A DNA stretch of 64,000 nucleotides, taken from Anoplopoma fimbria. Its lineage: Eukaryota > Chordata > Actinopteri > Perciformes > Anoplopomatidae. The stretch spans positions 20,509,351-20,573,350 of the forward strand of contig NC_072458.1 in the NCBI RefSeq assembly GCF_027596085.1, read 5' to 3'. Below, one piece after another: positions 1-64,000 of the stretch; position 1 is the first letter of the stretch; every line of letters starts with the position of its first letter. The translations under genes were made by a program, and so were the position numbers. The notes under the pieces are model-generated. The model worked only from the letters and a program-made list of their open reading frames with translations, was not told the origin of the DNA and made no database searches.

Positions 1-3000
1 ACACTCACATGTTTGTGAGAAAGCACACACACACACACACACACACACATTAAACAAAACACTTCAAAGACACTAGGTTCCCAATGAGAGAATGGTACAC
101 TTACTCCCTTTGCTGTTTTAAATGCATACATTATCTCAGTTCAAACACACACAAAGACATAAGAAATTCAGTGTGTGATTAAAGATTGTCTTGGATATGG
201 CTGGATGAGCCCATTAGTGCTTTTCTAGTGTGTCTATTGCTCCATAGAAAGAAGGAACAATAATATGAAAACTACACATCCACCAAGTGCGACAAAAGGG
301 TTATTAAATATCTGACAATTGATTTTAGACAAATTAAAAGAACAACTTCTGTAATATCCAATTACATTGAAGAAATTAGAACATTTGGGAAACTGTAAAA
401 TCATCTGAATGAAAAATATAGTTGGTAAATGTAGTTCTTTGTTTCACTAATTATGCCACTTAGTATTTTAATTGGAAGTCAATCTAAAATAACTTTAATA
501 TTCATCTGCAATTAAAACAAGACTAATTGACTTTAAATCACATATAGCAACATGAGCTACATCACTTGGATACCAAAGCTGTTATAACCGAAAACAGTGA
601 GTGTGGTTAATTATGTGCAAGCCTGACAATTACAGATATAGATATCTGACTTGTTCGCTAACATTCAATTCTTGATCTAAAAAAATAATCAAGTGCTGTA
701 ATATTATGTGATGTATATTTTTCCACTTGAGATAATTGAGAGAAGTAACTCTTGGCGTGAGCTAATCGTTAGCTATTGTTATAGTTTAACAAACCGACGA
801 GACAAGCTGAATGCTCCTGAGGGATTATTTCAGACCATGAAGGTAATGAGCTTCAAATATTAATGTGATGTGCTTAAAAGTTTACATGAAACCTTACCAA
901 CTATGGAATATTATCAGGCAGCATAAGCTGTCAGTGAGCTATATAGCGAACCACCATAGTCTTTTTTGCTCTAAATGGGACCATCATTTACTAAATGAAC
1001 TTTATGTTGTATTAAAGAAGACTAGAAAGCAGAGTTTGAGACCATAAACTCATGTTTACAATGTTTACTGAGGTAATAAATCAATTGACGAGTAGGGTCA
1101 TTTTCTCACAGACTTCTATACAATCTGCCTTCTCTTTGCAACCAGAGGAGTCACCTCTGATGGTCACTTCTCAAACCTGCAGATAAGCCGATCTTGTTTC
1201 AATGACCAAAATAACATTCAATGCACCCGCTGGCTTCTCAAATAGTAAATGATAGCTTTCAGATTGTTTTTTATGTCTTTCAGTAACAAACTCTACAGAC
1301 ACTAGCTGAATACGCAGGTACAAGACAACAGCCAACATTTTTCATTTGGTAGTTTTGTCAACTCACGTAACTAACTTTAATGGATTACAGTTGACAAAAT
1401 CTGAGGAATCGTGTTGTGTTATTGGGCAATGCAAGGGACAATATTTGTGGATGATTGTTCTGTTTATTCAAAATAACCAATAAACATCATGAAAAAAAAA
1501 GAGACAGATGAAAATGCAGTGAGGTTTCTCTGACAGGACATTGTTATGGGGGTCATCGTAGCAATTATGCAATGACACAATGGCCATCACACACAGAAAG
1601 CACTCCATACATCCAATAACCACCGCTATATCAGACCTAATCATCATTATCGACTGTCAGTAATTTGAGGTCAACAGCATGTTATATAAGCACGCTGCCA
1701 ACCTGACCAGATGCTCTATAGGCTGAAGCACAGCTGCTCGCCGGGATTACCTCGCTGTCCACAAAACACACAAATACACACTTCTTGAGCGACACATGCT
1801 GCCCTCCACTCAAATCACACACATGCAGAATTAAAGAGAGGTGTCCAACGTGACTAATCTCATCACGCAGGACAGATCGGCGCATTGTGGACGCATCTGT
1901 CACACCTAAATAAATCACTCCCACACAATTTCCCTGAGTCATACGCAGAGCGATATTGACTTAGAGCGCATGCAGAGGGGGGGTCAATAAAAAGTGTCAT
2001 TGATTGATATCTTTAACATATGCCGCTGAATGACTAAGGAACAAAACATATGCGGGTACACACAAACTGTATCCACGGGCAGATTTAGAGTCAATTTGTT
2101 TTCCCCCGTATGATGCAATCAAACCTTTTATTCTAATCCTGAGCCGTTCATCACATTACCGCTGATGAGAACCTTGTTGTTTCCCTGCATGCTCTAACCC
2201 CAGGGGCTCGGCTCAATCTATATCTCTCTGCGTGGTCGAATTATCCACCACAGTCCCTAAGTGTTAGCCTACATTGCGCTGATATACGGTTCTGTACAAA
2301 AACAGGGATTGAGAAAATCCCCAGTTTTATATGACTCAATCCTATACATCTCAGTCCAAAACACACCGTGTTCAGTGCACGCCTGCAATTGCTATTAGCC
2401 CGAGTGAACCCATATAGAAGAAGCAGGGATTTGGGAAATGCAAGGGGATTTGAAAGATGGTGGCATTGAGGCTAGATAGAAAAAGTAATAAAGTAAAGCT
2501 TTTCGTAATGAGAAAGGGACGGTAAATACAATTATAGTGATATATTAGGACGGTTAAACTTTAATTACAAAATTTTCCCTTTGATTACAATGCTTTTGTG
2601 AAGCGATCCTCCTGAGAGTCAACAAAATCACTCCATTTCATTAACTCGAAATGAGCATCCCGATCATTTCCTGGCGACTTATCATTATGACATGTTATGA
2701 AGTGGGACACAGCCCACTGACTCTGGATCAGGGGCTTTTCACGTCGGGCGCTGGATGGTGAATGGGGTCATGGGATCTGTCGCAGATGGTGCAGATGGGG
2801 TACCTCCACCCCCTCCTCCTCCTCCTACTCCCTGTACCCCCCGTGACCATTCTGTCATGGCTCTCCCCCCTTTCCATCCCCCCGATGCTGCAAGCAAACT
2901 GCGCCCTAAAATAAAAAACCTTAATGGGAGGCATCACGGGATATCGATCGGCACGGTTGACCATTTAATCATACAGGAAAACCCGACAGAAGAAACTGTC

Positions 3001-4150
3001 AAGAAGTGTTCAATACTTCGTTTCGTTTCAAAATGTCTGATTGTTTTCTCTCAGATGATGTCTGAGAATGAAAGGTTTATTTAATCGTTTACCGTGGAAG
3101 AATAGATTAGAGTACAAATGCATGTGACAACAGTCATTTTGTCAGATTTTTTACACAACCTGTGTGTCTCTGTCTGATGACTGCATAGTAACATAATCTC
3201 TCTTTTAGCTCTAAATCCCCCCAAAATAAATCACTGCCTACACTCGCTCCAAACGTGCCCCCGTTGCAGGTGTTTAGATATCAAACATAAACTTCAATAC
3301 CAAATGTCAAGTTTTATTTTCCCTTGACAGGCAGTTTCACTTTTTTAATTATAGGAGGGAGCCCAGAGGCAGCAAATACTCATTACTTGAAAGCTAAAAC
3401 TCTTATTACCGTGATTAAAAACAGAACAACTTTGCACATTGGGGATGTATTTTTTCCACGTTCAATAAATCATCTCGTAGCTGATGAAAATCATTCTGTG
3501 ACCCCCCCTACAGTAATATGTCATTTGAAATGTGTCCAAAAGTGGCAACACAATGTTAACAACTTTTAGTAGCTAATTTTTATAGGAAGCAACGTGACAG
3601 GTTGTTAATCATTCTGAAGGCTGCATGTGGGCCGGATAGTTTGAGAGAGACGGTCCCTTGAGTTCATCACCTCGTTGGAACCGGTATAGCAGCCCCATCG
3701 GTCACACCCCACCACCCCTTCTTTTGCTCTCAGTCATTTACCACTCTACCCAAATACCCTTCCCCCACCACGGTACCATCTGCCAGGGTTCCACCAGATT
3801 GGGTTTTTTGAAGACTGACACCAACACTGAAGCACTCTATGTCTTAAATTCTGTTCCGATACCCCTGAGCTGCCAATTTGACCTCTGTAAAGCTAAAAAA
3901 AAAAAAAAAAAAAAAGGGGCAGCTGTAGCTCAGTGGGTAACGTTAAGTTTAAATGTACTCATTACTACTTAATGTATCTCAACCTCTAGTTTGTTTACTT
4001 TTTCCTCATTTCTTCGCGTGTCAGCATGAAACCCTTAATTTTTCAAAGGAAGAGCAGCAAAGTTAAAATACACTTCCAGTCCTTAAACAAAACAAAAAGT
4101 TAAGTTTTTTTGGCCCCCTAGTTCCTCCATTATCGCAAATTAAGTTTAAA
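1..4150. other. Non-coding region, no gene seen
   Basis: No exon with recognisable protein similarity is visible on either strand. The stretch holds a short CA run at 26-49, one degraded copy of a dispersed repeat at about 950-1190, a poly-A run at 3895-3915, and just after it (about 3917-3945) a tRNA-like SINE head with an A-box-like TAGCTCAGTGGG. The segment 2580-2980 is less repetitive and more GC-balanced than its surroundings. It could be a conserved non-coding element, but the sequence alone cannot show conservation. Confidence 0.5.
950..1190 (+). repeat. Dispersed repeat, copy 1 of 4 (3' part)
   Basis: This segment closely matches 31400-31620 and 43440-43650. Shared blocks include CATCATTTACTAAATGAAC, ATAAACTCATGTTTACAATG, GACTTCTATACAA and CCAGAGGAGTC. 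It is the 3' half of a non-autonomous element family; the 5' half is absent or too decayed to see. Confidence 0.6.
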
Positions 4151-4157
4151 AATAAAA

Positions 4158-4198
4158 ATAAAGTGTGCATATATACATATATATATATATATATATAC

Positions 4199-4229
<31 letters not shown>

Positions 4230-4691
4230 CATATATATATACATACATATGCCCCACATACATATACAAAGGCAGCCATATAGGTATACATATACATGAT
4301 ATATACTCCACACATACATACCAGAGACATAGGCCACGTGGTAGGAGATATGATCATCCAAACCTAATATATATACTGAAACCCGACAGAAGGCCTGCTG
4401 CTGAAGAGGAACATATATAGATTTGATATATATACATAAGTTGATATATATTGGTGACATATACACATATATATACATATATACACATATACACATATAT
4501 ATATATACACATATACACACATATATACACGTATACACATATATATACATATATATATACACACATATATACACACATATATACATATACACATATATAC
4601 ACACATATATACATATACACATATATACACATATACACATATACACATATACATATATACACATATACATATATACACATACACACACATA
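4158..4691. repeat. TA/CA-rich compound microsatellite
   Basis: Imperfect ATATAC and ATACAC units run almost to the Tc1 left end, broken by a unique segment at about 4250-4450. All long reading frames here are low-complexity artefacts. The TA-rich array offers many TA dinucleotides, the target used by Tc1 elements. Confidence 0.9.
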
Positions 4692-4693
4692 TA

Positions 4694-6283
4694 CAGTGGG
4701 GGAAATAATTATTTGATCCCTTGCCGATTTTGTAAGTTTGCCCACTGACAAAGAAATGAATGATCTATAATTGTTATGGTAGGTTTATTTTAACAGTGAG
4801 AGAAAATCACATCATATAAAAGTTATAAATTGATTTGCATTTGATTGAGTGAAATAAGTATTTGAGCCCCTACCAACCAGCAAGAATTCTGGCTCCCACA
4901 GGCCGGTTAGATCAGTCCTTTCACTTTAAGAAAGTACTCTGAATCTCAACTTGTTACCTGTATGAAAGACTTCTGTCTCAATTCATTACCTGTATAAAAG
5001 ACACCTGTCCACAGAATCAATCAATCAGATTCCAACCTCTCCACCATGGGCAAGACCAAAGAGCTGTCTAAGGACGTCAGGGAAAAGACTGTAGACCTGC
5101 ACAAGGCTGGAATGGGCTACAAGACCATCGGAAAGCAGCTTGGTGAGAAGGAGACAACTGTTGGTGCGATTATTCGGAAATGGAAGAAACACAAAATGAC
5201 CATCAATCGCCCTCGGTCTGGGGCTCCACGCAAGATCTGGCCTCGTGGGGTATCGATGATCATGAGAAAGGTGAGGGATCAGCCCAGAACTACACGGGAG
5301 GAACTTGTTAATGATCTCAAGACAGCTGGGACCACAGTCACCAAGAAAACCATTGGTAACACACTACACCGTAATGGATTAAAATCCTGCAGCGCCTGCA
5401 AGGTCCCCCTGCTCAAGAAGGCACATGTACAGGCCCGTCTGAAGTTTGCCAATGAACACCTGAATGATTCAGAGAAGGCTTGGGAGAAGGTAATGTGGTC
5501 AGATGAGACTAAAATCGAGCTATTTGGCATCAACTTGACTCGCCGTGTTTGGAGGAAGAGAAATGCTGATTACAACCCCAAGAACACCATCCCCACCGCC
5601 AAGCATGGAGGTGGAAACATTATGCTTTGGGGGTGTTTCTCTGCTAAGGGGACAGGACGACTTCACCGCATCCAGGGGAGGATGGACGGGGCCATGTACC
5701 GTGAAATCCTGGGCGACAACCTCCTTCCCTCAGCCAGGACACTGAAAATGGGTCATTGATGGGTCTTCCAGCACGACAATGACCCAAAACATACGGCCAA
5801 GGCAACAAAGGAGTGGCTCAAGAAGAAGCACATTAAGGTCATGGAGTGGCCTAGCCAGTCTCCGGACCTTAATCCCATAGAAAATCTGTGGAGGGAGCTG
5901 AAGCTTAGAGTTGCCAAGCGACAGCCTCGAAACCTTCAGGATTTGGAGAAGATCTGCAAAGAGGAGTGGACCAAAATCCCTCCTGAGATGTGCGCAAACC
6001 TGGTGACCAACTACAAGAAGCGTCTGACCTCTGAGCTTGCCAACAACGGTTCTCCACCAAGTACTGAGTCATGTTTTGTTAGGGGATCAAATACTTATTT
6101 CACTCGATCAAATGCAAATCAATTTATAACTTTTATATAATGTGATTTTCTGGATTTTATTTTTGATATTCTGTCTCTCAATGTTAAAATAAACCTACCA
6201 TAACAATTATAGATCGTTCATTTCTTTTTCAGTGGGCAAACTTACAAAATCGGCAAGGGATCAAATAATTATTTCCCCCACTG
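4694..6283 (+). mobile_element. Tc1-like DNA transposon, IR/DR type, nearly full length
   Basis: A 1590 bp element is flanked by TA on both sides (4692-4693 and 6284-6285), the Tc1/mariner target duplication. The termini are inverted repeats beginning CAGTGGGGGAAATAATTATT. The outermost 106 bp or so differ at only a few positions, and homology continues inward to about 4870 on the left and 6085 on the right, with about 28 bp missing on the left. Inside each arm the motif GAAATAA(T/G)TATTTGA(T/G)CCC occurs twice (for example 4703-4721 and 4851-4869), the IR/DR layout of Sleeping Beauty-like elements. It sits at the right edge of a TA/CA microsatellite. The low divergence between arms suggests fairly recent insertion. 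Confidence 0.95.
5046..6140 (+). pseudogene. Tc1 transposase with one in-frame stop
   Basis: The frame is open from the ATG at 5046 to the stop at 6138-6140 except for TGA at 5757-5759, giving 364 codons in all, slightly longer than a typical Tc1 transposase (about 340 aa). The N-terminal half is the paired-like helix-turn-helix DNA-binding region, with a basic stretch ([10 protein letters not shown]). The DDE catalytic triad is visible: first Asp in [12 protein letters not shown], second in [11 protein letters not shown] just after the stop, and Glu in [15 protein letters not shown]. The stop follows MGH, where family members usually have Arg, so a CGA-to-TGA change at a CpG is the simplest explanation. 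No frameshift is seen. A short product would lack the second and third catalytic residues, so this copy should not be autonomous. Confidence 0.92.
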
Positions 6284-7130
6284 TATGTATATTTGGGACA
6301 CCTACTTTTTGGTTTGGTTTGTAAGGGTGGATTCAGCACTAAAACATGAAAACTTAAAAAGTAAAAGTAATAACAGTCATTTAAATTCAGTCTAAGTGCT
6401 TCCCACAGACAAAAAAACAACTGACTGTGGCACAGATCAATTCCCCAATAAATATGAGATCAATCAAACCGCGACACATCCATCACATCTCTGGCATGCT
6501 GATAAATGGGTTTTAATAAAAGACCAACAGCACAGCAGACAGATTCATTGGTCCAAGACTAGCTACCCCCACCCCCCACAAATCATTTCCCCCAAATTCT
6601 AAAGCTCTGCTGCCCCCTTTCATCGTCTCCACCCAACACTCCATCACTCTCTCCTCAAAATCCTTCCCCTCCGTCTTCACTGGTGTCCCCCCCTCAATAT
6701 AAACCCTCATCATCTATCTTCATCCTCATTACAGACCCCTCCATCACCCCCCCCATACTATTCTTAGTGGAAAATGTTGATCTGATTACGGCATTAGATC
6801 TGCTCCAAACAAACAACTACAGCGTGGAGGTTTTACACACTTTTGTTTTTTTTCATCAAGTAAAGTGCTCTTCAAAAGCAGAATGAATTATATTCAGACG
6901 TAGTCAACATGCTTATTGTAAAGCATAAGAACCTTACCAGGAAACATAACCTCGCCAACATCAAAACTGCAAGGACTTGATGATGATGATGATAAGTCAC
7001 TAATCCTCTGTTTAGGTACGAGGCTTCAATCAGGTCGCAGTGGTTAGAGTGTGTTTTTGTGTGTGAGTGATACAGCGCTGCATCTGGTGGAATTTGAGTC
7101 ATGGTGCCTGAACATGGAGGATGTTTACAG

Positions 7131-7240
<110 letters not shown>

Positions 7241-9022
7241 TCAGAAACACAAACAGGTGTCCTGACCATAACTTTATTTGCCTTTCTAAATCTGAGGGGA
7301 GAGATAAAAATAAATAGATAAACTCAAACAACAAACGTCCCATGCTGATTCTGTTATAGTTTGGATTGGGGACAGATTAGTGGAATATTAGGATGGGATT
7401 AACTGGCCAGGTTAAGCTATTTGATCGTCAACTAAATATGGCTTAGGAGCCGCAGACGAGCTGATGTCACATGGGATTAATCCAGCCATGATTTCGGTAT
7501 GATTTAGAAAACTCTTCGGTAATCCACTCATGATTTTAACATGCTGTCAAATTGGTAAAACGGCTCGGGACGGCTGTGTGTTTGTTTGTGTAAGTGATTG
7601 ATGTCTGAACATGCGTGTATAAATATCACTCTCAAAACCAGTGGTTCTACACTGAACCGTATTCAGGGTTAGGAACGGTTTAGGGAATGTAAATTGAACC
7701 TGTACGGTTTAATGTACATTTCATGGGAAAAGAATTGGTGAAATGCAAATAAATATTGTAATCATCATACAGACCTATTTTCATAATTGATCGTTTAAGT
7801 CATTTTTCAAGCAGAAATATGTTCTTTTGATTTGCTGCTTTTTTCACAACTTATCTGATGACCGAAAAACAACTTTTTGTTTGACAAAATGTTGATTGGA
7901 ATCGAATTGTTTAAGCTCAAACTACATTAGCCAAAGACACATTAATTGAATAACTTTAAGCAATGTTACATAGCTAATGTAACTTTAGTAAAAAAAAACA
8001 ATTTAAAGAAATAAAAAGAAGAAAAAGAAAACAGTAAATGAGGGAAAATCCACATAGCATCTGCTTCTCAACCTTGGCGGTCTGCTAATGCTAACTAGAA
8101 TTAATGTTTAAAGGTACTTCTTTTAAAAAATATATGTATTTATTGAGACTGTAACACCTAGAGAAAGCTCACTGTTTCTACATTCCCCTTTTACAAATAG
8201 CTGAATGCTTGGTGACCCAACTCATTTATTTAAATTATGTTAACCCTACAAGAAGACAGTTAATCAGTTTAACTAATTTACTAGTTAACGATTAGCAAGC
8301 TGACCTTTAACTGATATTTATTTGTAGAGACAGAACGCAATTAAGTTAGTTACACTAAAGCATTTAGACAGTGTGCAGCTTGTGTTAGTGGAATGTGGAT
8401 GCGTCAGAAAAGCTTTGCAGTATTAAGTGCTTTAGCCAACTTGTACCATCCCGTCATCCTTTTAGTTATGAACTGAACCACTAGTAGATATAGGGTGCCA
8501 AAATAATCCTTTTTCTATGTTCAAATGTTGTGTTTTTATCTAGCTACAGGAATTGTGTGTGTGTTTCAGTCTTTGGTTGCATACCGTGGCGCCAAAGAAC
8601 ATGAAAGGAAATATTGTCCGTGCAAATGAATGAAACGTTTTTAATGAAATGTTTTTTTAAGTGATATGTTTGTTTTTGGTGAGATTTCAGAGCTAATCCA
8701 GCTGCGATTTTTAACGTGCAGATGTGGCATTGTGAGTGTGAATCAGAACATAATGGTTACATGTGTGTGTTGGAGGATATGTGTAAGAGGGAAAAGTGTG
8801 TGTATGTGTACAGAATGAGGGAAGGGGTATGGAAGACAGAGAGGGGGGGGGGACTTCTTACCAGAAAAAGTGTGTTTCTATCTGTCTATGATCATGTGTA
8901 ATGAATGTGATGTGTTCACGTGGGAGGGGTGTGTCTGTGTGCTGTTTTTGTTTTTCTATATTCACATCTGTGTCAAAGCCCCCTGGACCTCCCCCTACAC
9001 ACAAACACACTCTCTCATACAG

Positions 9023-9125
<103 letters not shown>

Positions 9126-11467
9126 AACATAAACACAAGCACAGATACCAGCTCCAAGCTCCAAAATCCCCTGAAAGCTTTTGATCCTGCAGAAATGTGC
9201 AACTCCCCCTTTTCTCTCTCTCTCTCCCTCTCCCTCTCTCTCTCTCACACCCTCTCTTTCTCCATCTCTCTGTCAGAAGTGGGATTCAAACTCGCTCACA
9301 TCCACGTTGCTCCTGATTGGGGAATCTTTACTCCTTTTCCTATATCAAAAAAAAAAAAAAAAAAAACTTTGACAGTTCCAGAATCAGCCATTAAAGGCAT
9401 GAATGGGATGTGAATGTGTGTATGTACATGTATAGGTGCTGCTCTGCACTATAGGTGTCTGTGTGTTTGTGACATCTGTGTTCTAACACCGACATTCCCC
9501 ATCTTCAAAAGGGATCCAGCGGGAAATGTGTACGGGAATGGCGGGAGATCATCGTTTTCCCTGATGTTCCCCAGAGGGATTCCTCCTGCATCCCACTCCC
9601 ACCGGCTCCACGCCGCAGATGTGCGTTCAACACGGCGGGGTAAAGATGATGAAAGTGAGCGAGGGGTGACCTAAAAATGTCACCGCAGGAAAATGGGGGG
9701 TAAAAAAAAAAAAAAAAACAAAAAAAAAAAACGAGCAATGCAATATTAAGTAAGGAGGAGGAAAAAGTAAGAGCTAAATTTGACGGAATTAATGATTTTT
9801 TTTCATGCAAATTTGTGTGCACACTGGGACACATGTTCAGGGAGCCAAATAGCATTTCCTTACACCCTCTCCTCCCTCCTCCCTCCTCCCTCCTCACACA
9901 CACAAACTCCTAGAACCAGAGCCACTTTTTTTTCTTTTGCTGACTTTACATTTAAATGAGAGAGAGAGGGGGATTATCCTAATGTCTGACGCTTTGGGCA
10001 CAAGTGTGGAGCGAGCATGGGACGGCGGTGTGCATTGCGTTACCATGGCGACAGACAAGCCCATGAAAGCGCAGCGGGGCAAATCTTGTGTCCAAAACAT
10101 TTGACGCTTGCAGAGCGAGGAAAGGAAGGTGAAAGGTGGGGTTTTTTTTGGGGAGGTAGGGTTGCAAATTCTTTGGCGGTGTGTGCAAAATTGATGCGGG
10201 GAGGGGTGTACCATTAGGATGTTCACACACACACACACACCACAGTCTGATACACACAGACCAGCCTTATCTCCACCTTACTTCCCGCCCTCTCTCTCTC
10301 TCTCCCTCTCTCCCCATTTCTTTTCTTCCTCTCCTGGGCAGAGAGATGGAGCAGAAAGTGGCGTGTAATTACATCCTAATCTTTGGCTGGTATCTGCTCT
10401 GCTACAGGGGCTGTTAGTACAGAGGGCTGTCAGAGACACACTAACACACATACACACACTCACACACACACACACACACATACACACACACACACCTAAA
10501 AAAGAGATTGTGTCGAGAAGTCTACACATTAAATCTGTGGTTAAATGGCTGTGTATGCGTGTGTGTGTGTGAAGTCACTGCTTGACTGATAGAGGAAGAC
10601 GTTGTAAGGGACCAGATGGGCGACTGATTTTTACTTCAGCATATATGTGCGTTTAGTTATATAATTGTACTTTTAACATACAGCAACGCCGCCATAATTT
10701 CATAAAGGCAAGCACTGATAAAGTCCCGTTCTGTTGAAGCATTAAAGCTGAACGTCTTGAATGAGTGCAGCCTTGTTATCGGCCTGTTTTATAAGCCATC
10801 AAGTGCACGGCGGCCTCTTATCTGCTCCAAGTTCTAAGTCTTCCTGAGTGATGGAGATCTCGGAGCCAAAAGAGGTCATACAGCGAGGCTATACATCCTC
10901 CTCACGGACGAGCAAATGTAACCAGTCTCTTACTTCCACACACACAAGCAGGCAGTGCAGCCAGGTCTCCAGGAGCATGCAGCTAAAGATATCTCACTCC
11001 CCAAAGCCTGATGATATGTGGATCTATAGCTGAGGAGTGCTGCATTATACATGCATGGCTAATTTGTTGTTGCAGCTCACATGCAGTGCGCAGTCGCACA
11101 AAACGCACGTTGCACTTAACTCTCCTTAAAGTGCACTGAAGTCGTGAAAAGTAGGCCAGGGCTTGCCGGGGCCGGAGAGTGTAAACAAGTCCGGATCAGT
11201 TTGGTTCCCTTCCAGTGGAGGGACTCTGAATTAAACATAACATAGACTGGATCTGTTTATGCAGCGGCCAGGCACAGACCTGAGGCTATGTTCAATCAAT
11301 CTGGTTTCGAATTAAATCAAAGGATCACTCTGAATATACAGTACAGATGGTTATATTGCCAGGTAAATTACCATGGGGGATTTGTCTATCTAGAAATGCG
11401 GCGAGATGTCGACATGTTGATGTTTGTAATTAGCATTTTGACATTATAGTGAACATACTGCGAGGCT

Positions 11468-11503
<36 letters not shown>

Positions 11504-13201
11504 CACACTATTTAATATTTGAGTTACTGTGCCGACCTTTTTACCATTGTTTTTATGAACCTACAGCTCAGTATTTAACTTACTGCGCTCCTAAGTGATT
11601 CATTAACACGTTCAACTCAGAAGTTATCACAAGTTCACATCTAATCTTTGAACAGACAGGATCACAGCAAGGTACATTGTCACCATCCGGCTTTGTTAAA
11701 TACAGATCAGAACCTATAGAAATGCAGAGTAAAGAGTTGTTAAGTAAGTGATATTGAGCTGTTTTTTTGTTGGAACAGTGTGTTTGTAATGTAATTTAAC
11801 TCCACTTGGGGAATAGTATGTCACTGCATGAGCAGAACATTTGAAAAAAAGGAATACACATCTAAATAAAATAAGTCTGTCTGTATATCCGTCCTTCAAT
11901 TTTCTCGACAACCACTCAACCCATTGACTTCACACTTGGTTTGTGTATCGCTGAGGACCCAAGGAGGTGCCCTGTGGAGTGCCATTTGCACTGAATTGAT
12001 TCTCAAAAATACAGAGCTAAGTGCGTCACTCATCAGTTCAATACCGAACACGTCATATTGATTCCAAGCACAGGATGATTCCTTACTTAAAGGGATTGTT
12101 GGCAACCTTAACAGCTTCTACTGTCAGTTTGCTAGCTAATAATAGCATAAATGGCTACAGTGTAAAGCTTAAACACTAGGGTTGGTCAGTCAGATATCAA
12201 AACTTTTAGTTACACTGTCAGACATGAATTTCAACAGTTTGTCAGTATCATCAACAATAGTGTGTGATGTCTTGTGAAAACCTACTAAATGGTTGCTTTT
12301 GTGTAGTTTTTCTACAAAAGCCTACCTACAATTAGCTTAAAAACTTAGCAACAAGCAACTGCATAAATTATATATTGTTCTCAAATCTTTTAGCCTTTTA
12401 CTTTATTTAGCTTCTTTTCATCCCATTTTTTTTTTCTTTAAACATGCAGATGTGAGACGCCATGGTTGCTTTTCCCAACGCTGTCTCATCTTCTTAGTCA
12501 ATGTTTGTTACAAGCTAAATATTACGGTGACACGGCGAACTTAAGCAGTCGGGATAAAACTCACAATAGTTTAGATCCAGCTAAGTCCGGGGCCAAGTTT
12601 ATCCTCGCTGAGAAAACACACATCTCTCAGCCATAAATAAACAAAGACACTTTATAGCAGGCACACACACACATACACAGCACTTCTCCCCTCCTGGCTA
12701 TAAAACTCTTGGGGTCAATACGAGGTCACCTGGGCTGGATCACAGACCTCCTGACGAGCATGCATCCTGAGCAGACCTTGGCTCTGTCCCCGTGCCGGTT
12801 CTGTCTCTCTCTCTCTCTCTCTCTCTCTTGCTTTCGCTCGCTCAGCACTGCCCTCGGCTGAGTCCTATCTGTCTGGAATGGCAATGAGCCCAGCTATTTT
12901 TGAGCTTTGTTATGCGTCTGCAGGCCGACCTATGGACCCCTGCTCTGATTCATACGGGCCGCGGACATTATTCTGCACTAAAAGAGCCAGATACCTCAGA
13001 TGGGATGAAAGCGCTTTTATCTGCTGTGAAAGGGGTGAGAGTCCGAGCTTTAAAAAACTGCATTAGCAAGAGGGAGAGAATGGTAAAGTGTGGTTTTTTT
13101 TTCGCAGCGGCTGCACCGGTGCAAGCAGGGCCAAGTGTTGATTAAACACACTCCGAAACACAGTGGGAATAAGAGACAGAACAGATAAGAGCCCTCCAAA
13201 T

Positions 13202-13336
<135 letters not shown>

Positions 13337-13829
13337 TACTTCACACAAGGACATCGGCGGAGCAGACAATATCTACCTCTGCAGCACTAACAGTGTTTTC
13401 ATGCCAAGGAATTACAAATTATATCTATTTAACTCTCAGGGCCACGGAGAGTCTTTCTCGAGCCAACAAAGTTCAACCAGAAAGCAGCGAGGAAACAACA
13501 GGCAAGGCTGATTATTCACCACCAACTTTATCCCTGCAAGGACACTGTATTTCCTTCACATGCAGCAACAGCTTTTATTGGAAAAAGAAAAGAAAATGAA
13601 TCCAAAGAAATAAAGCCAAGAATACACACATGCATACATTGGGCCGAGAAGTGAGCGAGGGCAGGTTCAGCCTTCAGAGAACTGTTCAATCTTTAGAAGA
13701 ATTCAAAGATCACTCAGGTCCACATTAAAGTGTCCACGAGGACAGCTCCGACAAAGCCCCGTCTGTGTTGTGTTGATAAAATGCTCCTCGCCTCTCGTCC
13801 ATACAGCCGTGGTGGAGTGTACCACGTGA

Positions 13830-13849
13830 GAGCGTCAGCGCTGACGCTC
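13830..13849. other. 20-bp perfect palindrome beside an E-box
   Basis: GAGCGTCAGCGCTGACGCTC is its own reverse complement. It follows an E-box CACGTG (13823-13828) directly and is followed at about 13877-13900 by three near-identical CACCCGAGT-type units. No coding context is seen. Confidence 0.7.
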
Positions 13850-14594
13850 CGAGCCGCATTCCCAGAAACTGCAGCATTCCACCCGAGTCACCCGAGTCAC
13901 CCGAGGTCAGCGTGCGCTCGCTGTTTCTATTCGGAGCCCCGCGGTGAGAAGGGTGAATTAGGCATGGCCCCGATTTATTTATTTATTGTTTGAGTCAGCT
14001 TGGCCTGTTGCTGCTGAGTTGAAGTGACAGGCCTGTGTCACAAAAAGTCTGTACAATGGTGATCGGGGTGAAATATGGCAGCGAGAGGTCGGCTGGGTGA
14101 ATTATACATATGGCTGTTTGCATCCATCCCATCTCTCCACATTATCACAATGAAGCTGATAGATTAGACAGTTATGTAAGTAAATGACACACTGTTGGCT
14201 GGAAGAGATATTTATCATTTTACATGGGAGCAGACGAAGTGTCTTAATGAACTGAATGAAAATGAAAATTTGAGGAAAACAAACGATTATGATACTTGCT
14301 TGTTTTTTCAAACAGCAACAAATGAACTCTGCTTTTAGGATTTTTTGAAGTGTAAATGCGAAAGTAAAAAGCTAAGGGCTATAAAACAAACTACATCACG
14401 GTCGCATGACTTCACATCACTACCAGTAAGCCAAAGGTGGACTAGTGTGATAGTGATGGCGTTTTGTAGTCTTATTTATATTTATCTTATTTATATAGTC
14501 ACTTAGCAACCGCCTTTTTTAAGACACTTAAAGGCGTCACTTAGTTTATTCGCAAACATATTTTATGTAGCAGAACACAAAGTTAAAACGTTAT

Positions 14595-15384
14595 AGGGCG
14601 CTTTCTCAACTAACCTGTTTGATTCGGTTAAAACAAACAGGTCAGTTTGTCCGGTTAGTACGGTTCGTTAGCACTGGTGTGAAAGCTGTCAATCAAACTC
14701 TTGGTGTGAACCAAACAACGGAAAACGATACCGCCTGAAAAGGTGTGTCTCTGCCCGCCCCCAAGCGGACTCTGGTACGGTTTGTTTGTGGTGTGAAAGC
14801 AAACTAACCAACCATAGGATTGTATAATTGCAGCATGTTTTCAAAAGCTAAACTACTAATAAATCCATCCATAGATGGTGAAATCTGGAGTCTGAAGGAC
14901 CATGTATATGACCTTTAAATGCAAATAAACACATGATTTAAAAAAGGTCAAAAGCTGTTAGAACTCCTGTGCTTCTGCACTTTGTCAGGTCATTAAGTCC
15001 ATTAAAAAGTGTGTGACAGTGATCCCACATCAACAAGCCTCATGTGTGTCTTCTGGAGTGCACTAAGGGGCTTTTGTACAGTCCTGTCTCTACCTGTTAG
15101 TCATTACTCATCATAACATGCATTTGCAGTCTAATAATGCCTTTTAGTCAGTTATGTCTTTGTAAGATGTGACACTGATTTGAATGAAATATGATTTCCC
15201 CATGTGGGTCCTGATGATGCAGGAGGACAAATGCCAAAACTGACTAAACAAGTTACCTGTAAGTCTGTGTGACATGTTTGCTCCTCTTGGTTTGTTTGTG
15301 TGAACCGGATCAGAACTAAAGTGAAAGTCTTTTTTGTCCCTTGTTCTGAACCAAATTAACTAAACTAAAGGAGTGAAACACCCT
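14595..15384. mobile_element. MITE, about 790 bp, hAT-like style
   Basis: The left end (AGGGCGCTTTCTCAAC...) and the reverse complement of the right end (AGGGTGTTTCACTCC...) form imperfect terminal inverted repeats of about 35 bp, both leading into GATTCGGTT/AATTTGGTT-type sequence. Subterminal segments repeat GGTTTGTTTGTG and its relatives. There is no coding capacity. Class assignment rests on general resemblance; a clear target duplication was not seen. Confidence 0.55.
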
Positions 15385-17129
15385 TAACCTTGTGTTAACC
15401 AAAGACATCCAGTCATTTAACCAAAAAAACATTTAAAAAAAACACTGACTTGAGACAAGGAAGCCGACTTCCAGCTTTTAGGACTTCTTCCTGCAGCACT
15501 CTATAGTCATTGACGATCCTACATTCATCCACTACATTCATTTCCCTTTCAATTCCACACAATCTGTGGTGCATCAAAGCAGTGACACAGGTCAATCACT
15601 GAATTGATCTAAGAAAAAAAAAAAAAAAACGTGTTTGCAATTTCATAACACAGATAAAAGACTAATTATCACGCTACCTCGAGTATATCTGCGTTCATAA
15701 AGCAAACTGAGTTTAACTGCTGGCTTCTAATTAACCCACGTTTGTATAAGTGAATAGAACTGTTTACTTAACACCTAATCTTATTTGCATCAGATAATTC
15801 AATAGCCGACACGGTGCCTAGGTGTCATACACCGACTCTGGCGTCATGTGTCTTTATAAAGGCTGGAAATAAGATCCTCAACAGTGTGTTTTAACCAAAC
15901 GATGGAATCCACCTGCAGAGATCAAGGACTCGGAGATTCAATTAGCAGCAAAGCGACGGTAAACACGGTTGGAGCCGAGAGGAAAAAAGCACGTAGCAAA
16001 AGGTAAAACTCTGGGCCTCAAATGCAATCTGTTCCCTAAAGAAGATGAAGACTAAAGGTGAAGTTCTGCAAATCTTCTCCTTGGATCTCATACATAACAA
16101 ACCTTGATTTTTTTCTTTCACTTTGTACTCTGACATGTGTGGATGGATGTGATAATGTGTGGAGTTAGATAGTGCAATGTTTAATTGATTTTGTCAGATA
16201 AAAGAAGGTTTTGTTAAAGTTGAAAGGGTTTGCAGAGGTGACATGAGCGTTAATTAATGTCGGTATTTTGGTCTGCCAGTACCTTCAACGTTTTTTCATC
16301 GTGTTCATCAATAAGGAGGATTTGTATAACACTGTATTCATAATAGTAGTACCTTTAAAGTTAATGTGTCTTTATTTTCTATATAAAGAAAAAAAAAGGA
16401 ATAAACAAATGGTGATTTTGTGTAAACTACTGTCCCTTTAAGAGTCGGCGCACTCAGTTGTTACAATAAGCTGTTTTAGGGCGAATTAACAAGGGCCGAT
16501 AAAATTTGCACAAATAGCGTGATGATAAATTAGCTTCACATTTTGTTTGAAAACTTCTGTACAATTAAACCAACAACGCTTTTTTTTGTACAGCCGCTTT
16601 TGACTAGTTCAGCTAACAGTTCAAAGAGCTAGTAACTAAACAAGCCCGACCAACTGAGGATATTAATACAGTATTATTAGTTTTTTACTGATTTCATCAT
16701 AGCTCAGTGATGACATGAAGTTCACAACATGTTTTAGCCCATTTAATATAATGAAATCTAAAAATATGCGATCTTAACTTTTCATCTCTCAGTGCAACTT
16801 CTACCAGCGTCTGCTCAAAAACAACTACATTTTTACTTTGATTTATTTCTACACTCGTAAATACAGCTCTACAAAATTAAAGTTTCATCACAGAAGTGCT
16901 TTAGAACATATTTTTACTCTCTGCAGTCCTGAAACGCAAACACACAAACAGATTACAAACTATCCAAACAAGGAGAACGCAAACTAGAAGCTGCCTCTTA
17001 ATCCCAGCAACACATTGAGATGAAAAAAAGATAACGGAGACCAATAACAGATTAATCTAATAAATCTGACTTGCTTGGGCCACCGCACACATAGACGACC
17101 ACTGCTGTATAAACAAGTGGAGGTAATTG

Positions 17130-17179
<50 letters not shown>

Positions 17180-17452
17180 ATGGCCTGACGGGCAGAGAGA
17201 GAGAGAGCGAGAGAGAGACGTTCAGCACCAAAGCTGCCCTCACCATCTGGCCTTGGCAAAATGAACAGTGTTCCTCCACAGCCTCTCTCTACCTCCATCA
17301 CTCACTGGGGGATTTGATACTCATCCACCCAAAGAGATTAAGCGCTTCCATATTCCAGTCATATTCCCCGGGTTGCTTTGCTTTCTAAAAAACAGTGTTT
17401 GTGTGCCAACATGTTGGCGGGATGGGCTAGCAGGGGTCAGCAGTAGCCGGGC

Positions 17453-17499
<47 letters not shown>

Positions 17500-18367
17500 T
17501 GGGGGATAAAAAAAGAAAGAGAGAAGACGGGAAATGACATGTAAACATTTTAAACCTGGGCGTCGCCCCAAAAAACCCCACTTGATCAAGGTGAGAAAAA
17601 AAAGTGGTTTTCTGTGGGTCATGTTGGTATAATGAGTACAACGATGAATTTAAATAGGAGCTGCACACATTCGCGGCTCCACAGGAGACCTGCAGGGAGC
17701 TTTAAGGGGTATTGAAAGTGTGTGTGTGTAGTCAATGTGTGTGTGTGTGTTTTGTTCCTCAGAGTCTGAGTTCACAAGTTGAGGGACTGAAATAAATAAA
17801 AACAACAACGTACACGTTGGTATCGCTACACCTGTGAGGACATTCTATTGACTCACAGTCCTTTCCGTTCCTGTAACCTTGACTTACATTAAAGAAAATC
17901 CATAACTTCTAAATCCAGGGGCATAACCCCTTTAATAAATCATTTTGGCACGACCAAAAGGATTTTCCCTCATCTTGGTATCGTTGTTAGAACATTTCAA
18001 AGAAAAACAAAACATCCCACACATAAAACCCCCCAAATCACTTGACAGGAGTGTAAACCCACTGCGCTGTAAGAGGCTTTACCAGAAAAGATCACACGTT
18101 CATGTATTCCTCTCCTCTCCCCCCCAACCCCACCCCCGTCACCACCACCGCTGCCTCCTCTTTTTTTTTTTTTTTTTCTATTTGCTTGTTTGTTCCTTCT
18201 GTCAAATTCAGAGAAACTGACAACAGGATTAAAGAGTGCAAAGTGAGGACAAATGAGCTTTTGGTCAATCTCACTGGACTGAGACCTTTTGATGATCTGC
18301 GAACGTTCTCATTCTCCTAAAAAAAGATGTGACTGACTCACTGAACGTGTGTGTGTGTGTGACCCTG

Positions 18368-18422
<55 letters not shown>

Positions 18423-20514
18423 TACAATGTATGAAAATATAACAGAAGAAGAATGCACGCTTGTGTTAAAAAAAAAAAACCCAGTGCAGTCTGGGTCACC
18501 TCCCGTGATAGCCGGGGTTAGCGTTCCCTCTCATATTCCCCCTAGTGCTAAATAATTCAGGGAGGACAACAAGGCTCACCCCATCTCAGGTCTTAACCCC
18601 CCCCGCTGTGCCTCATCCCTCACACACACAAACTAACAGTGAACTGTATTCACGTGTCGCCGCAAAGGAGATTCAAACCCATCCAAGGACACATAACACT
18701 ACTAAATATTCCATTGTGTGGAATTGCATGTTTTCCTTTATTCAAAAGAAGAAAAGTGCTCATTACTGAAAAGCATAATGATGATGAAAAGCAGATTGGG
18801 AGGCATAAGGGACAAGACATAATTACATCAAAGGGCTCAAAATACGGAAATCCACATTTCACACACACACAAAGTCGCACAATGAACAACAGAAGCGTCC
18901 CGTCCTTCGGTGTTTGTTTTTTTCGACACCCTTCAGAGCTGAATATTTGATGGGAGCGCTCGCCAGCAAATTTTTTATTCAGTCGCAGAGTGATTTTCCG
19001 TGTTTTGGACACCTTCTCAGAGGAGATGGGATTTATATGGAATGGCACCTGCTCCAGTTGCTGATTCAGGATGCATCAATCCGATACGGCTATCGGGCCG
19101 ATACTGACGAGAATGGCTGGATTTGGTATCGGCGACAATGGGGGAAGATCTATTGAAATAAATTCTGTGTTTACATCTGATGAACCGTGTGTGTAGTACG
19201 TAAAGCAGCATGCCCACAGGTGAAAAACTACAAACTTGTCAGCTGTTAGAAGGCATTTAAAACGGCTACTATATCTGTAAAGCCATTGTTTCAAGGGGTG
19301 ACAGTAGGGCTGTAAAATAAAACATACAAAAAAATAAATAACACAAAAATAAATAAAACCAACTTCGTCAAATAGCATCATGCCGATAAATTCAAAAAAA
19401 ATTATATCTATATATTTATTTGTTAAGTTAGAAAAAAAACGTATTTTCGTCAGGCCTGATGTTGCCTTACACATAAATGAAAGATCCCAGTCCAAAATAA
19501 ACAGACAGTCATACAGCTTATTAATCAAAAACTTGTAGATTGGTACTTAGTAGCAGCCGATAACCAAAACCCAGGTATCAATATTGGTATCTTGGATGAA
19601 AAAGTCACTAAAATCACTAAAAACTATATTTCAATAATGGGACCTTATGACCTTTCTTACTATGCACTCAAATACCCAAACTACTATACTATTTAGTATG
19701 CCAGAAAAAGGTTTAGTATGTCCCAATACATAGTATGTCAAACGCATACCGCCATTAATACCAGGATGTTCCTCTACATCCGATCGAACGTTGCAATCCA
19801 ATTTTCACTCTTGTTTTAGCTCTGTTTTTGTTCTCCACCACTTCCTGGAATATCTGGATATTAAGTTGCTCAATGCAACACTATGTTCAAAGAACTAGTT
19901 GGTAACTCTGTCTGTTTTGTGATTGGATGCCGTGAAACTGAACAAAACAGGTGATTTTTGGATCTGAAAACCAAAACAAAGAGCTCAAAGAGAGCGAAAA
20001 AGCTCCGTAGAGGGGAAGTGAAGTGACAATGTTCCTTTTCACATTACAGTACATGTAGTTATTTTATCGCCTGCTAATTTAAGAAAAAAAAGAGTTATAG
20101 CTGATGTCCAGTGACCGACCACTTCACTGTTCATTTAGATCATTTCTAAAAAAACAATTCCATGTGTCCAGTTTCCTTCAGTGGAATTTATACCGTTTAT
20201 ACGGTTACTGTGCATTTCAATAAATCTGTTTCCAAAGGTCTGCAGACACTGCAGGATATGAGCACATACATCATTAGTCCAACTCACATTGCAAAACATT
20301 TACAAACATCTTTCCTCCAGCTGTAATCTTTCCTGTAAGAGGCTGACTGTCAGTGTTGCCTTTAATATCTACGTATTTGGTGTCAAATGTTTGTTTTTAC
20401 GAAGTGCTGTTTCTGCAAATATATTGAGAACATACGACAGTTTAATAGACACAAATCCGCCAGTTGACGGGAACATTTGCAATGGATGTTTTAACCTGGG
20501 CGGATCTGTGGTGT

Positions 20515-20850
20515 CGGGCTAGCAATGTTGGGTTTCAATTCCCGGGCTGGACGGCCCTTCTGTGTGGAGATTGCATGTTCCCCATGCGTTAGCGTAGGTT
20601 CTCTTTGGGTTCTACGGCTTCTTCCCATAATTCAAAGACATGCAGCTTAGGTAAATTGATTACTCTTAAATTGCCCTTAGGTGTGCATGTGGTTGTGAAT
20701 GGCTGTCTGTCTCCATTGTTGGCTCTGCAATAGTCTGGAAACCTGTCAAGGGTGAAGCATGCCTTTGCGCAATATCAGCTGGCATCGACCTGATAACAGG
20801 ATAAGTGGTTAAAGATAAAGGTTGGATGGTTGGATGGATGGATGGATGTT
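20515..20850 (+). mobile_element. RTE-type (Rex3-like) LINE 3' tail
   Basis: The segment contains the typical fish LINE 3' blocks GGAGATTGCATGTTCCCCATG, AAAGACATGCAG, TGGTTGTGAATGGCTGTCTGT and AACAGGATAAGTGG, ending in a (GGAT)n tail at 20825-20848. Short tandem repeat tails of this kind are usual for RTE-clade LINEs. No reverse transcriptase remains, so this is a 5'-truncated copy. The family name is from memory. Confidence 0.65.
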
Positions 20851-22292
20851 TTAACCTGGAACATGCACCATGAATAACCAAGAAAAACATGCTATATTTA
20901 GAAGTAGGCTACGGTTCCAAAATGCTATCATTCATCATCCAACACATGTTCACAATAATGTGAATTAAGATAATTAAAATATTTTGGCTTAAACTTAATA
21001 GAACACTCCCATTTAGAGTTTCTAAAAAAAAAACTGGCAATAGATCTAAGAAAGTCTGTAGACCGAAGCTAATGAACAGCAGTGAGATCTAACAGACCTG
21101 AAGAGAAAAAACACCAGAGTCCTTCAGCAGCAGCATATAGACTCTATGAATGAAAAGTTGTTTACTGTATGTTATATCATTGAAGGGGTTTTCCACAGAC
21201 ATGCAGCATGTCTAATCATGAACCACTTACTCTAAAGAACCGTTAAACAATCAGTTCACTCGGAAGTGAGGAAATTGCATCTATAGCTGAGCCAGATTCC
21301 ATTTAACATTTAAAGGAACAGTGTGTCGCATTTAGGGGGATCTATTGGCAGAAATTTAATTAAATATATTTATATATATTCCATTTCTAAAAAAGTATAT
21401 TAATCACCTGAAAATAATAGCTCAAACTCACTGAACATGCCAAAGATTGTTTATGAGGTAAGAGAAGCTTCACTCAACTGAGTTTTTTTGTAGTCCCAAC
21501 AACTACAACAGAGTGAAACGTCTTACCTCTTGTGGATCACGTGACACAAATTTGACATTATCTTCTTCCACTTTTATTCATGTCAATAATGGAAAAAATG
21601 AGGTGTTAAGGTGTATCTGTAATATACATTTTTTTTGGCCTAAATAGCCACCTTTTTCTAAAATACTGCTGGTTTTGTGGTGTTTTTATCTCTGATGCTA
21701 GCAGTGCGCCATCAGAGCATCAACTGACGCATGCTAATTGACGCGGAGCCTGCCGCCATATTTCTACAGTAGCCCAGAATGGACAAACCAAACAAAAACT
21801 GCCTCTAAATAGGGATTTTTGCAACCTTTACCATTTATCTTTTTTATAATAAAATAATAACACAATTTATTTATAAAGCGCTTTTCACAGACAGAAGTCA
21901 CAAAGTGCTAAACAGCAGGGGAATTTCAGACAAGCGAGAAAACAAATAACAAATCAATAAAAACAAGACATAAAACATGAAAGGGTATTAAGATGTCAAT
22001 AAACAATAGATCAATTTATCTAGGCATCATCTCTGGGAATGGGACCCAAAGCTCCCAGTGCTTTTAGTTCACAGGTGGACGGTCCAAGTAGTCTCACTTG
22101 TGGCTCTGCGTCTCACTCTCACACACTCACACACACACACTTTCACACCAAGCCTGCGATATCTCAGCACACACCAGATAACCAAGTGTTTGGCTGCCTC
22201 TGGTCGGCCAGCCTGTGGTTCAGAGATCACAACACAGCTTCCAGACATTAACGTGACTCACCCTTCACTGTGCAAGCGCACACAGCGTACAT

Positions 22293-22298
<6 letters not shown>

Positions 22299-22323
<25 letters not shown>
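22299..22323. repeat. (CA)n microsatellite
   Basis: A short pure CA run. It is followed by a region with repeated GGGGACC motifs, typical of a fish interspersed repeat. Confidence 0.9.
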
Positions 22324-22333
22324 TACTGGTATT

Positions 22334-22650
22334 CATGGCTACTGGGGACCAACTTTTTAATCATCACTGGTGGGGACCACCCTTTCTAGAGGTGCTAGAG
22401 GTGTGAAAAAAATTCAGCACACTCACTACTGTTTAGTTAGCCTATACATGCCTTAAAACCTGCAAATTTCCATTAAAATGTTTTCCCCATCATATATGGG
22501 GACCACTGAAAAATCAAGTCAATGTGTTGATAGGGGACCGAATTTGCATGAATTTGCAAAGAATTTACATAATTCACACCTTCATACTTGACTTTTTGGG
22601 GACCATACTGGTCCCCAAAAAGTCATGTCCATCGTTATTATTATCAGTTA
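22334..22650. repeat. GGGGACC-rich repeat with hairpin
   Basis: GGGGACC or its complement occurs several times (22345, 22373, 22498, 22599, 22610). At 22589-22625 two perfect 17-nt arms (TGACTTTTTGGGGACCA and its complement) are separated by three bases. Related GGGGACC blocks lie in introns of the neighbouring minus-strand gene at 27870-27890 and 28360-28450. Confidence 0.6.
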
Positions 22651-22929
22651 TTATCATTAAAAAAATCTTAAATTTACTTTTGATTTTAATATGCCATACT
22701 CAAACCATAAATTAGTACATTTAATCAACTAAAAACCGCAAGGACACATCAGGAGGACAAAAAATGGAAGAGGTGCCATGTAGGAGAGTCAGGCATCTCA
22801 TCAGTCACTTCCCTGAAAAAAAAAAACTACTGTGCAACCTTTCACTTGACGCAAGAACCTTGTACCTCACAACTGGCATGATGGTGCGTGGTCCACTGCA
22901 AAGATGCTTCCAAGGTTGTACAAAAAAGC

Positions 22930-23300
22930 AAGAAGGCAGCTGTTCGCAACAACCACAGCCTCATGGCCATCACCACATTGAAGCTGTTGGATGAAGGACT
23001 TGAAGCAAGGGAATTCATGACAGTAAGACGCTGCTTCAAATGTTACATAATTGTAGAGTCATAATGTCAATTAGTGATACTATCTTATTAGAACCAATAA
23101 TAGTTGGACCTAACAAATAAGACTGTCTTGCAGGGCTTAGAGAGCAAGGAGGAGCTACTGGGCTTAGAGAGCAAGGAGGAGGTACTGGAGGCTCCAGGAA
23201 AAGATGGAGCCACGTCAAGTAACCAATGGTTGTACCTTTTTGTTTGTCATAAAATAAAATACTTAAATCTTTTCTGTCCTAATTCTTTATCTGCATTTCC
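22930..23300 (+). other. Possible 3' end of an unknown plus-strand spliced gene
   Basis: Two open segments can be joined by good splice sites: one ending at 23022 (ACA|gtaagac) and one starting at 23134 after ttgcag, a 111 bp intron with matching phase. The first reads through LMAITTLKLLDEGLEAREF, the second opens with a perfectly placed 27-bp tandem repeat (23134-23160, 23161-23187) encoding nearly identical nine-residue units GLESKEELL and GLESKEEVL. AATAAA lies at 23253-23258. I do not recognise the protein, and upstream exons are not visible; it may be a remnant or chance. Confidence 0.22.
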
Positions 23301-23618
23301 GTCCACTCTTTTAAGCGCTGTATAATGGCAATAGCACAGAATAATAATACAGTAGTATTTAGCACATAATGACCTCTTCATGTGATATTGCTTCAAACCA
23401 TCATTGAGTGATGTAGTTCTTTGTAATGACTATCAATAAGGACCAACTCCAGATCAATTGAAATAATTGTCACTGTTTAATAAACAGATGGCCTGCCACG
23501 TTGGCCCCAACTTTAAGCTTTCAAGTATCAAGCTAAGAAAAACAGTGAAAATAACCATAACATAAGACATAAGCAAAGCACTGCTCACAAAACTAGCAGA
23601 ATCAGCCTTTTTTAAACA

Positions 23619-25393
23619 TTAGGAATGCTGGACTTTCTTTTTGTACGCTGTGATGCGGTTGTATACATAATATTTTAACATTTGCCAATCCCGATTATTG
23701 AGAGCTGCTGGCTCAGCTCTTAGACACTTTTCACAGTCTCTCTTTGAAGGGACGATGCATGAAGTGATGAACCGCTTCATATGCTTTTCAACGGCTTTTA
23801 CCTCTTCGTCCTGCCATGGTTTTCTTTTCCTGGGAGCTTTACCTGTGAGTGGGTGAAAAAAATGTCAACACATAGACCTTACACTTATGTAGTACATATC
23901 TTGTTTACCTGACCACACAAAGGACTGTACATGGTTCAGTCACCATTTCACACAAGATCATCGATGTTCAGAGATTATTACTGTGTTCTGGCACCCAGTG
24001 ATTTATGCCACCATGGAACATCACCAGACCCATTAGCTTTAAGCAGTGGCACTGCGAGCGTACTGCTGTTGCAATTCACATTTGAGTTGATCTGATTTGT
24101 AATGAAAAAAAAAAGATTTAAATCACCTTTGACAGACATCACAGCTGTGAGCCGGTCATCATCTCCAGAAAGTGGCTTGCTCCTCTTGCTCACTGATGGG
24201 ACTGCATTCCTCACCTCTGCTGATGATTCTATGAAATAGATGAATGATATATTTGTTAGATATACAGACAAGGAAACAAACATGAGAGGAAATGCCTTTG
24301 TGCAGCGGGACTCATTGTATGCTTGATGAGATTGAAAGATGTGGACTTAATTTCTGATGTTGTAATTTCTCTATTATTTAAGTCACATCTTATCCCTTTC
24401 AATCTCTCCTTTAAGCCACGTTCCCACTCGCGGTATTGGCTCTACTCGCTTTTGGAAGCTGGTACCTTTTGGGGGGACAGTTTCCACTGCAAAAATAGTA
24501 CCCCCTGGATGACGCACAGGACTTCCATAAAGCTGCTGGTCCACTTGCTAGATATGAGTGGAGTCATCCAGCCTTTCTGTCGTTTCGCAAGTGAGCAACA
24601 TGAAGGTTTGTAGCTCCCCCAAAGAGCATGGCGTGCCCTTTTTGGCTGCTGCAACTGACGCCTAGACACTTTTACCCCGTGCGTGGTTATTGTCTGTGAC
24701 AAAACTCGGAACCAATCAGTGTCTGCAATGTGTCGAGGTCACTTTTTATAAAGTACGAGGCTGCTTTTGTGGAAACCTGAAGGAGCAGGTAAAAAAAAAA
24801 AAAAAAAAAAAAAAGTACATCCAGGTACCAGTAGGGCTGGGCAATTAATCGAAAATGGACCCTCGATCTCGATTCAGGGACACGTCGATGTTCAGAATTA
24901 CAGAACCAGCAGTATCAGATATTTTTCACTGTCTACCCAGCCATTGTTTAATGCATTCAGGCTTACAGTTACAGTGGCCAAAGCTATATTCACCTTTATG
25001 ATAGTTGGGCTGCTGTTTTCTGATGAAGAGAAGGCCATGTCTGAGATATTTTTTGTAATTTTCTGGTGTCCATTGTACTTATTCTGCTAAAATCAAAGAA
25101 GGAATTAAAAAAAACAACCTTCAACAGGTGTTGCGGCTCCGACACGGTCATCTTCTGCTGCTGATGGTGTATCTCTCTTGCGTGTTGGTGGGGGCCTTCT
25201 TCCTCTGTCAGTGGGGGCCTTCTTCTTCTGTCAGTGGAAGAGTCTCTTCTGCCAAAGACAAAGATTACAGGACATTGAGAAACACACACAGTAAACACTT
25301 CTTTTGAGATAAATGAATATATACCTTGAGATGAATAGTGTCGTCCCCTGGTTTTAGCTGTCTCATCAGTCTCAACAGGACAAATGACCATGT
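23619..25393 (-). CDS. 3' exons of the SET-recombinase gene with conserved C-terminal domain
   Basis: Four exons follow the recombinase. 25325-25393 joins in phase (DMVICPVETDET...). 25119-25248 contains a 23-bp tandem duplication and does not keep the frame. 24127-24228 encodes a Ser/Lys-rich linker ending GDDDRLTAVMSVKG. The last exon (23619-23842) gives KRKPWQDEEVKAVEKHMKRF, then CEKCLRAEPAALNNRDWQML and ends VQHS-stop. Its Trp/acidic start and Cys-x2-Cys-rich helix resemble the C-terminal module I associate with this fish recombinase family, possibly Myb-like. The 890-bp intron between the second and third of these exons has taken up a MITE (about 24415-24832). Confidence 0.6.
24415..24832. 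mobile_element. MITE in an intron, GGTACC-type, plus hAT-like fragment
   Basis: The segment starts CCACGTTCCCACTCGC and contains GGTACCTTTTGGGGGGACAG and CACTGCAAAAATAGTACC near the left, ending GGTACCAGTAGGGCTGGGC on the right after a poly-A run (24790-24812). These are hallmarks of a common fish MITE family. The adjoining TAGGGCTGGGCAATTAATCG (from 24832) resembles the terminus of hAT-like elements. There is no coding capacity. Ends are approximate. Confidence 0.5.
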
Positions 25394-25473
25394 CTAGAGG
25401 AGATATAAAAAACTTGATTAGCAAATATAAACAAAAGCATGATGGACAAAAGAAAAATGACAAAACAACATAC

Positions 25474-26512
25474 CATCTGGCCCTATTGTGATTTCATCCA
25501 GGTTTTGGCCATGGAACTCAGCCAATCTTCCTTGCTCAAGGGCCATGAGAAGCTTGCTAACCTTGGCAAGCTGCAGTGTTTTCTCAGGTAGTCGATAAAA
25601 CTCACGATGGACTCTAATGTCATGCCCAAGAAAGTTAGCCAACTGGTCCATCTCTGTATCCGTCATGTTGAGAACCGTTGAGAGTGTTGCAGCATGTTTC
25701 CGCAGCCTGGTGGAGGTCAGTGCCTTGGGACACTTTGCACCACATGCTACTGCAAAAGCACGGAGGCAGTCCGAACCACGGAGATGCGTTTTAGCAGCTG
25801 GCCTTGCAAACATGTAGCAATTCTCTTTGAGTACCTCACAAGCCTCTCTCTCTGAAACCAGGAGTTCCAGTGCACTGAGCATTTTCTGAGTCACAAGAAT
25901 AGGAACCGGTCTACCTCTTTTTCCCCTGATCACAATCCTTGTGAAATGTTTGCAGAGTCTTTTCTCTACTTCTGACAGTGCCCAGTCCAAATCCTGGTGA
26001 TGATCAGACTTGTCTCTTGACAAAAATGCAGACAAGGGCATGCTTGCCACTTCTCCTTCCCTGCGACGGTTAAAGAGGATGATCTGTGCTAAGCACACCT
26101 TTGCCAAGTCTATCCAGGTCTTTGTGGAAGGACTTTCAGAGAGTTCTTTGCAGTACTCCTCTTGCTTTTGACTGAGAAACTGGTGCAGTCTCTGCACATC
26201 TTCTGTGAACGGCATCAGAGTGGGAACATTCCACTTTGCTTCATTGAGGTTACGTAGTGCTGTCGCAGAAATCATTTCATTCCACCTTTCGTTGTGGACT
26301 TCCTGAAACTCAGTGGCATTTTTCACAAGTTCATGGTTGTTCATGATCAAGCCCTGAGCTTTTAGGAGTTTGCTGACTTTGACCAATGTATGGCCAATTT
26401 TCTTGGCAAGTGATGGTATTGTGAATTTGTGAGAATCACTGTCATAGCCACAAGTCACCTTGACAGCTTTGATCACCTGCAAGTAATTCTTTGGATTTAT
26501 GAAATCCTCCAC
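25474..26512 (-). CDS. Tyrosine recombinase/integrase catalytic domain
   Basis: The frame resumes in front of VEDFINPKNY and is open to the donor at 25474 (GATG|gtatgt). Counting from 26512, the catalytic residues of the tyrosine-recombinase fold are present and well spaced: Arg151 in FNRRREGEVASM, Lys198 in RGKRGRPVPIL, Arg271 in TSTRLRKHAATL, His297 in FLGHDIRVHREF and the nucleophile Tyr306 nine residues later. The first His of the usual HxxR box is Thr268. Residues 1-130 look like the helical core-binding domain. Such enzymes cut and rejoin DNA through a 3'-phosphotyrosine, with no DNA synthesis. No reverse transcriptase, GIY-YIG or telomerase-like partner is nearby, which argues against DIRS or Ngaro elements and leaves a Crypton-like element or a domesticated host gene. 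The domain itself is unbroken. Confidence 0.82.
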
Positions 26513-26517
26513 TGTTT

Positions 26518-27501
26518 TTAAGGGGTAACTTTTCTGGCATTATGAACCAGTCTTCCCATTTCTTGCATTTTGTCACGCACACACTGTTGATTCTTGGCTG
26601 ACATCCCACCCTTGTTCAACAGGTGCTGCCCAACATGGATGATGACATTGTCATTTTTCACAGCATCAGTGATCGGATCAGCAACCATGGCACTGATAAC
26701 TCCCCACATCTGTTTCCCGATGTGTGATGGCACAGGCTGCATGAATGTACACATAGACTGAACACGATTTTTTCCTGGTTTGACAGGTATCGATGAAGGC
26801 TTAAGTTTGCAAATTCGCATATGTCGCCACAGGACTTTTCGTGTGAAAAGAGCTTGGCAGTATGCACAATGCATGAAATCCTTCCCCTGTGCATCTTTAT
26901 TCGGGCGTTTAAATGGAACCAACTCTCCTCTCCCTGACTCCAGCACAGCAGCGTTGTGGGCATAGTTGCCTCTGTTGCGAATATAGTCAAGCAGTTTTCT
27001 TCTCTCCAAGGAACCCTTTGGTAAACTTATAGCTTGAGCCACATCAACTTTATCGTGGTGTGCACGTTCTAGATGTCTGGCCATTTTTGCATTTGCTTTT
27101 TTGCAATATAAGCAATACTGTCGTTTGTTGTAAACTCTTTTTCCATGCCTCTTTTGTGAAGCTTGCACAAGTATGGTGTCAGTTGCATCTTGACTTGAGC
27201 AGGGTTCTTCGTCTGTACTGACATCACATGTACTGATGTTTGTTCTCAAGTTTTCAAGGTCTGGTGTCGTGGAGTCACCTACTGTTGTGGAGTCACCTAC
27301 TGTTGTGGAGTCACATACTGGAGTCACCACTTCAGAGTCAGAAAATAATTCACCCACTGGCCACCTTTGTTTCCTTTCAGTTGTTGAAATGCTGACATCA
27401 CTTTCGTCACTTTCAGACGTGGAATCTGGCACATACTCATCGCCACTCTCTGATGTAGAGTCGTATAACTCATTCAAGTCTTCAAAATCTGTGTTTATCA
27501 T
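26518..27501 (-). CDS. Acidic N-terminal segment with two zinc knuckles (first part of large exon)
   Basis: This 327-residue frame opens directly after a tttattttcag acceptor. Residues 1-110 are Ser/Asp/Glu-rich, with a six-residue tandem repeat DSTTVG near 64-80. Two zinc-binding modules follow: C130-x2-C133-x9-H143-x4-H148 in YCLYCKKANAKMARHLERAH, and C212-x2-C215-x11-H227-x3-C231 in CAYCQALFTRKVLWRHMRIC. A conserved helical region continues to about 327 and should lead without break into the recombinase. Instead TAA occurs after ARKVTP. The required length of the exon and the family-like sequence on both sides show that one base is missing at about 26518-26522. The fingers probably bind DNA or RNA; no partner can be inferred. 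Confidence 0.75.
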   Translation of the reverse strand: MINTDFEDLNELYDSTSESGDEYVPDSTSESDESDVSISTTERKQRWPVGELFSDSEVVTPVCDSTTVGDSTTVGDSTTPDLENLRTNISTCDVSTDEEPCSSQDATDTILVQASQKRHGKRVYNKRQYCLYCKKANAKMARHLERAHHDKVDVAQAISLPKGSLERRKLLDYIRNRGNYAHNAAVLESGRGELVPFKRPNKDAQGKDFMHCAYCQALFTRKVLWRHMRICKLKPSSIPVKPGKNRVQSMCTFMQPVPSHIGKQMWGVISAMVADPITDAVKNDNVIIHVGQHLLNKGGMSAKNQQCVRDKMQEMGRLVHNARKVTP

Positions 27502-27792
27502 CTGAAAATAAATTCATTAACTTAGAGGATGGATCGATAGTTGACATTATTGGACACCCAATTCACAGTTTAAACATTGTGACATTAGGTGCATCGTCAT
27601 ATGACATTTTAATCAGTTTGCCACTGATCCACCAACATAATTGAGTACTTACAATGATACTTTTTGTCCGTCTAAGTCTTGGGACAGCAATCTCGTCTTC
27701 ATTTTGGAATTTTGTCTCACTCTGTGAAGAACAGCAATACAACACACACACACTGAAAAAAATGTAGATATTTGTGAAGAATATTGATTAAC

Positions 27793-28843
27793 CAGCATCT
27801 GCTGTCACACTAATAGGATGAGCAAGCTTCATGGGGGAATGGCAAACACAGTCACCACTTGTCACCACTTGTCGGGACCGACATCCAGAGCTAGTCTTCA
27901 CACAACCTGCCAACTCACAACAATAGAAAAGTGTGTGTCCAGCAGCTTGAATGAAGCCAGAAACAACAGGAGGTGACTCTGGATGTCTCTATGAATTCAT
28001 CTTAAGTGCTCCACATGATGTACCTGTTCTATGGACATGACGTCATGGGTGTCATCATCCACCTGTGGCCCTGGAGGGACATCAGCATGGGAGCCATCCA
28101 CACGAGGGTCATGTTGAGCATGTGTGCTTGCCTGCAAGTATTTCACATGGAAATTATTGCAATTTATGAGCCATAATCATCATTTTCAGGTCAAGGGTAC
28201 AGCTATGAATTTGGATGTGTGGATACAGAGAAACCAAATTTGAAAGACATTAAGTTGAACTGCAGAGATTCTTCCTGTTTCATTAAGCAGCATCTGCTGT
28301 CACACCAACTGAATGAACAAGCTTCATGGGGACATGTCAAACACAGTCAAGTCACCACTTGTGGGGACCGGGTGTCCAGACTCAAAGAGCTACTCAAAAC
28401 CTCACACAACCTGCAAACTCAAACTGGTAAGAAAGTGTGTTGTGGGGACCCCGTACATGTCCCAGATTAGAGGGATTTTTTGTCAATTGTAAAATCTCCA
28501 CAAAGTTAAAATTGTGTCCTGATCATCCATTTAACATTAGCCATCAACACATCTCATACTAAAATGTCTAACAGTTCAGATTCACATTCAAGTCCATGAT
28601 TATACACTTCTCCATGTCTGTCCACCAGCTTAAATGAAGCTAAAAAACAACAAGAGGTGACTCTGGATGTCTCTATGAATTCATCTTAAGTGCTCCACAT
28701 GATGTACCTGTTGATTGGATGTGGAGTCATCATCCACCTGTGGCCCTGGAGGGACATCAGCATGGGAGCCATCCACACGAGGGTCATGTTTAGCATGTGT
28801 GCTTGCCTGCAAGTATTTCACATGGAAATTGTTGCAATTCATG
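27793..28843 (-). repeat. Tandem duplication carrying a linker exon
   Basis: Segments 27793-28170 and 28288-28843 are copies of one unit; the second has about 170 bp of extra intron sequence. Each holds one exon in phase 0: 28708-28806 (33 codons) and 28024-28131 (36 codons), both with ttgcag|GCAAGC acceptors and CAG|gtacatc donors. The peptides share AS-THA-HDPRVDGSHADV and PPGPQVDDD, then diverge at the end. Introns are also duplicated, including GGGGACC or GGGACC blocks. The duplication keeps the reading frame, so the linker between SET and zinc knuckles can grow by whole units. Confidence 0.85.
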
Positions 28844-28933
28844 AAATACAATTGATCATTTTTAAAGTTCAGACACATAGTATAAAATTATTCTGGATTT
28901 GAAAATTGTGCAGAACCACAATTTTCCACATAC

Positions 28934-29729
28934 TTGACTTCTCCATGGGCAGTCATCCCCTCCGTAGTCGTAGGTGATTTCATCCCCCTCATTTATGTCT
29001 TTGATAGCAAATAGGCACAAGTGCGGCATCCCATCCACATCAATCTTTTTCATTCGGCAGTTAGGGCCTTTGTGCTGATCATTAAGAAGTCGCCCCAATG
29101 ATTCATCCTCTCTTGAGGCATCAATGCTTAGAAGAAAAGAAGGTATTGCGAGTAAACCCATTTTATATTAATACATGCCGTTCCTCTACATAGAAATCAA
29201 ATCAACATAAATGTTAACATATGGTACAATTTGATTAATTAATAATTCTCCTAGTTGTTCTTCTGAATATACGGAGTTTGGTGTTTTGTGTGCCAAGTAT
29301 AGTTTAATTGCAACTTACCACCAAAATTTCCCTCGCCACTTGAAAGCAAAAAAAAAGGCAGTACACGATGGGTGGAAAACCTTTCGTCTTCTTTGGGCTT
29401 CAACATCATTGATCATATCACCCCGGTACTCCACTACAAATTCTCCTCTGGGAAATTTGCTTGTGGCAAATACTCCTCGTCCTTTTAAAGAAAAAAACAA
29501 CAACAAAAAAAACAATAGATATGTTCAATAGTACAGGAAAGAGCATCAACATAACTTATCAATTACTTGGAGAAAATAAAAAGCAAAAAACACATCAATG
29601 TTTTACCTTTCTCTGCATTTATGTATTTAACTTCCAGTTTTGAAGTTTTGTCCGTCTTTGAGAGAACATGACGGATGGCATCACTTGTCGGACTGAGCCT
29701 TGGTGGCATTTGAAACTGCAGACATACAT
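28934..29729 (-). CDS. SET-domain exons, KMT5A-like histone methyltransferase module
   Basis: Three exons encode a SET domain resembling KMT5A (SETD8), which monomethylates histone H4 Lys20 using S-adenosylmethionine. Exon 1 (29607-29729) ends with LEVKYINAEK. Exon 2 (29319-29481) gives GRGVFATSKFPRGEFVVEYR, the SET-N motif. Exon 3 (28934-29126) supplies CIDASREDESLGRLLND, PHLCLFAIKDINEGDEITYD and the YDYG motif with its catalytic-pocket Tyr. Joins at 29607/29481 (K-G-R-G) and 29319/29126 (W-C-I-D) restore the expected residues exactly. The cofactor-binding NHS motif of KMT5A is replaced by ND-QH, with GPNC following. The exons are intact and continue in phase 0 into the linker. This is not the host kmt5a gene, whose N-terminal part is absent. 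Confidence 0.82.
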
Positions 29730-30071
29730 CTAAAAAAAAAAATATAGCGTTATTGACAACAATACATTTCTTATTGACAACTGATAAAAAACGGGGACCA
29801 CAAATTTCAACAACTTTGAGAAAATCTCTGTCCAATCTGCCAAACTTAGAAAACTATCATTAATCTAGTTGTTGCTACTGACATTGTGTCAAACTGAACC
29901 AGAACAGGTAAAAAGCTACTACAGGTAAAATGAAAGCACCTCACATTTCAAAATGTAACTTAATTTGACAAAAATGTAATGCCAACTCTGTTTGGTAGTC
30001 CAATATTACTCACTTAAGTAATGTTGGTTCATTAATAATACAAATTAGTGTCTATACGCAAAGTCAAAGTC

Positions 30072-30112
30072 GATGAGAATATCTCTCCCACCCAGCCAGG
30101 GTTGTGAGAGAT

Positions 30113-30114
<2 letters not shown>
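30072..30114 (+). repeat. 43-bp direct repeat, copy A
   Basis: The block from GATGAGAATATCTCTCCCAC to GTGAGAGATGG is identical to 34577-34619, and both copies run on into CA repeats. The two lie 4.5 kb apart in the same orientation, with unrelated flanks. Confidence 0.85.

Positions 30115-30194
<80 letters not shown>
30115..30194. repeat. (CA)n microsatellite
   Basis: A pure CA run following a 43-bp block that recurs at 34577. It lies about 0.4 kb upstream of the first visible SET exon. Confidence 0.97.
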
Positions 30195-30200
<6 letters not shown>

Positions 30201-31179
30201 CATCATGTTTATAGGGATGAAGTCAGTCCATGCTGGCTGAAAAGGGAAAGATAAAGGGAAAACATGGAAGGAATTGAAATAAAAGAGAAAAATGTGAAAT
30301 GGATGATGAAAGGAGTAAAAAGGTTGAGTCTGGGTCCTCCTGACCTCAAAGACTTTTCCCTGTTACCTCATCTCCTTTTTTCTCAACTTTCCATTCCTCT
30401 ATAATGGTCAGTTCTGAAGGACCTTTCCAGTGAGACAGAAGATTTCTGATCATTTTTTGGGCATTTCTTTGCATTACTTTTAATAGTCTTTGTGTGCTTG
30501 TTATATTTGAAACTTTTCCTTCTGAAGCTGGTTTTCATGAAAGAGAAAAAGAAAAGCAGTCAAATTAAGATTCATTTCACAAAATGTAGCTTTAATTTCC
30601 ATTTCCTTTAATGGATCACAGCCGCCAGAACTGTTCTGTCTTTAGTTTTTTCTTTGCACTGCTGGCTAGACTTGGTTTTGATTCACAGATGCAATCAAAG
30701 TGAATATGAGGTAGTGATTGAAAGATTTCCTTTGGCAGAGAGAAAGCAGAGAGTGAACACGCGGTGAACCTGAAACTTCAGCAGAAAACAGATGCTCGTC
30801 TCATCTCGACTCAGAAAACATTCAGAAAGTCTGCATCGATATGAAACGCTATCTGGAAACGCTGTCAGAATGTAAAGAGACTAGCGCCGCGTCGATGTCA
30901 TGATGCAGCGTAAAACTTTGTTGAAATTGACTTAACTGGAAGTCTGCAGAGCTGTTTTTCTGTGCTTGCTGAAAATGAAAACTTTTAAGTAAATCTCAAT
31001 AAGATTCAACAAAACTGTATTAGAAATAGCAATCATTTTTGTGTTGCATACATTTTAAAGTAGGTGTATTTAACATTCAGCACATTAATAAAGCAGAAAA
31101 CAACTACTGGCTGTGTAAAGATGTAGTGAAGTAACTTCTACCTGAGCAGAGAATGAAGTCGCTCTCCTTCTGTTTGTGT

Positions 31180-31650
31180 TGTTATAAAGGAAGTGGACGT
31201 AGTCATCATGATGTCATCTATTGGTTTGTGGACGTTATGAAGACTCATGTTGGTCAATTTCACCTTCGCCATCTTGGTTTACAACCTTTGCCATGTGGCT
31301 TTTTTCTGCAACCAATGACCGAAACTATATTTGGAATGTGGAGGAGTGACGCAAAGATGCCTCTGGTAGCGGCAGCGACCTGTCAATCACAGTAAGCCTG
31401 CCCTGAAGAATACTCCGATTTATGGTCTATTTGACTCTAAATGGAGCATTATTTACTAAATGAACATCATGCTGACTTGAAGAAGACTTGAAACTAGAGA
31501 TTGAGCCCATAAACTCATGTTTACAATGTTTACTGAGGGAATAAATCAAGAGAGAAGTAGAGTCATTTTCTCATAGACTTCTATACAATCAGAGGAGTCG
31601 CCCCCTGCTGGTCATTAGAGAGAATGCAAGTTATAAGACACTTCCGCATT
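31180..31650 (+). repeat. Dispersed repeat, copy 2 of 4
   Basis: Full-length-looking copy. Shared features are a GTGGACGTAGTCA-type start, CGCCATCTTGG, GGAGGAGTGACG, CTGGTAGCGGCAGCGACCTG, GTCTATTTGACTCTAAATGG and CCCCCTGCTGGTCA. It is non-coding. I recall similar sequences as a common percomorph repeat. Confidence 0.7.
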
Positions 31651-32591
31651 TGCTTCATTTGGCAGAACCGGATCAGATCTGTGACTCAAACACAAATCGT
31701 GAGTCTTGTGATCTGTTATACCTCTAGACAAACATCTGAATGCTCTGTTTCCAAAGTAAAAATGTCTCTAGGGATGGCAATGTCAGTCTGTCCATCCCTT
31801 TGGTCCATGCTGAAATAATCTCAACAACTATTGGATGGATTACTGTGGAAAAAAGGGTTTCAAGAAACTGCCTCTCTTATATTATCTGTATCTTGAAATA
31901 GGGGAAAGACAGTCCTCCACCATCATTGCACAAAACACACTTGATTCAAGAAACGTCTTGAGACAAATTGATTTGTTTTGTTGGTGAAATTTTCCCAACT
32001 CTGTTTTTGAGTCATTGAAATTCATCTGCCCCTGCTGTGTGCTTCTAGTTGCTTAAGTATCTCGGGAGGCAAACTCAAATCACACCAGTAGGAAGCCATG
32101 CAAAGAGAAAAAAAAAAAAAAAAGTGTTTCACGAACAAAAAACCCTCAAACAGAGATGTTGCGCTGGTTTAATCAGAAGCAAAACAAAACACAGACTCAG
32201 TTGTGCAATGATTCTATGAGATGGACGTTTCTGCAGTGGATAAAGCAGCAGAGCAGACAGATGGAGGACTAGCAAAAAGGCTGAAGGCGCACACACACTC
32301 TGACACACGAGCCGGCGGACTAGCAGCGAAGTTAAATTGAGGCTGATTGTATTCTCGGCGTAGACTCGTCTTTGTCCCTAAGCTCTGTCTAAATATTGAA
32401 GCAGATCGTGGTGAAAAGAGCCGGCTATCCAGAGGATTCAACCCAATCTGCATATTCATCACAATTAATTAGGATTCCTCTCTCTGCCATCATTTTTTTT
32501 ATCTTTCCTGCTTTATTTCTCGAGAGGCAACTACAAGACAATGCTGGGGCGGTGATCAGAATCAGTTATTAGGGGGGTAGGGTAGACGTAG

Positions 32592-32627
<36 letters not shown>

Positions 32628-33295
32628 CTCACACACACACACCTCTCAGACTTGTGCATGATTCTGTCTGCATCAGATACGATGAGTGCTCCACAAGCAG
32701 CGTCCGTCTGTCTGTTCCTTCCAGTTCCGTCTCTCACTTTGTCTTTTTCCCTTCTTTTGTTTCGGCCGACTGCGCACCGGGCCGCCGCCGAAGACACTGA
32801 GAGCGGCCATTGTCTGGCGAGACACACAAACGAACTGTCGCTCAACAGCCTTCTCGCAAGGCTAACAATTTTAATTGCTAAAAGAAAGAAAGAAAGAAAA
32901 TAGAGGAGCAGAACTCAGAGACTGTTCAGGATTTATAAAAGTAAAGAAAGTTTAATGAAATCTTTCTTTGTCGTGCGCTGATGGTTGCAAAAAGAAAGAA
33001 GCAATGAGTTTTTATGCAAGTGGAATAAAAAACGTGGCATGTAAAAACCTTATCCAGGTGTGTGATTATTCTGTGTGCAGGTGTTTCCTCAACTTGAGAT
33101 ACAATTGTAATTATTCAGCATAACAAAAATATAAGATGATAAGAAACTGAAATAAAAGTCTGACAGAAGTGATGCAGAGGATAAAATGTATGAGAGTAAT
33201 TAAAGTGGTAAATATAGCAGCGCACAGGCACTAACTGGGTTTATCCTAAACTGCTGACGTTAGTTGGTAAAGACATGACTTTTGTGTGTTGACAC

Positions 33296-33450
33296 CATAA
33301 ACTGTATATAAGAAGTGGTCATAGTCACTGTGACGTCACACATTGGTTTGTGGACTCGAGTTTGGCATTTTGGCCGTCGCCATCTTTTATTTTGTAACCG
33401 AAATTGTCACGTGAGGGCGGAGCTAAGCTCAACTGCACAATGCTGCATGA
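33296..33450 (+). repeat. Dispersed repeat, copy 3 of 4 (5' part)
   Basis: Contains ACTGTATATAAGAAGTGG, GTGACGTCACACATTGGTTTG and GGCCGTCGCCATCTT, matching the first third of copies 2 and 4. The 3' part is missing. Confidence 0.6.
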
Positions 33451-34576
33451 GACATTTTTTAGGCGACAAAAATTTAAATCTAACTTTCATGAAATGGACC
33501 TGGATAAATATACTGTATGTACAGAAGGGTAGATGTGAAAAAATATATATATATTTAAAGTGTCAAAGAAGCCAGTAAGCGCATTAAAAACCACTGGAAT
33601 ACTAAAGTCCATGTAAATATACTTTGTTTTCATCAATAAATTGCCAGTGGCTCCTAAACTCTTTCTTTGTCTCCATTCACATGTCTAGTACTAAACAGTT
33701 GAACAAAAGACAGATTCTCCGTTCATATTTGTTACTTTTTAATCATTTAAGGGTGCCCTTATATTTAAATTCAGTGTTTCTTGGCAAAATGTAATGTATG
33801 CATCCTAAAGATCTAGCAAACTAGTCAAAAGTGCTTGTTGCATGGAGCCGCTTTCTTCACTGCCTCTGCGATGGCATTACTACGCTTCTTTGCTCATTTC
33901 CGGGATGCAACTGTAGATCTGTGGAATAGCGGGAAACCACGATTCGAAAAAATAAACGTACATTTAAATAACAAATGTCTGTTTCCTCAAAATTATTGCA
34001 CAAACTCAGAGTGGTCCAGGTCCCATTCGGGGGGAAAAAACCCGCTATCGGGTACAATGTTAAGCTTTCAGCATTTCTAACAATGGAAATAGTCGAAAAA
34101 GTGAAAAGTCTGTCTTATTTTGAAGAAAGTCCAATGTGGTGCAACAAGCAGGAACATTCTGAGCAACAGGCAGTGGCCAAGTTATTTGGAAATGTGGTCT
34201 TGAGATTAAGAAACACTCGCACTAACAAAGCCAATGATAGAAAGAAGATACAACAGCCACAACCAGGGTCATTGACCAATGATGTACTGATATTTAAAAA
34301 GGACACAGGCATCTTTAAAAGCTCCTGTAAAAAGTCTAGTGATGACTTTGCCATTTATCTGTCACCTCAGGGTGATAAAAGTGTTGAAATCAGCCGAAAA
34401 TAAGAGAAAAAAAAATGTGAGGGAGTGTGAGACAGATGACAGAAGTTGTCCATTAAGCGAGCGGAGCAGTCCTGGTGTGAATATTGCATTTCCATGTTTA
34501 CCGCAATTACAGGCCTGTTCACTGGTTCACCTCTGACAGAGGGTAAAAATGGAAGAGAGAGACACTCCTGTGGGAG

Positions 34577-34619
34577 GATGAGAATATCTCTCCCACCCAG
34601 CCAGGGTTGTGAGAGATGG
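34577..34619 (+). repeat. 43-bp direct repeat, copy B
   Basis: Identical to 30072-30114, but here followed by only a short CA run and then unique sequence (CTGCTGCCACATCTCC). It is probably the parental site, since both sides look like ordinary single-copy DNA. Confidence 0.85.
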
Positions 34620-37600
34620 ACACACACACACTGCTGCCACATCTCCAGCGCCTCAGTGGTTAAAGTGATCCTAATCTGTCTCTGTGTTCTGCAGGGAGCT
34701 AAAATCTTAAAATCTCTCAAAAACAAGTACCATTGAGACTCAAATTAGTTTTTAGCATTTTCGTCCTTGAATAAAGTGACAATGATCTTGATAGCAGTGA
34801 CGCAAAGTTTAAGGTGAAACAACTAAAACTAAATGACCCCATAATCTTTTTGTTTTTATACCAGGAAGACTGAACTTTCGACTTTAGTGCGTTTCTTCCT
34901 TGGCTGTAAAGACTAGTCTAGCGAGGCTGACTCCCATACAAGGATTGCATGTGGAGGGAACATAATCAACATTTTTATTGTCCCTGAAAAAGGAAAGAAA
35001 GTCGTGGACGCCGACATGCAACTTTCAACTCAATGTGGGCGTGTCGCAGGAGACCGTCTGGGTCAAAGGTCAGTCTGACGACAACTTTGAACCACAGGCC
35101 AAAAAACGAACAATCTCCGCTTCCTGCTAATCTCGTCTAATAATGTCCCCGTAGGCCGACGTAACCATAATGTCATTACAAGGCTCTGTGTTCTTTACTT
35201 TGACTCTTTCGTGACATTAAGTCTCCGTTACTTCCAGCGTCTATTCTCCCACATCTGCTCACAGCGATGTTTAATTTCTCGTTTCCACTGTGGATATAAA
35301 GTATTACTTTAAAATCCATAAGAAACACAAAGCCAGCATAATGAAAGTCAACTTCTTTTGCCCGTAGTTCAACATTCTTATCTCCACTTACTGTGAACAT
35401 AAAGGCCAGATTAAAATCGAGGGTGTCTCCAACTTTAGATCGACCTATCTGAGGAGCTGAGGATGTTAAACGATGTTACCATTATTGCAGATTAGCACTT
35501 CAGCTCATTTTTATACAGTAGATCTCTAGTAATTATCTTTTTTAATTATCTTTGACCTTGCTTTCATGGCAGTTTCCTTACTTTTATCATAACCTACCTT
35601 GCTGTCGCTGACTTTTTCTCTTGCTTGTAAAAAGTTATTCTGCCGCTGAATTCGCTCTATAATCACAGATAACTCTAGTTATTGTTGTTGTCATTGAAGC
35701 TATGTGTTTGTTCCAGCTTCCAGGACAGTTTAACTGCTCCTTGGCGTCTCCAGACCTCTGAATCTGTACTGAAGGGATGGAACGAGACCATCCTCCAAGA
35801 AAAATAACAAATATATGTTTTAGCAAAGACCTAAACGAAGCCTCAGACCGTGATAGCGTGCAGTTTGTGACGTAGCTGCAAAGGGTAGTGAAACCTGTTT
35901 AAATAGAAAGCAGCCGGCAGGTATGCCATTGGATCTCCATCAGATGAAAATCTAACACCAGCACGTGGCACAGATGCTGTGATTAACACCCTTTTACAGC
36001 TTGTAAGTGCTGGAATTGAAACCACAGAACATCTTCTATTTTGGTCTTATCTGTTGATGTTTTACCAGGACCACCATGTTTTCTCTCATCATCCACTTAT
36101 TTAAAACCATAAGTTTTCCCAGAGTCGTTTTTGTGCAACTCAAATGTGTTTTCCACTTCAGCAACGGTGATTTGCAACAGTTGAGGGCACAAACAATTGA
36201 TGTCGTCCTGCAGACAGAATCAGCTCTTCTGTGTCCTTCTGGGTGGTTGAATAAAATGTCTCTTTGTTTAACTGAGAGGACTTGTTGGATCTTACAAAAC
36301 ATATTATTTCATTTGATGGAGTAATGATTGCAGTGTGAGTGCTGTGAAACACGTTGCTCCATAGTTTCCTATGTTTGGATGAGATCTGGTGAATGTGACT
36401 TATGATTCATATTATTTTCATACTGAAGCATCTGCATTATTTGTTTCTTTGCTCTTTTATTCTGGGAAATTGCTGGGATGATACATAATCTTGAAACTGG
36501 ATGAATATCCTCGGACATCCAGTAAAGTACGTTTGACTTTTTCCATCTCGTGGAATGACTCGTCAGGTCCTAAAGCAGACTATGCAGCAACAGAGTCCTG
36601 ATGGTTCAGTCTGAACAACACGGGGCGGATGTGGCGAACTCTGAGCAGTTTTTACTGTAAGATGGTTTCAGCTTAACATGACCAAAGCTGAAACCACATT
36701 TTGCCACGGGGAGCTAAAAAACAGGGCTTGTGCTGTGGTGATGTAGCCGGAGCCCGACCCAAGGGTGGAAGTAATAAATTTCAATTACTCCCCTCAGCTG
36801 AAACCGGCTGCCTGCTTTTTTTTTTATTTCTTTTTTTCTGAACTTGGAAGTTTGTAATCCCGCTCCAAGGTATGTTTTGACCAAAGTATTTTTCTTTGCT
36901 GCATTTCAAATTGCTTGCAGGCTCGTCATACACGTCATTTACTGGCCAGCTGCAATCACATTGAGTAATTTGTGTTGATTCCAGTCTTAGTCGTTTATTC
37001 TGTTTATTTTGTGCTGTTTATTGAAAATCAGCTACTTGAAACTCAGCCCTGTTTTCTTGGTTTGCATTGTGTGCTGAAGAGCGACCTTGTGTCCCCAAAA
37101 TGCAATCTTTTCAGAAGCCTCGTTTTGAGATGGATAACAATGCAGTGTGTTGTGACAGTTGTTAGTGTCCTCAACTGACAGGAAAAGCGAGTAATCTGCT
37201 CGGTCAAAACATAAATATCTGGGATTTAAGTTTAAAGTAATCCATTTAAAAGTGTACTGCACCAAATGTACACATTAAAGTGTGTTTACAGGGGTTGGGA
37301 AGTACTACTGCATGTATGAAAAAAGTGTGAAATCTGATCACATCCTTTAAGTCACTTGAACAAATGCAAGTTCCATAATCTGCAAATATAAAGGTGTACA
37401 TATGTGTATGATGCTGTGTGAATTATTTATGGTGTTTAAAAATGCACTGTCCAATCCACAAACACGTATCAACCAGTTTGAACAAATGCAACATAACCTA
37501 TAAATACATCCAAACTTAAATAAATACCAGTATTTTAAGTAACTGTGAAGGACTGAGGCCTCTGTGTGACCTAAATAAATAAACCACACCATCATCGAGA

Positions 37601-38070
37601 AGATTGGCTATTTCTATATAGTTATTCTTAATGCTGGTCATCGGTGTCATAGAGTTGGATTCCAGGTGAAATCATGGAAGAACCAGAACAAGGACTGAGC
37701 AGAACAGACTGTCAGAACATTGCTGCAGTAAAATGAAAGGTTTGCTAAAGTGATGGTGCTCAAAAACAAAAAAAGCTGTTGTCCACAGGGACCACCAAAA
37801 TAAATAAATAAATGTTTTTTATTGCTGATTACTGATATTTGTTCAAGTTGAAACGTGTCTGATTATTTTACAAAAAATGACTCGCAAATTGCAGTACACC
37901 TTTGTCATTCTTGGTCTTCTTCTCGAACATGCAATGCACATCATCACCAAATATGAGACAAATATCTCTCCGTAGATGTGGAGTTAGAAAGAGTGAGCGT
38001 CTGTAGCCCGCTAATCTCGGTTTGAGGCTTGAAGCTAAGCTAGTCGCTACTAGCATAACATTGTCCTACT

Positions 38071-38210
38071 ATGGTGAAGGCATGACTCGCCCAAGTCTGC
38101 CTCTGATTGGTTCAAACTGATATTTTTAACCTTACCAATCTCACAACCAACGAAGTCAACAGGTACTAGCCAATCAGAGGCGGAGTATGGCGGGTCATGC
38201 CTTCACCATA
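38071..38210. repeat. Imperfect hairpin, about 42-bp arms
   Basis: The arm starting ATGGTGAAGGCATGACTCGC (38071) pairs with the reverse complement of the sequence ending GGTCATGCCTTCACCAT (38210), including the shared CTGCCTCTGATTGG / CCAATCAGAGGCGGAG blocks. The spacer is about 50 bp. It looks like the core or ends of a MITE; the flanking ATTGTGGGTAATGTAGGCCC is a familiar fish-repeat sequence. Confidence 0.6.
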
Positions 38211-40018
38211 ACAGGATTTGAAATTTAGCATGCAGAAGTGTCTGTGGTCGAGCTGCATTGTGGGTAATGTAGGCCCCATGTTTTAGAGGTTTGGTGAGCA
38301 ATGCTTGATCAGTGGAGTACTCTTAAGTATATTTTCAATAACTGCAGGTTTAGTCCTCAACATTTCACCGAAGCATCACTTTTTCAGGAGTGGGACATTT
38401 TGCAGCTGATGCCAATCTGCTCTTTCCACCCTTGCACACCAAATAACACTTGGACGGCTCCGGCTTCACAGTGTGCTTCCAGTAAAAGAACTGGTGGTAC
38501 CATCCGCTTTCCAGTTCACACACATACACACACACACACAAATACACAAAGTGTCAAACCACAACACACTCGCATTGCCAGGAAGGGGTCAAATTAATGG
38601 CTGACTTTGCAGCTCTCGGGCAGACGCTCAGACACACACAAACACACACAAACACACACACAATCATTTCCATTCCACTTCTCCCCCTTCTCCTCCCTTC
38701 CGCTCACTGCCACCCTCTGCTCCCCCCCTCGTCCTCTCTCTAATTTGCATAATATACTCTCTCCCTCTGAAGATGCACACACAAACACACACACAATAAC
38801 ACACACTCACACACAGAGCTGACAGATGGCACCACTGGCTTCAGACACAGCGCAGAGCGGGAATGTGAGGGGAATGGAGGGAAGAGGAGAATGTTCTGGT
38901 AAAATAAACACATGCACACACACGCAATAATACCATAATTATCCTGGGCACTGGCCTTGGCACTAACCTGGGGAAAACCCTGATGTGCCAACTCACTGCA
39001 CCCGATGACCTACCAAAACCAGCAGGAGAGGAACACACTGTCACACACACACATATATATATATATGCCCATGCACAGGCTTAATTATGCAAAGACATGC
39101 ATGCCTGCAGAAAGTCAGTGGAGGAGAAGGGAAATCTTAAGTACACAGACATAATAAAGTCATCCGTCCTTATCCATGCTTCTTAATCGATTTGCTTCAT
39201 TTTATTTTGTCTCTATCTATAAACCATTTTTGTGTTTGACTGGCAGCGATGGTGGTAAGAGTGTGTATATGCTGTCGGGCTGAGTTATCCTCGTAAAGCT
39301 CTGGGCCTGATTATCCTGCGATGACTCATCCAGGGAGAGGGCGAGAGAGAGCGAGAGAGGTGAACTCAGTGCACAGGAACCCAACAACCAGGCCACTGGT
39401 TACATAGCTATAAACAGAGAGAGAGAGAACTAAAAGAACTGGGCCTTTGGAAGTCATCAAACAGTGCAATCCCCGGCTCGGACATGCGAGAGCTCAACTA
39501 GAACGAGGACAGATCACACACAGGTTTTCGTCACGCCAGACACACACACACAAACAGACTATCATTCAGCTGGCTTCTTTTTTTTTTTTTTTTGCAGCAT
39601 GTTTATCGTAGCCGCGCAAGATGGGCCACTCTTGCCGGCTACCAAGTGCCGTTGTTCCCAACGTGATTCTCACCAAGTGGTACATGTCAGGTCATGTAAT
39701 TAACTTGCTAATGTAGTCGGTAATCACGGAGAGAGAGAGAGGAAAATAACAAAAACAACAGGCTGTCGCGGACAGATCTGCAGCCGGCAGGCTTTGTTGA
39801 TGGCGCGAGAACCGCGGCCGTCAGGATCAAGTTGCATAACATCTCCCTCGCCATGCAAAAAGGGACGGGGGGTTGGTGGGTAAGTGTTGACATTTAGGAT
39901 TGGCCAGACGGGGGGTCTGCAGTGGCGACAAACGTGTGTTGACATGCACACACACATGCCTTGGCACACAATCCTCCATATAAGCGTTCACGCTTTAACC
40001 ACTTTTAACTTTATTCAA

Positions 40019-40503
40019 ACAGGCCCTATTATGCTATTTTCCGGGTGCATATTTTTACCTCCAGTTACAGTGACAATATGTTTACATGCGTTAATGCTCA
40101 TAATCCTCCTTGTTTTTCTCATCCTGGCTGTCCTGCAGCACCTCTTCTCACCCTCTCTCTGAAACGCTCCATTGTAGCGCTTGCTCCTCCCTCCAGAAAG
40201 CAAAGTCTGCTCTGATTGGTCAGCTAGCCCGCTCTGTTGTGATTGGTCAACGTTTCACATTTAAAAAAACTCCAAACTTGCCAGAAGGAGGTTTTACGTC
40301 ACTTCCGTAACATTGTGACCTCATAAAGTTACGGAAGTGAAGGAGAGAATTCAATAGAGCCGTTTCAGGAGCTTCTGAGGGGGAGGGTAACTTATTTTAA
40401 GGTGGACTTCAGGTTTTACACTCTACGGACCTTTTACATGTACAAAAATATATATAACACACTAAAGAAGAGGGGAAAAGTGGAAAAGCATAATAGGGCC
40501 ACT
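40019..40503 (-). mobile_element. TTAA-flanked MITE, copy 1 of an inverted pair
   Basis: A 485-bp element with imperfect terminal inverted repeats (ACAGGCCCTATTATGC at the left, GCATAATAGGGCCACT at the right). The right flank is TTAA (40504-40507) and the left is TCAA, one change from it. It contains CTGATTGGTCAGCTAGCCCG and ACTTCCGTAAC blocks. It is the inverted counterpart of 47604-48138. TTAA target sites are typical of piggyBac-type transposases; none is encoded here. Confidence 0.75.
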
Positions 40504-40529
40504 TTAAATAAACTTGCAATATTATTATA

Positions 40530-40590
40530 TTCCTTTATTGATCCCCATGGGGGAAATTCGGGTGTTGCAGCAGCTCAACTACACAGAAAC
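40530..40590 (-). repeat. LINE-like 3' tail fragment
   Basis: ATTCCTTTATTGATCCCCAT followed by GGGGGAAATTCGGGTGTTGC recurs as the reverse complement at 59882-59922. I take it for the 3' end of a fish LINE family, reading on the minus strand here. Confidence 0.5.
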
Positions 40591-41039
40591 AGATAATAAA
40601 TACACATATTATTTAATATCCGTTTCTGTGTAGTATATTGATAATATTTCTACTTTTGCACAGATTCCATTTCCCATTGAAGCTCTGAGGCATGTATACT
40701 CTCTCACATTGGCCAAGAGTTTAGAGCTTGAGTGGGTTTTTTGTGTACACTTCCTACTCATTCACATGCCACATTCACAGCATATATACTCACAAACATA
40801 TGCAAACACCCACGAGACTTTGGAACCAATTTTTCAACAGTCAAAGTTTATCTTATTTAACTTTATTGGCTTGGAGCATTGACAAAGTTCTGTGCTTTCC
40901 CCTGAGGAGGCTCTTATGTTTTACTCAAATATTATTTCCCATAGGAGCACTCGCACTTCTGGGTAACTTCTGGTTACTTTACCAATGTAATGTTTGCTCT
41001 GTTTGAGCTGAATATTTCCAAAGGCCTCCCAAGTCATGA

Positions 41040-41042
41040 AGG

Positions 41043-41081
<39 letters not shown>

Positions 41082-41103
41082 TAACGAACCAAAAGCACAA
41101 GTT

Positions 41104-41173
<70 letters not shown>

Positions 41174-41200
41174 TAACGAACCAAAAGCACAAGTTAAACC
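41040..41200. repeat. CA microsatellite with duplicated 29-bp unit
   Basis: Two CA tracts (41044-41078 and 41106-41170) are each followed by the same 29-bp sequence, CTGTAACGAACCAAAAGCAC plus AAGTTAAAC, at 41079-41107 and 41171-41199. One duplication of the block (CA tract plus unit), followed by CA expansion, explains the pattern. Confidence 0.9.
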
Positions 41201-41699
41201 TCCGCAATCAGCCAGCTCACCCTTCACCTTGTTTTCTATTGGCCCAGGCGTTTGCTGAGTCAGTAGCAAAAGTTTTTTCTGGTTAAATAGCTCTGCAACC
41301 ACGGAAAGAAAGCTCTACATCGAGGTAACATTTCTTCGTTTAACTCAAGCCAAACCACGCCAAAAAAAAAACAACACCAACATCAAGGAACATCGAAAGT
41401 GGTCAGTGACAAGAAAAACTGCTGGACAGAATGTCGGACCTAAGGACAGGAAATGGACCTACGAAACACCTTTTTGAGTGATATATATTTGATTTGTCTT
41501 TTTCAAAAGAGGAGTATTTTGTCAGACTGATATTATAGCAGAGAACGTAGCAGTTTGTTTGTCGGTGAATAGACTGAAAATACTAAAATGATTGTCTGTT
41601 TATATAATAGTTTAGATATTGTGGATTTTTAAAGTATTTACTTCTATATTATTCTTAACTGTGTGATTACTTATTTACAGTACTTGCTTTTTTACTATG

Positions 41700-41790
41700 T
41701 CTCTTGTTTGCACTATCCTCTCTGCTGCTGTAATCCTGAAAATGTCCCCGCTGTGGGAGTAATAAAGGATTATCTTATTTTATCTTACAA
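41700..41790 (+). repeat. LINE-like 3' tail
   Basis: CTGCTGCTGTAATCCTGAAA, TGTCCCCGCTGTGGGAGTAA and TAAAGGATTATCTTATTTTA form the familiar 3' end of a fish LINE family. The reverse complement of a related tail lies at about 60685-60750. Confidence 0.55.
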
Positions 41791-43201
41791 CTCCTCATGA
41801 CCCCGGACTAGTTCCTCATGTGTCTTTGCCACCTGCTGCTGATTAAAGTGAAAGTGGGTTAGCCCTGAAGTTAGCCACAACTTCTGCCCACTTAAAGTGA
41901 ACTGACCTTTAACGTGGACCATCTATTCTCATTTAAGTGACAAGCTGCTTCTCCGAGTTCTGCTCAGCACCCCCCCACTGAGAATATGTGACTATACAAT
42001 TTTTGCCAGGATAATCTACTGGCTGGCACCCCGTGAATTAAAAAAATAACAAGAAAATACACAAAAAGCAGTCACAACAAACACATACTGTATGTCTGTT
42101 GAGCATGATTGAACGGGACTGGGTGGCGCTCTCACAGCACTAACTGTCACCACAGTGAGAGGTCAAACAGAAACAGTAACACAGCTTATATAAGTCACAA
42201 TAACAAGGGCAGGGGGGAGAGAGGGCGGGAGGGGTGAGGGAGTGCGAATATCTGTGTGTGTATGTGTTTTTGAGTGTGTGTGTGTAGGAACTTATTCTTT
42301 GTCAGTTTTTCAATAATGATCTCTATAAATAATCCCTGAAGGAAGTTTTTACACCTAGACACACATACTGCTTCTTTCATAACTTCTAGTTGCATCATCT
42401 TTTATCTTTAAAAATAACACCTTCTCTTTTGTGCAACGAAATATAAATGAGGACAAATCATTTTTGAAGATATTTGTGGATACATAGTCTGAGATTCGAG
42501 CCGACGGGTGGACATGAAAAGCCTAGCTGTGTTGTGGTGACGTGTTCCCACTTTTCCCAACAAGCATTCGTTATGTGGTGGTTGTTAGCAATTTAAAAGG
42601 GGATACATCATGACTACACACTTTTTCAATGCTTGTGCACCACCATAAGGGTATCTAGTGTGCCTTTGAACCGATTAACAGTGAAAAAAGACAACCCAGT
42701 CAGCTTTTTTTAAAGGTGTCTAGCTCAGAAAACATGTCATTCAAAAAGCCATTCAGATTTGGCTCCCCTTCCTATGTCACATGCAGTCTTAGATCTCCAC
42801 CTCAACAGCTGGAGAACTATCTTTGCAAAGTTGCATCATCTTTTCTCAGGAGGTGGGCTGAAAGAGACAGGTGCTGAAAATAAATTGTTTTAGACAGAGT
42901 GTGAATATATATATCTCTCAGATATATTCAGAGAGACCGTATTAGGACAATAATGTGATTTTTACAATCGGGATTGTGCGATAAGAGCTGATTCTGCTCT
43001 TATGACTCTAAGCCTGTGCACTTGCAGGCTGAGTAGAGCTCAGAATTTACTTTGCACTTTTGCCATAAATATAATTCCAGCTCCCCCACACACACACACA
43101 CACTCAGAAACACTGTGCTGTGTTAATCCCACATTATACAGAAGCGGGTGTCAAGATAATGTTTGCCGTCGGTTGTGTAGAAATGAGTAGACTGTCAAAT
43201 C

Positions 43202-43680
43202 CATAGACTGTATACAAGACGTGGAGGTAGTCTTCGCTATGTCACCCATTGGTTTGAGGACTGCAGTTTTGAAGCCTCGAGTTCAGCGATTTGGCTGTCG
43301 CCATCTTGGCTTTTTGGAACCAATGAATGGAAATTACCAAATTTGAAATGCGGAGGAGTGACGTAGAGACTAGGTCTCTGGTAGCGACAGCGACCTGTCA
43401 ATCAAAGAAGCCCCGCCCTAAAGCATGCTTTGCTTTATGGTCTATTTGACTCTAAATGGAGCATCATTTACTAAATTAACATCATGCTGTATTGAAGAAG
43501 ACTTGAAACTAGAGATTGAGACCATAAACTCATGTTTACAATGTTTACTGAGGGAATAAATCAAGAGAGAAGTAGAGTCACTCATAGACTTCTATACAAC
43601 CAGACTTCTTTTTGCAACCAGAGGAGTCGCCTCCTGCTGGTCAGTAGAAAGAATGCAAGTTTGAGGCACTTCCACATTGG
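43202..43680 (+). repeat. Dispersed repeat, copy 4 of 4
   Basis: The most complete copy, from ATAGACTGTATACAAGACG to the GAGGCACTTCCACATTGG region. It aligns along its length with copy 2 and partly with copies 1 and 3, all in the same orientation. Confidence 0.7.
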
Positions 43681-45533
43681 CTTTACTGGTCAGAACTGAG
43701 GGTTGAACTGGTGTATTAATGAGGGCAATTAATCAGCAGATTAAATGTCCTGATAAATCAACTTCAAACTAGTGTTTAAAAAGACTGTAAAGAAAGAAAA
43801 AATGTATCTTAGATTAAATGCTAACATAGCTGTTGTGATAGAAGCTGAATTTGATCAACAGACGAGACATTCAAAATCTCAGCATGACTTAAGAAACAGG
43901 AGGGGTGTTGTGAAAGGACGAAAAAAAAAATGGATCTGGAAAGTCCATGACTGATTTAGAAAGACAGTTCACATGGGGGGGGGGGGAGAGATGGCGAAAC
44001 GTCACATCTCAAGAGGACAGAAGGCCAACAGAGGACAAGACAGGAAGAGGTGTAGAGGACAGAGAGCGAGAGAGGGTGGGGGGGGATTTTTCTATAAGCA
44101 GAAGCTAAAGAGGTCAGACTGCTAGTTTCTGGGTCAGAGAGCATTATACAAGCAGCCGCGCTGAGCCCTCGTCCTCGGCCCTGTGGCGACGCAGCAATGT
44201 GGACAGGCTTCTACCAACTGTGACCGCACATTAGGCACTTACTGGGAGCCATACAGCCACTGCTCAGGGCGTCAACACATAAAGTTGCCCTTTATTCTAA
44301 TCCACAACATAAAGGGACACACACAGAAATACATCTAAGAAGCTGGCAGCCAGCAGCGGGGTGTGTGTGTGTGTGTGAGTGTATGCGGTCTGACTGGCAC
44401 GAATGTTAACCTCGACTCTCATCAGTAATGGTCCCAGGAACACAGCTGAAGGCGTAAACACTGGGAGGTAACACATACAGGACATGGTATGGAATATATA
44501 CACACACACGACACAAGAGGGATTTTCAAGTCGGAGTTGTCAGCGGGGCATTACGCATGGAGTGGTTTATTTTCATGTCACATTCCTAACGTTGGTTTAG
44601 CCTGCGACTTGTCTGAGAACTTAAATTTAGCCCAATCTCCAAAAGCTCGGAGGAGGACTCTCATGCAATAAAAATAAATTACATGTTTAGGGTTCATGCC
44701 AAATCGTTCCCACTGAACATGAAACAAACTGCTGCTGATGGTTTAAAGGGATATTACACAGATGAAGTATGGCATTACAATAAAGTAGGAGATTTTGAAA
44801 AGAATGGTCAGAATGAGAGCCGAGAGAGGTTGAAAGGTCATGAACTTAAGTCCCCTGTGTGGTTGAAGCTCCAAAGCTGGATGCTATTAAGTTATCAATT
44901 TGACCCTGCGTTAAGCCCCGCCCCCCACTGCTGCTCCGTCAAGCTGTCAGAGCTACCACTGTCACTAACTGCACTCCCTGAAGAATATTATCTATTTTTT
45001 TTGTTCTACAGTATGCATTGGAAGGATATATCCAGGATGTCAAATTGATTCAGCAGTGAAAACATGTTCAAAACATAAAAATAGAAGCTACGGATCAAAG
45101 TGTAAAAGTCAACCATCACATCAGAAAATTAAATTAATTAACAACAGTGTTCCTGCACAGCCGGGTAGCTCTTTAATCACTGTTAATTCAATCATTAAAG
45201 AGCAAAAGCAGCATGTGTGTACTTTCAGTATTCCTTCGTTAGCTAGCGTAGCATAGGAGTGCTAACAGTTGTTAATAACGTGCTAATGTATTCTGCTAAT
45301 GTTAGCTCCGGAGGCTTTTATATAGAAAGGTAACGTTTTGAACATGTATCTCCTTCACACCTCCCTGGGTATCAAGTATCACTATTACCTGATAGCATTG
45401 TTTTTTCAGATAGCCCATGGCTAGTTAACGTTACGCCGCATGTTACTGCAGGCTTTATGTGAAGAATTTGAAGAAAACATCCCATAAGAGTGCATGCTGG
45501 TCTACACGGAGAAGGGTGTGATGGGTAATAGTG

Positions 45534-45793
45534 GCGGCTGTGGCGTAGTGGAGAGCAAGGTAGTTCTCCAGTCAGAGGGTCGGTGGTTCGATACCCGGCT
45601 TCGGCAGTCGATGTGTCCTTGGGCAAGACACTTAACCCCAAGTTGCTCCCGAAGGCTTGCCATTGGTGTGGACTGGATGTTGCATGAATGTTAGTTATGT
45701 CATCAGTGTGTGAATGGGTGAATGATATGTAACATACTACTGATTGTAAGTCACTTTGGATAAAAGCGTCTGCTAAATGACTGTAATGTAATA
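45534..45793 (+). mobile_element. tRNA-derived SINE
   Basis: The head carries RNA polymerase III promoter boxes: A box TGGCGTAGTGG (45541-45551) and B box GGTTCGATACC (45585-45595), about 34 bp apart as in tRNA genes. The body continues with CCTTGGGCAAGACACTTAAC, and the tail GGATAAAAGCGTCTGCTAAA-TGACTGTAATGTAA matches the L2-LINE-like ends that many fish SINEs share for reverse transcription in trans. It is not a functional tRNA gene. Confidence 0.85.
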
Positions 45794-46920
45794 GTATAGG
45801 TAATAGAGGATGAATGCCTACACCTACCAAGTGTCAACACCTTGTAGAGACCTGTGAATCAAAAATGTTGACTGGTTGATATGACTTCCTGTTGGGAGTT
45901 GGGTTCAAAACAGAAACAACAAGGCGTAACCAGACAATTATAAAAGGTAATCCCCCACAAACGTTACAAACTAACCCTGGACAATTTCAACTCACAGTCC
46001 ATTAACTAGCTTATTCCTGACTTTTCAGCCTTATTACATTCTTCATCAGTGGATAGAGTTTTTTTCTTTTGATGACATGCAAGCTCAGTGGTTGTTAGGT
46101 TTTAGCTCATAGCACTTTTACTACTTTTAGTCCATGTTGACTTGAAGTTAAGCATGAACGGTTTAACAAAACAATTCAAACTTGAGACTTTTCCCTGTTT
46201 CACACCTTCTTTACCAGCGATGGTAAGGTGGAGTTGTCACAGAGATGGATGCTAGCTCAGGAGGTAAAACAAAGGTTAGTGTTAAAAGTTAGTATGTTGA
46301 CCTTGAAATGGAACAATTATGTTATGCTGTTATTTTCAAGTTTTAATTAGTCACTGTTTTTGGTGGCTTATTTGAACTGAAATTACATTTGGGTGAAAAA
46401 CCTCCAGCAGAGGAGGCCCTTCTTTCTTTGTTATGAAGCGAGCTGCTTTTATACAATAAAGTACTGCTTACTGCTGATTAAATGTGATTAATCCAAAAGC
46501 AAAAAAATGGCACAATTGCCTTTTGACTACTCCTGAATGCCTTCCATTCATTTAGCCATCACAGTTAGACTAAATGTAACGGATGTTTGGGCAGCAGCTA
46601 TTAAAGAACTAAACATGCCACTTTCACCTCATTCATAAACTACACTCTGGGTAAAGAGCCAAAATATTACATGTAGAAAGAAAAAAAAAAGGGAAGAATA
46701 ATCTTTCAAGGACAAATAATGGACCCAATGGAAAGTGAAAGCAGCCATTAGACAAAAAGGGACAAGAGAGAGCAAGAGAAAAGAGGCAAATATCTTTCCA
46801 ATTATCAGCTGTGGAGCATGTTCTTAAGAGCGAGCTGAAAGGACAGGTTATTAAGCTTTAATGCATCACAGCATAGGAACCATTCAAGGCCTTCTCCGCC
46901 ATTAAACCGACCACCAGCCT

Positions 46921-46924
<4 letters not shown>

Positions 46925-46969
<45 letters not shown>
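46925..46969. repeat. (TG)n microsatellite
   Basis: A pure GT run of about 45 bp ending in GCACGC. Confidence 0.95.
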
Positions 46970-46970
<1 letters not shown>

Positions 46971-47603
46971 ACGCCGTACATGTCCACAGCTAAGCACCTC
47001 ACGCTAAACACTTAAACACTGGTAATGAGAGTGAGAGTGCTGGCTAGTCCGCTTACAGGGAGAACAATTGCAGATTTAGCCAACAAGGGCATTTTCATTC
47101 CCTTCTTCAGATGGGATTAGTGCACATGCAGAAAACAGGAGTCACATTTTCCCTAATAAAAACACTCAACAGGAGAGAGAAAATACTGCTGGAACCATGC
47201 CCAAAGAGGGTATACAATATGTATGAAAGCATTTGATGAATCCTTGAGCAAAAGAGAGGAGAAAAAAAACGAGATTCAATCACATTTGTACTGGATGTAA
47301 CATCCTTTTCATGATAGAAGAGAGGTAGATCTGGAGGGAATGCATATAGGAAACGGTGCAAAGATTCCTCATGGAATATGGGCCGGATTTCTGGCTTCAA
47401 TTGCCCGTCTTTTTCTGTTGAAAGCAAACAGATAACATGATGAAATTTCTACGGATGATATGCCCTGGGTGTGTGCGTTAGTGTGCAGTGTAGGTTGATT
47501 CTACAAACAAAGCCAGAATTGATTCTCCTTATTGAAATCCACCACATGATATCTGAGGGGAATCCATCTGCTCAGAGAAGCTCTCTTGCGCTCACTTATT
47601 TAA

Positions 47604-48138
47604 AGTGGCCCTATTATGCTTTTCCACTTTTTCCCTCTCCTTTAGTGTGTTATATATATTTTTGTACATGTAAAAGGTCCGTAGAGTGTGAAACCTGAAG
47701 TCCACGCCTAAAAGGAGTTACCCTCCACCTCAGAAGCTCCTGAAACGGCTCCATTGAATTCTCTCCTTCACTTCCGTAACTTTATGAGGTCACAATGTTA
47801 CGGAAGTGACGTAAAAAACTCCTTCCGGCTAGTTTGGCCCTCAAACAAACAAAAGAGAGAGACGGAGCTAAAGCTCGGGAGGAAGAGTTTGTTGAAATGT
47901 GAAATGTTGACCAATCACAACAGAGCGGGCTAGCTGACCAATCAGAGCAGACTTTGCTTTCTGGAGGGAGGAGCAAGCGCTACAATGGAGCGTTTCAGAG
48001 AGAGGGTGAGAAGAGGTGCTGCAGGACAGCCAGGATGAGAAAAACAAGGAGGATTATGAGCATTAACGCATTTAAACATGTTGAAACTGTAACTTGAGAT
48101 AAAAATATGCACCCGGAAAATAGCACAATAGGGCCTGT
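47604..48138 (+). mobile_element. TTAA-flanked MITE, copy 2 of an inverted pair
   Basis: A 535-bp element bounded by exact TTAA on both sides (47600-47603 and 48139-48142), with ends AGTGGCCCTATTATGC and GCACAATAGGGCCTGT. Its interior matches copy 1 in reverse orientation along most of its length; it keeps about 50 bp (around 47830-47880) that copy 1 lacks. Non-autonomous. Confidence 0.78.
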
Positions 48139-48252
48139 TTAAATAAAAAAGGCCACACAAATAACGGGATGGAAGTGGTCACAGGAGCCAGTCTGGAGAA
48201 AAAAGGAGGCACGGGATGAACCCGGGAGGATGCAGAACTTAAACGATTTGGC

Positions 48253-48254
<2 letters not shown>

Positions 48255-48302
<48 letters not shown>

Positions 48303-48307
48303 GTGTG
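48255..48307. repeat. (TG)n microsatellite
   Basis: A GT run, about 53 bp, broken once by GC near its right end. It lies about 0.1 kb after MITE copy 2. Confidence 0.95.
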
Positions 48308-48892
48308 AAGTCGCTTGGTGTGCAGGGACGTTTTGCTCAGCCAGGCGCCGCCATACGAACCCATTAACGGGACAAAACACCGTCAAACATCCCGTCCAAG
48401 TCCCTGGGATCAATGAAGAAGTATTGGCTTTGTTGCTTCTGCTCAGTCAGCCACTAACTTTCCTTCTGTCCGTCCCTGCATCCAGTGATCATCGCCATGT
48501 GTGCACACTGTGGCCCTGCGTCTGATGAGGATGATTTTTTTTTTTTTCCCGTAGATGGGATGATTAATGCGTCCGCTCTAAGATGCTGAGTGAGATTGAT
48601 GCTGCCCGCTATCCCCCTCCGTGCATAATCTTTCATCCTTACAGTAAATATGACACAATGTCCGCATGCGGGTGAACAAAAAAAAAAAAAAACTGTCTGA
48701 TTACAAACAGCTTGCAAGCCCTCGTCCCCTTTTTAATGATTACATCCAAAGGCACTCTCTCAGTCAAACGGCTGTTTCCCTTAATGAAATTAGGCGATCG
48801 CAGTATCTGCTTCCTCTGCGAGTCAGGCAAAGAATTTCCATGGGGGTCACTCGGCTAAGTAACCCTCATTAAGCAACTCTAATGTAAATGAG

Positions 48893-49069
48893 ATGCAAAT
48901 CTGGCTAAAACGGAACACTAGTTAATTTGGCCTCCTGACATTGCAAACAGTCACGGGGGGGGGATCCAATGCAAATTACATGCAAATGACAACTGACGGT
49001 CTCGGTCTCTGTTGGCTAAAGGGTAGGAGCCGATGGGTTCTGGGTCTTTTCTTTGGGGTCTATGCAAAT
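48893..49069 (+). promoter_or_regulatory. Cluster of four POU octamer sites, candidate enhancer
   Basis: Exact ATGCAAAT occurs at 48893-48900, 48969-48976, 48980-48987 and 49062-49069, all on the same strand within 177 bp. This is the consensus octamer for POU factors such as Oct1 and Pou5f/Pou3f. The surrounding 48.7-49.4 kb is single-copy, non-repetitive DNA with no open frame, and AT-rich homeodomain-type sites (TTAATGAAATTAGG, GTTAATTTGG) lie close by. No gene is near enough to name a target. Confidence 0.5.
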
Positions 49070-52000
49070 ATTAGGTGTATCCTAGTGGAACTAAAGAAAG
49101 TAAATACCCACTGGAGAATGGAGCGGAGGCGCACGAACAGGTCAGGAGGCTGTCACCACAACAGCTGAAGCATTATACACCCACACCCGGTGCATGAGAG
49201 AGGAAAAATACGAAAAACCTCAGACCCGGAGAACAAGAGCGAGGCAAGACATTACATTCCTCCTCACCGCGTTCACCAAAAGCCATGGCCCAGCTGTGTG
49301 TGTGATCCAGCCAACTCCTACATCATCTGGAGCCATGCCTCATATATTCACTTCTGACACCGAGGCCCCAGGAAGCCCGCATATAAATATGGCAATCCGG
49401 TCGGAGTTGTATTAACACTTGGCAGAGGGGCGTAGCCGAGGCCGGAGCCCTCCTGTGGAGAGGTCAAACCTTTGTACAGACAAGCCCCTAAAGACCATGT
49501 GACACGAGGAAAATCACTTTACTCTAAAGCCCCGGTGCATAAACCAACCCACACTATGGATCTCTGCAGACAGGAGCAGTTAATTGATCCCCTTCCATAG
49601 GGGTGGATGCTTCTGCTATAAGCACTTATTTTTGGTGTTCATTTAAATCCTGCACGCTCCTCATACTTTGAGCTCGACACCCACTCAAGTTTTTTACTGT
49701 TCAACATTTAATTTGAGTTATTCCCATTGCAGTTTCCACCCACATTTCAGCGGAAAGTATGTCAGGCCGCCAAGTGTGTCCTTAATCAAACGCACCTCTT
49801 CTTTTCTGTGGATTCGGAGGACGCATCCAGGTGTTCAGTAATCCAAAGCTGGTCAGTTGATTTGTCGAGGCTATGGGAGAGAACTTGACATGACAGTAAA
49901 TCCAATGTAAACTCCTTCGAGGAAGAGGAGGCGCAGTCTCAGCCGTCAACTCTCTGGAGGCCACGGAGCTGAAGAATGAGTCATATGGATGTTACCTTAG
50001 ATAACTTGTGCTGTGCTGAACATTGTTGATGTGTGTAATAAAAGCTCTGCGACCTCAATTATCTCCATGATAGGATAAATACTGAAGGAAACTGAAGGAA
50101 AAAGAAGAGACATTCTTTATGAATTGTGCATTTTGTATTTGTGGACTAGTTACACTTCTATTCATCCCTCCTGTTGGAGAATAAACTACTTCACAAAAGA
50201 GTAATAGTTTGCAGATTTACAATGCAATGGCACAAATATGTCTCCTGAATGAACTTATTGTCTATATTGATTGAAAAAAGGTGCACAAGCCTGAGAACAA
50301 AACACAGTCGGTGGTGTAAACAACCTAATTCAGAGGACAAAAAAACAGAAAGAAGCTTGAGCCATTGTGACTGACTATTACAAGCATGTCCCCAGCTGGA
50401 GGATGAGTTAGTCATTAGCTCACCAGCTGCAGTAGTTCACCAGCTAACCCTACAAGTGGTTAATACATCACAGATGCTTTAGCGCTGTCTGTTTGGATAG
50501 GATGCTACTTTACGTGTGGCTGGGCCTTTCAAGAGAAGAACATTTGACAGTGAAGAGGGGTGGGAAATGAGGTGCGAGAGCAAAAAGGTGATGACATGTG
50601 ACAAAGGTTCCAAGGAGGAAGCGAACAAGGTGACACCACGAGGTACGATGTAGAGATGAGGATCTGACGTCACCCGAATCTGCATGTACATGTACGCATG
50701 AATCCTCCACCCAGCAGAGGGGATTTAGAGAAACTCCACCTCTATCGGTCCAGCTACGCAACCACAGTCTAGACTGCTGATGTGTGCCTTAAAAGTATGT
50801 TTTTTTTTTATATTTCAATCACCTGCTATTAATCAAAAGTGTTCATTTCTATGAAGACAAAACGCTAATAACAACGAGAGGAAGACAAGAACAGTGAATA
50901 CAGGCCAGTTAACATGCTGAGAAATGTCGGCCATATTGAATAAGAGAGAAAGGTGATGTTAGTTATGTGTTAAATTGATGTTGGTGTGTGTGAAAGGAGA
51001 ACAATATTTATATTACCCCCCCATCCGCAGTCTGTATCAATCATGTTGTTGCACTTGTGGAAAAATGAGGGAAAAAGTTGGGTGGAGAATGAATAACGAG
51101 AGCTCGAGTTCACATACCAGCCTAACTTTTTGTGATTGTTGATTTCAGAAGAGAGAAAAAAATGTCTGCCCACAGTTGTAACACTGCAGAGAAGATAGAG
51201 AATGATACAAACACATCCCTTAAAGCATACTGAAACTTTAAGTTCTATAATGTTAAGTTCTAACTCACAACACTCACATTACCTTGTACTCTGAAGGTGT
51301 GGAGGACAAGGCAATGTCACTTTTTTTAGTTTTTTGTGTAGATGGCAGCATTGCTCAAACGTTTTTCTGGAGAAAGGCAAAGAACTGCAGGTTCAATAGA
51401 CGTGATGGAGGGGAAGGGAAGCAGAGTGCTGCAGGGATGACGAATCTTTGGAGGCCGACCCGAAAGTCAGCGTCGCACTGGATCCTTTGACAAAAAGCTT
51501 TTTCCATTAAATGACTGCAGGAACTAAACTCTGTGGCAAACACATGTTTATGATACTTACACTTTTTGTTCAGCAAGATAATCTTCACAAATTAACACAG
51601 TTTTTCCAAGTGTGAAAATAATCACCAAAGGTAAAAAAAAAAAGCGTTATATTACGTTATGAAATAAACGAACTTCACCACGGTGGTATGACCTCACCTC
51701 ACCACCACCACCAGATGAAGCCGGACTAGTCGCCATGATGACTCTTTGTAGTCTCATGTAGACACTTGTTATTAACCACCTTGTTAAGAGACACGTAAAG
51801 CTTCAAAACTCACAAAAAGGGTATTTATTACAGGACTTTATCTTGTAGAACAAAACACTAAAATCTATAAAGTTGTGTTAACCACAGACCTTATTTCAGG
51901 CATCTACCTACAAACCCATTATAAAAAAAAACACATCAAGTTCCATGCGAGGGAATCAGAAGTGCAAAAATGCCTACTGCAGCACTCTATTGAAAGCATA

Positions 52001-52209
52001 AAAAAAATAAAGACTGCACATACTAAAAAACAAGTCTGTAACTGAAGAAGTTGCTCTTTGCTGCTACCTCACAGTCCATCAAGTGAACCACCTGTTCAGA
52101 CAGAACTTCAGTCTTTATAAGCTGCTACAGACAGGTGGAGGTGTCTCTACAGGTGCATTGTCATCTGTTGATCTCTCCCAAAATATCCCCTTTTTTTTCA
52201 GTCAGGCTG

Positions 52210-52720
52210 CGCGGCGAAACGAGCGCACCTATCTCTTTTGGTAAACTCCACACACTGTGAGCTACGGGCGATGAATCAAACTACTCCTGTCCTGCTCTCT
52301 CACTACTCATTTCATTCACAAACCCAAAATATCGCTGAAGGCATCCGATTGGCTGGGAGCGCGCCACGCAAAAAGACGGCGTGCTCTCGGTGGCCAATGA
52401 GAGACGAGTTGTACGCTCTCTCTCTCTCATTCGCTCTCTCTCGCTTCCAATGCTCCCTCTTTAACCCTCTCTTATTTTCATTTTCGTTCTCTCCCTCTCT
52501 CTCTCTCTCTCTCCCTCTCCCCCTCCCTGTCTCGGCACATTACAGCAGTCAAAACAACAGCCTGGCTGAAGAGAGCGCAGCGTAGAAACAAGTGCTGTAT
52601 TTTAGGGAGAGGGGGACAGCAGGACGAGACTATCAACCTACACTTTCGGAGTGGATTGCACTTGCTCCGAGTCGCTCTTTAACTCCCTCCGGGGGCGAGT
52701 CTTAAGTGTTGACTTAGTCC
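52210..52720. promoter_or_regulatory. Promoter-like segment with CCAAT boxes and CT tract
   Basis: The region has more CpG than its surroundings (GGCGAAACGAGCGC, GGGAGCGCGCCACGC), inverted CCAAT at about 52350 (GATTGGCTGGG) and direct CCAAT at about 52394 (GGCCAATGAGAG), then a long pyrimidine tract (52420-52525) of the kind found at TCT or initiator-type starts. No open frame downstream resembles a known first exon, so this is a guess at an untranslated first exon or an isolated CpG island. Confidence 0.3.
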
Positions 52721-55700
52721 TGTCTCGCCCTTTAAGCCCAGCCATCTGTATATTTGTTTCTGGCTCTTTTTATAACCTCCTCCCGTACGTCTTTTGCTCG
52801 TAGGTGACAGAGGAAAGCACTCTAAAAATGAAACTTTATTGAGCGATTGATTGGCTGATTGACAGCCATATTGACTGATCTTTAACTGGGCCCTCCTGAG
52901 ACGGGAGCAGGCTGGCGTCACGCCTAATTCAATATGGCCAAATTCAATATTCACTTTGGGTTTCTTTTTTTTTTTCAAAGAGAAAATCTTTGTGTCGCAG
53001 AGAGGACAGAAAAACAACAGAAAACACACATGAATCAATAATAGCAGTGATCCAGTGACTCTCTGTGAACTCTAAAGTGGGGAACTGGGTTGACTGGGTT
53101 CTCGTGGGGGTTTTGAGGTGCAACACTGCCATCTATGGGCGGGTCCGGGCGCTGCAGGCTCCCCGACGGATTACATCATCATGTTGAGGGCACTGATGTG
53201 TTTTTCTAAAGATGCTGTGGCTCAGACAAAGAGAAGCAGGGATGGAGATAGTTGTATGCTACACAGGAAAAGATTTACAGTGAATAATTAAAAGACGTAC
53301 ATGTGGACAAATACAGGAAGAAGAGTTTTTAAAAACACACACATGTGACAAATATTCCACATCTGTGTGACTTTAAAAAAATGATTTGATCAATCAACTG
53401 TCAATAAATGCCATCTAGCTTATGACTTCATTCCCAAACGACCAACCAGTCTTCTGCTGAAGGTACAGATCACATCTTTACTACTACATCTCATTAATTA
53501 GAATCTAACTTGCTCTAATGATGATAGCCAGACAAATGTATTCACCATATTTTTTCCCAAAACTATCCTAGACACACTGACCCACCTATAAATAGGCCTA
53601 AAGGAAAAGTAATCAGGTCAGCAGAACCAATGATGTCAGTCAAACCTTTTTTTCCAGTCTTCTAAAAAGATATTCTTTTAAAATCGCTGCAGACGACACA
53701 ATTCCTTAATGCATCTCGAAGATTTTTCCTTCAGTATGTAGACCTGATCTTCTGTTTCAACATGTAATAAATCATCAGTAATGCCTCTAAAAAGGTCCAG
53801 ACTTCAAAGACCAGACAACCTGTCACAGGTGTCTGTCCTGGTGGAGCCTTAGGAGCTAAAGATGTGGAGTTTTTGAGCTGAAACAAAACCTACACATGGG
53901 CATGAAATTGAACATTTGAACATTTCTATTGTCATATTTTGACACGGAAGCCATGATGATCTACCACTGAGTTTAGCTGTCTTAAGTAAAGTCCGCTTGA
54001 TGCCAGATTCATAACAGCAAATACCCAGAAAGAGATGGGCAACACTTTTGTCACAAACCATCACAACAGTGTGATCAAATGCAGGGATTTTGTGGGAGCA
54101 CACTGCCTCCTAGTGTCTACATATATATTTGCAACAGAATCTGTTAGATATGTTATTGACAAAGTGGGATATTCTCTCACCTCTTTTAGCTGTAATATTT
54201 AGTCAAAACAATTGCTTTGGAAACATTTGTGTAGCAGCTGTTCAACATCGTCTGTATCGATTTGGAAGGTTGTACTTCAAAAAAAAGAATGGTTACCCAT
54301 CTGTTATTTACTTGAGACCATGAAAAAACATTGTTCCAACACCTGTAGTCTGCTACAAATATTATAAAAAAGTGATTTGATGTTAACTACAGCCAACTGA
54401 AAAGTGTTTTGAGTTATTGTAATGACTTGCAGCTTTTTTTTTTCCTCCAACGACAATACAGTTTGACAGCCGATGAATGTGACTACCGAAATAAGTTGAT
54501 TAGTTACGCAAATTATCCAATGATATTGTACAATACATTTATTATTTATCGCTAAAACATTTTTTTAACTTGGGAGAATAATTTGCAGTCGTCTTTCATC
54601 ATGATTGAAACACAGAACATTTGAGCAGGTAAACCAAGTAATTGCACAAACACCTCCCTAAGATCTAGATAAACTGTTACCAAACACATATTCAAAATTA
54701 TGTTCAGATATCATTCCCAATCAAAACTCATCTAAAGAGTAGAGTGACGAACTTCAGGCAATCTCAATGCCAATGTAGCACGGTGGTCAAATACTACATT
54801 AATGGTGCTAAATTCAAAATTTAGTGCATATATATATATATTTTTGGGATTGCCTCTACGCAGCTCGGAACATGGCGACAGCTTATCCGGCGGCTAGGAG
54901 CTAACGGTGCTAAAAGAACTAACAGCGCAAACGGCTACAGCGCTGACCGAGCTAACAGTGCTAACATGAGGGGGAACAAAGTCGGCGCAGCGCTTCCGTG
55001 ACGACGAGCTTCATTGGCGCTTACAGTGACTCTTGAAAGCACTCAATCTCCTGCAAAAGCTTTCAGTTTGATGGCAATCACCTTTTAAAACATGCCCATG
55101 TCTTTAATAAAACACACCGACCACAATTGACAATCTGAGACGTGCTCTTCTGGTACCGAGAGCTATACGCTTCAAATGTCTCTGCAATCGAGGACAGGCT
55201 TTTACATGGAAGCTCAGGGTTTCTGAACGCAGCTTGAAGAGTGAAGACAGGCTGTTTCCCCAGCCTCAATGTCAAACACGACACTTTTTTTACAGGTTGC
55301 GGAAAACCTGTTCTTAAGAGCTGCAAGAAGGATTGTTAGCATCTAGACAAACCACTCAACAACACAGGAATTGAATAAATGTGAATCAGGTCTGAATCTA
55401 CAAAATTGTTCCTGCATTCAAAGCTACTGGAGAGCAAATGAAAAAAAAAAAAAAACTCTGCAGCCACAACTGTAGACAATGCTGACCTTAATGAACGGAT
55501 CAATATCAGCCGTGACCCAGCGACATTAAACTCTTAGGATGACATGTTTAGTGTCGCATTGACATTATAAAATTCTCATTCAGACACTCATGCAGTCATG
55601 CCGGGCCTCCAAGTCAGTTTTTTTTAGTGATTGACTTCAGGGAATTCCACACTAAAAAGGTATTTCAGAGTTGCAAAAAAGACTGGAAAGAGAATCAGTT

Positions 55701-55733
55701 CTTAGTATCAGCAGACACCCAGACTTTAGGTAC

Positions 55734-55739
55734 TTTATT
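55734..55739 (-). terminator. Candidate polyadenylation signal of the E2F gene
   Basis: AATAAA on the minus strand (TTTATT on plus), about 545 bp downstream of the E2F stop codon. It would give a 3' untranslated region of usual size. Other A-rich candidates are not excluded. Confidence 0.35.
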
Positions 55740-56282
55740 GGTATAAGAGAAAGTAGTATCATGCATCCCGTGTAGCAAAGTCAAGACGAGACATGTGGGT
55801 ACTTTTGCATCTTTAATGCTTTTAAATCAACACGTCCTGACACTAAATGGGCGTCTAAATCCCCAGGCTTCGTTGTCAAGGCTCCTATGTGATAACAATA
55901 CAAAACGTCGTCTCTCCAGTGACACGGTCATGAATAAGTCCTGCGTTGAGACAGCAATGCTCACACCCGAAAGGAAGGACACTTGAGGACGCCCCAACAA
56001 TACAACAGATTAAAGCTCTAAAATAAAAAGTGTTTTGTATAACAGCATGTGTGTCAGCCAAAGTCCTGAAGACAACAACAAGGAAGCCATGAAAAGATGT
56101 CACTCCTCCACATACCTGAGCGTCAGTACATCCCAGTCACATTGTCCAGGACAGGAAAATGTAAATGTGAAAAAAAAAAAAAAAAACAGCACACTGTTCT
56201 TGTATTGTGTCCCCTTGATGTTCTGTTTTTGAGAAGGTGGCAATTGTCTCCGGAAATTAGTGAAATTCCCAAACGCAGTTGT

Positions 56283-59200
56283 TCAGAGAAGGGGCGTTTC
56301 TAGGGGCAATTGATCCAGGTCAAAAGAGGAGAAGAGGTCAGTGATGCCCTCATCCTCCGTCAGGCTCAGGAGGTAATCCTCCCCACCAACAGAGAAAGCT
56401 AGAGGGGGAGTGAGGGTGACAAAGCTCTGTTGATCTCCAGAGTGGGGCTGGAGGGAGGTGTGCATGGGTGAGACGGGGGTGACAGTGACTGGTGATGGGT
56501 GCTGTGTCGGCTCGGACGGCGGGCTTGAGATAAAATCAACTCCAGAAGTACGGATCGCATTGTCTAGAAAGATAATGGGAGTTTGGATAAGGAGACACGG
56601 GGGTTAGAAAAATGATGAGCGGTGGAAGTTTAAAAAAAACAAAAAAAAACAAAGCAAATGTGAGCCAAGAATCTAAAAAGTAAATACAGTCTCTTATTAA
56701 AAAAGAAAAAGAAAAAAAAAGGTTCCTGTGTGGGAAAAGGCCCCCATGGGTATTTGCCTCCTCGCTGAGGCAACAAAGTACCATTTTACAAGAGCACCCA
56801 GATGGATCATGGGACGTTTAAGTGCAAGACTCACCTTTGGAAGACACCTGGACGAAGGACGAGGAAGGCACGAGGGGGGTGGCGTTGTTCCTATTGGCTG
56901 AGGAGTTTAAGTGGCTTCCGTTGGCACCGGAGCCGTCTGTGGCTTCCATCGGCATGGGGTCATCGGAGCAGAGGAACGCCTCGATGGGCCCCCGGGTGCT
57001 GCTGAGGTGGACCTGGAGGCTCTGAGCGGAGCGGAAGTAGACAGAGTGCTTTTATTAAGTGGCCTCTGAACACGAGCGGAGAGCAGACACTTACAGTGAA
57101 CGGTGTCTTGGGAGGATGTGGCAAGAGCGCAAGTTCGTTTAAGCCGATGCTGCATCAGTAAAAAACAAGGCAATTAAGCATCTTGTATTGTTTTACTGGG
57201 GATTAAAGGCTAAATATTCAGGCCACATCCTCACTACGATGTTTTCACTCCTGTTAAAAGGAGATTGAAAACGCTTATTCAGGCGGTTTTCATTTTAAAA
57301 CTCGGGGGAAGCGTTTAAGTGTGGACAGGGACAAACGGAGACCTTTCAAAACGCTGACGCAGACGCCCTATTGGACCTTTTCTGGAAGAAAAAAAAAGAA
57401 AAAAGAACTGCCTCAATCAAGTGGTTAATTCGACTTGGATGACAAACTGCAAGCATTGCTGACCTTGTTGTCTATGCAATCATGTTACGCAGTTAAATTC
57501 TACTACTGCCTACAAATGAGTGCGCTTAGTGCTTAGTGGAGCACTTTGTGACAATTCCAATATCCGATGGCTATATTAGCCTTGGTCATGTGATAAGCTC
57601 CGTCAATACTACTCCGCCTGAATAAGGCACATTTCTGAAACTGTGCTAAACGGCTCCTCTGGATGGAGATTGGTTATTGTTTTAAGACACACTTTTAAAA
57701 CAAACTAGTAGTAGTGTGGATTAGGCTCGAGTTTCATTGCAAAAAAAAAAAAGATACGATTGACTGATTATGTTGAAACATGTACCTCTTCTGGGTGCGG
57801 CACCTCCAGTTTTGTCTCTACAGGCGCTTTGATCACAATCACAGTCTGTTCTTTCAGGCTGGGAATCCTTTGGACATCCTCGTAAGTCAAATAGGCGAAC
57901 GTGATCCTCGGGGTTAAGGAATATTAAATCAGTGTGGACGGGTTTGTGTACAGCAAACACTCAATAACAAAACCCAAAATACCAATCACATATGGCATTG
58001 ATCCCTCCAATGCCTTCTAAATCAAAACTCCGTGTTTGGCTTGGCCTTTAGACATAACGCCAATGACGCTTTTAACACAATGCTTGGGGCACACCCATTT
58101 GACGCAAGCGAATCTGGGTCACAACAACAGAACAAAATGAAGCTGATATAACAAATCAGAAAGGATATCTTTGAGTGTTCTGGTTCCCGCACAGCTGGTG
58201 AACCTGCTTTGTGCAGCTTTGGATCAACTCGTCCAGCCTCCTCTCCTCCTCCACCAGAGCTTTCAGCTCCTGATCCATGTGCACGTTCACATCACCGCCC
58301 CTGTGCACACACACAGGATTAAAACCTCAACAGACACCACTAAAGACATCGAAATGAAATGATCACGAGGCAATTAAGAATAAAACATTATGTTAACTGT
58401 GCATAGAATAATACAGTCAACTAATTCAGCATTTGTTGTATGCACCAGCAGCTTCAACCATTTATAAAATGAAGTAGATACTCTGTCAGTCTTTAAAAAA
58501 TACATATATAAACAATATATAGATGGGCCCTAATTGTGTTTGTCAGATATATTGAATCACTCACCAAAACACACTAACAAACCACAATGTGCATATATGT
58601 GTTGTACAACAAGCTCTTTTCTAACACACACACACACACAACCACTCATACAATCATACTTACAGCCACTCGACAAAGTTCTTCGACTTCTTTTTGATGA
58701 GTTGGATCCCCTCCAGGACGTTGGTGACGTCATAGACGCGTCTCTTTGGGGCATTGAGCTCCTGGGCGGCGAGGTTCAGGTCCAACACCCCGTCAGCAGA
58801 GCGACTCAGCATGTCAGCAAACCTCTGCGTCAGGACGCCGAGCGAGGTGTCACAGCGAGACTTCTCGAACAGGAACTTGCGCGCTATGGGATGGGAGGCG
58901 GGAGCTGGGGGGAAGAAAAATGGGTGAGGGATGAGAATGATTCCTTTTTTCCCCTCTTCTAAAATGTCATATTGTTTTGTGCCTTTTCTTATTGTACTTT
59001 CTCTAATATTTGCCATTCTTCTGTTGCCACCAAGTGTAACAAGGAGTGTGCTGCACTCTGATTTCAAAAGGTCCAATGCCATGTGACATTAGACGCTGTT
59101 ATGTCATGATAAATCCCCTTATTTTAATTTGAACCGGATACTCAGAGTGAGATTATGGGGTTTGCTCTATTTAGATCCAGTGTTTGGTGAAAGCGACATT

Positions 59201-59919
59201 GAGCAGCCAAGAGTTTCATCAAGAATCTTTCAATGTTCAAATCTGAAATCAAAACTCACCTCTTCAAAACCGCTTTTAATGTCTGACTAACGCTGTGTGT
59301 TTTAAGTTTTTAAATGTCTGTAAAGCGTCGTTGAGTACTCTGAAAAGCGCCCTATAAATAGAATGTATTATTATTATTATAATTATAAGTTGTGTGAACA
59401 TTTGGCCATTTAACTCTGTAAACAATATCTTGAAAAGAAGCTGCGAGACACCCAGCAAACAAGACTCCACTCGGTGTTTTTGTGCTCGCAGACTGTACAA
59501 AAGATGTGAACCGGTGAGCTCATAGTGTGACCTGAATGGTATGTGTATTTATTGTCTGTGTAGTTGTATAGTATTGTATTTAGTAGTTGTATGTATTTAT
59601 TGTCTGTGTAGTTGTATTTAGTATGTATGTATTTATTTATTGTCTGTGTAGTTGTATAGTATGTATGTATTTATTGTCTGTGTAGTTGTATAGTATGTGT
59701 ATTTATTGTTGTCTGTGTAGTTGTATAGTATGTGTATTTATTGTCTGTGTAGTTGTATAGTATGTGTATTTATTGTCTGTGTAGTTGTATAGTATGTGTA
59801 TTTATTGTCTGTGTAGTTGTATAGTGTCTGTGTAGTTGTATAGTATGTGTATTTAGTGTCTGTGTCTGTGTAGTTGAGCTGCTGCAACACTTGAATTTCC
59901 CCCATGGGGATCAATAAAG

Positions 59920-59965
<46 letters not shown>

Positions 59966-60747
59966 CCATAACACTGGAGCACTACAGCACAAAGTCTCAC
60001 CCTTTCCTCCTGAGTCGAACAGAGAGGCCATCTGTTTTTTGGGGGTCCAGTCACCATCATGAAGGCCCTGGGGGTCACCGGCTTCCAGCTCCAGCCTTCT
60101 CTTTGCCTGAGTGGGGGAGAAGAAAAAAACACATATACATCATGCATCTTAAAACATTTAATTTGCAATTATCTCACTGCATCAGGGCAGCCATTTTGGG
60201 CGAGAATACAGTATAAACTAACCATGCACCTATTGCATTCCCTGTGACTTAACCTGCATGTGACCAGAAGCAATGCATGTGCAAATGCATTGACCAGCAT
60301 GCTCATCTGGAGCTGGTTAATCCTGCTGAATGAGGATTGTCACTACCTGCAGGGTTGGGACAGAAAGCTAGTTGCAACAACATCTCCCCATCCCCCTCCC
60401 ACGCTCACCCAAAGGCCTACCAGTATGAGTTTGCTCCCAGTAACAGTGATCCCAGTGCAGATCCCAGTGGACCCTCCTCACCAGTGTGTCCCTGCAGAGG
60501 TGTGGTGGTGGAGCAGGCCTGGCAGCGTGTGTGGAGACTGGGAGACCAAAGTGTGCAGAAGTCTGCTCCGACAAGGCGCGGTGTGTGTGATGCCCTGTGG
60601 CCAGAAGGTAAAACATGTGTGAAGTTACCGGAAGTAGATTAATGCGGCCGCAGCGTCATAGCGTCCCCTTCAAAGTAAAAGCACGCAGATAAAATAAGAT
60701 AATATAAGAGAATTATTTATTAGTCCCGCAGCGGGGACATTTACAGG

Positions 60748-60829
<82 letters not shown>

Positions 60830-61847
60830 GTTATTATATTATTATTATTATATTATTATTATATTATTATTATTATATTATTATTATTATTATATTATGA
60901 TTATATTATTATATTTTATTATTATATTATTATTATATTATTATTATATTGTTATTATATTCCTTTATTACAGCAGCAGAGAGGTTAAAAAATAAAACAA
61001 GATTAAAATAAGTATTATAAATAAGCAAATGAGCAATAAAAAAAACAGTAAAGAATCCATAGTACAATATTATATATAATATATTATTATTAATATTATA
61101 TGAATATTATATATTATGTAATATTACATTATTATTATTATATTATTAATATTATATATTATGTAATATTACATTATTATTAATATTATATATTATATAA
61201 TTATATATATACAGTACCAGTCAAACGTTTGGACACACCTTCTCATTCAACTACTTTGAAGAATGTAAAATATAAAACATATTCTGGTTTGTTGAGCATT
61301 TGTTTGTTTACCACATAATTCCATATGTGTTCCTTCATAGTTTGGATGTCTTCAATATTAATCTACAATGTAGAAAAAAATAAAAATAAAGAAAAACCAT
61401 TGAATGAGAAGGTGTGCCCAAACTTTTGACTGGTACTGTATAATATATAATTATTAATATATATTATTATTAATATTATATAATTATGTATATAAATATA
61501 TATAAATAATATATAATTATTATTATATTAAATTATTATTAATATTACATAATTATGTATGTGTAATTATGTATATTATATTATATATATAATTATACAT
61601 ACAGACATGACAAGAGTAGTATAAAAGCAAAAAAAATCTGCATATATAAATATATATGTACATAAATATACATAAATATACACCAGAGTGGCATGTGATA
61701 AAATATATTTTATCAAACGACCATAAAATATGAAAATAAGGCTGGGCATATAGTATAAAAAGCAAAAAAATCTGCATATATACATATATATGTACATAAA
61801 TATACATAAATATACACACATATATATATATATACGTACATAAATAT

Positions 61848-61920
<73 letters not shown>

Positions 61921-61950
61921 CACAAATACATATATACATGTATATATATG

Positions 61951-61989
<39 letters not shown>

Positions 61990-62478
61990 CACACGTTTTA
62001 TTTCACACTGATGTGTATCTCATATTCTCTCTGCTTCAGTAATCTGTCTTTTGCAGTAAAATTGCAATTTCTAAATGTGCTTTTATTCTGAAGGCAGATC
62101 TATCACTTCCGGTAGCACCCATCGAGACGTTCGCGTGCTTGACGAAGCGACGTAAAGTTGTGTTTCGAGTTACAAACGGTGCTGAAAACGACGTTAACGT
62201 AAACCGTCTGTATGTGTGTGATAAACGGCACCGTTACCCTGGCAACGTTGACATAAACGATATGACACGTGACATGATTTCTTTTTTTTTTTTTTTTTTT
62301 ACCCAGCAGGCACCACACGTCACAACGTTCCATCCAAAATGGCCCAGCTACACGCCAACGTTTCATTTGGCGAATTCCATTTAAGGAAACGTTTACCTGA
62401 ACTCGCTCGCGGTGTGACGTCAGCCGGGGTCCCAGGTGGGAATGTGGCGTCCGCGCCATTCATCTCCTCTAATAACAT
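56283..62478 (-). CDS. E2F1/2/3-group transcription factor
   Basis: Eight exons: 62397-62478, 60482-60594, 60001-60106, 58664-58904, 58169-58300, 57786-57900, 56835-57021, 56283-56563. All phases match, giving 418 residues. E2F proteins pair with DP proteins to activate S-phase genes and are held by pRB. Seen here: the cyclin-binding AKRRLEL (about 66-72); the winged-helix DNA-binding domain (117-181) with [20 protein letters not shown]; a leucine-rich dimerisation helix (181-225, LDELIQSCT); the marked box (225-290, [18 protein letters not shown]); and the C-terminal pRB-binding motif [17 protein letters not shown] just before the end. The C-terminus is closest to E2F3 as I recall it; the N-terminus is short and divergent, so e2f2, e2f3 or a fish-specific paralogue all remain possible. 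The start is ATG 62478, preceded by an in-frame TGA; a second ATG at 62463 has better context. It follows srfbp1 on the same strand. Confidence 0.9.
57221..57722. mobile_element. MITE in E2F intron 6
   Basis: About 500 bp with ends GGCCACATCCTCACTACGAT and (reverse complement of the right end) ATCCACACTACTACTAG, plus internal inverted segments (CGCTTATTCAGGCGG and CCGCCTGAATAAGG). No coding capacity. It fills most of the intron 57022-57785. Confidence 0.5.
57901..58168 (-). other. U12-type AT-AC intron in the E2F gene
   Basis: The intron begins ATATCCTTT (58168 downward), the U12 5' consensus, and ends in AC at 57902-57901. The branch motif TTCCTTAAC (57913-57921) lies 12 bases before the AC end, within the usual 10-16. 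Splicing here joins NTQR to FAYLTYEDV in frame, as in other E2F proteins; no GT-AG choice does. The intron is 268 nt. E2F genes are known carriers of minor-class introns. Confidence 0.9.
59200..59390 (+). repeat. LINE-like 3' tail ending in (TTA)n
   Basis: AAAACTCACCTCTTCAAAAC, GTAAAGCGTCGTTGAGTACT and TGAAAAGCGCCCTATAAATA followed by a TTATTATTATTA run are typical of the 3' end of a fish LINE family. It lies in E2F intron 3. Confidence 0.55.
59536..59876. repeat. Minisatellite in E2F intron 3
   Basis: About nine to ten copies of a unit near 30 bp built from TGTCTGTGTAGTTGTATAGT and ATGTGTATTTAT, with length variants at both ends. A LINE-like tail (59882-59922) and an AT run (59926-59960) follow. 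Confidence 0.85.
60685..60985 (-). repeat. LINE-like tail and (ATT)n array
   Basis: ATTAGTCCCGCAGCGGGGAC (60719-60738) is the reverse complement of the LINE-like tail type seen at 41740-41760. It is followed by a long, later imperfect, ATT array to about 60960. It lies in E2F intron 1. Confidence 0.7.
61212..61438. mobile_element. 227-bp Tc1-derived MITE
   Basis: The ends CAGTACCAGTCAAACGTTTG and its near-complement form inverted repeats of about 40 bp, and the element is flanked by TA on both sides (61210-61211, 61439-61440). The arms read TTGGACACACCTTCTCATTC and its mirror. There is no transposase. It would need a related Tc1 enzyme in trans; its termini differ from the Tc1 at 4694. Confidence 0.9.
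61440..61992. repeat. AT-rich and (TA)n/(CA)n simple repeats
   Basis: Imperfect ATATTAT and ATACATA units, with a local duplication: AAGCAAAAAA-ATCTGCATATA and following sequence occur at about 61628 and again at 61760. Frames across it are low-complexity artefacts. It lies in E2F intron 1. Confidence 0.85.
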
Positions 62479-62700
62479 ATTGGAAGTGGCACGAGAGCCC
62501 GGCGCTCACGTGGACGCAGCACGAGATGTTTTTCGCGCGTAACTGTGTGATTCCCCCGCCACGGGTTTAAAGCAAATTTGCATATCTGCCCCCATTGGCT
62601 GTCCACGCTGCGTACGTCATGACGTATGCGTCTGACGCAGCTGCAGCCGACCAATGGCTGCAAAGCTCCACTCTACTGTTCTTAAAAACGGTCAAATAAG
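62479..62700 (-). promoter_or_regulatory. Promoter region of the E2F gene
   Basis: Upstream of the start codon are a perfect E2F site TTTCGCGC (62531-62538), CCAAT boxes on opposite strands (62594-62598 and 62651-62655), and a 14-bp palindrome TACGTCATGACGTA (62613-62626) with two CRE-like half-sites. The segment is CpG-rich against an AT-rich background. No TATA box is evident. Known E2F1-3 promoters are E2F-controlled, so feedback is likely. Confidence 0.65.
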
Positions 62701-62749
62701 TAATAAGTGTTACTTTATAAGCTGTATTTCTGTTTTTATGAGATACAAT

Positions 62750-63450
62750 TTTAATATTGCATTTAGTACATTACAACTGTAACTATTATATAAACCCCAT
62801 ATTACTTAAATACATATCTTGTTGAGGGATAAGTAACAAAAACAGGGTGAAGTTATTCAGTTTTAAGATCTTGCTGCAAAAGATAACATATGTCTATCAT
62901 CATACATATATTGCAGATATTGTGTACAATACAATAACTGGACCCTCATTACCATTTCGGACAACGCAGTGAAATCTTGTACAGGTTTATAAATATTTTC
63001 TTCAAAAAACATTAAAAAAAAAGAGAAAAATATCACTTTCCAAAATCCCCACATGTACATTTCTAACAGAATTGTCATTTGTTACAAATTACTTGTTCCT
63101 CAAACTGTTGTTAACTGGTAAACTTACATTATGACAAGAGACATGCTTCAGCTAAGACATTTCACAGTTTTAGAATAAAAAAATATTCTAACACATTTCT
63201 TTTGATAATTTATGCAAAACAAATCTCCACGTTTGTTCTCTTTTACCAGCCATGAGGATGAAAAAGCAGTTTACACCCTGCAACACATGAGTCACTGAAC
63301 TACACCGAGATCATCTCCACTAGTGTTGAGCGTCCAACTTACTAAATGACGACGACACCACCTCGTGTCAGATAACAAGGATCCCCAAACATGGCATGTA
63401 CGACACTAAAACAACGGCATGTGTTCAGGATTAATAAACAAACGGTCTCA
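62750..63450 (-). other. Probable 3' untranslated region of srfbp1
   Basis: AT-rich and without open frames, between the srfbp1 stop and the E2F promoter. The variant signal ATTAAA on the minus strand at 62750-62755 could end the transcript. No canonical AATAAA was found in the stretch. Confidence 0.4.
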
Positions 63451-64000
63451 CTAATCATCGTCAAACTTGATCTTCTTCCCCTGGAAGGCCAGGATTTGTC
63501 CTTGCTGCTCCTTCCTTTTCTTACTGGCCTCCCAGGATGGATGCAGTGCCTGCTCTGGTGCCTGATGGGTAAAGCCACCTCGACCTCCACCTCCACCCCT
63601 GCGATCATTGTGCCTCGCACCATCACCCCTGCCTCGCCCCCTCCCTCTGCCGCCCTCGGGGTAGGGCTTGCTGTACTTGGACTCTGGATTTCTTTCTGCT
63701 CCTCTTTCCTGCTTTTGGAACCTTGGTTGTTTACTGAAATCTCTATCTAGACCACCACCACCACCACCACCCCTTGGTTTCCCTTGGTCCCTAAATCTAT
63801 CTCCACCTCTCCCTCTGCCTCTGCCTGCACCTCGGCCCCCACCAGGCCTGGACGAAGAGAGCGAGGAACAAAACACGGACTGAAAAGAGGTCGCCTTGGA
63901 CTTCAGCCTGGACTCAAGCTCATCAAGTTCATTCTGGACCCGGTCTGAACTCTCCCCTCCGCGCTCCTTATCGGCCTTCTCCTCTTCGCCACTTTTCGGC
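63451..64000 (-). CDS. Serum response factor-binding protein 1 (BUD22 family), C-terminal part
   Basis: The frame is open from the window edge to TAG at 63451-63453: 183 codons, the last part of a protein of about 430 residues in human. The start lies outside the window. Visible are an acidic-basic stretch with a probable helix ([20 protein letters not shown]), then a region very rich in Arg-Gly repeats (GRGRGRGG and similar), which binds RNA in many nucleolar proteins, and the conserved terminal motif [15 protein letters not shown] followed by [11 protein letters not shown]. That end is diagnostic for SRFBP1 as I recall it. The yeast homologue Bud22 acts in 18S rRNA maturation; the vertebrate protein also binds SRF. 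The RGG region is more extended than I would expect for mammals. The gene lies just upstream of the E2F gene on the same strand. Confidence 0.85.

What the first reader, a model, noticed from the sequence alone, without database searches (positions are those of the whole stretch)
23619..29729. A gene that joins a KMT5A-like SET domain to a tyrosine recombinase
Seen directly: SET exons, linker exons, zinc knuckles and a recombinase with Arg, Lys, Arg, His and Tyr in proper spacing lie on one strand in 6 kb, linked by GT-AG introns (76-890 nt) with matching phase. Known: tyrosine recombinases drive Crypton, DIRS and Ngaro elements; SET enzymes of the KMT5A type methylate H4K20. Inferred: one protein that could both rearrange DNA and mark the chromatin where it acts, either a mobile element bringing its own silencing or opening tool, or a domesticated gene. 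I recall similar recombinase proteins in other fish but no described function.
Basis: partly seen in the sequence, partly recalled or inferred. Interest (0 to 1): 0.88.

Follow-up and report, generated by a model that had tools for sequence, protein, structure and literature searches.

The report
Jumping gene with built-in histone methyltransferase
A predicted gene in a cod-like fish genome joins a domain resembling the histone-marking enzyme KMT5A to a tyrosine recombinase, occurs there in nearly identical whole or partial copies at four places, and is likely a mobile DNA element that would mark the chromatin it works on; carp-family relatives keep the KMT5A-like part while lacking the recombinase's key tyrosine.

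Summary
The fusion is real. Minus-strand exons at window 29709-23619 encode a KMT5A-like SET domain, a duplicated linker exon, zinc knuckles, a tyrosine recombinase (YR; R-K-R-H-Y) and a C-terminal domain; in this copy the large recombinase exon is not one open frame. The same order is predicted in one protein across ray-finned fish and in a frog (105 of 297 returned proteins hold at least 80% of both domains). It behaves like a mobile element: the window's genome holds the family at four places, 99-100% alike over the recombinase, one a second full-length copy with unrelated flanks that delimits a unit of about 7.7 kb; a second SET-YR family sits on two chromosome-size contigs at 99%; shad has five loci at 97-99.9%. 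No terminal inverted repeats or reverse transcriptase were found. A carp clade (two models named rnf214) keeps the SET residues but lacks the catalytic tyrosine: likely domestication. SET genes in transposons (HarbingerS, MuDR) and YR transposons (Crypton) are known; I found no report of the two fused. Transposition and histone methylation are untested, element ends are not resolved to the base, and KMT5A's active-site His is Asp nearly throughout. A new variant of a known kind.

The parts
22336..30068 (-). Whole unit as delimited by the second full-length copy (contig C5153): about 7.7 kb, gene on the minus strand. Ends uncertain by about 10-45 bp: three loci (window, C14 with C5102, C6145) share a further '(CA)n-TACTGGTATTC' left of this point, and a (CA)n tract begins at about 30114.
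29607..29709 (-). E1 from the start codon: pre-SET residues
   Evidence: same start in P0121 of Gadus morhua
29319..29481 (-). E2: SET domain, first half (VVEYRGD)
28934..29126 (-). E3: SET domain, second half (CIDASRE, GRLLND, EITYDYGG)
28708..28806 (-). E4: linker exon, copy 1
28024..28131 (-). E4b: linker exon, copy 2 (copies 675 bp apart)
   Evidence: (D4, 97% over 122 nt); cod protein P0121 shows four linker units
27653..27721 (-). E5: short exon (VPRLRRTKSII)
25474..27501 (-). E6: acidic region, two zinc-knuckle-like motifs and tyrosine recombinase; the frame breaks inside this exon in the window copy
25475..26536 (-). Tyrosine recombinase piece used as query (Arg159, Lys206, Arg279, His305, Tyr314)
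25325..25393 (-). E7, GT-AG, phase 1
24994..25040 (-). Candidate exon; its sequence is used, in one frame, in the Arctogadus gene model
24127..24228 (-). E9, GT-AG, phase 1
23619..23842 (-). E10: C-terminal domain (PWQDEEVKAVEKHMKRF...) and stop; helical in the model of a homologue
22344..22616 (.). Cluster of six GGGGACC sites near the left end; 9 of the window's 10 such sites lie in the unit (role as binding sites inferred)

Best explanation
It is likely a DNA transposon of about 7.7 kb whose single predicted gene encodes a KMT5A-like SET domain joined to a tyrosine recombinase. Shown: gene anatomy, near-identical copies at different places, the recombinase's catalytic residues, no reverse transcriptase and no terminal inverted repeats found. 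Inferred: the recombinase cuts and rejoins the element's ends through its tyrosine, by way of a circle as proposed for Cryptons; zinc knuckles and the C-terminal domain, perhaps at the clustered GGGGACC sites, bring the protein to the element; the tethered SET domain then methylates nucleosomes there, which would keep the element's own chromatin usable for its expression or recombination. A carp-family relative has likely been taken over by the host as a chromatin protein, since the recombinase tyrosine is gone while the SET residues stay.
For: Fusion: predicted proteins with SET and YR in 28 fish genera by my count of the 120 listed, 46-69% identity, and in the frog Ranitomeya; 105 of 297 returned proteins hold at least 80% of both domains, 95 of these 105 with all five YR residues; SET and YR distances correlate (Mantel r 0.87, 0 of 9999 permutations as high, 44 proteins; shared host history would add to this). 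Mobility: window unit against C5153: 7 substitutions in 7455 aligned bases, flanks unrelated on both sides; four loci of this family in the genome; second family on C5 and C6 at 99.3% with SET about 5.5 kb upstream of YR in each; 10 of 30 YR loci have SET upstream on the same strand (one of them re-read by hand). Alosa: five loci on five chromosome-size contigs, 97.2-99.9%. YR fold: best Foldseek hits XerA, XerD, XerH, beta-hairpin around Lys206. SET: SET8 by sequence and, for a homologue, by fold; Tyr245 and Asn298 kept in 173 of 173, Tyr334 and Tyr336 in 172. Domestication: 13 of 13 carp-clade models lack the Tyr; the 10 whose SET could be scored keep all its residues; YR/SET divergence ratio 1.14 against 0.67-0.72 in intact relatives.
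Against: Only two copies in the window's genome hold the SET exons; two other loci keep the left end but stop at internal CA-rich points, and their left junction runs about 11 bp plus (CA)n further than that of C5153, so microsatellite-linked duplication or assembly joins are not excluded for those. C14 differs from the window by 15 mismatches and 122 gap positions over 4632 columns, more than the recombinase region alone suggests. 20 of 30 YR loci showed no SET upstream, and some of the 10 linked ones look like haplotigs of each other. No empty site, circle or target core was seen. The window copy is broken, and the three other loci each carry an insertion in the same exon. The NH of KMT5A is ND in 171 of 173 and Tyr271 is Phe in 163 of 173: the SET domain may have another substrate or no activity. 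The YR model is of middling confidence (pLDDT 71), no PDB hit reaches E 0.001, VIA-align gave mostly helical bundles and no recombinase, and Pfam matched no YR family except Phage_integrase at E 0.12 in one of five homologues. Cod also has a SET-only isoform (P0121).
Confidence: 0.78

Rival explanations
1. A host gene family, domesticated long ago in fish and spread by ordinary segmental duplication rather than by its own recombinase.
For: Intron-rich gene; carp-family clade with lost tyrosine; deeply diverged relatives in the same genome with broken YR sites but open frames of 298-806 aa (L020, L044, L046).
Against: Near-identical copies on different contigs in several species while other relatives in the same genome differ by half; 179 of 203 proteins keep the full YR set; the two full-length copies end close to the gene on both sides.
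Confidence: 0.15
2. One mobile element, but SET and recombinase are made mostly as separate proteins by alternative splicing or early polyadenylation, so the fusion product is minor.
For: Cod model P0121 ends after the linker exons by reading into the intron; many short SET-only and YR-only models.
Against: Full-length models in many genera and matching splice phases. Short models may be annotation fragments.
Confidence: 0.2
3. The SET domain is a catalytically silent nucleosome-binding module that targets the recombinase.
For: ND in place of NH in 171 of 173, Tyr271 to Phe in 163 of 173.
Against: Tyr245 and Asn298 kept in 173 of 173, Tyr334 and Tyr336 in 172, Arg295 in 171; all stay in the 10 scored carp-clade models after recombinase loss.
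Confidence: 0.3
4. A YR retrotransposon (DIRS or Ngaro).
For: Tyrosine recombinase present; no DUF3504 match, as PMC3212892 reports for DIRS and Ngaro recombinases.
Against: No reverse transcriptase or RNase H among 10 further ORFs chosen from the unit; introns are kept in the copies.
Confidence: 0.03

Closest known systems
Crypton DNA transposons (Kojima and Jurka 2011, PMC3212892; passages seen)
   Same: Tyrosine recombinase as the only recombination enzyme, no RT, no terminal inverted repeats, recorded domestication of the recombinase.
   Different: No DUF3504 match at E<=1, whereas the paper reports three animal Crypton YRs matching it at 8e-12 or better; carries a SET domain, zinc knuckles and a C-terminal domain; intron-rich.
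SET-bearing DNA transposons: HarbingerS and MuDR of Phytophthora (Kojima and Jurka 2014, as cited in PMC12730594; passage seen, the 2014 reports not seen)
   Same: DNA transposon carrying a SET histone methyltransferase gene.
   Different: DDE transposase (by recall) and oomycete host; here one fused protein with a tyrosine recombinase in vertebrates.
KMT5A/SET8 (H4K20 monomethyltransferase)
   Same: Closest SET by sequence and, for a homologue, by fold; Tyr245, Asn298, Tyr334, Tyr336.
   Different: NH to ND, Tyr271 to Phe; what looks like the host kmt5a gene is separate in the same genome (L016).
SETMAR (SET fused to a mariner transposase in primates; recalled, no call)
   Same: Histone methyltransferase joined to a transposon enzyme.
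   Different: One host gene made by a single insertion and a DDE enzyme; here the joined unit itself is multi-copy.

Membership tests
Crypton | Tyrosine recombinase with R, R, H and Y | tested here: met
Crypton | No reverse transcriptase | tested here: met
   (10 further ORFs chosen from the unit, Pfam)
Crypton | No terminal inverted repeats | tested here: met
   none of 12 inverted-repeat pairs (14 nt or more) joins the two ends
Crypton | Short terminal direct repeats (fungal and stramenopile groups) | tested here: inconclusive
   junctions of the two full-length copies not resolved to the base; the paper found no terminal repeats in animal Cryptons
Crypton | Animal Crypton recombinases match DUF3504 | tested here: not met
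   no PF12012 up to E=1 in six proteins
Crypton | Moves as a circle | not testable with these tools
   needs bench or read data
DIRS/Ngaro | RT and RNase H beside the YR | tested here: not met
KMT5A | SET domain closest to KMT5A | tested here: met
   for a homologue
KMT5A | NH motif (Asn298-His299) | tested here: not met
   His to Asp in 171 of 173
KMT5A | H4K20 monomethylation | not testable with these tools
   needs an enzyme assay
SET-bearing transposons (HarbingerS, MuDR) | DDE transposase | not tested
   not searched for as such; none showed in the Pfam scans made

The most novel reading that the evidence does not exclude
A vertebrate transposon superfamily in which a single protein both recombines DNA and methylates histones, so that the element writes the chromatin state of the sites it leaves or enters, with host takeovers in which the recombinase dies and the chromatin writer stays.
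Probability: 0.35. Interest if true: 0.92.

Novelty: new variant of a known kind. Interest (0 to 1): 0.78.

Why it matters
If true, it gives a natural enzyme that couples DNA recombination to histone marking in vertebrates, a direct way to test whether transposons edit the chromatin around their own moves, and a clean before/after pair (mobile copies with intact recombinase, a carp clade without its tyrosine) for how a chromatin gene is born from an element. It also likely explains many fish gene models named 'N-lysine methyltransferase KMT5A-like', which look like pieces of this family.

Tried and rejected
Pfam and PHROGs did not name the recombinase (best Phage_integrase at E 0.12 in one protein). 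Viral contigs gave nothing. VIA-align listed mostly helical bundles and no recombinase, so the YR fold rests on Foldseek ranks (E 4.5e-3 at best), secondary structure and residues. DIRS/Ngaro rejected. I first read C5102 as a further locus; its left flank equals that of C14, so I count it as an allele or haplotig. Horizontal transfer (frog Pseudophryne among fish) was considered; support near it is weak and no host-gene yardstick was made, so I do not claim it. In the proximity count the script linked 9 of 30 YR loci to an upstream SET; I added C10:12524638 by hand because the script had picked a nearer downstream SET (SET at 12522483-12522659). A genome search for the left end was asked for six times (among them) and never answered. 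The 12-base overlap of the insert in C5153 reads by eye as an 8-bp direct repeat.

Literature: nine searches listed no paper whose title or shown abstract describes a SET-tyrosine recombinase fusion; of the two papers that held all of 'SET domain', 'tyrosine recombinase' and 'Crypton' I saw passages and they treat the terms apart. Subscription journals and Repbase Reports are not held, so it may be listed there.
Full report
What is there. On the minus strand of the window, exons 29709-29607, 29481-29319, 29126-28934, 28806-28708, 28131-28024, 27721-27653 and 27501-25474 are joined by GT-AG introns, and the first six read through 245 codons without a stop. They encode a SET domain (PF00856, 4.7e-21) whose 14 best PDB sequences are all KMT5A/SET8, a linker exon present twice (97% over 122 nt), and an exon with two zinc-knuckle-like motifs (read by eye; Pfam gave nothing above its cut-off) and a tyrosine recombinase. 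Further GT-AG exons lead to a C-terminal domain that stops at 23619; it is helical in the model of a homologue. The recombinase exon is not one open frame in this copy.

The genome. A cod (Gadus morhua) protein, LOC115558817 isoform X3, is 99% identical over the whole SET-linker query, and an Arctogadus model carries the SET start, linker, a recombinase piece and the C-terminus in one chain. I infer that the window is from a gadid. It lies on contig C10 of a 652 Mb assembly of 7151 contigs.

One protein, many species. A search with the read-through protein returned 543 proteins at E<=0.001, of which 120 were listed; by my count 28 fish genera in that list have models with both SET and YR, at 46-69% identity. 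A second search from the eel protein returned 989, 120 listed (some again), and added the frog Ranitomeya (950 aa, SET and YR) and Polypterus. Of all 297 proteins returned by three searches, 203 hold at least 80% of the YR, 173 at least 80% of the SET, and 105 both (the SET search was limited to short proteins, and many rows are isoforms of one locus). Among 44 distinct proteins with both, SET and YR distances correlate at r=0.87 (0 of 9999 permutations as high), as expected if the two parts travelled together; shared host history would add to this. These are gene models; I saw no transcript.

Active sites. YR: Arg, Lys, Arg, His and Tyr are all kept in 179 of 203. AlphaFold places Lys206 between the strands of a beta-hairpin (pLDDT 71), and Foldseek ranks XerA, XerD and XerH first, E 4.5e-3 to 6e-2, not significant alone; VIA-align did not list a recombinase. 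SET: Tyr245 and Asn298 are kept in 173 of 173, Tyr334 and Tyr336 in 172, Arg295 in 171; His299 is Asp in 171 and Tyr271 is Phe in 163. The PDB titles name Tyr245 and Tyr334 as mutated positions of SET8; the residue numbers of SET8 are otherwise by recall. Whether NH to ND leaves an active enzyme is unknown.

Mobility. Contig C5153 of the same genome carries a second copy: 7 substitutions in 7455 aligned bases, from window 22336 to about 30068, with unrelated flanks on both sides. The genome search for the YR gave 36 hits, 30 loci by my merging. The window family is at C10, C14 (C5102 shares its flank), C6145 and C5153, 99-100% alike in the YR protein, with 0-6 mismatches per 2.8-3.6 kb around it; over its longer match C14 differs by 15 mismatches and 122 gap positions in 4632 columns. 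C14/C5102 stop at window 27555 and C6145 stops in the linker region, so only C10 and C5153 hold the SET exons; the right end was found at 2 places. A second family lies on C5, C6 and C5125 at 99.3-99.8%, each with its SET exon about 5.5 kb upstream on the same strand; the SET stretches of C5 and C6 have no mismatch in 803 columns, 8 of them gaps. C5125 may be a haplotig of C6. In all, 10 of 30 YR loci have a SET upstream on the same strand within about 8 kb; 20 have none found, and the SET search is a lower bound. In Alosa sapidissima five loci on five chromosome-size contigs code for proteins 97.2-99.9% identical and a sixth for one at about 45%; Brienomyrus, Metynnis and Xyrichtys each have two contigs at 95.8-99.1%. 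No terminal inverted repeat of 14 nt or more joins the ends, and 10 further ORFs chosen from the unit show no reverse transcriptase. Six GGGGACC sites cluster at 22344-22616; 9 of 10 in the window lie in the unit.

What spoils the picture. Three loci (window, C14 with C5102, C6145) share (CA)n-TACTGGTATTC to the left of the boundary that C5153 shows, and the truncated ones end at CA-rich points. Either the true left end is a little further out, or these copies spread with a piece of flank, or repeats confused the assembly. All four loci carry damage in the recombinase exon: a frame break in the window copy, and insertions in C5153 (about 0.8 kb, 8-bp repeat by eye), C14 (about 4 kb, 10-bp repeat) and C6145 (about 1.6 kb, TTAA).

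Domestication. In the YR tree a clade of 11 rows, carp-family where named (two models named rnf214 by NCBI), is supported 100/98. These 11 and two further isoforms, 13 models, have Cys, Phe or a gap at the catalytic tyrosine; the 10 whose SET could be scored keep every SET residue checked. YR diverges faster relative to SET there (ratio 1.14, 8 proteins) than in intact relatives (0.72, 13 proteins; 0.67, 6 cypriniforms; sets chosen by me). Of 22 proteins examined for linker repeats, 17 have about 2 to 15 near-identical units; the two carp-clade proteins have none, but neither do the frog Ranitomeya, Polypterus and the shortened Arctogadus model, so this is weak. A host takeover is the simplest reading. 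Single Cys or Ser replacements of the tyrosine also occur outside the clade (P0079, P0085, P0098, P0107).

How it likely works. Recombinase chemistry at the element's ends, by way of a circle as proposed for Cryptons (PMC3212892, passages), is inferred from family knowledge. Tethered histone methylation near those ends is inferred from the SET residues only. I give the mobile SET-YR element 0.78 and actual histone methylation in the process about 0.35.

Known and new. Crypton YR transposons, and SET genes in HarbingerS and MuDR transposons of Phytophthora (cited in PMC12730594, passage seen), are known. The YR here has no DUF3504 match, which the 2011 paper reports for animal Cryptons and denies for DIRS and Ngaro; so the YR lineage is not placed. 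I found no report of the fusion in nine searches of open papers. It works like a Crypton; I do not file it as one.

Noticed in passing
window 56283-59088 (-): An E2F-family gene (DNA-binding and C-terminal activation stretches read from ORFs, name by recall) lies about 26 kb from the element.
   Followed up: no
window 4998-6140 (+): Two ORFs that read like a Tc1/mariner transposase in two pieces (by recall).
   Followed up: no
L020 (C7:18849500-18859400), L044 (C16), L041 and L046 (C10:12.52-12.53 Mb): Deeply diverged relatives (YR about 30-36% identity) with lost YR residues but open frames of 298-806 aa; L020, L041 and L046 also have a SET match upstream: candidates for older domesticated genes.
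   Followed up: partly
L012 (C14:7656800-7666700): SET exons and zinc-knuckle region of another diverged relative; no YR was detected downstream.
   Followed up: partly
C5153, C14, C6145 copies: Each of three copies carries a different DNA insertion in the same recombinase exon, flanked by short repeats of 8 bp (by eye), 10 bp and TTAA.
   Followed up: partly
linker exons, window 28024-28806; many homologues: The linker exon is multiplied: 2 in the window, 4 in a cod model, about 15 in a medaka model; units are nearly alike within a protein and differ between species.
   Followed up: partly
P0077, P0215: Frog proteins: the Pseudophryne YR sits among teleost copies, Ranitomeya has SET and YR; possible horizontal transfer, weakly supported.
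   Followed up: partly
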